Source: Gardnerella vaginalis 1500E (lineage in GTDB: Bacteria; Actinomycetota; Actinomycetes; Actinomycetales; Bifidobacteriaceae). Taken from it: DNA of 64,000 nt. This document shows positions 1-64,000 of this stretch, one piece after another. The stretch spans positions 124,001 through 188,000 of the forward strand of contig NZ_ADES01000014.1 of the NCBI RefSeq assembly GCF_000263595.1, written 5' to 3'. The notes under the pieces were generated by a model. That model saw only the letters and a list, made by a program, of their open reading frames with translations. It was not told the origin of the DNA and ran no database searches. The first letter of the stretch is position 1, and each line of letters starts with the position of its first letter. Position numbers and translations under genes: made by a program.

Positions 1-291
1 ACACGCTCCAACAAGACGCGCAACTTTAGCACGCGCTTGTTCAAACGCAACAGTCGAAAGCGCAGCCAACTCGTGCGCCCCCCTGTGAACTCCTGCATTA
101 ATTGTTTCGTAAAACTCTTTTTCGGCGTCGATTACAACTTGCGGCTTTTGCGAAGTTGCTGCAGAATCCAAGTAAATCAAGGGTTTTCCGTGCACAGTAT
201 CGTAAAGCGAAGCGCCGTGAACTGTGCGACGCAAAATCGGAAATTGTTCGCGCAAATCGCTAAATTCTCGCATAATATTTTCTTCAGTCAT
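1..291 (-). CDS. sufS: Cysteine desulfurase SufS, N-terminal part (runs off window)
   Basis: The reverse strand translates from an ATG at 289-291 into about 97 residues typical of the group II cysteine desulfurase N-terminus: FPILRRTVHG, then a first strand LIYLDSAATSQKP, then the helix with ETINAGVHRGAHELA. In this family the enzyme is PLP-dependent and takes sulfur from L-cysteine for Fe-S cluster building. The catalytic lysine and cysteine lie outside the window. The gene follows sufC by about 80 bases on the same strand, which fits the usual sufBDCS order. The family and gene context make the call firm although only a quarter of the protein is visible. Confidence 0.93.
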   Translation of the reverse strand, partial: MTEENIMREFSDLREQFPILRRTVHGASLYDTVHGKPLIYLDSAATSQKPQVVIDAEKEFYETINAGVHRGAHELAALSTVAFEQARAKVARLVGAC

Positions 292-369
292 ATTAAACCG
301 CTATTTTTTACGCTTTTACGTAATTTTTTACGAATACATAAACAGGTTAAGCTATCACCTAAGCTGCGC

Positions 370-1146
370 TTAAGCCAGTGCCGACTCGGTTGCGCCTTCC
401 GGCAAGTACTTGTCGTATCCTTCTTCTTCCAGCTCGTCCGCAAGCTCCGGACCAGCCGTCTTCACAAAGTGACCTTGCGCAAAAACGTGCACAATATCCG
501 GCTTAATATATTTGAGGATTCGCGTGTAATGCGTAACCATCATAATTCCCAAACCGGTGTTTTCTTTAGCACGATTCACGCCTTCCGATACGATTCTAAG
601 CGCGTCAACGTCAAGTCCGGAATCAGTTTCGTCCAAAATCGCAAACTTTGGCTTCAAAAGCTCTAATTGCAAAACTTCCGCACGCTTCTTTTCGCCGCCG
701 GAGAAGCCTTCGTTTACTGAACGCGACGCAAATTTTGGATCCATTCGAAGCTTTTTCATAGCCTCGCTAAGTTCTTTCACCCAGCTTCTTAAAAATGGAG
801 CTTTTCCGTCGACCTCAGTTTTTGCAGTGCGAAGGAAGTTCGTCATAGATACGCCAGGTACCTCTACTGGGTACTGCATTGCGAGGAAAAGTCCGGCTTT
901 TGCACGCTCGTCAGGAGTCATTTTCAAAATATCTTCGCCATCGAGAAGCACCTGACCGGAATCAACTTCATACTTTGGGTGCCCTGCCAAAGTGTAAGCA
1001 AGAGTAGACTTTCCAGATCCGTTAGGACCCATAATTGCGTGCGTTTCGCCAGAATTAACTGTAAGATTTACGCCTTTTAAGATTTGCTTGCGTCCTTCTT
1101 TTGTTTCTACAGAAGCGTACAAATCTTTAATTTCCAAAGTTGACAT
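370..1146 (-). CDS. sufC: Fe-S cluster assembly ATPase SufC
   Basis: The 258-residue protein is an ABC-type ATPase of normal SufC length. It shows a Walker A GPNGSGKST near residue 40, the signature FSGGEKKR near residue 150, and Walker B FAILDETDSGLD with the SufC-specific TDSGLD. In the SufBC2D scaffold it drives conformational change during Fe-S cluster assembly in the cytoplasm; it is not a membrane transporter. The gene starts 9 bases after the sufD stop, indicating co-transcription with sufB and sufD. Its end is separated by about 80 bases from sufS. Confidence 0.96.
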   Translation of the reverse strand: MSTLEIKDLYASVETKEGRKQILKGVNLTVNSGETHAIMGPNGSGKSTLAYTLAGHPKYEVDSGQVLLDGEDILKMTPDERAKAGLFLAMQYPVEVPGVSMTNFLRTAKTEVDGKAPFLRSWVKELSEAMKKLRMDPKFASRSVNEGFSGGEKKRAEVLQLELLKPKFAILDETDSGLDVDALRIVSEGVNRAKENTGLGIMMVTHYTRILKYIKPDIVHVFAQGHFVKTAGPELADELEEEGYDKYLPEGATESALA

Positions 1147-1155
1147 GATTTTCTC

Positions 1156-2427
1156 CTATTCTTCCGTTCTTGCAAGACGGCGCTCAATAGCCTTCATTAA
1201 GTGATCAACAATTTCCGGAACGCCAATTTCTTCAATCAGCTCGTTAAAGAATCCGCGCACAACAAGCTTTCTTGCCTCAATCTCACTAATTCCGCGAGAC
1301 TGCAAGTAGAAAAGCTCTTCGTCGTCAAATCTTCCGACTGAACTTGCGTGACCGGCACCAATAATATTTCCGTTTTCAATTTCCAAATTCGGCTCAGAAT
1401 CAGCGATTGCGCCAGGAGTGAGCACTAGATTACGGTTCAATTCGTACGAATCCGTGCCAGGAGCTTCCGGCTTAATAAGCGCGTTTCCAACCCAAGTCGA
1501 ATGCGCGTCCTTTCCTTCCAAAGCGCCCTTGTACACGACTCTGGACTTGCATTCCGGATAATTATGCACAACCATCGTGCGGTGCTCCACGTGCTCGCCT
1601 GGATCCACAAAATACATGCCGAGCATGTTCAAATCGCCCTGCTCGCCGCCAAAATCCTGATCCATGCGAATGCGCACAACATCTCCGCCAAGAGTAACCA
1701 TAGCGTGGCGAAGCGAAGCTCCCTCACCAACGTGAATACGCTGATTTCCAACATGCTTGCTGCCTGAATCCCACTCTTGAATAAAGGTAGTAGAAACGTG
1801 CGCATGCTTTCCGAGTATGATTTCCACGCCTTCAGCAAGTTTTGCGCAGCCGGTGTGTTCGATAATAATATCTGCGTTTGTGCGAGAATCTGCTTCGATT
1901 ACTAAGTGCAGTGCGTCAAGTGATTGCACAGCGTTTTCATTTGCGCTATTCGCGAGATTACCCTGAATTTTTAGCACGATTGGCTTTTTGATTTCGCCAG
2001 ATACGTGAAGTACGTGCGCTTGCTTCGCCGCGTTCCATGCGACTGCAGCCGCGCGATCAGACGGCTTCATATCGGTGTGAGGCGCATCGTTTTGCGGCTT
2101 TACTTGCAAACTTACGGAACCGTCGCTTCCAACGTAAGAATCATCTAAAGCGGCTCCGCCAACGCCTTCAAGCGTTACTTGGATACTATTAGAAGGCTCG
2201 AAACGCTCGAAAAATTCGGAAATTCGCTCAACTGGAGTATATCGCCAATCTTCCTGCTTACGCGTTGGAATCGCAAAATCTTCAACGTTAAACGAGCGCA
2301 CGGATTTGTCTGCGCTAGAAGGCATTGCTGCAGGAACCGCATAAGGATCATTAGGATCTGCTACAGGAATAGTAATTTCTTTTCCCGTCATTTTATTGCC
2401 TAAATTCTCTTTTAAATCTTCGCTCAT
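1156..2427 (-). CDS. sufD: Fe-S cluster assembly protein SufD
   Basis: The 423-residue protein has the beta-helix scaffold family pattern: PTRKQEDWRYTP near residue 55, then GAGHASSVGRFDDEELFYL and QSRGISEIEARKLVVRGFF close to the C-terminus. These C-terminal motifs are diagnostic for SufB/SufD; the GHASSVG histidine segment and the shorter length point to SufD. It forms the cluster-building scaffold with SufB and SufC. Its ATG overlaps the sufB stop by one base (TGATG), so translation is probably coupled to SufB. Confidence 0.95.
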   Translation of the reverse strand: MSEDLKENLGNKMTGKEITIPVADPNDPYAVPAAMPSSADKSVRSFNVEDFAIPTRKQEDWRYTPVERISEFFERFEPSNSIQVTLEGVGGAALDDSYVGSDGSVSLQVKPQNDAPHTDMKPSDRAAAVAWNAAKQAHVLHVSGEIKKPIVLKIQGNLANSANENAVQSLDALHLVIEADSRTNADIIIEHTGCAKLAEGVEIILGKHAHVSTTFIQEWDSGSKHVGNQRIHVGEGASLRHAMVTLGGDVVRIRMDQDFGGEQGDLNMLGMYFVDPGEHVEHRTMVVHNYPECKSRVVYKGALEGKDAHSTWVGNALIKPEAPGTDSYELNRNLVLTPGAIADSEPNLEIENGNIIGAGHASSVGRFDDEELFYLQSRGISEIEARKLVVRGFFNELIEEIGVPEIVDHLMKAIERRLARTEE

Positions 2428-3968
2428 CAGCCTACGGATCCTTCCATTTGCAACTCAACTAAGCGATTAAGCTCAAGCGCGTACTCCATCGGCAGCTCGC
2501 GGCTAATCGGCTCCACGAAGCCGCGCACAATCATGCCCATGGCCTCTTTTTCTTCAAGTCCGCGACTCATCAAATAGAAAAGCTGATCTTCAGAAACCTT
2601 GGAAACAGTGGCTTCGTGAGCCATTGAAACGTCGTCTTCACGCACATCAACATGCGGATAAGTATCCGACCTCGAAAAATCGTCAACAAGCAAAGCATCG
2701 CACACAACCGACGAACTCGAGCCTTTAGCACCTTTAATAATCTTCACAAGACCGCGGTAAGCAGAACGCCCGCCGCCGCGCGAAATAGACTTAGCAACAA
2801 TCGTAGAACTCGTGTGCGGAGCCAAATGAATCATCTTCGCACCAGTATCCTGATACTGTCCGCGTCCAGCAAAGCTCAAAGACATGGTTTCTGCTTTTGC
2901 GTACGGCTCGGCAAGAATACAAGCAGGATACTTCATAGTAGCCTTAGAGCCAATGTTTCCATCAACCCACTCCATTGTGCCACCTTCGCGCACGTAAGCT
3001 CGTTGAGTTACCAAGTTGTACACGTTATTTGACCAGTTTTGCACTGTTGTGTAGCGCACGCGCGCATGCTTTTCTACAACAATTTCAACGTTTGCAGCAT
3101 GAAGCGAATCCGTGGAATAAATCGGAGCTGTGCAACCTTCAACATAATGCACGTACGAGCCTTCGTCTGCAATAATCAACGTGCGCTCAAACTGACCCAT
3201 GTTCGGCGTATTAATGCGGAAGTAAGCCTGAAGCGGAATATCCACATGCACGCCTTTTGGCACGTACACGAACGAACCGCCGCTCCAAGCCGCAGTGTTA
3301 AGAGCCGCAAACTTATTGTCGTCAACCGGAATCACAGTTGCGAAATACTTTTTTACAAGCTCCGGATACTTTTGCACTGCTGTATCTGTATCAACAAAAA
3401 TCACGCCTTGAGCAGCCAAGTCTTCACGAATCGAATTGTAAATAACTTCCGACTCATACTGTGCTGCAACGCCCGAAACTAAGCGCTTTTTCTCCGCTTC
3501 CGGAATGCCGAGTCGATCGTAAGTTTTGCGAATATCTTCCGGCAAATCATCCCAAGTTTTCGCTTGATCGTGAACCGGACGCACATAATACTTAAAATCG
3601 TCGGCGTCAAAACCGCTTAAATCAACACCCCAATCCGGCATCGGCTTTTGCAAAAACGCACGGTAGCCTTGCAAACGAAGATTTAGCATCCACTCCGGCT
3701 CGTTTTTGTCTGCGGAAATTGCGCGCACAACCGACTCGTCAATACCCTTTTTTGCAGCCTCGCCTGCAGCATCCGAATCGTGCCAGCCGTAATTGTAATC
3801 GCCAAATTCAGCAACAATCTGCTCGTCTTGACGTATTTTCTCTTCGTTTACGCGAGCGCGATCTGCCACATACTGGCTCATTTCAACGTCTGCAGCTTTA
3901 TTTTTTGCTGGATTATTAGCATCATTTGCTGTAACGCTTGTATGACTAATATTGCTAGTATCGCTCAT
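2427..3968 (-). CDS. sufB: Fe-S cluster assembly scaffold SufB
   Basis: This gene encodes about 513 residues of Suf[31 protein letters not shown], and C-terminal [19 protein letters not shown]. SufB is the main scaffold on which nascent Fe-S clusters form. I chose the ATG at 3966-3968 because the reading MSDTSNISH matches a natural start and a GGAGG lies about 12 bases upstream. A further in-frame start exists at 3998. The gene heads the suf operon and follows a terminator after pyrG. A weak promoter-like pair (TTACGT, 17 bases, TATACC on the reverse strand) lies between the terminator and the gene. No SufR-type regulator gene is present in the window. Confidence 0.94.
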
Positions 3969-4166
3969 ACGCTTATAGCACCTCCATGCATAACGCATTG
4001 CTACGCTCTTACCTTAGAGCGCAATCGCAAAAGCTATTCCCCAACGTTACTTTTGCATTCTGTCTAGTCTATTTCTTACCTATTCAAGGTTACCGCGTAA
4101 TGCGATTTCTTGGTATAGCTGTGTTACGAACAAAACGTAATGTTTGTCACAATCTAATAAAACAAA

Positions 4167-4210
4167 AAGCGGCAAAACTTAAGAATCCTAAGTTTTACCG
4201 CTTGTTTTTA
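4167..4210 (-). terminator. Intrinsic terminator after pyrG
   Basis: A 15-bp stem (arms at 4167-4181 and 4189-4203, one G-U pair) with a 7-base loop is followed on the reverse strand by a T-rich run. It sits just after the pyrG stop and separates the aro-pyrG block from suf. The other strand also ends in T-rich sequence. Confidence 0.8.
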
Positions 4211-4222
4211 CTTGGCTTAATA

Positions 4223-5905
4223 CTACTTATCTGCTTTGCTATTTTGTGCAGACGACTGATGTTCCAGTGCCGCCGCCACTAATCCAGCAAACAGTGGATG
4301 AGGCTTAGTTGGGCGAGACTTAAACTCTGGATGAGCCTGAGTTGCCACGTAGAATGGGTGAACTTCCTTTGGAAGCTCCACAAACTCAGTCAAATTACCG
4401 TCCGGACTTTGACCGCTAATACGCAAACCAGCTTCACGCAGGCGATCCTTATAAGCCACGTTCACTTCGTAACGGTGACGATGACGCTCGGTAACATGCG
4501 TAGTACCGTAAAGCTCGGCAACAATAGAGCCTTCCTCAAGTGTTGCAGGGTAAGAGCCGAGTCTCATTGTGTGACCCATATCTCCCTTACCAGCCACAAT
4601 ATCTTTCTGCTCTTCCATAGTTGCGATTACTGGATCTCCGCAATCCTTTTCGAACTCTGTGGAATTAGCATCCTCAAGACCGAGAACGTGGCGAGCGTAC
4701 TCAATAACCATAGATTGCAAGCCAAGGCAAAGGCCAAGCGTTGGCAAACCGTGCTCGCGAGCGTAACGGAGCGCGCCAATCTTACCTTCAATACCGCGAA
4801 TGCCGAAGCCGCCTGGAATTACCATTCCGTCCATTTGGTCAAGAGCCGCAGCAGCACCTTCCTGAGTTTCGCACTTGTCGGCAGCAACCCAGCGCACGTT
4901 TACCTTAGCCCAGTTTGCAAAACCGCCAGCCTTAATGGCCTCCGTAACGGAAAGGTACGCGTCTGGCAAATCAATATACTTGCCAACGATTGCAATGTTT
5001 AGCTCATGCTTTGGATGATGCACGCGCTCAAGCAAATCTTCCCACTCGTTCCAATCAACATCGTGGAATGGAAGCTCAAGCTCACGAACAACGTAAGCGT
5101 CCAAGCCCTCGTTGAACAAAATCTTTGGAACGTCGTAAATGCTTGGAGCATCCACGCAGTTTACAACGCCTTCGGCGTCAACGTCGCACATAAGCGAAAT
5201 CTTGTCTTTAATAGCCTGATTAAGCGGACGATCCGAACGCAAAACAAGCGCGTCTGGAGAAATACCAAGCTGGCGAAGCATCATTACAGAATGCTGAGTT
5301 GGCTTAGTTTTCAACTCGTGCGCGGCTGCAATATAAGGAACCAAAGAAACGTGCACAAACATGCAGTTTTCTGGACCTAAATCGCGGCGAACTTCGCGAG
5401 CGGCTTCCAAGAATGGCTGGGATTCAATATCTCCAACTGTGCCGCCGATTTCCGTAATAATAACGTCTACGTCATCGGAAGCCTGCGCGCGCATACGCGA
5501 CTTAATTTCACCAGTAATATGCGGAATAACCTGCACGCACTGACCCAAATATTCACCAGCGCGCTCCTTACGAAGTACAGACTGATAAATCTGACCCGTA
5601 GTAACATTCGCCTTTTGACTTAAGAAAACATCAAGGAATCGCTCGTAATGACCAATATCAAGATCTGTTTCTGCGCCATCTTCCGTAACATAGACTTCAC
5701 CATGCTGGAATGGGTTCATTGTACCCGGGTCAACATTGATATAAGGATCGAGTTTTTGTTGCAAAACGTGAAGGCCGCGGCTTCGCAAAAGTCGTCCTAA
5801 AGACGATGCAGTAAGGCCTTTTCCGAGGGACGAAACAACGCCACCAGTGACAAAAATATGCTTTGTAATATGCTCCTGAGAGTTACCATGTTTTCTTCTA
5901 ACCAT
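4223..5905 (-). CDS. pyrG: CTP synthase
   Basis: The 560-residue protein makes CTP from UTP, ATP and glutamine in the cytoplasm. The N-terminal synthetase domain has [17 protein letters not shown] and [15 protein letters not shown]. The C-terminal class I glutamine amidotransferase domain shows the nucleophile in GLCLGLQSM near residue 390 and the His/Glu pair in [10 protein letters not shown] near residue 535. Length is normal, with about 15 extra N-terminal residues ([12 protein letters not shown]). It follows aroQ by 60 bases on the same strand and ends at a clear terminator, so it is probably the last gene of the aro operon. Confidence 0.97.
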
Positions 5906-5965
5906 GGAACTCCATAGTATCTTCGAGCCTCGACTCGGGTGTTGTATTAAAAGCGACTTAAAAAG

Positions 5966-6421
5966 TTATATTAAGTGCGCAACAGCCTCAATCGCAAGCT
6001 TGTAACCGTACAATCCCATGCCAGTAATAGTGCCGGTTGCAACAGGACTAATCACGCTTATTTTGCGGAAAGAATCGCGTGCGGAAGGATTAGAAATATG
6101 CACTTCCATCAGCGGCACTCCAGCGTCTAAAACCATGTGAGCCGCATCCGCCAGCGCATAACTGTAGTGCGTAAAAGCAGCAGGATTCATAACAACAGGA
6201 GTATGCGTGTCGGCAGCTTCGTGCATCCAATGAACCATTTGCGCTTCATCATCACTTTGGCGAACTTCTACTTTTAGTCCAAGCTCCGCTCCCCACTTTT
6301 CGCAAAGCGAGCGCAAAGTTTCAAAATCTTGACTGCCATAAACGTCTGGCTGACGCACACCAAGACGGCCTAAGTTCGGACCGTTTACAACAAGAACTTT
6401 TTTCGGTTGCTGATTTTCCAT
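5966..6421 (-). CDS. aroQ: Type II 3-dehydroquinate dehydratase
   Basis: This 151-residue protein matches type II dehydroquinase: VVNGPNLGRLG at the start, NPAAFTHYSYALADA near residue 85 with the catalytic histidine region, and MEVHISNPSARDSFR near residue 110. It dehydrates 3-dehydroquinate to 3-dehydroshikimate in the shikimate pathway. It lies 19 bases downstream of aroKB, consistent with one operon. The shikimate dehydrogenase and EPSP synthase genes are not in this window. Confidence 0.95.
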   Translation of the reverse strand: MENQQPKKVLVVNGPNLGRLGVRQPDVYGSQDFETLRSLCEKWGAELGLKVEVRQSDDEAQMVHWMHEAADTHTPVVMNPAAFTHYSYALADAAHMVLDAGVPLMEVHISNPSARDSFRKISVISPVATGTITGMGLYGYKLAIEAVAHLI

Positions 6422-6440
6422 TATTGCCTCGCAAAGTTAA

Positions 6441-8108
6441 TTATTTTTTATACACGCGCTTAAAAGCTTCTTTAACTGCTTCAATAGGCGGATTGTCTAA
6501 ATGAATAGGATTAGAAATACCATCCAAAATTACGAAACGTAGCATGTTGCCGCGCGCTTTTTTGTCACGATGCATAAGATTAAGCACGCGCTCAAACGCA
6601 GCGTCAGAATCTTCTCTACTCTGCCACGAAGTTGGTAATCCAAGCGAATCTAAAAGCGAACGATGGTATGAAACGTCTTCAGCATCCAAATATCCTAAAA
6701 TTTGCGCAAGCTCGGCCGCAAAAACCATGCCAACAGCAACAGCGTTTCCGTGACGCCAACGGAAGTGTTCAATCTGCTCAATCGCATGGCCTAAAGTATG
6801 CCCGTAGTTCAAAAACTCGCGCAAACCCTGCTCTTTTAAGTCACTCGAAACGTGATACGCTTTTACTCTAACAGTGCGTTCAATAAGATTCACAATAAGC
6901 TCGTGAAGTTCGCTATTATTTTCAATCTGATCCCCATTAAATTCACGCAAAAGCTTAGCATTATTCGAGTCGCTAAGAATCTTCAAAATTTCGCCGTCTA
7001 GAATAAAACCAGATTTTGCAACCTCACCCAAGCCTTCAATAAGAATATCGTTTGGCAAAGTTGAAAGCGTAGAAGTATCTGCCAAAACGCCAGCTGGAGT
7101 GTAAAAACTTCCAACCAGATTCTTGCCAGCATCCGTATTTATACCAGTTTTTCCGCCTGTTGAAGCGTCAACCATTGCAAGAAGCGAAGTTGGGCAGTTT
7201 ACGTAACGAATTCCACGCATCCAAGTTGCAGCAACAAAGCCGGCAACATCCGTAGCAGCGCCGCCTCCTAAGCCAACAATCGCGTCGGAACGCGTAAAAC
7301 CAGCTTCACCCAGTCTAGCCCAAATTCCGCTCGCAACTTGAATAGTTTTTCCAGCTTCAGCATCCGGCACAAGTATGTCTAAAACTTCGTAGCCTGCTTG
7401 ACGCAAAATTGCGCGAGCTCTGTCACTGTGGCGCTGAACCAGCTGCGTGTGAACTAACGCCACTTTAACCGGCTTAGTTCCAAGCATTTGCGGCAAAAGT
7501 TGCATGGCTCCGTCGCCAATTCGCACATCGTACGGCTCAATCGCTTCGCCTGTAACATGCACTATGCGTTGCATAATCATGCTCCTTAACTTTTCTGCAG
7601 CCATATACGGATTTGAACCTTTTGTTGGCATGTGAATATTTGATACTGCCCTAAAAATTGGGTCTCGCTGCTCAAATAATTCCATCCAACGCTTTTTAGC
7701 GTCTTGGCCGATTAGCATAGGACGATTATTGCTCCAACCTGCGCGCTCAATAGCATCGTCTGCGCTGGTTTGCAAATACACTACGCGACCGCCAAGATTC
7801 ACGTATTCTTTTAGCACTTCCTGCGTTTCTTTGCGAACAGGAGCGCCGCCGCCAAGAGAAACAATGCCGGAATCAGTCTGATTTTCTAAAATTACGTTTC
7901 TAACTATTCTGGCTTCTATATCTCGGAAGGATTCCTGACCAAACTGCTCAAAATATTGAGTAATTGGCATATTAATTTCGCGCTCAATCATGTCGTCTGT
8001 ATCGCAAAAAGGCAGATTCATAAGATGCGCAACTTCGCGACCAACGCGCGTTTTTCCGGCGGCAGGCATGCCGATAATAACAACTAGCGGAATTTTAGTA
8101 TTGCTCAT
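6441..8108 (-). CDS. aroKB: Fused shikimate kinase / 3-dehydroquinate synthase
   Basis: The 555-residue protein joins two shikimate pathway enzymes. Residues 1-180 are shikimate kinase, with P-loop [11 protein letters not shown], the DTDDMIE segment and the [10 protein letters not shown] motif. Residues from about 190 on are the NAD-dependent 3-dehydroquinate synthase, with [11 protein letters not shown], the metal and substrate region [11 protein letters not shown], and [10 protein letters not shown]. The same fusion is known in bifidobacteria. The reactions are not consecutive: the synthase is step 2 and the kinase step 5. The start overlaps the aroC stop by 4 bases, implying translational coupling. 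Confidence 0.96.
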
Positions 8109-9292
8109 TTCATATTCTCCGGCCAGGAAGTTAGGTAAGACTCTACATTCCGGCGCGTTTCTTGCAAAGAATCTCCACCAAACTTTTCCAAAGCATACTT
8201 TGCCAAAGTAAGTCTTACCATTGCTTCTGCTACTACGGAAGCCGCTGGAACAGCAGTAAAATCGGAGCGCTGGTTAATAGCTTGAGCCGGCTCTCCAGTT
8301 AGCACGTCTACAGTTTGCAAAGCGCGCGGAATAGAAGGAATTGGCTTCATTGCGGCACGCACGCGAATAATTTCGCCGTTTGACATACCGCCTTCAATAC
8401 CTCCAGCACGATTAGTTAGGCGGGTGATTTTTCCATTTTCGTCTGTTACGATTTCGTCGTGCGCGGCCGAGCCTGGGAGATCTGCTTCTGCAAAACCGTC
8501 GCCAATTTCCACGCCTTTAATTGCCTGAATTCCCATAAGCGCAGCCGCTAAAGCAGCATCCAAACGGCGATCCGACTCAACGTATGTTCCAACTCCAGCA
8601 GGCATACCGTATGCGAGTACTTCTACTACTCCGCCTAAAGTATCCGCATTCGCTTTTGCTTCGTCAATGCGAGCCATCATGCGAGATTCGGCGTCTTTAT
8701 CGAGAGTGCGAACTGGAGAAGCGTCCAAAGCCGCAACATCGTCAGGTGTTGGTAATGCTAAACTTTTGTTAGCGTAAACGCCTCCGATTCCAACAACATG
8801 CGCAACAGTGCGCACACCCAAAGCCTGCTGTAAAAACGCATCAGCAATAGCGCCCAAAGCAACGCGTGAAGCCGTTTCCCTAGCGCTCGAACGCTCCAAA
8901 ACTTCGCGAGCATCATTAAAACCATACTTGCGCATGCCAGTTAAATCCGCATGGCCCGGGCGCGGCCTAGAAAGCGGCGCATTTCGGCCAACTTTCTCAA
9001 TCTCATGATCCAAAGGATCTGCGCTCATTACTTCCGTCCACTTTGGCCACTCTGTATTCGCAATTTCTACAGCAATCGGAGAGCCAAGAGTCACTCCGTG
9101 GCGAACGCCGGTTAAAAGACGCACTTTGTCTTGTTCGAACTTCATGCGAGCGCCGCGGCCGTATCCAAGACGACGGCGCGCAAGAGCCGAAACCACATCG
9201 CTGCTAGTAATGCGCACGCCCGCAGGCAAACCTTCAATCATGGCAACTAATGCTTCACCATGCGACTCCCCTGCAGTTTGCCATCTAAGCAT
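8105..9292 (-). CDS. aroC: Chorismate synthase
   Basis: About 395 residues of chorismate synthase, which converts EPSP to chorismate using reduced FMN. Motifs include [16 protein letters not shown] at the N-terminus, the [12 protein letters not shown] segment near residue 115, [12 protein letters not shown] near residue 140, and [11 protein letters not shown] near residue 305. I chose the ATG at 9290-9292 because [13 protein letters not shown] is the canonical start and a GGAG lies about 6 bases upstream; in-frame ATG and TTG codons occur 12-18 bases earlier. The gene is followed directly by aroKB. Confidence 0.96.
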
Positions 9293-9339
9293 GCCATTCT
9301 CCATTCTCAACTAATTTACGTGTCTAAATACTTACTCTA

Positions 9340-9846
9340 CTAACCACCAAGTATTGAGTGGGTTGTTATTGACAGCAATGCTGCGATTATGGCTGATATT
9401 GCTTCTACTGGCACGAATGGTATTGATGCGTTGGTTGGCATGCGGATTTTGCAGTAAATTTTCCATGCTAAAAGACAAAGTAGGCCAACTACTCCAACTA
9501 AAGCAAACCAGTAAATTAAGCAGTCAAAACCGAATAATACCAATGCTTGTGCGATCATTGACGCACTAGTAACATCTCCGAAGCCAACGGAATTTGTTGG
9601 AGCGAGTTTTCGCATAATCCAATAAATTACAAAAACAAATACGCAAGAAATACAGCCGAAAATAAGCACGCTAATATTTCTAAACAAAATAATCGAATAT
9701 ATAAGATTCGCAAAAGATTGAAAAAATCCTGCAATAACAATCCAAAGTCTTGGCACTATGCGACTTTTTATGTCGGTTACGCAAACTGAAATTAAACATG
9801 TAAGCGTTGGTAGCGCCGATATTATCGTAATAATTAATTGCCTCAT
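9340..9846 (-). CDS. Small A24 family prepilin peptidase-like membrane protein
   Basis: The 168-residue hydrophobic protein has the two aspartates of A24 leader peptidases: one in VTDIKSRIVPR after the first membrane segment and one in SVGFGDVTSAS near residue 95, matching the GxGD motif. About five membrane segments are visible. It lacks the N-terminal methyltransferase domain of PilD and is the size of TadV-like peptidases that mature Flp/Tad pilins. No type IV pilin or tad gene is nearby, so the substrate must lie elsewhere. It sits between mltG and aroC, probably in the same operon. The exact substrate is not deducible. Confidence 0.8.
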   Translation of the reverse strand: MRQLIITIISALPTLTCLISVCVTDIKSRIVPRLWIVIAGFFQSFANLIYSIILFRNISVLIFGCISCVFVFVIYWIMRKLAPTNSVGFGDVTSASMIAQALVLFGFDCLIYWFALVGVVGLLCLLAWKIYCKIRMPTNASIPFVPVEAISAIIAALLSITTHSILGG

Positions 9847-9916
9847 TAAAGCAAATTACGAAAACTTATACAACTTTTGCAACCTAAACGCATCCATGTG
9901 GTTAAAAGCTATATTT

Positions 9917-11161
9917 TTAGTTGCCTTCGGGATTGTTGCGCTTGTACTCGTCGCGGAATTTCAAAAAGTCGTCTTTGTTATCCGCAAACTTCGTCTCACC
10001 AGTCTTCAAATTCGTGGTGACGAAGTAAAGCCACGGACCATCTTGAGGCTTAATAGTGGCAATAAGAGCGTTGTCTCCAGCAATACCAATAGGCGTAGGA
10101 GTCAAGCCCTTGTGAATGCGAGTATTGTAAGGATTATTTGGATTGTCTAGCATTGATTGCGTAAGCTTTATAGGCTTTACTCCCGCTCCGTAACCAATTG
10201 TAGAGTCCATTCCAAGAGGCATATCTTTTGCCAAACGGTTTAGTATTACGCGCACAACTTTGCCGTAATATTCGCGATTATTCACTTCAGCTTCGGCAAT
10301 TGAGGCCATAATTAAAGCTTTTTCGCGATCTTCGCCTTTAGGAATACCGAGAGAGTCGAGCTTAGCAATACGCTTTTTTACCATTGCGGAAAGAATATCT
10401 TCCGCGCTTTTCATAGATTTTACGTTATAAACTCCAGGCTCTAGCCAGCCTTCGATGCTTCCTTTAGCTTCTGGAGGCAAAATTCCAGCTCCCCCATCTG
10501 CTAAAGCTGCTTTAAACTTATCCATGCTTATTCCAGATAAGCTTGAAGCGCGCTGCAAAACTTCAGTAGCGTGGTCTCCTGCACGAACGTCAAGGAATCC
10601 GCCGGCTTTTGTTTGATCGGAAAGAATATTAACCACGTCAATAGCAGCCATATGCTTTTTAAGCGAGTAAACTCCCGGGTACAAGATTTTATTATTTGCA
10701 GCAACTGCGGAAGTAAAAGCTGATTGAGATTTAACAACATTTGCTTTAACTAATTTGTTGGCAACGCTAATAGCACCCTCGCCGGTGTCAATAGTAAACT
10801 CAACCGTTCCAAAGCCTGGGCCTGGCCAGTCTGCAACCGACTCGCTATTTTGAGATAATTTCCACGCGCGAACCGCGCTGTATCCAAAATATCCAACAAC
10901 AGCTAATACGAATACGAGCAGAATAGCTAAAACTACTTTTGCTCTACGCCTGCGTTTTTTTGCTTCAAGACGAGCTTTAGCGCGTTTTCTGGAGCTAACA
11001 GTCGAAGATTCGTCTTTAGAATTAGATGATTTTGACGACGGCTCGCCATCATGCTCAGTCCACTTTGCATGTTTGTCAAAAAATTCGTCAAAATTGTCAG
11101 ACACGCTATGCTCCTCTTCGCTATTTCTACTTTTTACACGATTTTCAAAACTACTCTGCAT
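9917..11161 (-). CDS. mltG: Endolytic transglycosylase MltG (YceG-like)
   Basis: About 414 residues. The N-terminal 75 residues are charged and cytoplasmic, ending in RKRAKARLEAKKRRRR; a single membrane segment follows (VVLAILLVFVLAVVGYFGYS), then the extracellular YceG domain. The catalytic glutamate region reads IMASIAEAEVNNREYYGKV, and the conserved YNTRIHKGLTPTPIG is present near residue 360. The family cuts nascent peptidoglycan strands. The ATG at 11159-11161 overlaps the ruvX stop by 11 bases; an in-frame TTG lies 12 bases further upstream. The ruvX-mltG-aro order is seen in related genomes. Confidence 0.92.
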   Translation of the reverse strand: MQSSFENRVKSRNSEEEHSVSDNFDEFFDKHAKWTEHDGEPSSKSSNSKDESSTVSSRKRAKARLEAKKRRRRAKVVLAILLVFVLAVVGYFGYSAVRAWKLSQNSESVADWPGPGFGTVEFTIDTGEGAISVANKLVKANVVKSQSAFTSAVAANNKILYPGVYSLKKHMAAIDVVNILSDQTKAGGFLDVRAGDHATEVLQRASSLSGISMDKFKAALADGGAGILPPEAKGSIEGWLEPGVYNVKSMKSAEDILSAMVKKRIAKLDSLGIPKGEDREKALIMASIAEAEVNNREYYGKVVRVILNRLAKDMPLGMDSTIGYGAGVKPIKLTQSMLDNPNNPYNTRIHKGLTPTPIGIAGDNALIATIKPQDGPWLYFVTTNLKTGETKFADNKDDFLKFRDEYKRNNPEGN

Positions 11162-11609
11162 TATTTGCGTCAAGCGCAGACTGCAAAATCAATACTGCCG
11201 ACTGCTGATCTACCATAGGGCGATGCTTGCGAGTAGAAAAATCAGCTTGTAGCAACTGCCGGTGAGCACTAACTGTTGTTAAACGCTCATCCTTCCAAAC
11301 AATATCAGGTATGTAAGAAAGCGTCCAATCTCCAACATTTTTCGCTAATTCAATGCGTTTAGCTAAATTTTTGCCCCACCGACGCGCTTTTTTCGCAGAT
11401 TTTCCTTCAGAACCGTCTAATTGAAGAGGCAAGCCAATTACAACACGTTTAACTTGATTTTCTTCTATTAGATTCATGACTTCGTCAATAGCTCTAAAAG
11501 AATCTCCAAAAACTTGCACGTTTCCGATTGGATGCGCAAAAGTGAGCTCAGGGTCGGAAAGCGCAAGCCCGACCCTGGCATCACCTAAATCAATACCTAA
11601 CCACACCAT
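11151..11609 (-). CDS. ruvX: Putative pre-16S rRNA nuclease RuvX (YqgF)
   Basis: This 152-residue RNase H-fold protein begins with GIDLGDARVGLALSD, has the VIGLPLQLDGSEG loop near residue 60, and ends with WKDERLTTVSAHRQL. These are the three acidic motifs of the YqgF family, which matures 16S rRNA and was formerly called a Holliday junction resolvase. Length is normal. It follows alaS by 54 bases and overlaps mltG by 11 bases. Confidence 0.93.
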   Translation of the reverse strand: MVWLGIDLGDARVGLALSDPELTFAHPIGNVQVFGDSFRAIDEVMNLIEENQVKRVVIGLPLQLDGSEGKSAKKARRWGKNLAKRIELAKNVGDWTLSYIPDIVWKDERLTTVSAHRQLLQADFSTRKHRPMVDQQSAVLILQSALDANNAE

Positions 11610-11663
11610 GATTCGTGTTGCTTTCGGTAAAGATTTTAAATTTTAAGCAGGAAGCTACGAGAC

Positions 11664-14348
11664 TCAGGCGAGCTCAGCCACTTGCGCTTTTACAGCTTCC
11701 AACGCTTCGTCGATCTTAGAAGCGTCTGTGCCGCCGCCTTGAGCGAAGTCTGGCTTGCCGCCGCCACCGCCGCCAAGAACCTTGGAAGCAGTTCGAACCA
11801 AGTCACCAGCCTTAGCACCAAGGCCACGAGCAGCCTCGTTAGTTGCAACTGCAACCATTGGCTTGTCGTCCTCGTTTACGCCGCTCAAAACTACTACTGC
11901 AGGAAGGTCCTCACCTAGGCGAGAGCGCACGTCAAGAACCGTCTTACGAAGAGTTTCAAACGATCCGAAGTTTCCAACGTTCTTAACAGCCAACTTAACG
12001 CTTCCGGCGCTAGCTTTAGCGGACTCAATCAAAGCTGGAACAGAATCTGCAAGCTGAGACTCGTAAACGGCTACGAGCTTACGATCAGAATCCTTCATCT
12101 TGTTAAGCAAGGATTCCAAACGTTCAGCCAACTCATCTGGGCGAGCGTTAACCATGTCTGCAAGTTGAGCCACCAAAGTGTGCTCGCGAGCGCCATACTC
12201 GTATGCTGCCTCGCCGCAAAGAGCGTCAATACGGCGAACGCCAGAGCCAATAGAAGACTCGGAAAGAATAGTTACCATACCAATCTTTCCGGTGCTCTTA
12301 GCGTGAGTACCGCCGCAAAGCTCGCGGCTCCAACCGTCGCCGATTTCAACCACTCGCACAACGTCACCATACTTTTCGCCGAACAAGTGCATTGCTCCAA
12401 GCTTAAAAGCGTCGTCGATTGGCATTTCCTTAGGAACAACCTGCAAATCGTCGCGAATACGCTCGTTTACGCGAGCTTCCACGCGTGAAAGCGCATCCTT
12501 TTCAACAGCCTTTGGCCACTGGAAGTCGAAGCGCAAACGATCTGGATCAACCACAGAACCGCGCTGAGTTGCCTGCGGACCAAGCTCTTCACGCAAAGCC
12601 TTGTGAAGAGTGTGGGTAGCAGTGTGAGAACGTGCCAAAGCAGCCCTGCGAACCTGGTCAATATTGGTGTTTACAGGAGCGCCAACGCTAAGCGTTCCTT
12701 CAGTCAAACGGCAGCTGTGAACAATCAAATCCTTGATTGGACGCTGAACGTCGTCAACTTCCAAAATTGCGCCGTCGTCGGAAATAATCTCGCCCTGATC
12801 AGCAATCTGGCCGCCTCGCTCAGCATAGAATGGCGTGCGGTCGAGAATAATCTCAACGTTTGCAGGAGCAGTAACGCTTTTAACAGAGCCCTTGCCTGCT
12901 TCAACAATTGCCAAAACGTTAGAGCGGCTTGAGAAGTCTGTGTAACCGAGGAAGTCGATTGGCTTTTCAAGAGCCTTCTTAATATCGTCGTAAACGCTAA
13001 CGTCCACATTGTGACGCTTCTTCAAAGCGTCAGCGCGAGCGCGACCTTTCTGCTCGCTCATAAGCTCGCGGAACTTAGCCTCGTCAACCTTAACACCCTG
13101 CTCGGCTGCCATCTCAAGAGTAAGCTCAATTGGGAAGCCGTAAGTATCGTGCAAAGTAAACGCGTCTGAGCCGCCAACCATAGGGTCGTCCTTTTTCTCT
13201 TTTTTAGCTTTTTCAACAGCCAAGTCGAGAATAGTTGTGCCCTTTTCAAGAGTGCGACGGAAAGCATCTTCCTCACCGTAGGCAGCTTCGCTAACCTCGT
13301 GGAAAGTATCGTTAAGCTCCGGATAGCTTGGTTCCATTGCAGACTTAGAAACTGGGAAAAGCGTTGGAAGAACTGGGTCTTGAACGCCAAGCATACGCAT
13401 TGCGCGAACAGTTCTACGAAGAAGACGACGAAGCACGTAGCCGCGGCCAACGTTACTTGGACGCACGCCGTCGCTCATAATCATCAAAGCGGAACGCACG
13501 TGATCTGCTACAACGCGGAAACGCACGTCAGCATCATTATTATCGCCGTACTTTACGCCACTAAGCTTTTCTGCAGCTTCAATAACTGGGTAAACTTCGT
13601 CAGTTTCGTAAATATTTTCCTTACCTTGCATAAGGTAAGCCAAGCGCTCCAAACCAGCGCCGGTATCAATATTCTTCTGATCAAGCTCGCCAGCAATATG
13701 CAAATCAGTCTTAGACTTGACGTTATCAACCTGGTAGTTTTCAAAAACCAAATCCCAAATCTCAATAAAACGAGATTCGTCGGCAGCAGGACCGCCGTCA
13801 CGACCATATTCAGGGCCACGATCAACGTAAATTTCGGAGCATGGGCCGCCAGGACCAGGGCCGCCGGTAGTCCAGAAGTTATCTTCCATGCCGAAAACTT
13901 GCATGTGTTCTGGATCAAAGCCCTCGTTCTTCCAAATTGCGCGAGCCTCGTCGTCATCAGTGTAAGTAGTAACCCAAAGCTTTTCAGGATCGAAACCGTA
14001 GCCGCCCTTATCTTGCGGACTAGTTAAAAGCTCCCAAGCGTAGTGGATTGCTTCTTCCTTAAAATAATCACCGAAGGAGAAGTTACCAACCATTTGGAAG
14101 AAGGTTCCGTGACGAGTAGTCTTACCAACTTCGTCAATATCAAGAGTGCGCACGCACTTTTGGTTCGAAGCCATACGTCGAGAAGGAGGCGTCTGCTCAC
14201 CAAGCAAATAAGGAATAAACGGCACCATGCCGGCAATAGTAAAAAGCGTCGTTGGGTTCGGCGAAATTAGGGATGCCGAAGGAACGACCATATGACCATT
14301 TTTAGCAAAATAGTCAAGATAACGCTTTGCAATTTCTGCTGTGCGCAT
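11664..14348 (-). CDS. alaS: Alanyl-tRNA synthetase
   Basis: The 894-residue enzyme charges tRNA-Ala. The class II catalytic core occupies the first 250 residues ([28 protein letters not shown]). The editing domain has the zinc-site pair SHTATHTLH near residue 590 and [13 protein letters not shown] near residue 690. The C-terminal C-Ala domain has the glycine-rich [17 protein letters not shown] near residue 865. Length is normal. ruvX and mltG follow, as in related actinobacteria. Confidence 0.97.
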
Positions 14349-14485
14349 ACGTACGAACTCCTTGTGTAATTTTTAGCAAGATCTTGTCATGCAAACATTC
14401 AATATAGTACTTCAACACTTAACTTAAACAAACTTTTTCGACTAGCATTTTAGTAAAAACGCAAGTCTAAGCAGCAAAAGATTAG

Positions 14486-14731
14486 TTAAAAATCCTCATG
14501 ACGACTGTGAGCATAACGAGAATTAAGCTCATCCTCATGCTTTTTACGACTTTCATTAAAATCTTTAAACAATCCCAATATTGTGCTTAAAGTAATATTT
14601 TCCGGCTCTTTACTAAACACAAATTTGCGAGCAGAATCAGGCATTTTGGCTTTTAAGTAGGCACGCGCTTTTGTTACAGCAAGCACACCAATTACAATGC
14701 CAACACACATCCAAAATAGGCGCTTGAACAT
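14486..14731 (-). CDS. Small single-span membrane protein
   Basis: The 81-residue product has one N-terminal membrane segment (FWMCVGIVIGVLAVTKARAYL) and a charged cytoplasmic tail. It starts exactly at the stop of the DUF948-like gene (TAATG) with a GGGGGAG just upstream, so the two are translated together. Bifidobacterial genomes carry a similar small gene between the DUF948 gene and alaS. No function is recognised; the pairing suggests a common envelope role. Confidence 0.75.
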   Translation of the reverse strand: MFKRLFWMCVGIVIGVLAVTKARAYLKAKMPDSARKFVFSKEPENITLSTILGLFKDFNESRKKHEDELNSRYAHSRHEDF

Positions 14732-15180
14732 TACTCCCCCTTGCTTGCAGAGCTATTGCTTGCAGAGCTGTTAGAAGATTCTTTTGCAGCGTGACGGCCA
14801 GTAGAATGAGAATCGGTCGGAACAGTAGGCTTATTAAAGAAAGAAGCAACCGTGTCTTTTAGCGCGTAGCCGGCAGCCGCAACCTTAACAATAGGTTTTC
14901 CAAGGAAAGCACCATACAAATCAGTAAGAGCACCAATATTTGTAACAGTTGTGCGCGTAGCACCTGAAACAGCGTTCACATCGTCAAGAGTCTTATTAAC
15001 TTGCTTAATCGTCGTAACAGACTCATCAATTGCAGGCATCGCATGCTCACCCGACTCTTTGACAGTTTTCGCAATCTGATCGAACAGCTTGCCCAATCTA
15101 ATTAGCGGATAAATCAAAAAACCCGAAAGCACAGTAAACGCAATCGCGGCAATAAGAGCAGCTATGTCTCCAACGCTCAT
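14731..15180 (-). CDS. DUF948-like membrane protein
   Basis: About 149 residues with an N-terminal membrane helix (IAALIAAIAFTVLSGFLIYPL), then a long amphipathic helix region (DQIAKTVKESGEHAMPAIDESV) typical of the DUF948 family, then a low-complexity serine-rich tail (SNSSASNSSASKGE). I chose the ATG at 15178-15180, which has AGAGG spaced 5 bases upstream; a farther in-frame start at 15201 lacks one. Function is unknown. The next gene starts on its stop codon. Confidence 0.8.
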   Translation of the reverse strand: MSVGDIAALIAAIAFTVLSGFLIYPLIRLGKLFDQIAKTVKESGEHAMPAIDESVTTIKQVNKTLDDVNAVSGATRTTVTNIGALTDLYGAFLGKPIVKVAAAGYALKDTVASFFNKPTVPTDSHSTGRHAAKESSNSSASNSSASKGE

Positions 15181-15330
15181 CGTAACCTCTTTCTGTACCA
15201 TTTTTGCTTAAGACTTCACCGCGCTGAAAGCTAATACAACAGCAAATCAGACTACAGTTAAAACCATTCGCAATGACTTAAGACTAACGAACGGTAACGA
15301 CGCATACGTTAAGAAAGCTGCAGCAAAAAT

Positions 15331-16005
15331 CTACTCGTTGTAGCCTCGAATAGTAATAGCGTTATCAATAGGTTTAGTAGTGTCAAAATCTAGCCTAGTT
15401 ACGCTTCCATTTTCCGGACGCTCGCTTAAATCGTAACCAGCAGGTGCAAAACGGTGCATAAGACTTAAAAGCGTATTTCCGTGCGAAATCTGCAACACGT
15501 TATCGCCATCTTTAAGCGAAGAATTTGAGGCGATAAGCTTAAAACCGTCTTCTACGCGAGTCCAATACTCAATATCCGACTCGGCATCGTGGAAAGGATC
15601 AGCCTCTTTAAGCATGTCGCGCGTGGCTGCGAGCCCAAACTTTTCAACGATTTCGTTGTAGGTGTGCGCTCCGTTCGGCGCTCCCGCAGCCCACCAAGCC
15701 ATTTGCATATCTTGTCCTTCAAAATAGCCGTAGCATTGCTCGCGAAAATGCATATCGCTTACAAGCTTTGGACGCGCGTTACCAGCGGCTTCGTTTGCGT
15801 CGAGAATACGTTGAGCCGTGATTTGCGCACGCGTAGTATCCGAACAGTAAGCTGCAGCAAAAGTAATATTTTCTAGCTTTTTTGCAGCCTTGTCCGCATC
15901 CTTCAAACCTTTTTCGGTAAGCGGAGAATTTGACCAGCCTTGCAGACGATTGTAACGATTAAATAGCGTCTGACCGTGACGCACTAAATAAAGATGCAGC
16001 AACAT
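15331..16005 (-). CDS. Histidine phosphatase superfamily (phosphoglycerate mutase-like) protein
   Basis: The 224-residue protein has the catalytic YLVRHGQTLFNRYNRLQGW near the start, the SDTTRAQITAQ second arginine region near residue 57, and SHGNTLLSLMHRF near residue 175. These are the phosphohistidine and second histidine motifs of the branch that includes cofactor-dependent mutases and many broad phosphatases. The substrate cannot be assigned from sequence. It lies downstream of the rpsD terminator and about 150 bases upstream of the DUF948-like gene. Confidence 0.85.
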   Translation of the reverse strand: MLLHLYLVRHGQTLFNRYNRLQGWSNSPLTEKGLKDADKAAKKLENITFAAAYCSDTTRAQITAQRILDANEAAGNARPKLVSDMHFREQCYGYFEGQDMQMAWWAAGAPNGAHTYNEIVEKFGLAATRDMLKEADPFHDAESDIEYWTRVEDGFKLIASNSSLKDGDNVLQISHGNTLLSLMHRFAPAGYDLSERPENGSVTRLDFDTTKPIDNAITIRGYNE

Positions 16006-16088
16006 AGCTCCATTATTGCACTACGCGATACATAATTGTCGAAAACATCAACAACACCAACAAAAACACCAAAAACACCAAAAACGCA

Positions 16089-16124
16089 TTGACCCCTGCC
16101 ACGCGAATGCGCAACAGGGGTCAA
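16089..16124 (-). terminator. Intrinsic terminator after rpsD
   Basis: A perfect 10-bp stem, TTGACCCCTG with its complement CAGGGGTCAA, encloses a 16-base loop. On the reverse strand it is followed by sequence rich in T (GCGTTTTTGGTGTTTTTGG). It lies about 30 bases after the rpsD stop. Confidence 0.8.
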
Positions 16125-16155
16125 GCGGTATGTCCTTAAGAATTAAATCGGCGAA

Positions 16156-16782
16156 TTAACGAGCGTAGTATTCGACGACGTACTGAATGTTGACTTCAAC
16201 TGGAATCTGATCGACTTCCGGCTTACGAGTCAAAGTAGCCTTCAAAGAGGCAAGATTCACATCGAGATAACCAGGAACTGCTGGCAAAACGTCGCGATGA
16301 ACGCCTTCTGCAGCCATCTGGAATGGAACCATGGTCTGGCTCTTGGCACGAACCTGAATGGTCTGGCCTGGCTTGACACGGTAAGATGGGCGATCAACAA
16401 GATTGCCATCAACCAAAATATGACGATGTACAACAAACTGACGAGCCTGGGCAGTGGTGCGAGCAAAGCCTGCGCGCAAAACCAAAGCATCAAGACGAGT
16501 TTCCAAATCGGTGAGCATTGCGTCACCGGTCTGGCCTGCAGTGTGCGTACCCTTCTCGTAAGCAGCGCGAAGCTGCTTTTCGGAGATGCCGTACTGAGCG
16601 CGAAGACGCTGCTTCTCGCGAAGACGTACTGCGTAATCGGACTCGGTGCGACGACGAGTGCGGCCGTGCTCACCTGGAGCATATGGGCGCTTCTCGAAGA
16701 TACGCTGAGCCTTTGGGGTCAAAGCGATGCCGAGGGCGCGGGAAAGACGCACCTGACGGCGAGAACGCTGAATATTAGTCAT
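16156..16782 (-). CDS. rpsD: 30S ribosomal protein S4
   Basis: The 208-residue protein starts TNIQRSRRQVRLSRALGI and contains KRPYAPGEHGRTRRR, followed by the S4 RNA-binding domain (LDALVLRAGFARTTAQARQ and VHRHILVDGNLVDRPSYRV). S4 nucleates 16S rRNA folding in the small subunit. It lacks the zinc-binding cysteines found in some S4 forms, as is usual for this actinobacterial type. It stands as a single transcription unit, with a leader of over 200 bases upstream and its own terminator downstream. Confidence 0.97.
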   Translation of the reverse strand: MTNIQRSRRQVRLSRALGIALTPKAQRIFEKRPYAPGEHGRTRRRTESDYAVRLREKQRLRAQYGISEKQLRAAYEKGTHTAGQTGDAMLTDLETRLDALVLRAGFARTTAQARQFVVHRHILVDGNLVDRPSYRVKPGQTIQVRAKSQTMVPFQMAAEGVHRDVLPAVPGYLDVNLASLKATLTRKPEVDQIPVEVNIQYVVEYYAR

Positions 16783-17039
16783 AACTAATCCTTTAATTCT
16801 GTCGTTATCTGAACGGAACGCGAGCCAAACTTTTAGTCAATCGTAAAATCTCCTAAAAATTACTCACGCTGAGCCGGCCTCTCCAGTGCTTCTTCGTGCT
16901 AACACACGAACGCGTAAGTATTAAAACGTTGAAATAACGCCATAACTACCGCGCGCCGACCCACTGATGGGCTAAGGCTCCAGATGATGCTTACACAAAA
17001 TAGGCATCGTTTCTAATTCTACACACCAGTAAGAATAAA
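16783..17039 (-). promoter_or_regulatory. rpsD upstream region, likely promoter and structured leader
   Basis: This gene-free gap precedes rpsD. The start has AAAGGA just upstream. A TAGAAT box on the reverse strand at about 17015-17020 is a possible -10, giving a leader of over 200 bases. Short inverted repeats occur in the leader, including TTCGTG...CACGAA and CCCATCAGTGGG. S4 is a known autoregulator in other bacteria, so an RNA control element is plausible but not shown here. Confidence 0.35.
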
Positions 17040-17837
17040 TTAGTGAAGGGAGCCAGCATCCATTGTGTAGGTGCAATCCGCGCTTCGAGCAGCTTCAGAA
17101 TCGTGCGTTACCATAAGAACCGCCGCACCAAGATTTGCAGCCTCGCGCAACATTTCCACCACTATTAGAGTGTGCTCTGGATCTAAATCTCCAGTAGGCT
17201 CGTCCAAAAGCAGAAGCTTTGGATTGTTTATTAGCGCGCGCACAATCATTACGCGACGCATCTCTCCGCCGGAAAGCTCCTTTGGATAGCACCACAGCAA
17301 ATCTTCAATATGCAAGCGTTTGCAAAAATCAAGAGCGCGATTTGAGTAGTAATCTTCAACGTCTGTACTTTTGCTTTTTTGATCACTACTTTTTTGATCA
17401 CTACTTTTTTGATCACTACTTTTTTGATCACTACTTTTTTGACCGCCGCTTTTAGCAATCTGCACGGGCAAAAGAATATTGTCATACACAGTAAGATTCG
17501 GCAAAAGCGTTTGCGATTGCGTAACAAAACCTATATTTTGCGCGCGCAATCTAGATACTTCCCCATCGCTAAATTCAGGCGCGGAAATCTCCTTGCCTAA
17601 AACAGTTACACTTCCATAAGTTGGCTTAAGTAATCCAGCAATCAAATTTAATAAAGTAGATTTTCCATTGCCAGATTTTCCAACAACTGCAACAAAATCG
17701 CCACTATTTATCGAAAAACTTACGTTATTTACCGCAGAGAATCTGTGCTTTCGTCGCATAAACTCTCTAGTTACGCGAGTAAGATTCAGCACTGAAACAG
17801 GCGATTTTTCGCTATTTAATACCGTTTTTTCGCACAT
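17040..17837 (-). CDS. ABC transporter ATP-binding protein (LolD/MacB type)
   Basis: The 265-residue ATPase has Walker A VGKSGNGKST near residue 57, Q-loop NIGFVTQSQTLLPNLTVYDN, signature LSGGEMRRVMIVRAL and Walker B LLLLDEPTGDLDPE. This sequence pattern pairs with FtsX/MacB-type permeases that act as mechanotransmitters or exporters. The partner permease gene lies 4 bases upstream. An odd feature is a block of five SSDQK units near residues 133-155, between the Q-loop and the signature, encoded by a 15-bp tandem repeat. The substrate is unknown. Confidence 0.88.
   Translation of the reverse strand: MCEKTVLNSEKSPVSVLNLTRVTREFMRRKHRFSAVNNVSFSINSGDFVAVVGKSGNGKSTLLNLIAGLLKPTYGSVTVLGKEISAPEFSDGEVSRLRAQNIGFVTQSQTLLPNLTVYDNILLPVQIAKSGGQKSSDQKSSDQKSSDQKSSDQKSKSTDVEDYYSNRALDFCKRLHIEDLLWCYPKELSGGEMRRVMIVRALINNPKLLLLDEPTGDLDPEHTLIVVEMLREAANLGAAVLMVTHDSEAARSADCTYTMDAGSLH
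17374..17443. repeat. 15-bp tandem repeat inside the ABC ATPase gene
   Basis: About five copies of the unit CTTTTTTGATCACTA (plus strand) lie head to tail in the coding sequence and encode repeated SSDQK. The unit is a multiple of three, so copy-number change keeps the frame. Copies are near identical, which suggests recent expansion. Confidence 0.9.
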
Positions 17838-17841
17838 CTAA

Positions 17842-19053
17842 TCACTCCCCTGCTCGAAGAGTCAAATACGTTTCACGCATTGCAATACGCCATGTTGTAA
17901 GCGCCGAAGCCGCAACAACCGAAAGCAGTGAAAGAACTATACTAACAGCCATCAAAGCTATTACAGGAAGTGCCGTAACTTCCAAATACGGAAGCTGCAA
18001 TTGGGAGGAAATAAGCGAACTATAAGGGAAAATTATAAGACTTGCAGACGCAACTCCAATAACTCCCCCCACAAAACCAAGTATTGCAGATTCGCGCGTA
18101 GCCACGCCCAAAAGCATTTTTCGCGTAAACCCAAGTATGCGAAGAGAAGCAAACTCTTTTTTGCGCTCATTTAGCGAAGTTGCAAAAACAACAATCAGCA
18201 CAAGCAATCCAACAATCCAACATGCGGCAATTATAAAAGTAAGCGAGCGCGTAAAAACACCAAGATTAGCCTGAGTTGTTGCGGTAATTCCTCCTGGGAA
18301 AACTATGCCAATGCTAGAAAGCCCAGTTGTTTTTTTAATATTTTGCGCAACTTGTTTAGCACTATAACCTTTTCGCACCTTCACTAAAACTGCAGAAATT
18401 GCTTTTTCTGCATACTCTTTTGGAATGGCTGTGTGATGCACTTTTGTAGAATACTCAACTACTTGCGGCACGCTTTCTCGTCGAACAAACACAGAATTAT
18501 CAATGCTTGTGCCAGTTTTTGCGAGCTGAGCTACAACCGGCCATTGGTGACCAAAAAGCCGAACCGTATTCTTGTAGGAAACTAGTACGTTTGCTCCAGC
18601 AATCATTTCACCTTTGTGCAAAGTCTTTTTATGCTGCGAATAAATCCAAGGGCCTATAACAAAATCAGAGTCCGGATCAAAACCGATAATCTGCAGCTTT
18701 TCCGCGCAGCATCCTGCAGAAAGTGAGGAAATGTACGTTTGAGCGCTCGCCTTTTGAACGCCAGGCGAACGTCTAACTAAATCCTCAATATTATTGGTGA
18801 AGTAAAAAGTACTTGATCCGCCGTTAGTAAGTAGCGCTTCAGCTTTAGTATGCGTGCCGTTTGGAATAACCATAATATCGGCTCCCATGCGGGCGCGCAT
18901 ACTGTTCAAGCCTTGCGCAAGATTCATAGAAATAAGCGAGCCGCCGAAAAATATGGCAGATAAGCACGCTGCAGCTACCAGCAATGCGGCAGTTCTAAGC
19001 GGCTTTCGTTTAAGATTTTCCAGCGGCAAACGCTTTAGCGTAATAGTGCGCAT
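17842..19053 (-). CDS. FtsX/MacB-type ABC transporter permease
   Basis: The 403-residue protein has an N-terminal membrane segment (residues 21-45), a large extracellular domain, and three C-terminal membrane segments starting near residues 270, 325 and 365. This is the four-helix FtsX-like layout. The cytoplasmic EFASLRILGFTRKML motif is typical of this family. The extracellular domain carries SLSAGCCAEKLQIIGFDP, with a vicinal cysteine pair. It sits between the DUF4418-like gene and the ATPase, and the three probably form one operon. The transported molecule cannot be told. Confidence 0.86.
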   Translation of the reverse strand: MRTITLKRLPLENLKRKPLRTAALLVAAACLSAIFFGGSLISMNLAQGLNSMRARMGADIMVIPNGTHTKAEALLTNGGSSTFYFTNNIEDLVRRSPGVQKASAQTYISSLSAGCCAEKLQIIGFDPDSDFVIGPWIYSQHKKTLHKGEMIAGANVLVSYKNTVRLFGHQWPVVAQLAKTGTSIDNSVFVRRESVPQVVEYSTKVHHTAIPKEYAEKAISAVLVKVRKGYSAKQVAQNIKKTTGLSSIGIVFPGGITATTQANLGVFTRSLTFIIAACWIVGLLVLIVVFATSLNERKKEFASLRILGFTRKMLLGVATRESAILGFVGGVIGVASASLIIFPYSSLISSQLQLPYLEVTALPVIALMAVSIVLSLLSVVAASALTTWRIAMRETYLTLRAGE

Positions 19054-19098
19054 AATTTTTGCTTTATTAAGCTGTTTTACAAGCTATGCTATTAGCTA

Positions 19099-19491
19099 TT
19101 AGTCTTCTTTGCTATCCAAATACACGGAAATAGCTGCGAACACCAATGAGAGCACAGAAAGAACAATCAGCGTTGGGCGCGTAACCGATGCGCAATGCAT
19201 CATTGGGCTCTTGCAAACGCCAATAAGGAATGTTGGAACAGCAATCATAAGCAAAGAATTCACGATTACAGCAATGCTCAAACCGATGCGAACATTTTCT
19301 TTAACAAAAAGCGCAACAATTCCAAGAACTGCAATAACTAAGCCAATTCCAAGGGCAGCGCGACCAGTGTAGTAGCATGCCATATGCATTCCGCCTTCAC
19401 TTTGGCAAACTTTTGCGAAAGTTAGCGGAGCAATAGCAATCAATATGCCCAAAATAATAGATGGAATTGATGCGAATAATTTGTTTTTCAT
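19099..19491 (-). CDS. DUF4418-like four-helix membrane protein
   Basis: The 130-residue hydrophobic protein has about four membrane segments. Extracellular loops contain CQSEGGMHMACYYTGRA near residue 29 and CKSPMMHC near residue 93, so cysteine, methionine and histidine cluster on the same face. The pattern matches what I know as DUF4418, a family commonly next to FtsX-type permeases and ATPases, as here. A GAGG lies just before the ATG. Such residues could bind a soft metal or form disulfides. Function is not established, and metal handling is only an inference. Confidence 0.7.
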   Translation of the reverse strand: MKNKLFASIPSIILGILIAIAPLTFAKVCQSEGGMHMACYYTGRAALGIGLVIAVLGIVALFVKENVRIGLSIAVIVNSLLMIAVPTFLIGVCKSPMMHCASVTRPTLIVLSVLSLVFAAISVYLDSKED

Positions 19492-19529
19492 AATTGATAC
19501 CTCATTAAATGTATATTATTTATCTTTTA

Positions 19530-19555
19530 GTGCTGCATTTTCCTTAATGCAACAC
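19530..19555. promoter_or_regulatory. Inverted repeat upstream of the DUF4418-ABC genes
   Basis: The arms GTGCTGCATT and AATGCAACAC are complementary except for one pair, with a 6-base centre. The element lies about 40 bases upstream of the DUF4418-like start, beside TAATAT/TATACA boxes that could serve as a -10. It could be an operator, or part of a terminator for the upstream helicase gene; no T-run follows, so an operator is a little more likely. Confidence 0.35.
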
Positions 19556-19632
19556 GCTTCTCGGCGCCCACACCTTCAAGCGCCACGTCCCTGCTAAAAA
19601 ATATCTTACCTTGAACCGCATAAAACGAAATT

Positions 19633-22308
19633 TTACAATTTTTCTATTGGTGCAACTCGAAGCATTAAGCGCTTTACGCCGTCAGAACCAAAATCGACTG
19701 TAATGATTGAGTTTCTGCCCTTATCTTGAGTTGCAAGAACAGTTCCTAAACCGTAAGTGTCGTGCGTAATTTTGTCTCCAACTTGGAAATCTTGAATATT
19801 GAGATTGTTGTCTTTGTCTACAACTGAGGAAGATGAGCCAAGTTTTGTTGAGCTTGTTGACGACGCGGATTTTGCTGTGATTTTGCGCGTTTTTACGGAG
19901 CTTGACTTAGACCAATTCGATTTAGAATAAGACGAGCTGGATCCGTAAGAAGATCCGTAAGAAGATCCGTAAGATTTGCCGGAGCCGTAAGATTTAGATC
20001 CGTACGACCTAGATCCGTACGACCTAGATCCATAAGATTTAGATCCATAAGATTTAGATCCGTAAGCGCTTCCGCCGTAAGTTGTTTTTTCGCCAAAAGC
20101 ATCGCTGTAATCGTCATCCCAGCCACCGAAATCACTGTCGAAATCACTATTGAAATCGCCACCAAAATCGCCGCCGAAATTGCCTCTGCGCTCACGCGAT
20201 GCACCCCAACGATTAACATCAGCCTCTTTGCGCTTCCAATCAATTAAATCATCTGGAATCTCATCCAAAAACTGGCTTGGAAGCATATCTTGAGCCTGAC
20301 CCCACTGCGCGCGAACAGCAGCGCGCGTAACATACAAACGCTGCTTAGCACGCGTAATTCCAACGTAAGCAAGACGGCGCTCCTCGCAAAGCTCGCCATC
20401 GTCTTCCAAAGCGCGCGCATGCGGAAAAGTACCCTGCTCCATGCCAGTTAAGAACACAACCGGATACTCCAAGCCCTTAGCCGTGTGAAGCGTCATCAAC
20501 GTAACTTTGCCAGTGTCTTCGTTTTCATCCGGCAACTGATCCGAATCTGCCACAAGAGCCGTCGTCTCAAGGAAACCAGCCACGCTAGCATCCGGCGTAT
20601 TCTGCTCATACTCGGCCGCAACCGACTGCAATTGCGACAAATTATCCACGCGCGAAGCATCCTGCGGATCTTCCGAACGCTGCAAATCTTCCAGCAAACC
20701 GCTGTCTTTCAAAATGCTGTCAATAACTTTTGAAGGCTTCGAATCGTTATCTTGCATGCACGTCATCAAATTGTGCATAAGATCTCGAAACTCTTTAAGC
20801 TTCGCTGCAGTGCGAGTTGGCATGCCTTCGATTGATTCCAAATGTTCCAAAGCTTGCCAGAAGCTAACGCCCTGAGTTTGCGCATACAAGGTAAGTAAAG
20901 ATTCTGCGCGCGCACCAAGTCCGCGCTTTGGAACGTTCAAAATTCGACGCATATTCACGTCATCGTCCGGATTTGCCATGGACTGCAAGTACGCAAGAGC
21001 ATCCTTTACTTCGCGACGCTCATAAAACTTCGTTCCGCCAACCAGCTGATACGGCAAACCCGCCTTAACAAGCGCATCTTCCAGCGAACGTGACTGCGCA
21101 TTAGCACGGTACATAATTGCCATATCCGAATAAGCAACGCCCTCTTCACCAGCTAATCGCGCTATTTCCCCAGCAATCCAAGCCGCTTCCTGCTGAGCGT
21201 TGTCTGCAGCGTAACCGCAAATTGGAGCGCCCTTGCCTAAAGCAGTCCACAATTTTTTAGGCTTTCGACCTTGATTATGGGAAATAACAGCGTTTGCAGC
21301 GTCCAAAATAGTTTGCGTAGAGCGATAGTTTTGCTCCAACATAATAGTAGTTGCGTTCGGGAAATCTTTTTCAAAGTCTTGAATATTGCGAATATCTGCG
21401 CCGCGGAAAGCGTAAATTGACTGGTCGGAGTCGCCGACGACGGTGATTGATGCAGGAGGATCAACGGATTGTGATTGCTGCTGCTGTACCGCATTTGCGT
21501 TAGATTGTGTTGCGTTTGCGCGAGATTGCTTTACATCCACTCCCGCAAGCTCTCGAACAAGCTCATACTGCGCGTGATTAGTGTCCTGATACTCGTCAAC
21601 CAAAATATAGCGGAACTTGTGACGGTAGTATTTAGCAACCTCCGGAGCTTCTCGCATAAGTTGCACAGTTCGCATAATCAAATCGTCAAAATCAACAGCA
21701 TTAGCCTGAGCCAAGCGATGCTGATATTCCGCATAAATCGAAGCATACACGGCTTCAGCATTTCCAGCGTGCGCAATCTGCTGACCCAAAATGCCCGGCT
21801 TGTAATCGTTGGCATACATGTCTAGCTGTTCTCGCCAACCAATCAAACTATTCTTACAATCCGAAATCTTCGCCAAAATATTTCGCGGAGTAAAACGCTT
21901 AATGTCAACATTAAGCTCGGTTGCAATAATTTTTACTAAACGCTCGCAATCGGCAGTATCGTAAATAGAAAAGCCTGGTTTTAAGCCAATACTTTGACCC
22001 GATTTGCGAAGTATTTTCACACATGCGGAGTGGAAAGTCGAAACCCACATAGTATTTGCTTCGCTGCCAATAAGACTGCTCAAACGTTCACGCATTTCAG
22101 CAGCGGCTTTGTTGGTAAAAGTGATGGCAAGAATTTGGCTAGGCCACGCACCTTTTTGGCTTAAAATCCAAGCGATTCTGCGCGTAAGAACTCGCGTTTT
22201 ACCGCTGCCTGCGCCTGCTCCAATAAGAAGAGCCGGACCGTCGTATTGCACGGCTTTAGATTGCTGCGGATTTAATCCGTCGAGTAAAGATTTTTTAATT
22301 ACGCACAT
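19633..22308 (-). CDS. pcrA: UvrD/PcrA-family DNA helicase
   Basis: The 891-residue superfamily 1A helicase starts GLNPQQSKAVQYDGPALL with Walker A GAGAGSGKTRVL near residue 32, motif II VDEYQDTNHAQ near residue 235, motif III VGDSDQSIYAFRGAD, motif IV EQNYRSTQTIL and motif VI AYVGITRAKQRLYV. It acts 3' to 5' in repair and in removing proteins from DNA. The C-terminal residues from about 700 are low complexity, rich in D, G, S and Y with many SYGS units, before the terminal Tudor-like segment VGDKITHDTYGLGTVLATQ. That segment binds RNA polymerase in PcrA homologues. Flanking xpt is divergent. Confidence 0.93.
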   Translation of the reverse strand: MCVIKKSLLDGLNPQQSKAVQYDGPALLIGAGAGSGKTRVLTRRIAWILSQKGAWPSQILAITFTNKAAAEMRERLSSLIGSEANTMWVSTFHSACVKILRKSGQSIGLKPGFSIYDTADCERLVKIIATELNVDIKRFTPRNILAKISDCKNSLIGWREQLDMYANDYKPGILGQQIAHAGNAEAVYASIYAEYQHRLAQANAVDFDDLIMRTVQLMREAPEVAKYYRHKFRYILVDEYQDTNHAQYELVRELAGVDVKQSRANATQSNANAVQQQQSQSVDPPASITVVGDSDQSIYAFRGADIRNIQDFEKDFPNATTIMLEQNYRSTQTILDAANAVISHNQGRKPKKLWTALGKGAPICGYAADNAQQEAAWIAGEIARLAGEEGVAYSDMAIMYRANAQSRSLEDALVKAGLPYQLVGGTKFYERREVKDALAYLQSMANPDDDVNMRRILNVPKRGLGARAESLLTLYAQTQGVSFWQALEHLESIEGMPTRTAAKLKEFRDLMHNLMTCMQDNDSKPSKVIDSILKDSGLLEDLQRSEDPQDASRVDNLSQLQSVAAEYEQNTPDASVAGFLETTALVADSDQLPDENEDTGKVTLMTLHTAKGLEYPVVFLTGMEQGTFPHARALEDDGELCEERRLAYVGITRAKQRLYVTRAAVRAQWGQAQDMLPSQFLDEIPDDLIDWKRKEADVNRWGASRERRGNFGGDFGGDFNSDFDSDFGGWDDDYSDAFGEKTTYGGSAYGSKSYGSKSYGSRSYGSRSYGSKSYGSGKSYGSSYGSSYGSSSSYSKSNWSKSSSVKTRKITAKSASSTSSTKLGSSSSVVDKDNNLNIQDFQVGDKITHDTYGLGTVLATQDKGRNSIITVDFGSDGVKRLMLRVAPIEKL
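19939..20068. repeat. 9-12 bp repeats coding for SYGS units in pcrA
   Basis: Repeated GATCCGTAAGA/GATCCATAAGATTTA blocks on the plus strand encode SYGS, SYGSK, SYGSR and SYGSS units in the helicase linker. All variants keep the frame. The segment joins the helicase core to the C-terminal domain and is probably disordered. Confidence 0.85.
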
Positions 22309-22384
22309 ATTTAATCAGGTTTACCACACACTGCAGTCGTTTTTGCGTGATTTGTGTCACACGTTTGGGTATGCTTGAGCGTAC

Positions 22385-22426
22385 TGCAATTTAATAAGCA
22401 AATGCAATCTGCAATGCAATTGCAAT
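22385..22426. promoter_or_regulatory. Cluster of TGCAAT repeats upstream of xpt
   Basis: The hexamer TGCAAT occurs at 22385, 22403, 22410, 22415 and 22421, within 40 bases of the xpt ribosome binding site, in the gap between divergent pcrA and xpt. This density is unlikely in random sequence and could be an operator array. No purine riboswitch pattern was recognised. Confidence 0.35.
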
Positions 22427-22452
22427 GTAAGTTACGCAAGAAGGGGCTCATC

Positions 22453-23034
22453 GTGCAAGAACTGGAAGAACGCATCCTAAAAGATGGTATTGTAAAACCT
22501 GGAAACGTTTTGAAAGTAGACGCTTTTTTGAACCATCAGTGCGATGTTGAGCTGTTTGACCACATGGGAGCCGCTTGGGCTGAACATTTCCGCAACGCTG
22601 GCATCAATAAGATTCTTACGATTGAAGCTTCCGGAATTGGAATCGCTTGCATTGCTGCGCGTCATTTTGGCAATATTCCTGTGGTTTTTGCGAAAAAAGC
22701 GCAGTCAATTAATCTTGATGGCGACCAATACGTATCCACCGTATTCTCTTTTACAAAGCAGCGCGAGTTTCCGGTAATTGTGTCGCGTAAATACTTGAGT
22801 GCGGAAGATCGCGTGCTTATTTTGGATGATTTTTTGGCTAACGGCAAAGCTTTGCAAGGTTTGATTGATATTTGCGATCACGCTGGAGCTACAGTTGCAG
22901 GAATTGGTATTGCGATTGAAAAAGGATTCCAAGGCGGTGGCGACTCGCTTCGTGAAGCCGGATACGACTTGGATTCGCTGGCGATTGTGGATGCAATGGA
23001 TCCTGTTGACTGCTCAATTTCGTTCCGTAAGTAG
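22453..23034 (+). CDS. xpt: Xanthine phosphoribosyltransferase
   Basis: The product of 193 residues matches Xpt in length and sequence: LEERILKDG at the N-terminus, [14 protein letters not shown] near residue 22, and the PRPP-binding loop [18 protein letters not shown] near residue 120. It salvages xanthine to XMP. I start it at GTG 22453, after AAGAAGGGG at a good distance, because the family begins here; the frame is open for 33 codons upstream but that extension has no family match. No permease gene follows, unlike many xpt operons; a gene-free gap with repeat elements follows instead. Confidence 0.93.
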
Positions 23035-23099
23035 CGAGTGTGCTAGCTTATTTGCAATATTCTTGGCTTTCGTCTATGAGTTTTGACTGGCGTTTGGCT

Positions 23100-23314
23100 G
23101 GTGGGTCTCTGAAGTGGCTGTGTGAGATAGGAATTACTTGTCTCGCAGCGCTACGCTCCTATACCTTATTCGGACTTAGCGGTTGCGTAGTTGAGTTTAT
23201 TTTTTACTTACTTTTTCTGCGAAGATAGTATTCATCAACAAGATTATTACTATCGCTCCGCTTTTATATTGCTCGACAAGCAATTCCTATCTCGCACTAG
23301 TAAATTCACCCACC
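23100..23314. mobile_element. MITE-like element with long terminal inverted repeats
   Basis: A 215-bp non-coding stretch has matching ends. Outer ends are GGTGGGT (23100-23106) and ACCCACC (23308-23314). Inside them, a 23-base segment at 23120-23142 (GTGTGAGATAGGAATTACTT...) pairs with 23275-23297 with two differences. The middle is A+T-rich and has no credible gene. No clear target duplication was found. It lies just downstream of xpt. Confidence 0.6.
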
Positions 23315-23333
23315 GTTATTTTTTTGTGTGGTA

Positions 23334-23600
23334 GGAGTGCCTGGTGGGGCTTGTGCAGCAGCACGAATGCTAGCGTTCTCTAGGCAGTAAATACTCAACG
23401 TCAGCAGAGCATTAATGTTAAAGTTCTCTAATCAACAAATACTCACCGTTAGCAAAGCATTACTGCAAAGCTACAGGAACAACATTCGCAGAAGCATTAC
23501 TGCAAAGCTTCAGAAACATTTGCCGGAGATTGTTCCGACATTTCCTTTACAAGCCTGTAAAGTTTTGTCGCTACGAAGCCGGCGCAAACTCACCGAATCA
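23334..23600. repeat. Degenerate dispersed repeat, copy 1 (internal tandem units)
   Basis: The block starts near GTGCCTGGTGGGGCTTGTGC and resembles the stretch from about 56550 to 56760. It contains two tandem copies of a 48-bp unit (AATGCTAGCGTTCTCTA at 23366 and AATGTTAAAGTTCTCTA at 23414), then TACTGCAAAGCT twice (23461, 23498). The 23035-23728 gap otherwise shows only the MITE-like element and the thiolase promoter region. Confidence 0.6.
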
Positions 23601-23683
23601 AGATTAATTGTGAAAAAACCGAGAAGAATTTTTTGAGACTCTCGATTTTGCTCAGGAATACGATAAAGTAGTCCGGTTGGTAT

Positions 23684-23702
23684 GTTGCAATTCAAATGCA
23701 AC
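23684..23702. promoter_or_regulatory. Inverted repeat upstream of the thiolase gene
   Basis: GTTGCA and TGCAAC are perfect 6-bp arms around a 7-base centre, ending 26 bases before the thiolase ATG. Its position just upstream of the ribosome binding site suggests an operator or 5' hairpin. Confidence 0.35.
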
Positions 23703-23728
23703 AAACAATTGATTAGGTGGCTAAACAT

Positions 23729-24949
23729 ATGACTGAAGTGGTGATTGCGAGCGCTGTACGCACGCCCATTGGCAAATTCGGCGGCAGCTTATCTTCGCTT
23801 TCCTCAGTTGATTTAGGAACGATTGCCGCAAAAGCCGCAATCGAACGCGCAGGTCTTAATGCTCACGACGTAGATCAGGCCATTTTTGGCAACGTTTTGC
23901 AAGCAGGCAGCGGTCAGAACGTAGCTCGCCAAATCGCATTGCGCGCAGGACTCGACACTTCCAGCTGCGCAATGACTATTAACGAAGTGTGCGGATCCGG
24001 CTTAAAAGCAGTGCGACTAGCACAATCTGCAATCGCAATGGGAGACGCGCAAGTCGTTGTTGCAGGCGGCACCGAAAGTATGAGCAACGTGCCATTTTAT
24101 GCAACTAACTCGCGATTTAGCGGTCATCGCTATGGAAACTTTTCGCTTATTGACGGCCTGCAGCGCGACGGCTTAAACGACGCTTTTACAGGCGACGCAA
24201 TGGGCGTTACTGCGGAAAACGTGGCCGCAAAATTTGGTATTACTCGCGAAGCACAAGATATTTTTGCGCTTAAATCTCACCAAAAAGCTGTTGCCGCTAT
24301 TAAACGAGGCGATTTTGACTCTGAGATTGTGCCAGTAACTCTTGCAGACGGAACTGTTGTAACACGCGACGAACATCCTCGCGAAGATACGTCTTTAGAG
24401 CAGTTGTCGAAATTGCGCACGCTGTTTAAGGCGTCGGACGAAAATTCAGGCGCGGAGCGCGAAGTTAGCGAGCGCGAATCTACCGTAACTGCCGGAAACG
24501 CAAGCGGAATCAACGACGGAGCCGCAGCCCTCGTACTTATGAGCAAAGATTACGCGCAAGCGCACGGAATTGAATATCTTGCGCAAATTGTGGGATTTGC
24601 AGAAGGCGGAATCGACCCAGATTTAATGGGATACGCTCCAAAACACGTGATGGAACGCATGCTACGCGCAACCGGAAGCAGCGTTGAAAGCATTGATTTG
24701 TTTGAGATTAATGAGGCTTTTGCTGCTCAGAGCATTGCAGTTTCGGAGCAACTTCATATTGACGAGTCGAAGCTAAATGTGAGGGGCGGCGCGATTGCGC
24801 TCGGTCATCCGCTGGGTGCTAGCGGAGCGAGAATTTTGACGACGCTTATGTACGCTTTGCGAGACAGCAATAAGAAAAACGGAGTGGCTGCACTGTGCGT
24901 TGGCGGCGGAATTGGCGTTGCGATGCAGATTAGAATGCGAAGCAATTAA
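23729..24949 (+). CDS. Acetyl-CoA C-acetyltransferase (thiolase)
   Basis: About 406 residues of biosynthetic thiolase, which condenses two acetyl-CoA to acetoacetyl-CoA. Motifs: ASAVRTPIGKFGGS at the start, the nucleophile in TINEVCGSGLKAVRLA near residue 88, NEAFAAQS near residue 332, GGAIALGHPLGASGARI near residue 355, and the acid/base cysteine in ALCVGGGIGVAM near residue 390. I chose ATG 23729, preceded by TAGGTGG; a GTG 12 bases earlier is in frame. Followed by HMG-CoA reductase and synthase, it supplies the first step of the mevalonate pathway. Confidence 0.95.
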   Translation: MTEVVIASAVRTPIGKFGGSLSSLSSVDLGTIAAKAAIERAGLNAHDVDQAIFGNVLQAGSGQNVARQIALRAGLDTSSCAMTINEVCGSGLKAVRLAQSAIAMGDAQVVVAGGTESMSNVPFYATNSRFSGHRYGNFSLIDGLQRDGLNDAFTGDAMGVTAENVAAKFGITREAQDIFALKSHQKAVAAIKRGDFDSEIVPVTLADGTVVTRDEHPREDTSLEQLSKLRTLFKASDENSGAEREVSERESTVTAGNASGINDGAAALVLMSKDYAQAHGIEYLAQIVGFAEGGIDPDLMGYAPKHVMERMLRATGSSVESIDLFEINEAFAAQSIAVSEQLHIDESKLNVRGGAIALGHPLGASGARILTTLMYALRDSNKKNGVAALCVGGGIGVAMQIRMRSN

Positions 24950-25028
24950 GTTAGAATGCGAAACAATCAAGCTAGAATGCGAAGCAATCAGTAGCATTCG
25001 TAGTCGGTAAAATCATGAGGTGATTTCG

Positions 25029-26363
25029 ATGACTGCTTTTCGTGAATTAAGCGTGGAAAATCGCATAAAAACCTTGCAAAATGATGGCGCAATAAACGAG
25101 TCTGAAGCAACTTTTTTACTTAAGCAGCTTTCGGAAAGTTCTGATACTACGATTCCCGCGGATGTTGCAAATCATATGATTGAGCATCAGATTGGAAAGT
25201 ACACGCTGCCGGTTGGCGTTGTTCGCGGGCTTATTGTGAACGGCGAGGCTCGGGACGTACTGGTTGCAACAGAGGAGCCGTCTGTGATTGCGGCCGCGTG
25301 CAATGGGGCGAGGATTGCGGCGGAGTCTGGTATCGAAGGATGTATCGTAGCGCAATCGCCACAATACGTGACTACAGCGCAAATAGCTTTTGAAGACGCA
25401 GACGGGAGCGTGGCGGCGCGTTTGCGCGAGATTGTTGAGGATTGTGCAAAGGTTGAAGATCTGCTGCGCGTTGCAAACGAGTCACACCCATCAATGAGTA
25501 AAAGGGGTGGCGGCGCGCGAAAATGCCGCGTTTCAGCTTTGCACGGCTTCGCAAAGCTCGAGATTGACGTAGACACATGCGACGCAATGGGCGCAAACAC
25601 AGTGAACACTATGGGCGAAGCCGTCAAAGCCCAGCTGGAAAGCTGGCTCGGCGTTGAGGCGCTTGTGGCGATTCTTACCAACACAAGCCGCGTTGCCACC
25701 ACGGCAGAAGTGCGAATACCGGTTGAAGCGCTCGCTTCCAGGCTGCTTGAAGAAGCTAAACGCGAAGATGAAGGAAAGCGCCTCGCACGCCGAATCGCGG
25801 CATTAAGCGCGCTAGCCGCCAGCGACCCTGAGCGCGCCGCCACGCACAACAAAGGAATCCTGAACGGCATTGCAGGAGCCGCGCTCGCGTCCGGAAATGA
25901 TACGCGAGCGCTAGAAGCGGCAACACACGCGTGGGCGGCGCGCTCCGGTCGCTACCTACCACTGTCAACGTGGAACACCGAAAGCTTAAACAAGCAAACC
26001 ATACTCCATGGCCGTATTGAAATTCCGCTACAAATCGGCATTGTTGGCGGCTCAATCTCATCTCTTCCAATGGCAAAACTCGCGCTTAAAATCGGCAAAT
26101 ACAAAAACGCAAACGACTTTAGAAACACGCTTGCAGCCCTCGGCTTAGTGCAAAATCTTGCGGCACTGCGCGCGTTGGCCGGCCCCGGCATTCAGGCCGG
26201 TCACATGGCATTGCAGGCCTCAAATCTTGCAATCGCAGCCGGCGCTAAAGGCGAAGAAATCGAGAAAATCGCAAAAAATCTTCTGCAACTTAATCCTGCA
26301 GAAAGAACTACGGAAAAAGTTGCACAATTACTTAAAACATTTCGCAAGTCAAGTAAAAATTGA
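25029..26363 (+). CDS. mvaA: Class II hydroxymethylglutaryl-CoA reductase
   Basis: About 444 residues of the class II (bacterial) reductase: GKYTLPVGVVRGLIVNG near residue 57, CDAMGANTVNTMGEAV near residue 185, NKGILNGIAGAALASGNDTR near residue 275, and the substrate-site segment HGRIEIPLQIGIVGGS near residue 330. It reduces HMG-CoA to mevalonate. Although homologues are called degradative, the context with HMG-CoA synthase, thiolase and the downstream kinases indicates biosynthesis. The ATG at 25029 has GAGGTG upstream. It lies between the thiolase and mvaS genes. Confidence 0.94.
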   Translation: MTAFRELSVENRIKTLQNDGAINESEATFLLKQLSESSDTTIPADVANHMIEHQIGKYTLPVGVVRGLIVNGEARDVLVATEEPSVIAAACNGARIAAESGIEGCIVAQSPQYVTTAQIAFEDADGSVAARLREIVEDCAKVEDLLRVANESHPSMSKRGGGARKCRVSALHGFAKLEIDVDTCDAMGANTVNTMGEAVKAQLESWLGVEALVAILTNTSRVATTAEVRIPVEALASRLLEEAKREDEGKRLARRIAALSALAASDPERAATHNKGILNGIAGAALASGNDTRALEAATHAWAARSGRYLPLSTWNTESLNKQTILHGRIEIPLQIGIVGGSISSLPMAKLALKIGKYKNANDFRNTLAALGLVQNLAALRALAGPGIQAGHMALQASNLAIAAGAKGEEIEKIAKNLLQLNPAERTTEKVAQLLKTFRKSSKN

Positions 26364-26387
26364 GGAAAATTTAGGGATTTAGGGAAA

Positions 26388-27650
26388 ATGAACACACGAG
26401 ATACCAAAACCACAACCAATACCACAACCCCACTTGCTGTCGGCATCGACCGCATCTGCTTCGCCACCCCGCACTACTACTTAAATCTCACAGATCTTGC
26501 AAACGCGCGCGGAATCGACCCTAACAAATTCACAATCGGAATCGGCCAAAGCGAGCAATCCGTGCCGCCAAATCACCAAGACATCGTCACTCTAGCCGCC
26601 CAAGCCGCTCTACCACTCCTACCCCACATCGATAGCAATCGCCTCAAAATGCTAATCGTCGGCACAGAAAGCGGCGTCGACGCAAGTAAATCAAGCGCAC
26701 TATACGTTCAAAATCTGCTAAAACTCACTCCGTGGGTACGCTCTATTGAAGTAAAAGAAGCTTGCTACGGCGGCACTGCAGCTTTGATGATGGCATGCGA
26801 CTACGTGCGCGCGCACGCCGAAAAAGATCCGCAAGTGCTGGTAATTGCGTCCGATATTGCGCGCTACGGTCTTGCTACACCTGGCGAAGTAACGCAAGGT
26901 GCTGGTGCTGTGGCAATGCTTGTGAGCGCGAATCCGCACGTGCTTAAAATTAACGACGATAGCGTTGTAAAATCCGCGGATATTCAGGACTTTTGGCGAC
27001 CAGTTTACCAGGACACTGCGCTTGCTCGCGGCAAGTTTTCAACCGAGCAGTATATAGAATTTTTCTGCGACGTGTGGCAAAAGTATTGTGCGCAAAACTA
27101 TTGTAATTTCAACGATTTTGCAGGACTTTGCTTCCATTTGCCGTATACGAAAATGGGTTTGAAAGCGCTTAAAGCGGCGATGGATTCTTGCGATAATACC
27201 AACTTAAGCGAATCTTCACGAAATCTCCTACTTGCGCGCTACGAAACAAGCACACAATACAGCCGTCGCGTGGGCAATATTTATACAGGATCGCTATATT
27301 TGGGATTGTTGTCTTTGCTTGAATTAGACGGATACGCTCACGAAAATAGTGAGTTTCCTACGCTTAAAAGCGGCGATAAAATCGGCTTATTCTCATACGG
27401 ATCCGGCGCTGTTGGTGAATTTTTCAGCGGCACGATTGCACCAGGATTTAGAGATGCGCTGTTTGCGCGCGAGCATGCGGATACGCTTGACTCACGCGTG
27501 CGTTTAAGCGTTGCTGATTACGAGGAGATGTTTGAAAGCGTTGCACCTTACGCTCCGGAAGATTTCGTAAGCGATACGTCTTACCGCGAAGGTGCGCACT
27601 TCTTCCTCGACGGCATCACATCGCAAGAGCGCCACTATCGCTCGAACTAA
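26388..27650 (+). CDS. mvaS: Hydroxymethylglutaryl-CoA synthase
   Basis: The 420-residue protein condenses acetoacetyl-CoA and acetyl-CoA. The catalytic cysteine is in VKEACYGGTAALMM near residue 125, the general-base glutamate region is at the N-terminus (GIGQSEQSVPP), and the catalytic histidine is in CFHLPYTKMGLKAL near residue 250. Length is normal. It starts 24 bases after the mvaA stop. The first 15 residues are a threonine-rich extension (TTTNTTT). A 52-bp palindromic repeat array begins just 17 bases after its stop and may act as its 3' end. Confidence 0.95.
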   Translation: MNTRDTKTTTNTTTPLAVGIDRICFATPHYYLNLTDLANARGIDPNKFTIGIGQSEQSVPPNHQDIVTLAAQAALPLLPHIDSNRLKMLIVGTESGVDASKSSALYVQNLLKLTPWVRSIEVKEACYGGTAALMMACDYVRAHAEKDPQVLVIASDIARYGLATPGEVTQGAGAVAMLVSANPHVLKINDDSVVKSADIQDFWRPVYQDTALARGKFSTEQYIEFFCDVWQKYCAQNYCNFNDFAGLCFHLPYTKMGLKALKAAMDSCDNTNLSESSRNLLLARYETSTQYSRRVGNIYTGSLYLGLLSLLELDGYAHENSEFPTLKSGDKIGLFSYGSGAVGEFFSGTIAPGFRDALFAREHADTLDSRVRLSVADYEEMFESVAPYAPEDFVSDTSYREGAHFFLDGITSQERHYRSN

Positions 27651-27667
27651 AGCGAAACACTGTATAC

Positions 27668-27865
27668 GCGGCATAAACGACTCAGTCGCGAGTAGTTTAT
27701 GTCGCTTTTACGGCAGATTCCGACCAAAACTACTCAGTCGTGAGCAGTTTATGCCGCCTACACGCCAAAAACCGACCAAAACTACTCAACCACGCGCAGT
27801 TTATGCCGAAATCTCACGCAAAACCGACCAAAACAGCGCACGCGCGAGTAGTTTATGTCGCGCGC
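27668..27865. repeat. Palindromic repeat family A, 4 tandem units of 52 bp
   Basis: Units begin at about 27668, 27720, 27772 and 27824, exactly 52 bases apart. Each pairs CGACCAAAACTACTC with GAGTAGTTTATGTCG-like arms, forming an imperfect hairpin. The array fills the gap between convergent mvaS and the zinc-ribbon gene. Other copies: 31781, 40982 and 42037. Confidence 0.9.
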
Positions 27866-27900
27866 AATTCCACTCTCGCAGTTTCAGCCTAACCACCGCC

Positions 27901-29448
27901 CTACTCGCTATACTCCTTTATCAAATGAATCTCACCCACAGTAGGCTGACGAGCCGGCAATTCCATCCAATTTCCACCGTCGTAACTACCTGGGCGAGCC
28001 GCAACCATAATCTTTTTGCCCGCATACTTTTCAACAAACGCAGCCTGATCTTTATCCGAATTATCAAATCGAACAGAAACAAGATCAAATATCATGTGAC
28101 TTGGCATAAACCCACCATACATTCCAGTGCAAAAACCGTTACCCGAACGCTTCTGATCTAATGCAATAATGTCAAAAGTACCGTTTCCTCCGTTCCCGTA
28201 GTTAAGAGATTTCATAACTTCATCCTTAGCATTTGGATCATTTGGAGTAGTGCCAGGATAATCGTACGCTTCTTCAGCGCTCAACCTCTTAACAGTTCCA
28301 GAAAAAACTTGATACCCTTTTTCGAGCCACTCATTAATAGTTTTATTCATCTTCTTCTGCTCAGGAGTTAAATTCGGGGTATCAATCAGATTGTTTATAT
28401 CAGTTAAGTCGTTAACGGACACAAATTTTGGATACACAAAATTTTGCAAACCAGCCAACGAGCCTGTAGTAAATTTGGTCTTAAATTCTATAGGCTTAGC
28501 AACGTCAACCGTAGATTTATCAAAACTCTTACCATTAATTTTGTACGTATACACATGCCAAGGAAGGCCATCAACACCATCATTTTCAGGAGTTTGATAC
28601 GATCTTGCAACAACAATACCGTCATGATTACCGCTGAAGAACATAGTGCCACGCTCTTCATAAATATCATGCTTATCTATAATGTCCGGATACGAAACAA
28701 TCTTCCCATTTTTGTACGAGAATACGTGAATATATTGATCTTTACCAATATTGTATTCTTCAGACGCAGTAACAACCATTTCCGGAATATTGTCGCCATC
28801 AATATCCCACAATGCGTAGTAATAGCTGTAATGCTGAGGGAAATTAGTAGAAGTATAAGATCCGCTATCAATCACATTTTTGTATGCTTTACCAGCATTT
28901 GAGATAATATCATCTTGAGTTAAAGCTTTAGGTGCGCTTGCGTTATTAAAAGTGTTGCCTGCAGCATTCAGATTAGAATTTGCGCTGCGAGTTGATGAAG
29001 AATTATTATTTGAGCGGAAATACCATACGCAAGTGCATACAACTAGCACAATTACAACAACAGAGGAAATTATGGTAATAATAAGATTCTTAGGTTGACT
29101 TAGTGCTGTAAAGAACTTGGAAAACTTCGGTTTGACTGGATTAAGCTGCTGTGTATAAGCCGACGGTTGCGATTGCTGGTATTGATTAGACGGCTGATAT
29201 TGATGAGTCTGCTGGTATTGCTGAGACGGCTGATATTGCTGGTATTGCTGATATTGCTGGTATTGCTGAGTCTGCTGAGGCGCGTAAGTCTGTTGCGGCT
29301 GCTGCAATTGTTGCGATTGCTGCGATTGCTGATCCTGCGGCTGCTGATTCTGCGGCCGCTGAGAAGCTGCATCTTCTACTCTTGCACCGCATTTTGTGCA
29401 AAACTTGACTGTACCATTGATAGGATTACCACAATTAATGCAAAACAT
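27901..29448 (-). CDS. Zinc-ribbon, glutamine-rich, single-span membrane protein
   Basis: About 515 residues. The N-terminus is a zinc ribbon (FCINCGNPINGTVKFCTKCGA), then residues 30-105 are a glutamine-rich repeat tract (QQYQQYQQYQQYQPSQ), then a membrane segment near 125-148 (LIITIISSVVVIVLVVCTCVWYF), then an extracytoplasmic domain. That domain has LWDIDGDNIPEMVV, a calcium-loop or VCBS-like signature, and a C-terminal lobe with GNGTFDIIALDQK. The ATG at 29446-29448 has AGAAGG upstream; a start 24 bases earlier is less likely. Zinc-ribbon membrane proteins with diverse outer domains are common in Actinobacteria and Firmicutes. No function is known. Confidence 0.75.
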   Translation of the reverse strand: MFCINCGNPINGTVKFCTKCGARVEDAASQRPQNQQPQDQQSQQSQQLQQPQQTYAPQQTQQYQQYQQYQQYQPSQQYQQTHQYQPSNQYQQSQPSAYTQQLNPVKPKFSKFFTALSQPKNLIITIISSVVVIVLVVCTCVWYFRSNNNSSSTRSANSNLNAAGNTFNNASAPKALTQDDIISNAGKAYKNVIDSGSYTSTNFPQHYSYYYALWDIDGDNIPEMVVTASEEYNIGKDQYIHVFSYKNGKIVSYPDIIDKHDIYEERGTMFFSGNHDGIVVARSYQTPENDGVDGLPWHVYTYKINGKSFDKSTVDVAKPIEFKTKFTTGSLAGLQNFVYPKFVSVNDLTDINNLIDTPNLTPEQKKMNKTINEWLEKGYQVFSGTVKRLSAEEAYDYPGTTPNDPNAKDEVMKSLNYGNGGNGTFDIIALDQKRSGNGFCTGMYGGFMPSHMIFDLVSVRFDNSDKDQAAFVEKYAGKKIMVAARPGSYDGGNWMELPARQPTVGEIHLIKEYSE

Positions 29449-29538
29449 ACGAAACCTTCTATCATGCAGCAAATCATAAGCTAAATCGCATAACCTGCAT
29501 CAATTCTAATAGATAAACGATAAAACAAATAATAAAAA

Positions 29539-29591
29539 GCTCTGCGCCGGTGTTACGTGAGTCTTAAAACCCAAGTAACACAGCGCAGAGC
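29539..29591 (-). terminator. Intrinsic terminator for the rpsF-rplI operon
   Basis: A long stem pairs GCTCTGCGCCGGTGTTAC with GTAACACAGCGCAGAGC with one bulge. The reverse strand continues with GCTTTTTATTATT. It lies 155 bases after the rplI stop and 90 bases upstream of the zinc-ribbon gene start, so it could also insulate that gene. Confidence 0.8.
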
Positions 29592-29745
29592 CAATGCTTA
29601 AGTTCAATCAACGCAAGTAAACAAGCAAACAGCTAAACAACAATCTGCCTGCCACACGCGTTTCGTAAAATCTCGTAAAATCTCGTAAAATTTCACAATC
29701 TAGCAATTTCGCAAAATTTACAAAACTGCTACCGAGAGCTATCTA

Positions 29746-30192
29746 CTACTCAGCCACAACCTTCACGGTGAAGGAAGCGGTGATTTCTGGATGCAACGCT
29801 ACGGTTGCTGGGAACTCACCAGTGGTCTTAATAGCAGCAACCTTGATTGCGCGAGCTTCCACAGCGGCCTTTGGAGCCAAAGCAGCAGCAATCTTCTCGG
29901 CAGAAATGCCACCGAAGAGCTTGCCGGACTCGGAAACCTTAGCAGCGAGCTCCACAACAGTGCCTTCAATCTGAGCCTTAGCTGCAACAGCCTCTTCGCG
30001 AGTAGCAACAGCCTTAGCCAAACGAGCGCGACGCATTGCCTCAATCTGGGAAGCAGCACCCTTATTCCAAGCAAAAGCTAAACCTTGTGGAATAAGGTAG
30101 TTACGAGCATAGCCAGCCTTAACTTCAACAACGTCACCAGAGTGACCGAGGTTGGCAACAGTCTTGGTAAGAATAACCTTAGTTTCAGCCAT
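29746..30192 (-). CDS. rplI: 50S ribosomal protein L9
   Basis: The 148-residue protein starts [29 protein letters not shown] (N-terminal domain), then a long helix and C-terminal domain ([32 protein letters not shown]). L9 binds 23S rRNA. It is the last gene of the rpsF-ssb-rpsR-rplI operon, 16 bases after rpsR. Length is normal. Confidence 0.97.
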
Positions 30193-30208
30193 TGTTACAA
30201 CCTCTCAA

Positions 30209-30457
30209 TCAGCGACCGGTAGTGGCGTATGGGAGCAAAGCCATTTCGCGAGCGTTCTTCACGGCCTTCGCGATCTTGCGCTGTTCCTGCACGGTTACGC
30301 CGGTAATACGACGGGAACGAATCTTGCCGCGGTCAGAAACGAACTTGCGCAGCAAAGCAACGTCTTTATAATCAATTTCAGTAATTTTGGCAGCCTTCAG
30401 AGGATTTGGCTTCTTCTTGAAAGGCTTGACCGGTGGTTGCGGCCTCTTGCGTGACAT
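30209..30457 (-). CDS. rpsR: 30S ribosomal protein S18
   Basis: The 82-residue protein has the S18 core: [20 protein letters not shown] and [18 protein letters not shown]. The N-terminus is basic ([19 protein letters not shown]). S18 partners S6 on the 30S platform. It lies between ssb and rplI in the usual order. No cysteine ribbon is present. Confidence 0.97.
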
Positions 30458-30565
30458 AAGATGTCCTCTCTCAAATCCGTTATGCTATTTATTCGCATAA
30501 CATTTAACTGATGATGAAATTATTAGTATTAAGCAAATAATATTAAGCAATATTAAGTAAACAGC

Positions 30566-31171
30566 CTAAAATTCCGGCTCTTGCTCGTCGCCGCCGAAAT
30601 CAGCGCCGGCACCGAAAGTAGTAAATCCGTCGTTCGTTGGTGCAGAACTCCACGGATCTGCTCCAGCATTCGCATTGGAAGCAGCTTGACTTGCAGCGTA
30701 ATTCGCGCCGCCAGCATAACCGCCCTGAGCGAAGTTAGGATTACTTGCACCGTTCGCACCGTTACCAGCTCCAGCTGCACGAGATCCGCCAGCAAAACCA
30801 GCTGCGGAAGTCTGTCGATTAACCTGAGCAGTTGCGTAACGCAAAGACGGACCAATCTCATCGATAGTAAGCTCTACTACCGTGCGATTTGAACCATCTT
30901 GCGCCTGATACGAGCGCTGCGACAATCGGCCCTGCGCAATAACGCGCATACCTTTAGAAAGACTATTAGCGCAATGCTCTGCCAGATCTCGCCAAGCTGA
31001 GCAGCGCATAAACAATGCAGGACCATCCTCGAACTGATTCGTATTACGATTGAACGTACGAGGCGTAGACGCAATGGTAAAGCTTGCAACAGAAGCACCA
31101 TTAGAAAGCGACCTTAATTCAGGATCTGCCGTGAGATTTCCCACAACAGTGATAATTGTTTCGCCTGCCAT
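30566..31171 (-). CDS. ssb: Single-stranded DNA-binding protein
   Basis: About 201 residues: an N-terminal OB fold ([49 protein letters not shown]), a glycine/alanine/asparagine-rich linker from residue 115, and an acidic tip DEQEPEF that recruits partner proteins. The ATG at 31169-31171 has AAAGG upstream; the open frame extends 26 codons farther without family match. Together with rpsF and rpsR it forms the classic operon. Confidence 0.96.
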
Positions 31172-31270
31172 AGTTTGCCTTTTCTTTCTCGCTTTTGCTT
31201 GATTTTGAGATCTAACTAAATTCTTGCTAAATCTTACTAAATCTTGCAATTATTTACTTTATTACCTTAT

Positions 31271-31567
31271 TTACTTAGCGTCCTTGCGAAGAATCTTCGT
31301 GCGGATTACAGACTCGTTAAGGTTCAAAACACGGTCAAGTTCGTCGCTTACGGCTGGCTCAGCAGTGTAGTTAACCACAACGTAGTTACCTTCGGTCTTG
31401 CCTTCAATTTCGTAAGCGAACTTGCGACGACCCCAGTAATCGGTACCGTCAACAGAACCGCCCTCGTTGGTGACGAGCTCAAGATACTGCTCGGTCAACT
31501 TCTTAAGACCGTGCTCATCCAGCTCAGGATTTGCAATGAACATCAGTTCATACTTATGTGCAGACAT
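31271..31567 (-). CDS. rpsF: 30S ribosomal protein S6
   Basis: A 98-residue S6: YELMFIANPELDEHGLKKL at the start and DYWGRRKFAYEIEGKTEGNY in the centre. It forms a dimer with S18 on the 30S platform. The ATG at 31565-31567 has a strong AGGAGG upstream. It leads the rpsF-ssb-rpsR-rplI operon. Its upstream leader of about 150 bases could hold an S6:S18 autoregulatory RNA. Confidence 0.97.
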   Translation of the reverse strand: MSAHKYELMFIANPELDEHGLKKLTEQYLELVTNEGGSVDGTDYWGRRKFAYEIEGKTEGNYVVVNYTAEPAVSDELDRVLNLNESVIRTKILRKDAK

Positions 31568-31740
31568 CACCCACCTCCTTCGGACTATCGGCTATGGACT
31601 TTCCACAGCAGGAGTGTGTTTGCAAATATGCGCGGCATTTTGCTGATTTCGCTAGTCTTTAACTGAGAAGTCGCTAATTAGGCAGCTTGCAGCGTTAAAA
31701 CCGCACATAACTTAGCTATTCTACCCCGCGCTCGCGACGA
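31568..31740 (-). promoter_or_regulatory. rpsF promoter and leader
   Basis: On the reverse strand GGGTAGAAT (the -10-like TAGAAT at 31718-31723) gives a leader of about 145 bases to rpsF. No good -35 is seen. Close to the start, CCATAGCCGATAGTCCGAAGG has two CCGA segments, as in known S6:S18-binding leaders, but I could not confirm the fold. Confidence 0.35.
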
Positions 31741-31780
31741 CATATTTAAGAGATAAAAGTGAAAGACAGAAGCGGAAAAT

Positions 31781-31820
31781 CCGGCCAAAACGACTCAAAC
31801 GTGAGAAGTTTATGTCGTCG
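31781..31820. repeat. Palindromic repeat family A, single unit
   Basis: One unit (CCGGCCAAAACGACTC...GAGAAGTTTATGTCG) lies at the 3' end of the HTH-PfkB gene, upstream of rpsF. It keeps the arm pairing of the tandem copies elsewhere. Confidence 0.8.
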
Positions 31821-31822
31821 CG

Positions 31823-32971
31823 CTACGCGCGCTCGTGAATATCAACCATGCGATTAGCAATCAGCTCCGGATTGAGCGACTCGTGCACAGGCTGCATCGA
31901 CTCAGTATTAAGAGCCGCCGCAGCAACCGCAAAACGACCAGTCTTAGCTGAATCAAACTCGTTATATCGCGCATAAATCAACGCCGCCGTCGCAGCATCG
32001 CTCGAACCGTTATCGTTTCCAACAGCTTCAACGCCAACGTTCCCATTACCGTGCGCAAGCATCATTCGCTGCACACGCTTTACAGGCACAGGGTAAAACG
32101 CCACGCCCTCATCTGCCACACCATAAGCCACGCCCGCGCGACCAGCATTCACAAACACATTCTTCACGCCGCGCTTAAGCAACGCACCCGCGCAACGCGT
32201 CGCGGAACGCTCGTCAATCGCATTAATGCCAGTAAGCGCCTGTGACTCGGCAGTATCCAGCACAAGAGTATCAATTCTAGACAATCTAGACAGCACGCGC
32301 GGAGCCTTCGCATCCGTAATTGCGCGCACAATAATTGGACGACGATACCTATCACACAACCACTCAAACGACTTCTGTGGAATATTAGTATCAAGCACCA
32401 AAATATCTGCGTTTTCAATAATCGACATTCGTTCGCGCAGAAAATCAGGAGTCATGTGGTCGTAAATACTCATGTCATCCAAAGCGAGCAAACGCTGGCC
32501 GGAAGCGTCGCCAACATACATGTAGGAAGCGGTCATAGAATCCGGAAGCTGCTTTGCATAACCAATATCTAATCCGTTTGCAGCAGCATCAATGCGGAAC
32601 AATTCGCCATTGTGGTCGCCGCCATACACAGAAACCATGCTTGTGCGCACATTAAGTCGCTCCAAAGCAACTGCAATATTTCGCCCAACTCCACCGAGCA
32701 TGTAACGAACGCGCGAAGCGTTAGACGTGTAATCCATCAAATCGCCACAAGCAATTCCCAGCACGTCCATGCTAATGCCGCCAACAACGGTTACGTAGCT
32801 TGGAGGCGTAACAATATAGCCCTTGCCGCGCAAGTAGCCTTTGCGAATGAGATTAGATATGTGAGCCGCAATACCAGAACGAGTAATGCCTGCAAGATTT
32901 GCAAGTTCCTGTTGACTAATCATTGGATTTTGTTGAATCCAAGCCAAGATTTGCTGTTCACGTTCTGTCAT
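31823..32971 (-). CDS. HTH-fused PfkB-family carbohydrate kinase
   Basis: About 382 residues. Residues 1-60 are a winged helix (ILAWIQQNPMISQQELANLA, GIAAHISNLIRKGYLRGKGY), followed by a PfkB/ribokinase domain with VVGGISMDVLG and the substrate-binding MLGGVGRNIAVALERL near residue 95. The fusion resembles HTH-pseudouridine kinase-type proteins. The usual catalytic GAGD is replaced here by GSSDAATAAL near residue 325; the aspartate is kept but the anion hole is altered. The ATG at 32969-32971 has GAGG upstream; a start 12 bases earlier is also in frame. The substrate is unknown, nucleoside or sugar. Confidence 0.8.
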   Translation of the reverse strand: MTEREQQILAWIQQNPMISQQELANLAGITRSGIAAHISNLIRKGYLRGKGYIVTPPSYVTVVGGISMDVLGIACGDLMDYTSNASRVRYMLGGVGRNIAVALERLNVRTSMVSVYGGDHNGELFRIDAAANGLDIGYAKQLPDSMTASYMYVGDASGQRLLALDDMSIYDHMTPDFLRERMSIIENADILVLDTNIPQKSFEWLCDRYRRPIIVRAITDAKAPRVLSRLSRIDTLVLDTAESQALTGINAIDERSATRCAGALLKRGVKNVFVNAGRAGVAYGVADEGVAFYPVPVKRVQRMMLAHGNGNVGVEAVGNDNGSSDAATAALIYARYNEFDSAKTGRFAVAAAALNTESMQPVHESLNPELIANRMVDIHERA

Positions 32972-33130
32972 TGTAGGCCTCATCTCTATTGCTATTACAA
33001 ATGATCCTTACCTTTGCTTACTTTCTAGGATATTCACAAATCTCATAATATGCACGTAAATTTATAAAATTTTATATATTTTTGTTTATTTTTGTGATAG
33101 GAACTACCGTTTTAGGAGTTTTATTTATTA

Positions 33131-33208
33131 AATTTGATTAGATTTGATTAGATTTTATTAGACTTGTCTAGACTTGACTAGATTTGATTAGACTTGACAG
33201 ACTTGACT
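33131..33208. repeat. 10-bp tandem minisatellite between recG and the HTH-PfkB gene
   Basis: About eight units of 10 bases such as GATTTGATTA and GACTTGACTA follow without gaps. The period is one helical turn. It lies about 160 bases upstream of the HTH-PfkB start, after recG. Around it the gap is very A+T-rich and holds no gene. Confidence 0.85.
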
Positions 33209-33216
33209 ACGCAAGT

Positions 33217-35643
33217 TTAGTTGCTTACGATTTGCGCGCGTCCACCTCTAGTAAAGTCTAAAACAGCGCCAGCAAGATTCGTAAAAGTCGTAAGATGCAC
33301 GTCGTCGCGCAAAATTTCAGCAGCGTCATCTCGCGCCTGCGCAATAATCTTCGCATCTTGAACAACGCGCAAAAGCTTCAAACTCGAGCTTCCACCAGAC
33401 TGCGAATCGCCCAAAACGTCGCCAACATTGCGCAATTCCAAATCTTTTTGCGCAATAACCGCTCCATCAAGGGAATTTTCAACAACCTGCAAACGCTCCT
33501 GAGCAACCGTGTCACCATCAGTTTGCGCAACCAAAAACGCCCAAGAATTTGTGCCACCGCGCCCAACTCGGCCACGCAACTGGTGCAATTGCGCAAGACC
33601 AAATCGATCCGCATCAAAAATCACAATGCAGCTTGCCTGAGTCACGTCAACGCCCACCTCAATCACAGTAGTTGCAACCAAAACCTGCACGTCTCCGCGC
33701 GCAAAACGCTCCATAGTTTCGCGCTTTGTTGCGTCATCGTCGCGGCCGGTAAGCTGAGCAAACTTAATACCTTTGAACTGCGGAAGTGCGGAAAGTCGCC
33801 TTAGAATGCCGGTAACCGTGTGCAATTTACGGGCAGGAGTTAAGTTTGCTGAATCGTCGGAAGCGGCGCGAGATAAGTCGGAATCGCTACGCGATAAATC
33901 GTAATTGCCGCGCGCTAAATCATCGTCGCTTTCTAAATCATCGTCCTCAATATGCGCGCAAACCACGTAAGCACGCTCCCCCGCGTCAATTCGCGAGCGA
34001 ATATGGGCAAACATGCGCGCCATAGTAGCAGCATCTGCTTCCTGCACAACAAAAGTGCGAATCGGCTTTCTGCCGCCCGGAAGTTCCGTCAAATACGAAG
34101 CATCCAAATCGCCAAACCAGGTCATTGCGGCAGAGCGCGGAATAGGAGTTGCTGTCATTACCAAAAGATGCGGGGTGATTGAAGAACCTTCAGCACGCGA
34201 AACTTCAGAATGTGAATCTTCAGCACGCGAAACTTCGCTCATTTTGCGCATTAGCACATCTCGCTGCGCAACCCCAAAACGATGCTGCTCGTCAATTATA
34301 ACCAGCGCCAAATTAGTCGGCTTAAAAGTCGCAGAAAAAGCTGCGTGCGTGGCCACAATCAGCGCCGGCTCACCACTTGCAACATTCGCGAGCGCACGGC
34401 GACGCTCGGCAAGCTTCATGCCGCCAGTAACCAAAATAACAGGAACATTTAGGTTCGCCCGCTTAATCATCTGCCGCAAATTTTCGGCGTGTTGCGACGC
34501 CAGAACCTGAGTTGGAGCAACCAAAACCGCCTGATACCCAGATCCGACCGCTTCCAACATTGCGCTCACAGCCACAACCGTTTTTCCGGAACCAACCTCG
34601 CCTTGCAAAAGTCGACGCATTGGGCGGCGCTCATGCATATCGCCAATAATTTCGTCAATAACCTCTTGCTGGCCGCTCGTAAGCGAAAACGGTAAACTTT
34701 CCGTAAATTTGCAGCGAAGACGAGAATTATTACAGGATTTTGCCTGATTATTTTTAGAATTTTCGCGAGATTGCAGCACAGCCACTTGCGAAACAAAAGC
34801 CTCTTCGTAACGCAACGTGGCAAGAGCTTTGTAAAATTCGTCGGTTGATTGAGGATTGTGAATAGCGCAAATTGCTTCCGCGCGAGGCAAAAGATTGCGC
34901 TTTTTTAGCACGGATTCCGGAAGAATATTGGGGATTTGGGCGGAAAGTGTGGACTGAGCCGGTTGCGCGGATGAAGAAAGCTCGGATTGCGCGGATGAGG
35001 ATTGCGCGGATTGCGCGGATTGCGCAAGTGCAGGTTGATTAGATGCAGAAAGCGCAGAAATCACAGAAAGCACAGTTTCGTGAATATGCTCGCTGGAAAT
35101 CCTAGAATTTGCGTGATAAACCGGCTGCGGGGCGCAAAGTCTAGCCAAACCTTCCTCAACACTTCCAACAGTATCGGCAGACTTATTAAAACTATCGTGA
35201 TTTTGTGAATCTACTATTAAAATCTGCGGATGCGCAAACTGAAGTCGACCATTAAAAGCGCTCGACACGCCGCCAATCACAACGTTTTCACCCACACGAA
35301 ACTTAGCCGAAAGCCAATTAGCGTAAGCGCGATTTTTAGAAAAATAAATAAGTTGCGCAGCTGATTGCTGATCTTGCAAAACGTTGACTTCAAGCCTAAA
35401 CCCACGGCGCGCGTTCATTGGCACAAGGTTAATCGACTGAATCTGCGCATAAAACGCAATCTCTTCGCCAATTTGAACATCACGCAAACGCGCAATTTTT
35501 AGCGGATTTGTAACCCTGAACGGGTAGTAAGTTAGAGCGTCTTCGATTGTGATGATGCCAAGTGACTTCAGAGCAGAAACGCGGCGCTTGTTACTGATTA
35601 TTGAGGAAAGTGCAGCGTGCGTTTTGGCTGAGTTCGTGGGCAT
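33217..35643 (-). CDS. recG: ATP-dependent DNA helicase RecG
   Basis: About 808 residues. The wedge/OB domain starts ALSSIISNKRRVSALKSLGI; helicase motifs are GEVGSGKTVVAV (Walker A), IIDEQHRFGVAQ (DEQH box), VMTATPIPRSA and LHQLRGRVGRG. It rescues stalled forks. I chose the ATG at 35641-35643 by family start; the frame stays open to 35766 but would cross the rpmB terminator. Three low-complexity inserts interrupt it: AQSAQSAQSSSAQ-type near residue 240, EVSRAEDSHSEVSRAEGSS near residue 520, and LSRSDSDLSRAASDDS near residue 620. These lie in probable loops. Confidence 0.94.
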   Translation of the reverse strand: MPTNSAKTHAALSSIISNKRRVSALKSLGIITIEDALTYYPFRVTNPLKIARLRDVQIGEEIAFYAQIQSINLVPMNARRGFRLEVNVLQDQQSAAQLIYFSKNRAYANWLSAKFRVGENVVIGGVSSAFNGRLQFAHPQILIVDSQNHDSFNKSADTVGSVEEGLARLCAPQPVYHANSRISSEHIHETVLSVISALSASNQPALAQSAQSAQSSSAQSELSSSAQPAQSTLSAQIPNILPESVLKKRNLLPRAEAICAIHNPQSTDEFYKALATLRYEEAFVSQVAVLQSRENSKNNQAKSCNNSRLRCKFTESLPFSLTSGQQEVIDEIIGDMHERRPMRRLLQGEVGSGKTVVAVSAMLEAVGSGYQAVLVAPTQVLASQHAENLRQMIKRANLNVPVILVTGGMKLAERRRALANVASGEPALIVATHAAFSATFKPTNLALVIIDEQHRFGVAQRDVLMRKMSEVSRAEDSHSEVSRAEGSSITPHLLVMTATPIPRSAAMTWFGDLDASYLTELPGGRKPIRTFVVQEADAATMARMFAHIRSRIDAGERAYVVCAHIEDDDLESDDDLARGNYDLSRSDSDLSRAASDDSANLTPARKLHTVTGILRRLSALPQFKGIKFAQLTGRDDDATKRETMERFARGDVQVLVATTVIEVGVDVTQASCIVIFDADRFGLAQLHQLRGRVGRGGTNSWAFLVAQTDGDTVAQERLQVVENSLDGAVIAQKDLELRNVGDVLGDSQSGGSSSLKLLRVVQDAKIIAQARDDAAEILRDDVHLTTFTNLAGAVLDFTRGGRAQIVSN

Positions 35644-35721
35644 ATTTAGCATATTTCGATTATAAATCATCCGCAAAGCATTTAGTTGGCGCGCTCCAAA
35701 CGCGAGGAAAATCGCAAATAC

Positions 35722-35748
35722 AAAAAAGCCCCGAGCACTGCTCAGGGC
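35722..35748 (-). terminator. Intrinsic terminator after rpmB
   Basis: Arms GCCCCGAGCA and TGCTCAGGGC pair with one mismatch and a very tight turn, and the reverse strand continues TTTTTTG. It is 30 bases after the rpmB stop and upstream of recG. Confidence 0.85.
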
Positions 35749-35778
35749 CTTACAATTTAAACGCAATCAATACGCGAT

Positions 35779-35973
35779 TCACGCCTCAACGCGCTGAACC
35801 TTGCCAGCCTTAATGCATTTCACGCACACGCGAAGACGAACATTTTCGCCATCAATAGTGGTGCGAACCGGCTGAAGATTCGGGCGGAAGGTGCGCTTAT
35901 TGCGGATATGCGAATGTGAAACACTGAAACCGGTCTGCGGTCCCTTGCCACATAATGCGCAACGAGCTGCCAT
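35779..35973 (-). CDS. rpmB: 50S ribosomal protein L28
   Basis: A 64-residue L28 starting [15 protein letters not shown] with [14 protein letters not shown] and ending [16 protein letters not shown]. The two CxxC pairs (CALC and CVKC) mark a zinc-binding form. The ATG at 35971-35973 has GGGAG upstream; a longer frame of 14 codons has no family match. Next to recG, as in related genomes. Confidence 0.96.
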
Positions 35974-36112
35974 AATGGACTCCCTATTTTCTTTGACTTG
36001 CAAGTCTTGCGTCATTCAATCATGCCACTTACCGCGCAAATTACGTATTCAAATAGACTACGCAAATAGCACAAACAAATAAGCACGCTGAACGCACAAC
36101 TACACAAGTATA

Positions 36113-38467
36113 TCACTTACCAAGACAATCCGAATGCACAAACTCCGTCTTATCTCGCAAGTCCGCAACAGTCCTGCACCCAAGAAGAGCCATAATAACG
36201 CGAATCTGCTCCTGCCAATCTGAAATTTGTTGCGTAAGTGCGTCCTCGCCCTCGTGCATAAGCGTGTGCAAAAACTCGCCGGCAACTCCAACAGCAGAAG
36301 CCCCTAACGCAAGCGCGCGCACAACATCAAGCGGTGTTCTAACTCCGCCGCTAGCAAAAATTTCCACAGGATTAGCTTTAAGCGCCTCGCACTTTCGAAT
36401 ATCAATCAGCGACTCAACGGTTGTAAGCCCCCAATCCGCCAAATAATCGTATCCGCCGTGCGAGCGACGAGCGTTTTCAATCGTCACAAAATTCGTGCCG
36501 CCGCGCCCAGAAACATCAACCGCGCGCACGCCAACATCGCGCAGACGCAAAACATCTCGAGCCGTCATACCGCAGCCAGTTTCCTTCACAACAACCGGCA
36601 CGCGCACCCTTTCACACGAGCGCACAATCTGCCCAATATTTTTAAGCCAATTTCGAAAATCGCGGTCGCCTTCCGGCATCACAAGCTCCTGAGCCGCGTT
36701 CAAATGCACCTGCAGCGCGTTTGCCTGCAGCATATCAACGGCGCGCATAGCATCGTTTGCACTCGTGCCAGCACTTACGTTCGCCATTACAAAACCGCGT
36801 GGATTTTCGCTTCGAATCACACTAAAAGTGCCGGCTAGAGCGTCGTTTTGAAGTGCGGCGCTTAGCGATCCACTTGCGATTGCCACGCCGGTTTTTGCAG
36901 CAACTCGCGCGAGTTGTGCGTTTATTTTTTGCGCGTTGGCGCTTCCGCCGGTCATTGCGTTAATATACAGCGGCGAGCGCCAAAGGAAGGCCGCGCTGAT
37001 GGAGGTACTGCAGTCGCTGGCAGAGGTACTGCAGGCACTGGCGGAGGTACTGCAGGCGCAACTTGCATCTTCCGCAAAAACGCGCACGCTAGAGTCAACT
37101 TCGTCCAACGCCACCTGCGGCAAAGCATTCGGCATAAATCGCACGGAGTCAAAACCGGAATTTGCGCGAGGATCATACTGAGCATCCGCAAGGGCAAGAT
37201 GTGCGTCTTTGCGATTCTGAATTGATTTAGAAGGCTGATTTTCGGTCACTTTAGCGACGCAAGCTTCCGAATTTTCGCCGTCATCAATAATTTGCGCAAC
37301 TTCAATATTTAAAGGCATAATTCCGTGATTTTCCCAAGCTGACTTCATACTTTCAATCCGATTCTTTTCGTAAATTGTTGTAAGCGCAATTGCGCAATCT
37401 CCCCCACCAGCGCCGCTAGTTTTCGCTGGAATTCCAGCCAAAATGGCGTCTTCAATAAGTTGCGTAAGTTTTGGCGTTTCGATTAGTGTTCCGGTAAGTA
37501 CGCTTAATTTTTGTAATAATTCGCGATTTTGTGCAAAACAAGCGGAAATATTATTTAATTCTGATTCTTCTAGAGAAGATTCTTCTAGCGATTTCGCCAA
37601 TTTCTGCACGCAAACTTCGCTTTGATTGCAAAAATCTTGGTAGGTAAATGAGTGCGCAATTTCGGAAGAAACGCTACTTTCTACGCTACTTACTACGCTA
37701 CTTTCTACACTACTTACTAACTGCTCGCTAGAAGCTGGCGAACCGGTCCAGCCTACCAAAAGTTTTAGCGTTTCTGGCACATTTATTCGTTTAAATTCCA
37801 GTCGCGGCCACTTTTTACGCAATAATTTATTAAAATCAGATTCGCCGGATTTTATCAAGCCAAGCTCCAACTCAAGCCACTCTCGATCGTACGCGCGGTA
37901 CAAAATCCAGCCGCCGCATGAGCTCGCGGCCACATCGCCGCCGCTGCCGGACCTCTTTACCATCGAAGACGCAATCAACGAAAGTTTGCAAATCGTTGCC
38001 ACATCAGGCTTCAATCCATACCATTTGCACAGCGCGCGCACGGTTGCAACAGTTATTGCAGCAGACGATCCAAGACCGTATTTTCGCCCTGATTCTGCGT
38101 CGTCAAGTTCGCTGGAAATGTGCAAATTGTAGCTTTTTCGGTCCATATTTGGCGCGAAGCACTCGCCGGCATAAGAGTCAATTACACGCATGGCGGCTAA
38201 CACATACGCGTATTTTTCGTCGCCTAGCATTTCGATACTTCCGTCAGAGGCGCGCGTCCAAAAAGTCGGCTTATAATTTTCTTTTTCAGATACGATTACG
38301 CCGTAATATTTTCGACTTTCCGACGATAATGTAGGCAAATTTTCATCATCAACCGTAACGGTTACATAACGATTCACAGCAGCAACAATCGCCGCCGAAC
38401 CATCAACAACCGCATACTCTCCCGCAATATAAAGCTTTCCTGGAGCACTCGCCCGCACCTTAGTCAT
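36113..38467 (-). CDS. Fused phosphomevalonate kinase / type 2 isopentenyl-diphosphate isomerase
   Basis: The 784-residue protein joins two mevalonate pathway enzymes. Residues 1 to about 390 are GHMP phosphomevalonate kinase: APGKLYIAGEYAVVDG, YGLGSSAAITVATV and TSGAGGGDCAIAL. Residues from about 415 are FMN-dependent isomerase type 2 (Fni): RKDAHLALADAQYD, SPLYINAMTGGSA, NVSAGTSANDAMR, VPVVVKETGCGMTA, VSGRGGTNF and FASGGVRTPLDVV. Two low-complexity inserts occur: SSVESSVVSSVESSVSSE near residue 250 and a CSTSAS triplet repeat near residue 480. The stop codons of mvaD and this start overlap by 4 bases. Separate genes are usual in other bacteria. The frame is open throughout, so a true single polypeptide is likely. 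Confidence 0.92.
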   Translation of the reverse strand: MTKVRASAPGKLYIAGEYAVVDGSAAIVAAVNRYVTVTVDDENLPTLSSESRKYYGVIVSEKENYKPTFWTRASDGSIEMLGDEKYAYVLAAMRVIDSYAGECFAPNMDRKSYNLHISSELDDAESGRKYGLGSSAAITVATVRALCKWYGLKPDVATICKLSLIASSMVKRSGSGGDVAASSCGGWILYRAYDREWLELELGLIKSGESDFNKLLRKKWPRLEFKRINVPETLKLLVGWTGSPASSEQLVSSVESSVVSSVESSVSSEIAHSFTYQDFCNQSEVCVQKLAKSLEESSLEESELNNISACFAQNRELLQKLSVLTGTLIETPKLTQLIEDAILAGIPAKTSGAGGGDCAIALTTIYEKNRIESMKSAWENHGIMPLNIEVAQIIDDGENSEACVAKVTENQPSKSIQNRKDAHLALADAQYDPRANSGFDSVRFMPNALPQVALDEVDSSVRVFAEDASCACSTSASACSTSASDCSTSISAAFLWRSPLYINAMTGGSANAQKINAQLARVAAKTGVAIASGSLSAALQNDALAGTFSVIRSENPRGFVMANVSAGTSANDAMRAVDMLQANALQVHLNAAQELVMPEGDRDFRNWLKNIGQIVRSCERVRVPVVVKETGCGMTARDVLRLRDVGVRAVDVSGRGGTNFVTIENARRSHGGYDYLADWGLTTVESLIDIRKCEALKANPVEIFASGGVRTPLDVVRALALGASAVGVAGEFLHTLMHEGEDALTQQISDWQEQIRVIMALLGCRTVADLRDKTEFVHSDCLGK

Positions 38468-39588
38468 AATTCCACCGCCTGTTTCAAACTCGCACTTACA
38501 CTTACGCTTACGCCGTCTCCTGGTAAAGCAATCGTAAATTTTGCAGATTCCGCCACTCGCCCGCGCAACTCCTCAGCCGCACGCGCCGCACAACCTGCAT
38601 CAGTCAGCACCTTCACATTCGGCCCCGCATCCATCGTGGCCCAAACTGGCCATCCGCACTCGCGCATAGAGCGCACAGCATTTAACACAGCGTAAGTTTT
38701 ATCTGTCAAATAATTTACAGGCGGATTGGCTTTACGCATAGTTTCGTGCATTCCCAACGAATTTTGCTCCATAACCTCGCCCAGCTGCTCAATACTACCA
38801 ACGCGAATCGCATCAAGAGCGAGCGCAAGATCCTTCTTCGACTGCTCAACCCAAGGAATGTACGCGGGCGAAGTTTCAACAGTTCGACGCATGGCAGTTC
38901 GGCTCGAAATAGGCTTTTTACTGCGGTCTAGCGTGACAACAATCATTGCGGGATTCAAATTTTTTGGGGCGGAAAGAGAAGCGGAAATAGAATCGGAAAG
39001 CGGCTTATCAGCAGTCTCAGCAAGCAAATCCGCAATCGGCTCCGCATAAGACGTTTCGTCATACTCGCCCTTATTCCAAAGCACGAATCCGCCAAAAATC
39101 GAGCGACACGCCGAACCAGAACCTCGGCGAGCAAGTCTAGAAAGTTCGCGCGGAGTCAAATTCAATCCGGCGGCATAAGATGCGGCAGCTGCAAGAGCAG
39201 CAGATCCGGACGCGCTAGAAGCAAGACCTGCCGCAATTGGCACGTGATTATGCGAAACAACTTTCGCTTTCGTTGAAATTCCGGCCTTTTCGCGCACCAA
39301 ATTGAGCATAGCAACTACGCGAAGACGCGTGGAATCATCCGTCGGCAGCTCAACTTCGTCCAAAGTGACGCAATCAGAAGTAAGACTTTCGTCAAAATGC
39401 ACACTAGTAGTTGCGTACAAATCCGAAAGAGTGAGCGAAAGCGAGGAAGTATAAGGCAAAATCAGCCGTTCATCACGCTTGCCCCAGTACTTAATCAGCG
39501 CAATATTCACATTCGCTTTGGCTACAGCAAAGTTAGGAGCAAGACTTGAGTCAAACGTTACTTTTGGCTGAATTTCAACGTTTTGCAT
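38464..39588 (-). CDS. mvaD: Diphosphomevalonate decarboxylase
   Basis: About 374 residues of mevalonate diphosphate decarboxylase: ANVNIALIKYWGKRDE near residue 25, LPYTSSLSLTLSDL, GLASSASGSAALAAAA near residue 125, and RRGSGSACRSIFGGFVLW near residue 160. It converts mevalonate diphosphate to IPP. The ATG at 39586-39588 has AAAGGA upstream; the open frame begins 19 codons earlier. It leads a two-gene operon with the PMK-IDI2 fusion and is divergent from mvk. Confidence 0.95.
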   Translation of the reverse strand: MQNVEIQPKVTFDSSLAPNFAVAKANVNIALIKYWGKRDERLILPYTSSLSLTLSDLYATTSVHFDESLTSDCVTLDEVELPTDDSTRLRVVAMLNLVREKAGISTKAKVVSHNHVPIAAGLASSASGSAALAAAASYAAGLNLTPRELSRLARRGSGSACRSIFGGFVLWNKGEYDETSYAEPIADLLAETADKPLSDSISASLSAPKNLNPAMIVVTLDRSKKPISSRTAMRRTVETSPAYIPWVEQSKKDLALALDAIRVGSIEQLGEVMEQNSLGMHETMRKANPPVNYLTDKTYAVLNAVRSMRECGWPVWATMDAGPNVKVLTDAGCAARAAEELRGRVAESAKFTIALPGDGVSVSVSASLKQAVEL

Positions 39589-39850
39589 GCGATTCCTTTG
39601 CTGCGAATTGATTGGCGCTGCCGACAAGACTGGTAAGCGGCACAACTAAGTATCTATTTTAGCAATTGCCGGCGCAAAAGCTCACACGCGCGCAAACAAA
39701 CACGCAAACGAACACGCAAAAACGCGCACAAAATCTGAAAATCTTCCGAAAAATCTGAAAATCTGCCGCAAAATGTGAATGTGTTGTAAGCGTAAGGCGC
39801 GTACCGTAGTTTTTTGACTTCAACGCGACTAAATTAGAACAATTGTTAAA

Positions 39851-39886
39851 TCGTAAAAATTACAAATTAAATTGTAAAAATTACAA
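39851..39886. promoter_or_regulatory. Tandem inverted repeats upstream of mvk
   Basis: TCGTAAAAATTACAA (39851) and TTGTAAAAATTACAA (39872) are two near-palindromes 21 bases apart, so on one face of the helix. They lie 35-70 bases upstream of mvk in the divergent gap with mvaD. A TTGTTA-N18-TTAAAT pair overlaps them. They look like an operator. The rest of this gap holds AAAATCTGAAAATCT direct repeats but no gene. Confidence 0.45.
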
Positions 39887-39921
39887 ATTAAATCGCAAGA
39901 ATACAAAGGAGACTTAAAACC

Positions 39922-40980
39922 GTGCAGCAAACGCAACGCGAACCGTCAAAAGCGCTTAATATCAACGCTAAGACGACGTCAAGTTATGCTGACGCGTCGG
40001 GAAATTGTGCGCGCGCGGGTTACGGCGAAACTTGCGCAAAGGTGATTCTTTTCGGCGAGCATTCTGTGGTTTATGGGTATTCTGCGATTGCTCTGCCGCT
40101 TAAAAACTTGCGCATGCGAGCTACGGTGACTGGCTGCGATCTATCGGGTGACGAAACTTTCATCCCTCTAAATTCCGATTCGCGCATCACGCTTTCCTGC
40201 CTCGACTTTAACGGCAAACTTTCAAAAGTTCCTCCTCGTTTTAGCAGCGTTCGCACCGCAATTCACGCGGCACTCGAGTTTGCGGGGCACGTCGGCGATT
40301 CACTGCATGTTGCAACAGAGTCTAATTTTCCGCCTGAGCGCGGTCTCGGCTCGTCTGCCGCTTCGGCTGGAGCTGTAATCCGCGCAATTCTTGACTACTA
40401 TAAAATTAGTGCAAGTGAAAATGAGATTTTTGAGCTGACGCAATCTGCTGAGCGCGTGGCTCACGGACGCCCGTCGGGTCTGGACGCAACTGCAACTTCG
40501 GCTTCGTGGCCTGTGCGTTTTAGCAGCGGTGAGTTTTCGCGCATGGAAATCAACATGCGAGCATGGCTTATTTTGGCAGATTCTGGGTACAAAGGTATGA
40601 CGCGTGTAACGGTTGATGCGTTGCGTTCGCGAATGGATGCGCAGCCGGATGCGGTAAAAAATCAGCTGGATGAGTTGGGGGCAATTGCGAATCAGGCGGC
40701 GGAAGATTTGGCGTTGGGGCGCGCTGCAGATATGGGTGCAAGGATGACGCGAGCGCACCGGATTTTAGCGGATTTGGGCATAAGTACGCCTCAGCTTGAT
40801 GAGTTGGTGCGAACTGCGCGCGACCACTGTGCGTTGGGCGCTAAGCTAACTGGCGGCGGTGGCGGCGGATGCGTGATTGCGTTGGCGGATACCGAGGATG
40901 CAGCCGAGCAAGTAAGCACGGCTTTGCGTGCGGCCGGCGCGCGCGGCACGTGGATTGTGGACTTGAGTGCGCAGGCATAA
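39922..40980 (+). CDS. mvk: Mevalonate kinase
   Basis: The 352-residue GHMP kinase has KVILFGEHSVVYGYSAIALP near residue 35, ERGLGSSAASAGAVIRAI near residue 135 and KLTGGGGGGCVIALA near residue 310. It phosphorylates mevalonate. It starts with GTG after AAAGGAG. It is divergent from mvaD-PMK/IDI2, so both could share control. Palindromic family A repeats begin two bases after the stop. Confidence 0.95.
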   Translation: MQQTQREPSKALNINAKTTSSYADASGNCARAGYGETCAKVILFGEHSVVYGYSAIALPLKNLRMRATVTGCDLSGDETFIPLNSDSRITLSCLDFNGKLSKVPPRFSSVRTAIHAALEFAGHVGDSLHVATESNFPPERGLGSSAASAGAVIRAILDYYKISASENEIFELTQSAERVAHGRPSGLDATATSASWPVRFSSGEFSRMEINMRAWLILADSGYKGMTRVTVDALRSRMDAQPDAVKNQLDELGAIANQAAEDLALGRAADMGARMTRAHRILADLGISTPQLDELVRTARDHCALGAKLTGGGGGGCVIALADTEDAAEQVSTALRAAGARGTWIVDLSAQA

Positions 40981-40981
40981 A

Positions 40982-41070
40982 CCGACCAAAACAGCGCGTG
41001 CGCGAGTAGTTTAGGTCGCTTTTACTGCAGATTCCGACCAAAACGACTCATCCGCGAGTAGTTTATGTCA
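40982..41070. repeat. Palindromic repeat family A, 2 units
   Basis: Two units 52 bases apart (GAGTAG arms at 41004 and 41056) directly follow the mvk stop. Each keeps CGACCAAAAC/GTTTATGTC-type pairing. The remainder of the gap to 41324 is A+T-rich with a probable promoter and long leader for the next gene, including ATCTGA...TCAGAT arms at about 41260-41303. Confidence 0.9.
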
Positions 41071-41324
41071 TTCTTAGTCAATCCCAACACTGTCAGTAGT
41101 ATCTTATTGCTACAAAACATCTTTTATTTAGTGATTTTTCTAGAAAAACTTTTGATTTGCAAAGAATTGGTGTAGGCTAATTTTGTGGCCTGAAACAGGT
41201 TTACTTCGGTTAAATTTTTGACCGTCCTATTCCAGTTTTGGGTTCTAATTATTGGTATCTGACTTCTACGCGTTAGCCCTAACTTTTGCGCAGGTATCAG
41301 ATAAAAGAGATTGAAGGTCTACAA

Positions 41325-41795
41325 ATGTTGACTAAAAAGACCATTGCCGCATTCGCTGCTGGCGTCACTTTAATTTCTGGTTTTGCTTTTGCAACCCCAG
41401 CAATGGCTGATGCTACTTCACCATTGAATACTTCTGATCCAGTGAGCTACGATTCTGCTACAAGTTCCGAAGCTTTTGCAGCTCCAGCTCCAGCTCCAGC
41501 TCCAGCTCCAGCTCAGCTTCCTGATGCTCCAGATGCTTTGGTTGCAAGTCCAAAGACTCGCACATACACGAATTCTTTGGGCACTGTAGTTTACGAGCCA
41601 GGAACTACCCCACTTTACGATGAAGCTTTGTCTGGTAAGTTCGACACTCCAGCCAAGCCAGCTCCTAAGTGCACTAATAATTGTGGTACTAAAACCAAGA
41701 AGCTTCCTAAGACTGGTGCTGCTGTAGCTTTGCTTGCTGTTGCAGCTTCTGCTATTGCAGGCTTGGGTGTTGCGATCCGCAAGTTCCGCCATTAA
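41325..41795 (+). CDS. Small LPKTG wall-anchored protein
   Basis: The 156-residue protein has a signal peptide (KKTIAAFAAGVTLISGFAFA, cleavage near ATPAMA), an alanine-proline repeat tract (APAPAPAPAPA), a central TPLYDEALSGKFDTP, a short cysteine loop CTNNC, and C-terminal KKLPKTGAAVALLAVAAS with a membrane helix and RKFRH tail. It would be attached to peptidoglycan by a class A or E sortase. The ATG at 41325 has GAAGG upstream. Both ends and the LYD-ALSGKF motif match the convergent protein at 42342-43679. Function unknown. Confidence 0.85.
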   Translation: MLTKKTIAAFAAGVTLISGFAFATPAMADATSPLNTSDPVSYDSATSSEAFAAPAPAPAPAPAQLPDAPDALVASPKTRTYTNSLGTVVYEPGTTPLYDEALSGKFDTPAKPAPKCTNNCGTKTKKLPKTGAAVALLAVAASAIAGLGVAIRKFRH

Positions 41796-41822
41796 TACAT
41801 GACTGATGAATAATTAAAAAAG

Positions 41823-41859
41823 TTAAACGGTGTAAGTTATTTTAATTTGCACCGTTTAA
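41823..41859 (+). terminator. Intrinsic terminator after the LPKTG gene
   Basis: A 13-bp stem with one G-U pair joins TTAAACGGTG to CACCGTTTAA and ends in A+T-rich sequence. It follows the LPKTG gene by about 28 bases. Confidence 0.75.
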
Positions 41860-41869
41860 TTATGCTTTG

Positions 41870-41906
41870 ACGTGTGGTGTGAAATCGTTGGTTTTGCACC
41901 ACACGT
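41870..41906 (+). terminator. Second terminator in tandem
   Basis: Perfect 10-bp arms ACGTGTGGTG and CACCACACGT with a 17-base loop are followed by CTTTGTTTT. It backs up the previous hairpin. Confidence 0.75.
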
Positions 41907-42036
41907 CTTTGTTTTGGATTAGAACTCATAAATTGGGAATACATACAATAATTGTTATACAAAGAATGACGAGAGTACTTATACCAGCATTCTTTATTAA
42001 CGCAAAATGATTTTCTTATATCTTAATATATCCACA

Positions 42037-42166
42037 GCGCGGGCGTGAGTAGTTTATGTCGCTTTTACAGCAGATTCCAACCAAAACAGCACGGGCGTGA
42101 GTAGTTTATGCCGCCTACGCAAGAAAATCCGACCAAAACAGCGCGGGCGCGAGTAGTTTATGTCGC
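42037..42166. repeat. Palindromic repeat family A, 3 units
   Basis: GAGTAGTTTATG arms start at 42047, 42099 and 42151, exactly 52 bases apart. Sequence between units (CTTTTACAGCAGATTCC) matches the other loci. They lie in the gap between the two convergent wall-anchored protein genes. The remaining sequence 41907-42036 is A+T-rich with no gene. Confidence 0.9.
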
Positions 42167-42211
42167 TTACGCGCGCACAGGATTATGGCTGTGTTAAGTA
42201 GGTTTGACAAT

Positions 42212-42240
42212 AAAAAATGGGGACTGACGAATCAGTCCCC
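42212..42240 (-). terminator. Intrinsic terminator after the LAKTG gene
   Basis: GGGGACTGA and TCAGTCCCC form a perfect 9-bp stem with a 4-base loop, and the reverse strand runs on ATTTTTTA. It is about 100 bases after the stop of the coiled-coil surface protein. Confidence 0.85.
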
Positions 42241-42341
42241 GAAAGCTTAGCATACTTGCCGAAGGAAGTTATCCTCCGACAAGTTTACTTAAGTTAGTTC
42301 AACGCCGAATCAACTAATTCAGTGCTGAACCAGACTCTAGC

Positions 42342-43679
42342 TTAGTGGCGGATCTTGCGAAGAGCAGCACCCATGCCAGCAAGCACGGAAGCAGCAACAG
42401 CAGCCAAAGCTACAGCAGCACCGGTCTTAGCCAATGGAGCAGCAGACTTCTTAGCATCAGCCTTCTTAGCATCGTTCTTCTTGGCAGAAGTTTCCTCAAG
42501 AACCTTCTTAACTTCCTGGCCGAACTTGCCGCTCAAAGCAGCGTCGTAGAGAGCCTTAGCGCCTGGAACCTGTGGGAAGTCCTTGGACAATGGGTCAGAA
42601 GTTACAACTGGTGGAAGCAAAGCTGGGTTTACACCATTAGCAATAGCCTTGTTGTAAACAGCCTTGTACTCAGCCAAAGCCTTGTTGTAAGCGTCAACTG
42701 CAGCAAAAGCCTTGGTCAAAGCATCTTCATACTCAGCCTTAGCCTTAGCAAAAGCAGCGGTTGCACGAGCTACGTGAGCTTCTGCGCGAGCCACAGCGTC
42801 ACGCAAACGAGTCTCGGTAGCAGAATCGTTTACACCAGAAGCCAAGAATGCGTTAAGACGCAAATTAGCGTTTTCAAGATCGTTGACACGAGCCTTAAGT
42901 TCTGCAGTAGCAGCAGAATAAGCAGCGGTCTTATCCTTAAGAGTTGCCTTTGCGTGAGCCAAAGCGTCATCAGCATCGTCAAGCATCATCTTAGCGAAAC
43001 GAACCTGGTCGATGAGAGTGTGCTGAACATCCTTGCCACCCTGTGGATCCTTTGGATCTTTTGGATCCTTTGGATCCTTAGGATCCTTAGGGGTTTCAGC
43101 CTTGCAACCAAGATTCTTAAAATGAATCTCAGCAAGATCAAGCTTATCCTGGGCTACAGATACTGCATCCTCAGCCTTCTGAGCAGCAGTATCAGCATCC
43201 TTGGTATCTAAAGCAGTAAGCTTATCCTTGTAATCATCAGCAGTTGCAGCAGTAACTTCCTTAGCAGCACCAAGCTTCAAATCATCATTAGCTTCTGCAT
43301 CCTTAGCAGCCTTATCGAAATCAACCTTTGCATGTGCCGTCTTGGCCTGAGCATCAGCTAATTCTGCATCAGCCTTACCATTTTCAGCGGCTTTAGCATC
43401 TTTGTAAGCCTGAAGAGCAGTCTTATAAGCATTTACAAGACCTGTAGCTTTGTCAAGCTTAGCATGAGCACGACGCTTAGCAGCATTAGCAGTAACAAGA
43501 TCATCCTTTGCATCCTGCAAATTAGCCTTAGCTTCATCAATCTTGCCTTGAGCAGCCTTGCATTCTTCAGCAGTTGGCTTCTTAGAATCCTCAGCAGCGA
43601 AAGCTGGGGCGGCGAATGCCATACCGGAAACGAGGGTGGCGCCAGCAGCGAGTGCGGCGATAGCCTTCTTGTTCAACAT
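42342..43679 (-). CDS. Coiled-coil LAKTG-type surface protein
   Basis: The 445-residue protein has a signal peptide (KKAIAALAAGATLVSGMAFA), then alanine/lysine/aspartate-rich helices with heptad character (residues 35-370), a KDPKDPKDPKDP linker near residue 205, LYDAALSGKFGQE near residue 390, and C-terminal LAKTGAAVALAAVAAS with a membrane helix and RKIRH tail. It is probably a rod-like, wall-linked protein. LAKTG instead of LPxTG is unusual and may change the sortase used or the anchoring. ATG at 43677-43679 has AAAGGA upstream. Shares ends with the LPKTG protein across the gap. Confidence 0.82.
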   Translation of the reverse strand: MLNKKAIAALAAGATLVSGMAFAAPAFAAEDSKKPTAEECKAAQGKIDEAKANLQDAKDDLVTANAAKRRAHAKLDKATGLVNAYKTALQAYKDAKAAENGKADAELADAQAKTAHAKVDFDKAAKDAEANDDLKLGAAKEVTAATADDYKDKLTALDTKDADTAAQKAEDAVSVAQDKLDLAEIHFKNLGCKAETPKDPKDPKDPKDPKDPQGGKDVQHTLIDQVRFAKMMLDDADDALAHAKATLKDKTAAYSAATAELKARVNDLENANLRLNAFLASGVNDSATETRLRDAVARAEAHVARATAAFAKAKAEYEDALTKAFAAVDAYNKALAEYKAVYNKAIANGVNPALLPPVVTSDPLSKDFPQVPGAKALYDAALSGKFGQEVKKVLEETSAKKNDAKKADAKKSAAPLAKTGAAVALAAVAASVLAGMGAALRKIRH

Positions 43680-44078
43680 AATATTTTCCTTTCTTCTTCT
43701 CCTTCGTGCTAGGAACACGAAGAAAAATTTGCCATTTGCGGTTTCCCGCTAGCACCGGTGGAACTAGGGATTTCACCGGTAGCTGAGTTATAACTTACAG
43801 CATACTCTCAGAAAACTCAACACCTGTGTTCAATTTTTATACCCCCAAATGCAGAGAATTTTTGATAAATTTTCTGTTTTTCTGTTAAAAAGGCGAAATA
43901 TTTACGGTTTTAATATTGATTTTGTGTAAAAGTTACAAGACACGCCGCAACCAGAACTTTTTAATACTTTTCTCAGGTTTCTTTAAGGTTTGCATTATTG
44001 CGAAAGAATCGCGCGCTTTTACAGGCACAGCCCGCATTCACACAGACTCACGCAGTTTGCATTCGCAGCTTGCTGCAT
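43680..44078 (-). promoter_or_regulatory. Upstream region of the LAKTG gene
   Basis: The gap has no gene. On the reverse strand two hairpins precede the gene: CTTCGTG...CACGAAG (about 43703-43722) and ACCGGT...ACCGGT arms (about 43754-43782). TTGAGT at about 43817 and TAAGTT/TATAAC downstream are possible promoter boxes. A long leader with two stem-loops is suggested. Confidence 0.35.
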
Positions 44079-45047
44079 TCACACAGTTTGCTTCAAGATT
44101 CGCACGGAGTGGTTCACAGGCCCGTGGCCGCACCCATGCCCACGCACACCCCCGCGCTCGTCGCCGCCCTCACTTCCGCGACCAACATGCAACACACTTC
44201 CAGCCGCAATCGCCTCTCGAAGCCACGCCGTTGACCATTTAAGAGCGCGCATCACAGTATCGTGATCGCTCAAATTCTTTCCCTCGCGCAAAGCAAGCCC
44301 AATTTTCGTAGCAAGTGCGGAAGAAAGCGAGCAGCCAGTTCCGTGAGTTGTGCTTGTTTCAACACGCTCGCTTGTTACGTGTTGCGCGTATCCATCCGGA
44401 AAAACCGCAGTATTTCCAACGTCTTCGCCGGTTAAGTGCCCACCTTTTACAATCACAACAACGCTATTTTTTGCAGCCAACTTACGCGCCTGATCGCAAG
44501 CTTCCTCAAAGTTTTCCGCAACTGGCAACTTACACAAAGCCGCCAATTCCGGCACGTTTGGCGTTACAACATCAACGCAGCTTATAAACTTGCGCATCAC
44601 TTTTTCGGCACTCTCCTCAAGCAAACGCTTACCGGAAGTCGATATCATCACAGGATCTAGCACGCTTACAGGAACCGGATTATCACGCATCCAATCGCGC
44701 ATAGACTCAATATATTCAGCGCAGCCAAGCATACCTATTTTTAGCGCATCAACCGTAACATCGTCGTACACGCACGAAAGTTGAGTGCGGAAAAAGCTGA
44801 CCGGCGGCGTAAACACTTCGCGCACTTCGCACGTGTTTTGCGCAACCAGATTAGTTGGTATACACATGCCGTAGCCGCCTGCAGCCATGATTGATTTGAG
44901 ATCCGCTTGTATTCCGGCTCCGCCTGTTGGGTCTGTGCCGGCCACGCTTAAAACGCGCGGGATGATTGGATTTGATTGCTGCGTATGCGATTGCGGAAGC
45001 GATTGCGTATATTGCGAGTCGTGTTGTTTACCTGATACTTGCGTCAT
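44079..45047 (-). CDS. thiD: Hydroxymethylpyrimidine/phosphomethylpyrimidine kinase
   Basis: About 322 residues of ThiD: VAGTDPTGGAGIQADLKSI near residue 35, DPVMISTSGKRLLEE near residue 130, VVVIVKGGHLTGED, and THGTGCSLSSALA near residue 245. It phosphorylates HMP and HMP-P for thiamine. The ending GHGPVNHS is typical; the GRGSEGGDERGG stretch before it is a low-complexity insert. I use ATG 45045-45047; TATAAT lies only 10 bases upstream and there is no good ribosome site, so the mRNA may be leaderless. An ATG 18 bases earlier is in frame. No TPP riboswitch was recognised. Confidence 0.9.
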   Translation of the reverse strand: MTQVSGKQHDSQYTQSLPQSHTQQSNPIIPRVLSVAGTDPTGGAGIQADLKSIMAAGGYGMCIPTNLVAQNTCEVREVFTPPVSFFRTQLSCVYDDVTVDALKIGMLGCAEYIESMRDWMRDNPVPVSVLDPVMISTSGKRLLEESAEKVMRKFISCVDVVTPNVPELAALCKLPVAENFEEACDQARKLAAKNSVVVIVKGGHLTGEDVGNTAVFPDGYAQHVTSERVETSTTHGTGCSLSSALATKIGLALREGKNLSDHDTVMRALKWSTAWLREAIAAGSVLHVGRGSEGGDERGGVRGHGCGHGPVNHSVRILKQTV

Positions 45048-45060
45048 ACTTTTATTATAT

Positions 45061-45360
45061 GCGCGCATTGACTTGCCGGAGCGCTTAAAGCGTAGCGCGC
45101 GTATGCACTTCAATGCGGAAACTCGCTTAAGTTGGAAGTCCAGTGGACTTCCAACGCGAGTTTCGCAAGCGAGCGTAATAAAACGCGAGCGTATCGTTAA
45201 CAACGCTTAAGAATAAAGCGACGAAGGAACGCTCGCGCGGGTAACGCGCTCGCTACTGAGCTTGCGTTGAAAGCACCCCGTGCTTTCAACCTTGAGCAAG
45301 CTCGGCGCTCCGAATTGCCTTCGCGCGCTAAATCGCAGCGCTCAGGCAAATCGTCGCGCA
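45061..45360. repeat. Hairpin array downstream of the giant adhesin gene
   Basis: Two strong hairpins lie here: 45119-45163 and 45258-45303. Each has 8-bp outer arms, a one-sided 4-5 base bulge, 11-bp inner arms and a 3-base loop. Further short palindromes (GCGCTTAAAGC, TTGCCT...AGGCAA) are present. The array sits between the giant adhesin stop and thiD, and shares GCAGCGCTCAGGCA with the 59048-59310 array. Confidence 0.85.
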
Positions 45361-48300
45361 TCACAGCCTAGGCCACTTGAACTTTGACTTGAGTTTGAAG
45401 AACAGCTTTCCGCTTCGAAGTGCCTCAGCCGAAGCATCGCAGTGCTTGCTGTCGGTAAGAGCACCGAATCCGTTGCCACTAAGCACTGAGCTGAGCCATC
45501 CGCGTCTTCCGAACGCGCCGGATGCCAAGAACAGCGCCAACAGCACTCCGAACATGAAGCTGAACCATATTGCAGCCTGACCGCCGCTGTAAGGCAGAGC
45601 AACCGGACGCACCAAGTATCCGAAGCTAAAGTATCCAACTAAGTGACCTACGTTATTGTTGTCACCAAAGCCTTCACTCTCATTACTGGACTTATCTTTT
45701 GCACGTCCGTACAAAGCGTACTCAACTCCACCACCGTCAGTTTTTAGCTTCTTGAACGCCGTAGTATCCACGGAGCCATCTTTGCCCATTATTGACGTGC
45801 AAGTGCCAAAATCAGTTGCGCCGCCAGCCTTCTTGACTTTGCATGCAACCAGGCTAAGGTTGCTGAGATCACCGAAACTATCGTAATCGTCGTGAACATC
45901 CGCAAACAGAGTCTTTCCACTCTCCTTGCTTTGAGACTTCGAAACTTTTCCGTCCGTGTATTCCACAGGATCACCCTTAACAGTGAGCTTAGAGTAGTCC
46001 TTTTCTTCCATTGTTACAACGTAAGGATTATTAGCATTCGTGTGCCCACTTAGAAGCGATCCTCCAGTTGCTGCAACGGTCGGCTTCTCATTATCTACAG
46101 GAATCAGATACACAGGCATTACGAATTCGTAATTGGCATCATTATTCCAGCCGCCTTCTTTACCTCGCGTTGTATGAGTATTACCAACCCAGCTATCGCC
46201 ATATGTCATAATAACCGACAAACGATTATCTGGATTTTCGAAAATCTTATGACTAATTAAGTTAGATCCAATACTGCCAGACCTACCCCATGCGCCAACA
46301 CCAGCAAAGTCGGTAAGCGAAAGACCAGTATTACTACTCTCAGACGTTACGCCAGAGCTATTAGGAATAGAATATCCACCGCCGGTACCGCCTTTTGAAA
46401 TCATATCTATGACGTTTACATACCAAGTTTCTTTAGCAGCACCACCATTGTCGTTATCAGCACCGTTAGCAGAAACGTTAGCAGCTCCATTAACACCAGA
46501 CCTATGGTCTTCAGACGGATTATACGTATAGAAGTGTGTACTCCCATCAAAACTGAAGCCGTTTCGACCGTGCTCGCCATCAACCTTATCGCTACCTCTT
46601 ACTTCTGGCAGCAAGGATGGCTGGCAATCATCAAACGCCCATTGACTTCCATCAACATACGTTCCACACTCTTTTTCTGGATGCAAACTACTGTTACGCT
46701 TAAGTTTCAACGCAGATTGCAAATCATTAAGCGTAAAGTTGTGCTTAGTTGAAGCATTATACAGATACAGAAGAGACTTCTTATCTTTCGAAAGAACAAA
46801 TCCTGGATCATACGGACGCCCAGCTACGCGCAGAGCCTTATCACCCTTAGTTTCTTCGAAGCTAGTAGGCGCATCAGCTAAGTAGTCTGCAGCACCCTTA
46901 CTATCGCCACCATGTTCACTATCTACGTTTTCAGGTGCGCGCAATCGCACAAATCGCGTAATCTTATTTTCTCGCGGATTTGGCACAAGCACGCGGCTTC
47001 TCCAGCCTCTAGTCATAACAGCCACGTCTTGTATATTTCCTACTTTGCGGCTACCATAATCAGGCAGATTCAAAGGCTTATGGTCACCGTCCATAGCATT
47101 GTAGTCATACTTCCTAAAAGTCACCATCGTTTTACCAGGCTCAAGCCTTGGATCCTCATCCGTAACGATTTCACTATCGTTTTGAAGCCAAATTCCCTTC
47201 TTTGGTTCGCCTGCAAAGTTGTTTTCGCTGCGCAAATCCATTCGTATTGCGCGCTCCTCGCGACCACTTAGAAGCATTGGGTGTATTTGCACTATTTGAC
47301 GCTTCATAGTAACACCGAAGTACACGCAGTCGGACGGCTTCTTCAAACCAGACCAGTTGTCTGCGCTCAAGTAATCCGGACGGCATACTTCGCTAGGCTT
47401 TTCTTTTGCGTAAGCCATTGGCAGCACGTCAAGAGTATCTTCTGAACTAGCGTCGTCTTTGTCAGCGTTTCTACCTTTTGCAGCACGCGCATTTCCAGCA
47501 CTTCTGCTACTACCAGCGCTTCTTGCAGTCTTATTTCTGTCTCTATTACGCGAGTCATCGGAAAGATCTTCAGGGCTTCTAACACCAGGCATATACGTCC
47601 ATGGGCCAACTTCAAGACGGCTGCGTGCTCGAACCACGCTTCCTGGAGCTAAGAAACCGCTAGGGAATGTTATAACAGCATTACCATCTTTATCTTGCTC
47701 AAATTTTACTTCATTCGGCTTGGAAGTGCCAGCACATACTTCCCACTTACCACGTCTTAGCACTCCACGTTCTACCCAGCACACGGAAATTGTTTGACCA
47801 ATGCTGGTTTCCAAGTTAGTCTCATTTGAGTTTGCAGCAGAGCCAAAAAGACCATTAATAGCAACAGGTTTCTCAAGCTCTGAAGCAGGATGATAGTAAA
47901 CTACCATTCTTTTAGCTCCATAGCCTGATTTAACTACAACTTTATAATCGCGGTTTTGTGAAGAACCATCTTTGCTAAGCCAGCTATCGTACTTTGCAAA
48001 TTCATCGCTTTTACCATCGTACGCAACAACAGATGGTTTCACCATGTCTGTCCACATCGCCTTAAAGCATCCAACAACAGTTCTAGCACTTTGCTTTCCG
48101 GCACTATCCGTAGTTTCAGCATACATTGTAAATACAGTTTGCTTATTAACACTTGGATTTTCCAAATCCGTGCTTCTGTATTTTTCAATAAACCTTCTAA
48201 TCAAATGTTTATTTGTAACGCCGTTACTAACAAACTTCACCATCGGACTAGAAGTTTTACCACTAGAATCCTGAATATTATTCGCTTGAATATACACATT

Positions 48301-51300
48301 CAGATTATTAAGCAGCACTTTACTGTTTATACTATTCGGATACAAAGTAACACGTAGTCCACCTTCATTATGCTGTTCACCTTTACCAGGTTCATACGCA
48401 TTGAAATCATCATCCAACTTTAATGCTGAAGGCAAATTCATTGTGCCATTATCAGCTTCATACCAAGCTTTAGTGCCACGTACATAAGCTTTCTTATCCA
48501 AGATAACAAGATTATCTTTATTCACATCGCAGTGATTCACATCACCATTAACCATGCATTTTCCGTGAATATCCCATGGATTGCCATTACTATCAATACT
48601 CTTCGCACTAATAGTCGGCTTCTCATTATCAACCGGCATAAACCACACGTTTATTACGTTCGTTGTGTTATCTGGCGTCTTACCAGGCTCACGAAGCAGA
48701 AGGTCGTTCGTAACATTACCATTATTCACATAAAGTTGCGCATGCGTGAACGGCCTGTTATTTGCGTATCCCACAGGCTTTGAAGTACCTTCACCGTACG
48801 CGTCGTAGTCGTTAATAGTGTCGACATCAATATTCTTAGTTATAATGTCGCCAATATTTTCACCGTCTGCTTGACCGTTCAGATCTTCACCACCAGGCAT
48901 AAGGAAGTCCTTGTGAATAGCATATTCACTAACATACTCATCTTCACCAGCATGTTGACTACTCTTATTTTTAATAAGCTTATCTGTAATATGTACTTCA
49001 CTTCCGTCCTTCATATTTACAGAAGCGTCGTAAGAGAATGAAGAACGATCCATAATAAATTCATTAGGCGTGTACTTAACTAAATTAAGCTTATTTCGCC
49101 ACTGGCACTTACCTTTTTGCGCAACACCATTATTAGCATTAATAGACGCAGCGCATGTACTGTCGTGCACAGCGTAACTTAAGCCACCTTTGACAACCAT
49201 AGGGTATTCGCCATTCCATGCGTCAAATTGCTTATTATCCGCCGCACTCATAGGAGTTAGCGAAGGCTGCGGATTATTTTCATCTTTCGTATTGATACTA
49301 GGCGTACCTTTTACAAGCTTTAGCACATCCTGAAGGTTTAACGCCTTACCATTACCGCCCTTGCGGTATGAGTTTATGTTCCACTTGTACACAAAGTATT
49401 GCGTGCCAAACTTTTGATTTCCATGCAAGCCGTTTTGCGGTCCGTCAAATCCAGGGTCATCTCGCCCGTCAACACTTTTCTTGTTGTTATTGACTAATCC
49501 CCACGTATAGTCCTTGCGCATATCAACGAAGCGCGTCACCTTATGCTCAATCGGGTTAAGCGTAGTCTCGTCATCAGCTTCCAACTTTTTGAAAGAAAGC
49601 TTCTTTATAGCGTGCTGCATTTCTCTAAGATTCTCGCCTAGCTTGCCAATACCAGTAACGCCATCTAAGCACAGCTTCCACTGCTGATCCTTCTCAGTAG
49701 CGCATGAGTATTGATGCTTATCTTCACCATAAGCATACTTTGCTTGAGTAGTTTTTGCAGGATTAAAACCATTATCGTACTGGTCATAAGTATCGTACTT
49801 ATCTTCACCTTTAACGCCAATTTCTTCCTTGCGGTAGCCAAAGATTCGCTCGTTTCGCTTATCGTGCCTCATCCAAGAAAGCATTGCAACAATTTCGTTA
49901 TTATTAAGCTCAAACGGGTTCACTTGCACTAAGCCGTTTGGCCACGCGATATCGAGTGGAAGCGGGTCTGACTCTTCGCGATCCTGGAAATTGCTTGGAT
50001 CCATAAGCTTCCAAAGTTTATCCTGACGCCAATCTGGATTATTTTCCGGCACAGAGTAAGCGTCTACGTAAATTCTTGAACCAATTTCCGCAAAGTATTC
50101 CGGAATCGTAATATTTCCAGTTACAGGATCAAAAGTTATTTCGCAACTATCATCGCCGTTAGCAGTGCAGCCCTTGATATGGTCTCCAAGATTTGCTGTA
50201 ATAATACGCTTACTAAATTCTTCACGCCATTGATCGTTAGATTTTGTAGTAGAACGATCTTCGTCTTCAGACTCTCGATCCTGACCCTTAGAATCTTTCG
50301 ACTCAGCGTCTTTAGCGTCTTTGGAGCCTTTATTATCTTTGCTATCCTTACTTGCACTACCATTTTCTTCGGTATTAGTAGCATCACTCTGCCTACCGTT
50401 ACTTACTTCATTCTTATTTACTTCAGATTTTTGCGGAGTTTCTTTATTAGAAGAATCACCTTCGTTTAGCACTGCAAGCTTTACGCTTCCGCGCTTTCCA
50501 GGAACATTGCGCTTCTTAGCATTCTTCTTAGTCACTTTTGAAATCTTCAAAGAAGCAGGCTTGTTGCTAGTTTGAGGCTTATTAGTCTGCTGCTCCTGCT
50601 GCTTATTTTCTGACTTCTGCTGATTTTGCGGCTTTTGCTGATTTTGGGTAGAGTTCTCCCCAGGTTCGGCATTATCAGTTTTTTCATTATCAGCTTTAGT
50701 CTTGTTGTCAGCATTCTTGCTTTCAGATTTAGCTTTGTCACCAGCCGCCTTATCGTCAGCTTTAGCTTTGTCGTCAGCTTTATTCTTATCGTTAGCTTTA
50801 GCCTTTTCGTCAGCCGTATCTCTGTCTTCTGAAGCAAACCTATCTTCAGCAGACCTATACCCATTCGGGCTTGCAGCATCATTATTGTGGTTATACGTAT
50901 TAACCTGATGCCAAAGATCAGTCTTCCTATTACCATCTCGCTGAATAACAATGCCGTAGCAACTGCCATCTTTTGGACACATACTAGAGTAATTATGATC
51001 CTTCTTAGGAGCTTCCTTACCGCGCGCCCAAATGCGTACCATAATTGAACGCACGCGCTTATCTTCATCCCAAGGATTCACTCGCCCAACATAATGTCCA
51101 TTCGGATTCTTATCCCACCAAACGTTTGGCAAACCATAACCAGGAGATACAATAATCAGCTTAATTTTCTTTATTACGGAATTACCTGCAGCATCCCAAC
51201 CATGGAATATCAAATCATGCACACCGTGATTTCTATTCTGATCGCCCACTAATACTGTAGGAGAACCATCATCTTTAGAATTTTTGCTGTTAGTAACCCA

Positions 51301-54300
51301 GCCAACTTGATCCGTCTTACTATCAAATTCACCATTTTTATGAATGAATTGATCGTAGCTTATAGTAGTAAAATCGCCGCAACCGCGATTATTGCAATCA
51401 TTCTTCCTGTCACGCGCAGTAGTAATCATATCGAAATCATTGCGCACAACGACTTTTTTACTATCAAAGAATCTCTTATTTTTATCGTTAGTAAAGTAGT
51501 CTGTAGCTTCCTTCGGCTTTACGCCAAGCAAAATCCTCTTATCGTCATGACCTTTAACCCAGAACTTAATTTTGCTATTGACAGGAATCTTCAAACCATC
51601 AGCTGGAACATCAACAGGAGTTGCGTTATTCACACTCACTTTTACATCCAACGTTGGCTTCTCGTAATCAACATACGGGAATACAACCGGTATAACAGTA
51701 GTCGAATTATCCCAGAACGTAATCTTTACGTACTTTACAAACACATAATTTGGCAAAACTTTAGGGTTCTTGCCATCCTGCAGCTGAGCACTATACTTGT
51801 TGCGCATCCAAGTTCTGTAAAGACGGTTTATTTTAGCCAAGACTTTGTCCTGCAAGTCTTGCTTTACAGGATCGCCAGGCTTCAACGCCTTACCATCATC
51901 ACCCGCCTTAGGAGCGTTACTTACAAACCAAACATTACGCTTAGTAGCATTTTGCGCTTTAGGCCAGCATTCAGGCATGCTGTCTTCACGATCCTCACCA
52001 AGAGCTGCACGGTCGTTGTTTACAGCAGAAGCATCGTCACTATCTACGGATCTAAACGAAACAGAAGACCTAGACTTACCGTTAATTTTATCCTTGTATT
52101 CGTCAAGAATCTTAGAATGGCCGCAAGGATTTACAACGCTGACAATAGGCACTTTAGCAGCAACGCTTAAATCAGCATCCTGAAGAGTATTCGAGCGAGG
52201 CTCATCACCCCACTTATCCGTCCACTCAGCTTTATAAACAGCAAGATTCTTAAGCGGAGTATTAGAATCTCCATCCGGATCAGTATTCAAATAGCCAGCA
52301 TCAAACGGGTAAGGGTTTGTCTTGGAACCCTTCTTCTGTTTTATGGAACCATACCTATTCCTTGAACCATACTCATCCTGATTAACAGGTGGGAACAAGT
52401 TAGGGTCGAAAGCCATTACCTGCTTATACAAGTCAGAACGTTTGCCAACAAAATTCACAAACCCAGCATTATTATCACGATCATCAATAATAAGAGGATT
52501 AGGAAGCGGCTGATCGTAAGAATAATACTTAGGAGTCTTGTTATTTTCGTCATATTCCTCAGTTTGCAAAGGCTTAAACACGTCTGCTTGCGTAATAACC
52601 CTATACCACAAATCCTGAGTTTCGCTCATGTGATACGTTCTATCGTTATATCTAAGCTCAAGCTTATGTCTACCAGGCTCTGAATCCTTCGTATTATGGT
52701 CGTTTACACCAGGATTACGGAACCACTGATTACCTCGAGCATAGCCGTTATTAGGAGAATAATAATCAGGCAATAAGCGTATATCCTGATTCTCATTCAT
52801 AAGAGTTGAAGATCCCAAAGGCTTATTTACTATTCCAAGCAACACACTAGAGAATGAAATATGCCTGTGTTCAAGATAATTACCGATGTCACTGTTGTAC
52901 GGTCCTAAACCAGTACCCTTAAGGAAGTGGTATCTAGGAGCCTGAATATCTATGATTCGCGGCGCACCATACCACTGCTGATGCATTACAGTGTACATGT
53001 AGTAGTTAGCGTCACGACCAAAATTAGTCATGGAATATTTACTTGCTTTAGTAACACCAAACGGGTCAGTAGCACCATAAAAACCTCTGCTTTTTCTCTT
53101 ACCGTAGTAAGATCCTGCAGCGTAGAAGAATGAAAAGTTTTCGCAACCCGTGCCATCACCCACGTTATTACGAGAGCAATATGAGTCGTTTTTATTCGTA
53201 GAAGTTGTAGTAGTGAAGTGAATCTTATACGTATAAGCAATCTCGCCGGACTTAATATTGTTCACAAAACTAAATACGCGTTGTGTGTCATCTTTTATAG
53301 ATCTATAAAGATTTTGCACGAGAGCAATATAAGCAGGACTATATCCTCCGCTATAGCTTCCTTCAACTTTAGGAACAACTTTAAGATCGCCTTCATCCAA
53401 AGCACCATAGCTACTGGAATTAATGCAGTCCAAACCTGTGCCATCATGGCACCAACCAATAGCGTCAGTACTACTCAAATCATCAGTTGTTATAGCATCC
53501 GGAAGAATCCTAGAATAATTGCCATTCTTACCGTCGTCAGTGCCGCGCATCTTATTCCAAGCTGCAACTAAGTCGTCTCCAGAATCAAAATCGTTACCAT
53601 CGGTTTTAATGCTGCATAAACCGTTAGGATTATCCCACGAGAATGAGCAGGTTTCGCGAGGAGGATTATTGTTGCCTTGCTTCTTCTTATACAAAGCAGT
53701 AGCTTCCCTGCCGCTGTAAAGAACACGCTGAATATACTGCCTTCCGCCTTCGCTACCCTTGTCCAGAATCTGACCTTTTGGAATCGTAAAGTAATCAAGA
53801 GCAGCACCAGCGCCTTGAGTACGACCGCCAGCGTTAAAAATAACATCCCACACGAAGCCGCCGCCGGAAAGCTTAGGAGTACGCTTTACAAACACGAAAT
53901 CTGCAGTGTCGTCTATAGGCAAGTTCATTCTGTCAACGCCGGAACCCTTATGGTTAAAAGCCATGTTGCGTAAACGGCCCATAATAAAAGTGCCCTTAGG
54001 GTATGGAGTGAAGTAAGTTGCGCCGTAATGATCCGTGTTGGAAGGATCTTCAGGCACAGGACCGTTCTCGTAGTGGCCGCGAGGCCTCGTTGCTGCACCA
54101 TCAAACTGGTCGCCAGATTCCATGTTGTAGCCAAGACTATTAACATCCAAATCGTGGCCGTTCGTAGCGCGCAAACCAGCTCCGTCGCCGTCAGTAGTAA
54201 TGCATGCGCCGCGAGCATAATCCTTGTTGCACCCAGGGCGATACACTTCGTAAGAATCACGGTCATTTGCGTCGCGGTTTTGCGCTTTGGCTTGAGCTTC

Positions 54301-54930
54301 TTTGACTGCGCGCTCAAAAATCGACGATCTTGATTTGGAGCCGAACGGCGAAGCAGACGGCATACTTGTGCCAGAGCCTGAGTAAGAGTCAAAAGATCGA
54401 GAGAATGGATTTCTTGGATCCATAAATCCTTGTGAATTGCCAAAACTCTGTAATGCAGAAGACTGAGAGGAAGAAGAATCTTGGTAGGAAGATAAGTCTG
54501 TGCCTGTGGATTCAGATGAGTCTGGATTAGAACCTGGATTGCTGAAATCAAACTTTTGATCAGTTTTAGAATCAGACTTTGCGGAATTACTTGCGGAATT
54601 ATTAGTACTATCCAAAGCAACTGCTGTTTCAGCACTCAAGCAAACAGGCAGCAACATTGCTACCGAAAGAAAACAAACAAGAACAGTTTTAAGAGCACTG
54701 GCAAAAGAACTGCTGAACGCACGATATGCAGAAACAGACTCGCGTTTAGATGAACGTTTACTTGAAAGTTCAAGCACACAATTAGCTATACGATTAGCCA
54801 AACGCTTAGTCACACTTTTAGCCACACGGCACATATGCTGAGTCGCACGTTTAGCCGCACGAGTTGCGCACTGGGTCAATTGACCTATGCGAACAAGAAC
54901 GTTTAGCATAATCGTCCAAATACTCTTCAT
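45361..54930 (-). CDS. Giant surface adhesin, putative pilus tip/shaft-associated protein
   Basis: One open frame of about 3189 residues. The N-terminus is an extended, arginine-rich 75-residue leader with a hydrophobic core (VLVCFLSVAMLLPVCLSAET). The C-terminus has a sorting-like signal, VALPYSGG near residue 3111, a membrane helix and an unusually long (about 48-residue) tail. A lysine/aspartate/glutamine-rich disordered section spans residues 1357-1563. The motif PxDxEKPT occurs near residues 1088, 2102 and 2948 at domain boundaries, pointing to repeated Ig-like modules. The ATG at 54928-54930 has AGGTG upstream. It follows the sortase gene by about 100 bases and probably is the pilus adhesin subunit. 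Ligand unknown. Confidence 0.85.
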   Translation of the reverse strand: MKSIWTIMLNVLVRIGQLTQCATRAAKRATQHMCRVAKSVTKRLANRIANCVLELSSKRSSKRESVSAYRAFSSSFASALKTVLVCFLSVAMLLPVCLSAETAVALDSTNNSASNSAKSDSKTDQKFDFSNPGSNPDSSESTGTDLSSYQDSSSSQSSALQSFGNSQGFMDPRNPFSRSFDSYSGSGTSMPSASPFGSKSRSSIFERAVKEAQAKAQNRDANDRDSYEVYRPGCNKDYARGACITTDGDGAGLRATNGHDLDVNSLGYNMESGDQFDGAATRPRGHYENGPVPEDPSNTDHYGATYFTPYPKGTFIMGRLRNMAFNHKGSGVDRMNLPIDDTADFVFVKRTPKLSGGGFVWDVIFNAGGRTQGAGAALDYFTIPKGQILDKGSEGGRQYIQRVLYSGREATALYKKKQGNNNPPRETCSFSWDNPNGLCSIKTDGNDFDSGDDLVAAWNKMRGTDDGKNGNYSRILPDAITTDDLSSTDAIGWCHDGTGLDCINSSSYGALDEGDLKVVPKVEGSYSGGYSPAYIALVQNLYRSIKDDTQRVFSFVNNIKSGEIAYTYKIHFTTTTSTNKNDSYCSRNNVGDGTGCENFSFFYAAGSYYGKRKSRGFYGATDPFGVTKASKYSMTNFGRDANYYMYTVMHQQWYGAPRIIDIQAPRYHFLKGTGLGPYNSDIGNYLEHRHISFSSVLLGIVNKPLGSSTLMNENQDIRLLPDYYSPNNGYARGNQWFRNPGVNDHNTKDSEPGRHKLELRYNDRTYHMSETQDLWYRVITQADVFKPLQTEEYDENNKTPKYYSYDQPLPNPLIIDDRDNNAGFVNFVGKRSDLYKQVMAFDPNLFPPVNQDEYGSRNRYGSIKQKKGSKTNPYPFDAGYLNTDPDGDSNTPLKNLAVYKAEWTDKWGDEPRSNTLQDADLSVAAKVPIVSVVNPCGHSKILDEYKDKINGKSRSSVSFRSVDSDDASAVNNDRAALGEDREDSMPECWPKAQNATKRNVWFVSNAPKAGDDGKALKPGDPVKQDLQDKVLAKINRLYRTWMRNKYSAQLQDGKNPKVLPNYVFVKYVKITFWDNSTTVIPVVFPYVDYEKPTLDVKVSVNNATPVDVPADGLKIPVNSKIKFWVKGHDDKRILLGVKPKEATDYFTNDKNKRFFDSKKVVVRNDFDMITTARDRKNDCNNRGCGDFTTISYDQFIHKNGEFDSKTDQVGWVTNSKNSKDDGSPTVLVGDQNRNHGVHDLIFHGWDAAGNSVIKKIKLIIVSPGYGLPNVWWDKNPNGHYVGRVNPWDEDKRVRSIMVRIWARGKEAPKKDHNYSSMCPKDGSCYGIVIQRDGNRKTDLWHQVNTYNHNNDAASPNGYRSAEDRFASEDRDTADEKAKANDKNKADDKAKADDKAAGDKAKSESKNADNKTKADNEKTDNAEPGENSTQNQQKPQNQQKSENKQQEQQTNKPQTSNKPASLKISKVTKKNAKKRNVPGKRGSVKLAVLNEGDSSNKETPQKSEVNKNEVSNGRQSDATNTEENGSASKDSKDNKGSKDAKDAESKDSKGQDRESEDEDRSTTKSNDQWREEFSKRIITANLGDHIKGCTANGDDSCEITFDPVTGNITIPEYFAEIGSRIYVDAYSVPENNPDWRQDKLWKLMDPSNFQDREESDPLPLDIAWPNGLVQVNPFELNNNEIVAMLSWMRHDKRNERIFGYRKEEIGVKGEDKYDTYDQYDNGFNPAKTTQAKYAYGEDKHQYSCATEKDQQWKLCLDGVTGIGKLGENLREMQHAIKKLSFKKLEADDETTLNPIEHKVTRFVDMRKDYTWGLVNNNKKSVDGRDDPGFDGPQNGLHGNQKFGTQYFVYKWNINSYRKGGNGKALNLQDVLKLVKGTPSINTKDENNPQPSLTPMSAADNKQFDAWNGEYPMVVKGGLSYAVHDSTCAASINANNGVAQKGKCQWRNKLNLVKYTPNEFIMDRSSFSYDASVNMKDGSEVHITDKLIKNKSSQHAGEDEYVSEYAIHKDFLMPGGEDLNGQADGENIGDIITKNIDVDTINDYDAYGEGTSKPVGYANNRPFTHAQLYVNNGNVTNDLLLREPGKTPDNTTNVINVWFMPVDNEKPTISAKSIDSNGNPWDIHGKCMVNGDVNHCDVNKDNLVILDKKAYVRGTKAWYEADNGTMNLPSALKLDDDFNAYEPGKGEQHNEGGLRVTLYPNSINSKVLLNNLNVYIQANNIQDSSGKTSSPMVKFVSNGVTNKHLIRRFIEKYRSTDLENPSVNKQTVFTMYAETTDSAGKQSARTVVGCFKAMWTDMVKPSVVAYDGKSDEFAKYDSWLSKDGSSQNRDYKVVVKSGYGAKRMVVYYHPASELEKPVAINGLFGSAANSNETNLETSIGQTISVCWVERGVLRRGKWEVCAGTSKPNEVKFEQDKDGNAVITFPSGFLAPGSVVRARSRLEVGPWTYMPGVRSPEDLSDDSRNRDRNKTARSAGSSRSAGNARAAKGRNADKDDASSEDTLDVLPMAYAKEKPSEVCRPDYLSADNWSGLKKPSDCVYFGVTMKRQIVQIHPMLLSGREERAIRMDLRSENNFAGEPKKGIWLQNDSEIVTDEDPRLEPGKTMVTFRKYDYNAMDGDHKPLNLPDYGSRKVGNIQDVAVMTRGWRSRVLVPNPRENKITRFVRLRAPENVDSEHGGDSKGAADYLADAPTSFEETKGDKALRVAGRPYDPGFVLSKDKKSLLYLYNASTKHNFTLNDLQSALKLKRNSSLHPEKECGTYVDGSQWAFDDCQPSLLPEVRGSDKVDGEHGRNGFSFDGSTHFYTYNPSEDHRSGVNGAANVSANGADNDNGGAAKETWYVNVIDMISKGGTGGGYSIPNSSGVTSESSNTGLSLTDFAGVGAWGRSGSIGSNLISHKIFENPDNRLSVIMTYGDSWVGNTHTTRGKEGGWNNDANYEFVMPVYLIPVDNEKPTVAATGGSLLSGHTNANNPYVVTMEEKDYSKLTVKGDPVEYTDGKVSKSQSKESGKTLFADVHDDYDSFGDLSNLSLVACKVKKAGGATDFGTCTSIMGKDGSVDTTAFKKLKTDGGGVEYALYGRAKDKSSNESEGFGDNNNVGHLVGYFSFGYLVRPVALPYSGGQAAIWFSFMFGVLLALFLASGAFGRRGWLSSVLSGNGFGALTDSKHCDASAEALRSGKLFFKLKSKFKWPRL

Positions 54931-55039
54931 TGTTTTCACCTGTTTTGCATTGTTTTACACTGCTTTGCGTCGCCAACACGGCACCGCAAGTTTTGTTATT
55001 AAGTTTTGTTATTAAGTTTTTGTTGCCATACGCAATCGC

Positions 55040-56410
55040 TCATAAACCAAGAATGTCTATAAGCCAATCGGAAGTCTTTTCGCTGTTACCACTCCGCTTG
55101 CGTTTTTTGCGCGAACTAGACTTTTTGACCTTCGGTCGTTTTTTCAGGCGATTTTCAATCGCCTTAGCTTCCTCGCGCTCAAGATCTTCTCTTCGTGCAG
55201 AGCCAGTTACTGCACTATTCTCTTCCCTATCTTCCTCGCTATCTTCTTCCCTATCTTTCGCGCTATCTTTCGTGCTATCTTCTTTACTTTCCTCGCTACC
55301 TTCCTTATCTTCCTTCTTTTTCTTCTTAACAGGCAAACCAGCCCACCAAATGTAGCCACCAACAATACACAGGCTTCCAAAGCACGCAACAATCCACCAC
55401 GGAAATCGCGGAACATCAGGCTTTTTACCACGAAGCGCTTTATCTGCCGCAGGCGTTGGCACCACGCGTTCGCCAGTAACCAAAATGCGCTGCGTGTTGA
55501 TACCAAGCGGCGTACAAGTAATCAGCGTCACCAAATCTTTACCAGGAACGGCTGCAATCTTCTTCGTCTCATCAGGGTTTACAACGATCTTGTCAACAAC
55601 CTTGTAAGTGAGAATCTCGTCGAAAACCTCAATGGTAAAAGTGTCACCTTTTCCAACTTCGTCCAGCCTGGTGAACATTTCCGCACTTGCCAAACCGCGA
55701 TGTCCTGTAATCACAGATCGCGTTCCCTTACCGCCAACCGGAAGCGAAGTTCCACGCAAATGACCAAGACCTTTCAGAAGAGTGGCATCTTCTGTGCCGT
55801 GATACACAGGCAAATCAAGATCAATTTTTTTAATGCGCAAACGAGCCATCAGCCCGTCATCGTTTACTTTCAATTGATCCCAGTAATCCTGGCTCGCATC
55901 GGAAGTAGCTCCGTGAGAAGTTGGTATGTTCGTATTTGCCTCGTAAATAGCACCCGACGAAAGCTTACTGTTATACTCACGAGCGCGACGGAGCTGCTCG
56001 TGCGGAGCAGGAACCGCGTGTGTAATAAGCTTTGCATACTCGGCCGCCACTTCCGACATGTGATACTGGCTTAGCCACATGGCGGCATGCGGGTAAATAA
56101 GAGACGCAAACGACGCAAGCAACAGCAAAGCCGGAACTATGCACGATTTAGAGAATCGCCAGTTTTTTGCGTTGTTGCGCGAGTTTGAGTGGTTTTTTTG
56201 GTTATGATTTTGTTTGCGATATTCTTTTCGATATTCTTTAGTATCGTCTATGAGTTTTGTAACTGATTTAGTTTTTTGGTTTGGACGAGGCTGGAAAATT
56301 TGTGTTTGCGCAAGCTCCCGTCCTTCGTTGCTTTGGCTGTTAAAGGCTTCACTGTCTGCTTTGTTCTTAAAAGAACGTAGCTTACTCAGTCCTCTTTTAT
56401 TGCTGAACAC
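55040..56410 (-). CDS. Class C (pilin-type) sortase
   Basis: The 456-residue sortase has an N-terminal membrane helix near residues 88-108, the lid-like YWDQLKVNDD segment near residue 175, the catalytic His in SVITGHRGL near 236, Cys in TLITCTPLGINT near 295, Arg in ILVTGERV near 312, and a second membrane helix near 340-362. This two-helix layout is class C, which polymerises pilins. The C-terminal 90 residues are a charged tail with repeated KEDS, DREEDSEED and KKRPKVKKSSSRKKRKR segments, longer than usual. The start is GTG with AGAGG upstream. It lies between backbone pilin and adhesin genes. Confidence 0.92.
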   Translation of the reverse strand: MFSNKRGLSKLRSFKNKADSEAFNSQSNEGRELAQTQIFQPRPNQKTKSVTKLIDDTKEYRKEYRKQNHNQKNHSNSRNNAKNWRFSKSCIVPALLLLASFASLIYPHAAMWLSQYHMSEVAAEYAKLITHAVPAPHEQLRRAREYNSKLSSGAIYEANTNIPTSHGATSDASQDYWDQLKVNDDGLMARLRIKKIDLDLPVYHGTEDATLLKGLGHLRGTSLPVGGKGTRSVITGHRGLASAEMFTRLDEVGKGDTFTIEVFDEILTYKVVDKIVVNPDETKKIAAVPGKDLVTLITCTPLGINTQRILVTGERVVPTPAADKALRGKKPDVPRFPWWIVACFGSLCIVGGYIWWAGLPVKKKKKEDKEGSEESKEDSTKDSAKDREEDSEEDREENSAVTGSARREDLEREEAKAIENRLKKRPKVKKSSSRKKRKRSGNSEKTSDWLIDILGL

Positions 56411-56539
56411 AATTTTTCCAGCCTCTCAACATACTAAACAACAACACAAAACTCATAGACTCGTGCAAAAGTTACGCAACTGCGTGGTTTACTAAGTGCA
56501 ACTAGAGTCGCGAAACTAAGCTGCGGGTGGGTGCGTGGT

Positions 56540-56790
56540 TTGCGTGCTTGGTGTGGCGTGCGCAGCAGCACTAATGTTAGCGGTCACTAAGCAACAAATA
56601 GTCGCCGTTTGCAAAGCAATGGTGCAAAGCTTCTGGAACTTTGACGGAGAATGTCCGGCAATTGTTGTCGTTTTTGCTACTTTTGACCACAAACGCCGTG
56701 TAATTTCCCGGCAAATGTTGTCGTTTTTGCGTTGTTCGGAAACATTTGACGTAGATTTCCTGCGCTTGCGCTACACCTGACCGCGCAACT
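56540..56790. repeat. Degenerate dispersed repeat, copy 2
   Basis: GTGCTTGGTGTGGCGTGCGC, CAGCAGCACTAATGTTAGCG and GTTTGCAAAGCAATGGTGCA resemble the block at 23334-23600. The copy lies in the gap between the sortase and pilin genes (56411-56898). The gap has no credible gene. Confidence 0.55.
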
Positions 56791-56802
56791 AATCTGCTCA
56801 AA

Positions 56803-56843
56803 CCGGTTGCACAGCTTGTTTCGAAATCAAACTGTGCAACCGG
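56803..56843 (-). terminator. Hairpin after the pilin gene (partial terminator)
   Basis: Perfect 12-bp arms CCGGTTGCACAG and CTGTGCAACCGG with a 17-base loop lie about 55 bases after the pilin stop. The reverse strand continues TTTGAGC, only a short T-run. It could cut transcription partly, so that more pilin than sortase/adhesin is made. Confidence 0.6.
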
Positions 56844-56898
56844 CAAAGCAAATCAGCTGAACAATCATCAAAGCAACTAACCAGCCGATTGAGTTTTA

Positions 56899-58659
56899 CT
56901 ACTGCTCTTGCTCCTTGCGACGCTTCATTACAATGTAGAAGAACGTGCCGCCCAAACCAAGAACACCGCAAAGCGTCAAAATCACCAAGCCGCGAGCACC
57001 AGTCATAGGCAGCGCTTTAAGGATCTTTTCGAGAGAAGTAGACTTCTTGTTGTTGATCTTCAAAGTGTTAGCTTTATCTTCTGCACCAGCAGTAAGATTC
57101 ACACAATGAAGTTTGTTATCAAGTTCAAATCCATCTGGAGCAGTAGTTTCAACTGCGCAATAAACGTGTGAAACTTTATCAGCATTACCCACGAAGAATG
57201 AATCAGAAGCATTACCTTTATCGTCAGTTGCAGCCATCGTGCGAACTTTGTCAGTAGTCGTTATTAAATCAGTACCAGCAGCTTCAACTGTCTTACCATT
57301 AAGATTGTCTACAGTCTTACCTGCAGCAGCTTCATACACATTGAAGATTGCACCCTTCAAAGGATTACCATTCTTATTAGTAATGTCATCACTCAATCCA
57401 ACCTTATCAATGGTGAGCTTAGCAAAATTAGTGGTATCTCCACCTTCGTGAGGATGATCTGGGTCTTCCTTACATGGCTTATCTTTAGTTGGAACGCAGC
57501 TTGGAGTTTTATCTCCATCGCCGGTTGCTACACCATCTACATCAGTGTTTATATTGTTCTTAATATTTCCAGGAGCAATAACTGTTGTTACAACTGTTGC
57601 TGTAAGTTTGCCACCAACTTTTGCAGAAGCCTTAGCCAAACCAGTTTTAGTGAGCTTAACGCGAATCCACTTGACAGTCTTGAGTTTTTCAGCACTGGAT
57701 AAATCAGTAACCTCAGTTGGATTATCACCAATTGAAGAATATGCTTTAACTTCGTAATCTGTTGCAGTTAGCGTATCAGCATTATTACCATCTTTATCAG
57801 TAACCTTCACATCTTTAACACTGTTATAGTTCAAGAAGTCTGTGTTAATCGGGTCAGTGAATGAAACATTGGTATATGTGCTGCCACCATCTTTGATAGC
57901 AGTAAGTGGAATGGAAATATCCCAGCCCATCGTTGTATTAGTTCCATCAATGAATGGCTTGTTTGGATCAGCCTGAGCTTTCTTCTCTACCTTGCTGGAG
58001 CTAACGTCGTTCTTTGGATAAATCTTTAAGTTGTAAAGCCAACTATGAGTCTGCGTATCAGGAAGAGGAACCGTTACAAGGAATGGATTAACTTGCTTAG
58101 TAACCTTAATAGGCTTTCCATCTTTCTTAGGCGCACTATTAGCCAAGTCTTCTTCTACCAGGTACAAGCCGTACGTAGTACCAAGATTGAATGTTGTAGA
58201 GCCATCTGCAGCAGTTTCTTGTTCTTTAATGTCTGCATCAGTCGTAGAAACCTTCAAACCAGCATCAGTCAAAGCCTGACTAGCAGTTTTATTTTCAGTC
58301 GTTAAATTCTTGATGGCTTCCCAACCAGATGTATTAGACAAATCAATCTTGTTGCTTTTAGAATCAAGAATTGGAGTAAGCTTGAACTTCACTCCTGAAA
58401 TTGGTTTTTGTGTGGCTGGAATATTCTTATACGCTTTACCATTATTCCTATCCTTGGTCTCAGGACCTTCATATTTATAAATAGTGATAGAAGTTTTCTG
58501 CCCAGTTTTAATATTCGCGGTGTTTTCACCTTGAGCAGGAGTAGTAGTCGGCGTATTTTCAGCCCAGGCGACTGAGCCGGCGACGCAGCAGGTGCAGAGT
58601 GTGCAGGTTGCGGCAAGCATTGCCACAGCCTGTTTTAATGAAATTTTGTTTAGACGCAT
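56899..58659 (-). CDS. Pilus backbone subunit (LPMTG, isopeptide-type pilin)
   Basis: The 586-residue protein has a signal peptide (LAATCTLCTCCVAGSVAWAEN), a pilin motif LYNLKIYPKN near residue 208 whose lysine links subunits, an E-box YCAVETTAPDGFEL near residue 498 for isopeptide bonds, and LPMTGARG near residue 550 with a membrane helix and KRRKEQEQ tail. These are hallmarks of sortase-assembled (SpaA/FimA) backbone pilins. Strong TTGTTA-17-TATAAT promoter upstream. It is first in the pilus locus, before the class C sortase and giant adhesin. Confidence 0.93.
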   Translation of the reverse strand: MRLNKISLKQAVAMLAATCTLCTCCVAGSVAWAENTPTTTPAQGENTANIKTGQKTSITIYKYEGPETKDRNNGKAYKNIPATQKPISGVKFKLTPILDSKSNKIDLSNTSGWEAIKNLTTENKTASQALTDAGLKVSTTDADIKEQETAADGSTTFNLGTTYGLYLVEEDLANSAPKKDGKPIKVTKQVNPFLVTVPLPDTQTHSWLYNLKIYPKNDVSSSKVEKKAQADPNKPFIDGTNTTMGWDISIPLTAIKDGGSTYTNVSFTDPINTDFLNYNSVKDVKVTDKDGNNADTLTATDYEVKAYSSIGDNPTEVTDLSSAEKLKTVKWIRVKLTKTGLAKASAKVGGKLTATVVTTVIAPGNIKNNINTDVDGVATGDGDKTPSCVPTKDKPCKEDPDHPHEGGDTTNFAKLTIDKVGLSDDITNKNGNPLKGAIFNVYEAAAGKTVDNLNGKTVEAAGTDLITTTDKVRTMAATDDKGNASDSFFVGNADKVSHVYCAVETTAPDGFELDNKLHCVNLTAGAEDKANTLKINNKKSTSLEKILKALPMTGARGLVILTLCGVLGLGGTFFYIVMKRRKEQEQ

Positions 58660-58726
58660 ATTCCCTCTCTTCTTGTAGGAACGTCTTGTTTTGGTTTACA
58701 TTTTGTTTTCGGCTTGCAAAAAGCTA

Positions 58727-58755
58727 ATTATAACAATGTTATGATGTAATAACAA
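58727..58755 (-). promoter_or_regulatory. Promoter of the pilin gene
   Basis: On the reverse strand TTGTTA (58750-58755) and a perfect TATAAT (58727-58732) are 17 bases apart. The -10 box is 68 bases upstream of the pilin ATG; GAGAGGGA is the ribosome site. A homopolymer of G (reverse strand) lies about 157 bases upstream of the -35. Confidence 0.75.
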
Positions 58756-58911
58756 ATTTTAAGAAAGTTACTGCAAAAACCTTGTTGTTTTTAGCAATTT
58801 GTAGCAAGTTGGACGCGAGCGCTCAACTATGAGTAAATACAAGTTTAATCGTAAACAAGACACAAAAATAGGCATATTGCGCATATAAACAAATGTTTAT
58901 ACTTTTAAGCA

Positions 58912-58922
58912 CCCCCCCCCCC
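58912..58922. repeat. Homopolymer of 11 C (G on the pilin strand)
   Basis: An uninterrupted run of 11 C lies in the 763-base gap upstream of the pilin gene. Such tracts vary in length by slipped pairing and are known to switch pilus genes in bifidobacteria. Here it lies upstream of the promoter, not in the gene; the rest of this gap has only the hairpin array and A+T-rich sequence. Confidence 0.9.
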
Positions 58923-59047
58923 GCGACGAACAGAATCCCTGTATATCAATGCTTTTGATGGTGTCATCATGCAAGACGCTGCTTATTTATTTGCATTTTT
59001 TCTTTTCAAAATTTTCACAAACTTTCACAAATCAAAATTCGGCGTGT

Positions 59048-59310
59048 CGCATTAGAGTATCGAGAAGCAACACAGCGCGCTTCTCGATACACTAATGCGG
59101 CAGCGCTTGCTCAGCGTGGAAAGCCCAGTGGGCTTTCCACGCAAGCGCGCACACGATTACGCTTTCTTTATACTCTTAAGAAAGCGTAATCCGACGAGCA
59201 ATAATCCAATAAAACACCAATATAATTGATTCGCTTTTCGCTTAAGCGTGGCGCGAAAAGCGACCCAATGCGGTAGCGACGACTCAATGCAGCGCTCAGG
59301 CAGGTCGTAT
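59048..59310. repeat. Hairpin array upstream of the pilus locus
   Basis: Four hairpins: 59048-59099 (8+12 bp arms), 59103-59148 (8-bp outer, 5-base bulge, 11-bp inner, loop AGT), 59155-59191 (14-bp arms) and 59231-59263 (10-bp arms). The second matches the geometry of those at 45119 and 45258. GCAGCGCTCAGGCA near 59293 is shared with the array at 45061-45360. No gene lies here. Confidence 0.85.
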
Positions 59311-59422
59311 GTTAATAAGGTGTGATTAATTGCGCATTATGATATAAAATTTCATATAAGACAACAGTTAACAAAACTTACGCAATATACTGCGCGCATA
59401 AGCAATACGAGGAGGAAGCAGA

Positions 59423-59825
59423 ATGACAAATAATATTGCATCTTCTCATTCGCTTGCCACTGACACGTCCGAACTAACGCCAATTGTAGTTAAATCTGTG
59501 CGAAAAAATAGCGCGCAAATTAGGCATAGACGAGCTGTACCTTTTTGGCTCGGTCGCGCGAAACGCATCAAACCGCTATTCGGACGTTGACTTCATTTAC
59601 CAAATTCACAACGATCCAAACCTGCCGTCGCCGCAATCGACTATCGAAGAAGCGAGAAAAAAGCAAGAATTGCGCTTAGCTCTGTCCGAATGTTTAGGAA
59701 GAAAAGTGGATCTTGTAAACAAAGATTACGTAACAAAACCACTTTGCAATGGCGGAGATGCAGAATTGCAAAGAAAAGCGTTCGTTACAGCAATCAACAA
59801 ACAGCCAATCTACAAAATAATTTAA
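59423..59825 (+). pseudogene. Frameshifted MNT-type nucleotidyltransferase
   Basis: The start (ATG 59423) has a strong AGGAGG site. The first frame gives about 27 sensible residues and stops early; after an A6 run at 59503-59508 the next frame encodes the nucleotidyltransferase core LGIDELYLFGSVARNASN followed by YSDVDF, with the GSxAR and DVD catalytic motifs, and runs to 59825. Dropping one A would give one intact 133-residue protein. This family is the antitoxin half of MNT/HEPN toxin-antitoxin pairs; no HEPN partner is recognised next to it. It may be inactive, slippage-controlled, or affected by a sequencing error. Confidence 0.8.
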
Positions 59826-59879
59826 CGAGAGAGCTAACGCAGGATTTGACGCATAAGAATAAGGTAAAAAATGAGACCC

Positions 59880-59944
59880 TAACGCAGCGCGCCAACTGCG
59901 CCAGTAACAAAAAAGCGACATTATCCGTTACTAACGCAGCGCGC
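59880..59944. repeat. Palindromic repeat family B, about one unit
   Basis: TAACGCAG, then CTGCGCCAGTAAC and GTTACTAACGCAG arms at 59896-59939, form a hairpin. The unit matches the tandem copies at 62672-62815. It separates the MNT gene remnant from the ORF6N gene. Nothing else is seen in this 220-base gap. Confidence 0.85.
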
Positions 59945-60048
59945 GAAAACAGCTCTATAATTTGCTGCAATTAAAAAAAAAGACGATAGATTTTTACTTC
60001 TACCGCCTTGCTTGGAATCCATACAACTTTCTAGCCCATTCCCGTATA

Positions 60049-61134
60049 TCAAATTTTCAAATTCTTATTGTTTAACATTCCCCCAAACATTGCATGATAC
60101 ATATCCTTCGATGATTCTTCTATCTTGGTAATACTCGATATTTTATTTCCAGCATCCTTTGATGATGCTCCACAAAGATAAAAGGCTTCATTTTCTGCCC
60201 CAAAGTCTATTGCAATATATCTATCGTGGTATTTTTTATCAGCTACCTTCAGATTCAAATCTACATTAGGATAATCTTTTCTAAAATCATCTAAAATATT
60301 TTTCGTAAGCATATCTTTATTTCTTACATTATCGCTAAAAACTATGATTCGCGTGTTATCTCTTGCAGCCCTTAAAAGTTCCAACGTTTTAAGCCCTATA
60401 TAGTTATCTATAACATAAATGCTTTTCTTTGCTGACTTATATATTTTTGTGTAGGCAACGTCCGCTTCTATCTTATCCCCATTCAGCAAAAGAAAATGCT
60501 TGTAAGTGCTACTATCTATAAAATTATCCATCACTTTTTTCAAATCTTCTTTTGTTGCTAGGGTGATAATTTTATTATTCATATTTGCTATTTCTTTTGA
60601 ATGCTGCATTATGTTATTTGTATTTTGATTTGTTTGCAATAACAGTTGCGACATTTCTTTTGAGCTAAGAAAGTCTCTATTCTCAATAATGAAGTCTTTC
60701 ATCTGCTTAAACATTCGTATTAAAGCTCGACTTTGCCTAATCGCAAGTTCTCCCCTTAATACAGTCATAAGCATATAGATGCCCTGTTCCGTAAAAGCGT
60801 AGGGATTGTATTTAATGTTACTGCCTCTGCCTTGCACTTTGTTAAAGGTCGCAAAATGCGACCTTGAAAGTTCATATACTTGCCCATTGTTCAAGGTGCC
60901 AAAATGGCACCTTGAAAGTTCATATACTTCCTCATCGGTTAGCCGGAACATAAAATCATCCCCTTCAAATTTTTCAATATTCCTTTTAACCTGTTCGTTA
61001 AATCTTTTTGTAGAATATCCATAAATTTCAGCAAGTTCAAAATCAAGCATAACTTTTTGATTTCTTATATGGTAAATCTTACTTTTAAGCGTAGTTTCAT
61101 CTATTATCGCAATCTCTTTATTCTCTTCTGCCAT
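60049..61134 (-). CDS. ORF6N-domain protein with PLD-like C-terminal domain
   Basis: About 361 residues. The N-terminal ORF6N/KilA-type DNA-binding domain (KVMLDFELAEIYGYSTKRFN, NPYAFTEQGIYMLMTVLRG) is common in phage and mobile-element proteins. Between them a 16-residue unit is duplicated: VYELSRCHFGTLNNGQ then VYELSRSHFATFNKVQ. The C-terminal half has KYHDRYIAIDFG and LCGASSKDAGNK, a PLD-like pattern. The gene is A+T-rich compared with its neighbours, suggesting transfer. The ATG at 61132-61134 has GGAGG upstream; TTG 12 bases earlier is in frame. Function is unknown; DNA binding and nucleic-acid handling are suggested by domains only. Confidence 0.85.
   Translation of the reverse strand: MAEENKEIAIIDETTLKSKIYHIRNQKVMLDFELAEIYGYSTKRFNEQVKRNIEKFEGDDFMFRLTDEEVYELSRCHFGTLNNGQVYELSRSHFATFNKVQGRGSNIKYNPYAFTEQGIYMLMTVLRGELAIRQSRALIRMFKQMKDFIIENRDFLSSKEMSQLLLQTNQNTNNIMQHSKEIANMNNKIITLATKEDLKKVMDNFIDSSTYKHFLLLNGDKIEADVAYTKIYKSAKKSIYVIDNYIGLKTLELLRAARDNTRIIVFSDNVRNKDMLTKNILDDFRKDYPNVDLNLKVADKKYHDRYIAIDFGAENEAFYLCGASSKDAGNKISSITKIEESSKDMYHAMFGGMLNNKNLKI
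60845..60913. repeat. Two 21-base palindromes 48 bp apart inside the ORF6N gene
   Basis: AAGGTCGC-AAAAT-GCGACCTT (60845-60865) and AAGGTGCC-AAAAT-GGCACCTT (60893-60913) have perfect 8-bp arms. They are the same place in each 48-bp (16-codon) tandem unit. The arms differ at two positions but changed in both halves, so pairing is kept. Confidence 0.9.
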
Positions 61135-61190
61135 GGTGCCCTCCAAAATTATCTAAATCTCTTGCCAAAACAACCAACCAGCAACACTCA

Positions 61191-61276
61191 CACAGAACGC
61201 CAACTGCACCAGTAACGAAAAAACGCATCTATCCGTTACGCACGCAGTACGCCGACTGCGTCAGTAACAAAAAAAA
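61191..61276. repeat. Palindromic repeat family B, about 1.7 units
   Basis: Two CAACTGC/CGACTGC...CAGTAAC segments, with CCGTTACGCACGCAG between, match the family B arms. They lie between the ORF6N gene and the split AbiEi-like gene. Confidence 0.85.
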
Positions 61277-61308
61277 CGGTAAAGCGTGCGCATTCTAAGC
61301 GCCCGCTC

Positions 61309-62145
61309 TCATCCAACGCGCATAATCCGCGGCACACCAGCCTCAACAAGCTTCCGCTCAAGATTCTTAACGCCAACAACATCCGCAAAATTAAAACGCA
61401 CAATCTTACTCACGCCGCACTCCCTAAAAAGCACCGACTCACGCTCAGCCTGCCTATCAATATTGCGATTAATAGCGGCCTGATTGTAGGAATTACGCAA
61501 CATTTGAGTATCAGCCGAAGAATTAAAGTTGATATTCGCATGCGTCGAATTAGTCGAATCAACAAAATACTTGTCATACCCATCAAGCTCGCCAACAATC
61601 AGGCCACCGCCTGAAACCCGCCACAAAAAATCACACCTATACTTAACCCTGGAATTAGACGCAACAAACTCATGCTGTAACGCAGGCACCATAAACCCAA
61701 GATCAATCATCGTGCCGCGCGCGAAAGACTCGCCACCATTCTCGCTTAAACCATTCTGAAAAAAGCAAAGGCGACGCAACCTAAAAATAGGATCCGCATT
61801 ACTGCCGAAACCAGCTACACAGCTATACACAAAACCGTTGCCAACTACACCACTACCGCCAACACCAACAGCACCATCTCTTCCACCGTCTCTTCCGCCA
61901 TCTCTTCTTTCGCAAATCTCAAGAACCTTGTTAAAGTTCACGTTATCGCGCGCAGCAGAATCAAAAATCGGCAAAGCAGCCCTAAAACTCAAACTGTTAG
62001 CAGCATCAAAAAGCAGAGTACTTTTGTCAACAACATGACTTCTAATCTCATAACTTACCCTGTCACTTGAATGCGGAAGCGTAATAAGCTGACCATCATA
62101 TTTGCGACTCGGCTGCACAATACGCACGTCGTCGCTAGTAGCCAT
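61309..62145 (-). CDS. DUF559/PD-(D/E)XK-like C-terminal half of a split AbiEi-type protein
   Basis: The 278-residue product carries RYRCDFLWRVS-type and VGELDGYDKYFVD motifs near residue 200 and an ERESVLFRECGVSKIVRFNF end, as in the endonuclease-like half of AbiEi-DUF559 proteins of bifidobacteria. It has SENGGESFARGTMIDLGF before it. The GGRDGGRDG repeat near residue 80 comes from 12-bp units. It starts at ATG 62145 with AAAGGAG upstream and overlaps the preceding frame by 11 bases. In relatives both halves are usually one protein, so this is a split gene, possibly still made as two chains. Confidence 0.7.
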   Translation of the reverse strand: MATSDDVRIVQPSRKYDGQLITLPHSSDRVSYEIRSHVVDKSTLLFDAANSLSFRAALPIFDSAARDNVNFNKVLEICERRDGGRDGGRDGAVGVGGSGVVGNGFVYSCVAGFGSNADPIFRLRRLCFFQNGLSENGGESFARGTMIDLGFMVPALQHEFVASNSRVKYRCDFLWRVSGGGLIVGELDGYDKYFVDSTNSTHANINFNSSADTQMLRNSYNQAAINRNIDRQAERESVLFRECGVSKIVRFNFADVVGVKNLERKLVEAGVPRIMRVG

Positions 62146-62587
62146 CCTGCTCCTTTCCAGTTGCGCCAATACGATGCAATTGCGGATTATCGTGCGTAGA
62201 TTTGTTAGTTTTTGAGCGAATATAAATCTGCGTCGGAAGCGTTTGTAAATTCGTTTTCTGTAAATCATGTTTACTGCCAACAAGCAGCGTGTCATAATCT
62301 TCAACAACATCATAACCTAATAAAGCTGCCCCACTCGTAACAGTAAACTTCCAATCCGGATAAAGATCCATCAATGAAAGCGCTACGTGACGTATGCGTT
62401 CTGACGTATATAGCTTCTGCCAGTACTCAGTTCGCGCGTAAAGATTACGAAAAGTGCGCACAAAAGTGCCGCTTTTCACGCATCTATACGCATACTGTTT
62501 TTGAGCTGCGTTAATAGGTAGGATGCATCGATGCTCTATTTCGGCATCTCTTATCATGCGTATCGTTTCGTTGTTAGTTTTAGGCAT
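62135..62587 (-). CDS. AbiEi-like N-terminal half of a split protein
   Basis: The 150-residue product has CILPINAAQKQYAYRCVKSG, an AbiEi-like winged-helix start, then LYARTEYWQKLYTSERIRHV and TSGAALLGYDVVEDY, typical of the first part of the family that ends in a DUF559-like domain. AbiEi antitoxins belong to type IV toxin-antitoxin systems in other hosts. No toxin gene is seen next to it. It stops inside the start region of the next frame, consistent with a -1/+1 frameshift of an ancestral single gene. Confidence 0.7.
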   Translation of the reverse strand: MPKTNNETIRMIRDAEIEHRCILPINAAQKQYAYRCVKSGTFVRTFRNLYARTEYWQKLYTSERIRHVALSLMDLYPDWKFTVTSGAALLGYDVVEDYDTLLVGSKHDLQKTNLQTLPTQIYIRSKTNKSTHDNPQLHRIGATGKEQDGY

Positions 62588-62671
62588 ACTACTGAGATTA
62601 TTCGATAATACGATGAATAAACAATAAATTTACAGCATTGTGGTTAAAAGGTATTTAAGGACGATTCATGT

Positions 62672-62815
62672 GTTACTTGCGCAGAACGTCAACTGCACCA
62701 GTAACGAAAAAGCGACATTATACGTTACTAACGCAGAACACCAACTGCGTGAGTAACAAAAAAGCAACATTATACGTTACTAACGCAGAACACCAACTGC
62801 GCCAGTAACAAAAAA
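62672..62815. repeat. Palindromic repeat family B, 2.7 units of 52 bp
   Basis: TAACGCAG starts recur at 62729 and 62781, 52 bases apart, with CTGC...CAGTAAC and GTTAC arms. An earlier partial unit starts near 62675. The last unit's A-run is also the T-run of the rpoC terminator on the reverse strand. Confidence 0.9.
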
Positions 62816-62845
62816 GGAGCTTCAAGCCAGAAAGCTTGAAGCCCC
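62809..62845 (-). terminator. Intrinsic terminator after rpoC
   Basis: GCTTCAAGC and GCTTGAAGC pair perfectly (9 bp) with a 6-base loop; outer GG/CC extends it. The reverse strand continues TTTTTTG. It lies 20 bases after the rpoC stop. Confidence 0.85.
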
Positions 62846-62866
62846 ATTTATATCAGATTAGCGAAA

Positions 62867-64000
62867 TCACTCAGCTTCGTCGCCGTAATCACCCTGACCA
62901 CCCTGATCATCAAGGAAGTCATCTGGATTAAAGTCATCGCCGAGCTTCATATCGCCGAAATCAATGTTGGAGAAGTCAACATCCGCCATATCGCTTTCAC
63001 CGAAGTTCGATGGCGTACCGTCAGCACCACCCAAACCGAAGTTAGGGTAAATGGAGTCACGCACCTGAGGATCCGGCTCCACGTTAGCGTTGCGATAACG
63101 CGCCAAACCGGTGCCAGCTGGGATGAGCTTACCGATAATAACGTTCTCCTTCAAGCCCTTAAGATCATCTTCCTTCTGGCTCAAGGCGGCCTCAGTAAGC
63201 ACGCGCGTAGTCTCCTGGAAGGATGCTGCAGAAAGCCAAGAATCCGTAGCCAACGAAGCCTTGGTAATACCCATAAGCTCTGGTCGACCAGCAGCAGGCT
63301 TGCCACCGTTCTTAACAGCAGCCAAGTTTGCCTCGCGGAACTTCGCCTGATCCACAAGCTCACCAGGAAGAAGCTCAGTGTCACCAGAATCAATCACCGT
63401 AATACGGCGAAGCATCTGGTGCACAATAACCTCAATGTGCTTGTCGTGAATATCAACGCCCTGAGAACGGTAAACGTTGTGAACTTCTTCCACAATGTTC
63501 ACCTGAGCCGCACGCGGACCAAGGATTCGAAGAATCTTCTTAGGATCCACAGAACCTTCAATCAGCTGCGTACCAACGTCAACATGCTCGCCATCCTTTA
63601 CAAGCATTGGCGCACGACGCGTCACAGGGTAAACGATTGGGTCAACAGTTGTGTCGTCTGGAGTCAAAGTCACCTGACGGCCGTGGTCGGTATCCTCAAC
63701 CTTCACAACGCCTGGGAACTCAGCGATTGGAGCCTCGCCCTTAGGAGTACGAGCCTCGAAAAGCTCCGTAACACGAGGAAGACCCTGCGTAATATCGGAA
63801 GCCGAAGCAACACCACCAGAGTGGAAGGAACGAAGCGTAAGCTGCGTACCAGGCTCACCAATGGACTGTGCTGCCACAATACCAACAGCCTCGCCAACAT
63901 CCACGAGTCGGCTCGTAGCCAAGGACCAGCCGTAGCACTTTGCGCAAACGCCGCGCTTAGATTCGCAAGTAAGCACAGAACGCGCCTTAACTTCCTCAAC
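62867..64000 (-). CDS. rpoC: DNA-directed RNA polymerase subunit beta', C-terminal part
   Basis: About 377 residues at the 3' end of rpoC, open to the window edge. Zinc-site [13 protein letters not shown] is followed by the bridge/trigger region [20 protein letters not shown] and FHSGGVA. Then come [27 protein letters not shown] and [16 protein letters not shown]. It ends in an acidic, glycine/aspartate-rich tail ([11 protein letters not shown]). The residues LRSFHSGG differ from the usual MRTFHTGG in a few positions next to the trigger loop. Confidence 0.97.

Follow-up and report, generated by a model that had tools for sequence, protein, structure and literature searches.

Why should two palindromes be kept exact inside a protein-coding gene while the residues that they encode change? 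The question is raised by an ORF6N-domain gene of Gardnerella vaginalis 1500E, which lies in a stretch of 64,000 nucleotides that was analysed as a whole (the window). A preliminary description of this DNA had reported two palindromes 48 bp apart in a tandemly duplicated unit, with a residue change between the copies. Both points were borne out: AAGGTCGCAAAATGCGACCTT and AAGGTGCCAAAATGGCACCTT are exact, spaced by 48 bp within a 48-bp direct repeat of the minus-strand gene, and encode SHFA and CHFG, respectively (Table 1).

Table 1. Features of the ORF6N gene, in positions of the window
Feature	Positions	Strand	Details
ORF6N-domain gene	60049..61146	(-)	365 codons from TTG; ATG at 61134
ORF6N domain (PF10543)	60760..61083	(-)	E=2e-29
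48-bp unit, first copy in gene order	60879..60926	(-)	
Palindrome 1 of the gene, AAGGTGCCAAAATGGCACCTT	60893..60913	(-)	codes SRCHFGTL; perfect arms reach 60890-60916
48-bp unit, second copy in gene order	60831..60878	(-)	
Palindrome 2 of the gene, AAGGTCGCAAAATGCGACCTT	60845..60865	(-)	codes SRSHFATF
C-terminal phospholipase-D-like (PLD-like) domain	60052..60489	(-)	HxRx4D motif as HDRYIAID; fold match Z 10-12

Results

The palindromes of the Gardnerella gene

The two repeat copies are 85% identical, and the arms pair perfectly over 12 bp in AAGGTGCCAAAATGGCACCTT and at 11 of 12 positions in AAGGTCGCAAAATGCGACCTT. The palindrome pattern had no match in 100 dinucleotide shuffles of the window, and a search of the 1.55-Mb Gardnerella assembly, allowing up to two mismatches, returned no site beyond these two. 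Within the genus, the perfection of the palindrome is not absolute, as other Gardnerella alleles have single-sided changes: L002 has one mismatch in each palindrome, and L003 one in its first. A second genomic ORF6N copy of Gardnerella, which contains a stop (G000:C14:89915-90874; L082-L085), has a palindrome with one mismatch. The surroundings of the window gene hold further features. Before its start, at 61186-61279, lies an imperfect 38-bp direct repeat with a period of 52 bp, with an inverted repeat at 61235-61268, and stretches similar to CAGTAACG / GTTACGCA precede other Gardnerella ORF6N genes; nearby, 56899-58659 encodes a surface protein that has a SpaA domain and a sorting signal of the LPMTG type.

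One place in the domain across six phyla

Homologues were collected from GTDB genome contigs, whole-genome searches, viral contigs and plasmids, yielding 129 non-redundant segments with less than 90% DNA identity. All but one of these (128/129, the exception being L158) carry a palindrome at the same place of the domain, some 14-25 codons upstream of the conserved motif FTEQG, and they represent Actinomycetota, Bacillota, Bacteroidota, Spirochaetota, Pseudomonadota and Campylobacterota. The frequent forms are LRSQ(N/I/F)(A/V)TS, encoded by GAGGTCRC..GYGACCTC, LRFQIGTS (GAGGTTCCAAATTGGAACCTC), LMSQNATS (TTGATGTCGCAAAATGCGACATCAA), LISQFAIS (TTTGATATCGCAATTTGCGATATCAAA) and MVSQNVIP (GATGGTATCACAGAATGTGATACCATC). 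In 11 genes, essentially the same palindrome is read in another frame (GGTCACAAATTGTGACC, GAACTGGTCACAAATTGTGACCGGTTC), coding ELVTNCDRF. Read on the opposite strand, the CAAAATG (QN) of relatives gives the Gardnerella centre, CATTTTG (HF). Several lineages have independently come to possess two palindromes, at spacings of 33, 42 or 66 bp, but most homologues have a single one, and the tandem 48-bp duplication is therefore incidental. A Treponema plasmid carries its ORF6N gene (L251) between genes for a DNA methyltransferase and a restriction subunit S. No published report of a palindrome in ORF6N or KilA-N genes was found in a library of open-access papers.

Compensatory evolution beyond codon constraint

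The proposal that selection acts on the DNA besides the protein holds in this broad set of homologues, if another DNA-level process is allowed to stand in for selection. When the protein sequence was kept constant and synonymous codons were sampled from each gene's own usage, the best palindrome of the segments scored 3.50, against 9.60 as observed (n=129), and in 102 of the 129 segments none of 60 shuffles reaches the observed score. P values for a fixed centre, biased by the choice of the best centre, were left out of account. A control block of the same genes, just after FTEQG, shows no excess (3.43 vs 3.19 shuffled). Chance arising from codon usage was rejected by the synonymous-shuffle nulls, for ORF6N as for the Bro-N and KilA-N genes described below.

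On a tree of the flanking protein, parsimony infers 153 two-sided replacements of one Watson-Crick pair by another and 76 changes to a mismatch, against 1-8 two-sided replacements in slid controls, in which the partners were moved by 1-3 columns. An independent tool, applied to 46 sequences hand-picked for diversity, found 95.9% of cells paired and a covariation of 0.714, compared with 0.216 after shuffling and at most 0.126 after sliding. Within the palindrome, the opposite arm dictates the wobble bases. The Ser codon follows the paired residue in 76 of 76 cases without exception, being TCG with Ala (29) and TCA with Val (47); the Thr codon ACC accounts for 76% at the palindrome vs 25% in the genes, and AGG for 78% vs 37% of AGR codons. 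The compensatory evolution of the palindrome exceeds codon constraint, and the earlier expectation of arm co-variation is matched by the broad ORF6N alignment, in which neither independent mutation of the arms nor loss of the palindrome by synonymous change was seen.

Two-sided changes as inferred by parsimony could also come about without selection, if an old quasi-palindrome were kept perfect by template-switch mutagenesis during replication, a process known from E. coli, where it brings quasi-palindromes closer to perfection (PMC7202029). We consider such neutral self-correction improbable. The 76 changes to mismatch persist, for example AGG to AGA opposite ACC in 21/113, while other chance palindromes of the same genes have not been perfected, as seen in the control block. 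Nor does template switching predict that the T six bases from the centre of the ORF6N dyad is nearly invariant, that promoter copies resemble the internal palindrome, or that family-specific palindromes occupy a corresponding place in three domain families.

A signature of duplex DNA rather than transcript

Control by an mRNA stem-loop was among the mechanisms offered in the preliminary description, and the sense RNA could indeed fold into a hairpin by the same pairing; an antisense RNA at the palindrome is formally possible as well. However, G-U pairs at silent sites are not tolerated. Silent replacement of ACC by ACT, with which the mRNA would retain a G-U pair, is nearly absent (1 G-T vs 73 G-C at d=8), and G-T pairs at d=5 number 0 vs 16 G-C, while a silent change that gives an A-C pair is common (21 at d=7). 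As G-U-type pairs are not favoured, selection looks to act on duplex DNA, and the observations point to a DNA dyad rather than a transcript hairpin as its target. Moreover, no Rfam family matched. A stem-loop of mRNA or antisense RNA controlling translation or transcript decay is thus disfavoured by the missing G-U tolerance, and we rate it as very improbable.

Palindromes in Bro-N and KilA-N genes

Bro-N and KilA-N genes, originally fetched as controls, carry family-specific palindromes of their own, located around nt 140-190 of the match to the domain. In the same test against the synonymous null, the observed and null scores are 11.0 and 4.7 for ORF6N (n=25), 9.3 and 5.0 for Bro-N (n=22), and 11.1 and 5.1 for KilA-N (n=16), with a few genes of each set staying within the null; Rha (PF09669), represented by only 4 genes, scores 7.5 vs 4.5. 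Among Bro-N genes, the DinD-type palindrome ACCATTTTGTTGACGTCAACAAAATGGT codes DHFVDVNKMV, and GTCGACAAATTGTCGAC is another form. The KilA-N palindrome TTTTAATCCCGTCGAATTCGACGGGATTAAAA codes DFNPVEFDGIK, and its compensated variants include KPLE-FEGF / KPLE-FERF, with a change from CCC..GGG to CCT..AGG, and NYGE-FAII. A KilA-N-class palindrome, AATCCCGTCGAATTCAACGGGATT, was also observed just upstream of a Bro-N gene in L266 and L267.

The dinD gene of E. coli K-12 (L297:2761-3585) contains TGACCATTTCGAGGAGATCCTCGATATGGTCA with a score of 12, the next best palindrome in gene and promoter scoring 6. Some other E. coli-like dinD alleles are imperfect (L298, L313, L315, L317), and the Thiothrix dinD is without the palindrome. 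The gene is hypervariable in E. coli: in 2680 of 4730 genomes, even the best place reaches an identity of only 80-90%.

Copies before the start codon and around the genes

When ORF6N genes are aligned by their start codons, palindromes of the class accumulate at +100 to +300, within the ORF, and a second time less than 100 bp upstream of the start; at other positions up to 1.5 kb away they are almost absent. About 15 of some 115-130 ORF6N genes have a second palindrome that precedes the start by 30-110 bp. In a set of these curated by class, partly by eye, the promoter arms agree with the gene's own internal arms at 8.6 of 11 positions vs 7.24 in shuffled pairings (p=5e-5, n=15); a first, automatic comparison gave a weak signal (p=0.047). 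The pairs of L096 (TTTTGAGATGCCAAATTGGCATCTCAAAA) and L160 are near-identical, and in L121 promoter and internal palindromes share the frame-shifted type. Promoter and internal sites show no significant helical phasing (p=0.49), and in the window gene and its close relatives the 120 bp upstream of the start are free of class palindromes. Upstream of the L155 gene (1295-1420) is a run of four different class palindromes 34 bp apart, the first of which lies inside a truncated ORF6N copy; some promoter copies may therefore be gene remnants.

Class palindromes also occur in other settings. Several different ones cluster in the 3' flank of the ORF6N gene of L147, and one, at L257:1501-1519 in a Bacteroidota genome without an ORF6N match, reads MRSQIVTS in a short frame flanked by two genes. 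The different palindromes upstream of L155 and downstream of L147, and the copy in a genome without ORF6N, would fit a small selfish palindromic element inserted in these genes and their surroundings, in the manner of Rickettsia palindromic elements or REPs. Such an origin seems quite improbable to us, since the commonest palindrome sequence has 10 sites in 148 Bacteroidota genomes, 7 of them inside ORF6N genes and 2 adjoining one, and the palindrome is not dispersed in the Gardnerella genome. The fixed place in the domain, too, argues for descent and against repeated insertion.

The encoded protein and the exchange of its palindrome-bearing segment

The window protein matches PF10543 with 102 bits (gathering score 27.8), antirepressors of the PHROG collection, and the PADLOC candidate-defence model PDC-S05 (E=6e-105), the defence activity being putative. 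For a homologous ORF6N domain, that of L177, the predicted model (pLDDT 87) has KilA-N DNA-binding proteins as best matches in the viral library BFVD (E=3.7e-6); against the PDB, the best match reaches Z 7.0 and MBP1 only Z 4.5. The L177 palindrome codes approximately for residues 61-70, which comprise the last part of helix 56-63 and the loop that follows, as placed by sequence reading and not by contact analysis. A search with the full-length model of the window protein matched only the C-terminal domain, and a sequence search found no solved structure.

ORF6N genes that are otherwise nearly identical have exchanged the segment that bears the palindrome. L012 and L042 share a divergent tract of about 300 bp, in which identity has its minimum at the palindrome; identity is 97-100% in the 420 bp upstream of this tract and in most of the 640 bp downstream of it. 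Identical upstream regions were also found with different palindrome segments. The strongest rival to a regulatory role, a recombination or cleavage site, would also explain this exchange tract: the palindrome would be cut, and repair of the surrounding segment with other ORF6N genes as templates would spread and diversify it, much as in homing. The cutter could be such proteins themselves, some of which have nuclease-like domains, for example the PLD-like part of the window protein. With ORF6N fused to a PLD-like domain that has an HxRx4D motif, the window protein might act as a nuclease directed to particular sites, and both the PLD-like fold and the ORF6N match to a candidate defence model are in line with cleavage. 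There is also a precedent in a chimeric nuclease that shares its DNA-binding domain with a satellite replication initiator and cuts semi-palindromic iterons of about 30 bp (PMC8263062). However, many short ORF6N proteins without the PLD-like part still have the palindrome, a target in the owner's gene would need protection, and diversifying selection on specificity yields the same pattern of swaps. We judge a cleavage or recombination site to be unlikely.

Discussion

What, then, is the most plausible role of the palindrome? Of the three mechanisms initially put forward (a site of the protein itself, a recombination site and an mRNA stem-loop), a putative binding site of the encoded protein is best supported, because of the promoter copies, the family-specific sequences and the predicted DNA-binding domain. 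Template-switch correction and selfish elements each explain only parts of the observations. We infer that the protein binds the palindrome, represses by this binding, and that the palindrome is conserved for this reason. The palindrome would then be a duplex-DNA site of the encoded protein, or of close siblings, serving as an autoregulatory operator within its own coding sequence, a reading in which our confidence falls just short of even. Counting against it are the small share of genes with a promoter copy, the absence of such a copy from the window gene, the non-significant phasing, and the want of a further strong site in the Gardnerella genome. An ORF6N dimer would bind the dyad in the gene body, with a half-site of approximately TTGAGGTCRCA, and some genes would offer it a further copy 30-110 bp upstream of the start codon; the bound dimer would repress its own transcription by roadblock or looping. 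With the site inside the specificity-determining segment, an exchange of segments between alleles would transfer the site along with the specificity.

The Bro-N (DinD) and KilA-N genes would follow the same arrangement with other, family-specific palindromes. That each gene of the KilA-N/Bro-N/ORF6N superfamily encodes its own DNA target in the codons of its recognition domain, as a general rule, is a tentative extension that we regard as somewhat doubtful. If true, specificity and site would form one heritable, exchangeable unit, inseparable by recombination. Compensatory change that keeps coding dyads while altering the protein is very rare, and here such dyads are found in nearly all sampled members of three widespread families of phage and mobile-element regulators, including the dinD of E. 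coli. Should the palindrome prove to be the cognate site, the DNA target could be read from the gene itself for most such proteins; their regulons and functions would then be open to direct tests, and the cassette-like swaps of specificity would be explained.

Comparison with known systems

Operators within genes are known for bacterial repressors, as in lac O2 in lacZ and gal OI in galE. The putative operator described here resembles these in being a dyad within coding sequence, with a putative promoter-proximal partner in some genes; unlike them, it lies in the regulator's own predicted DNA-binding domain, co-varies with its residues, and recurs in almost every member sampled from three domain families. 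Rickettsia palindromic elements are palindromes able to occupy coding sequence or adjoin genes. REPs, likewise, can lie in coding sequence or beside genes (PMC3733652). The ORF6N dyad differs from both in being short, confined to one place of a domain, present in few copies per genome, and tied in sequence to its family; the dispersal over many unrelated genome positions that is expected of a REP-like element was not found in the Bacteroidota genomes or in that of Gardnerella.

Nearer in some respects are PARCELs, amphipathic tandem repeats of 25 residues (PMC2996958), which share with our palindromes a coding DNA with dyad symmetry, horizontal spread and an occasional tandem arrangement. The ORF6N palindrome, in contrast, spans 7-10 codons in a predicted DNA-binding domain and is mostly one short unit, and where it occurs in tandem the spacings are 33, 42, 48 or 66 bp, none being 75. 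Perfect inverted repeats retained inside protein-coding genes are likewise seen in the mitochondria of Nematomorpha, with coding palindromes of up to 284 bp in respiratory genes (PMC6649704), but these are without the family-wide link to a regulator. Odn and PLE RepA (PMC8263062) offer a parallel on the side of the protein, with the DNA-binding domain of a mobile element and semi-palindromic sites of about 30 bp in a short array, binding being putative for ORF6N; their sites, however, lie in a replication origin, whereas the ORF6N palindrome lies in the gene's own coding sequence.
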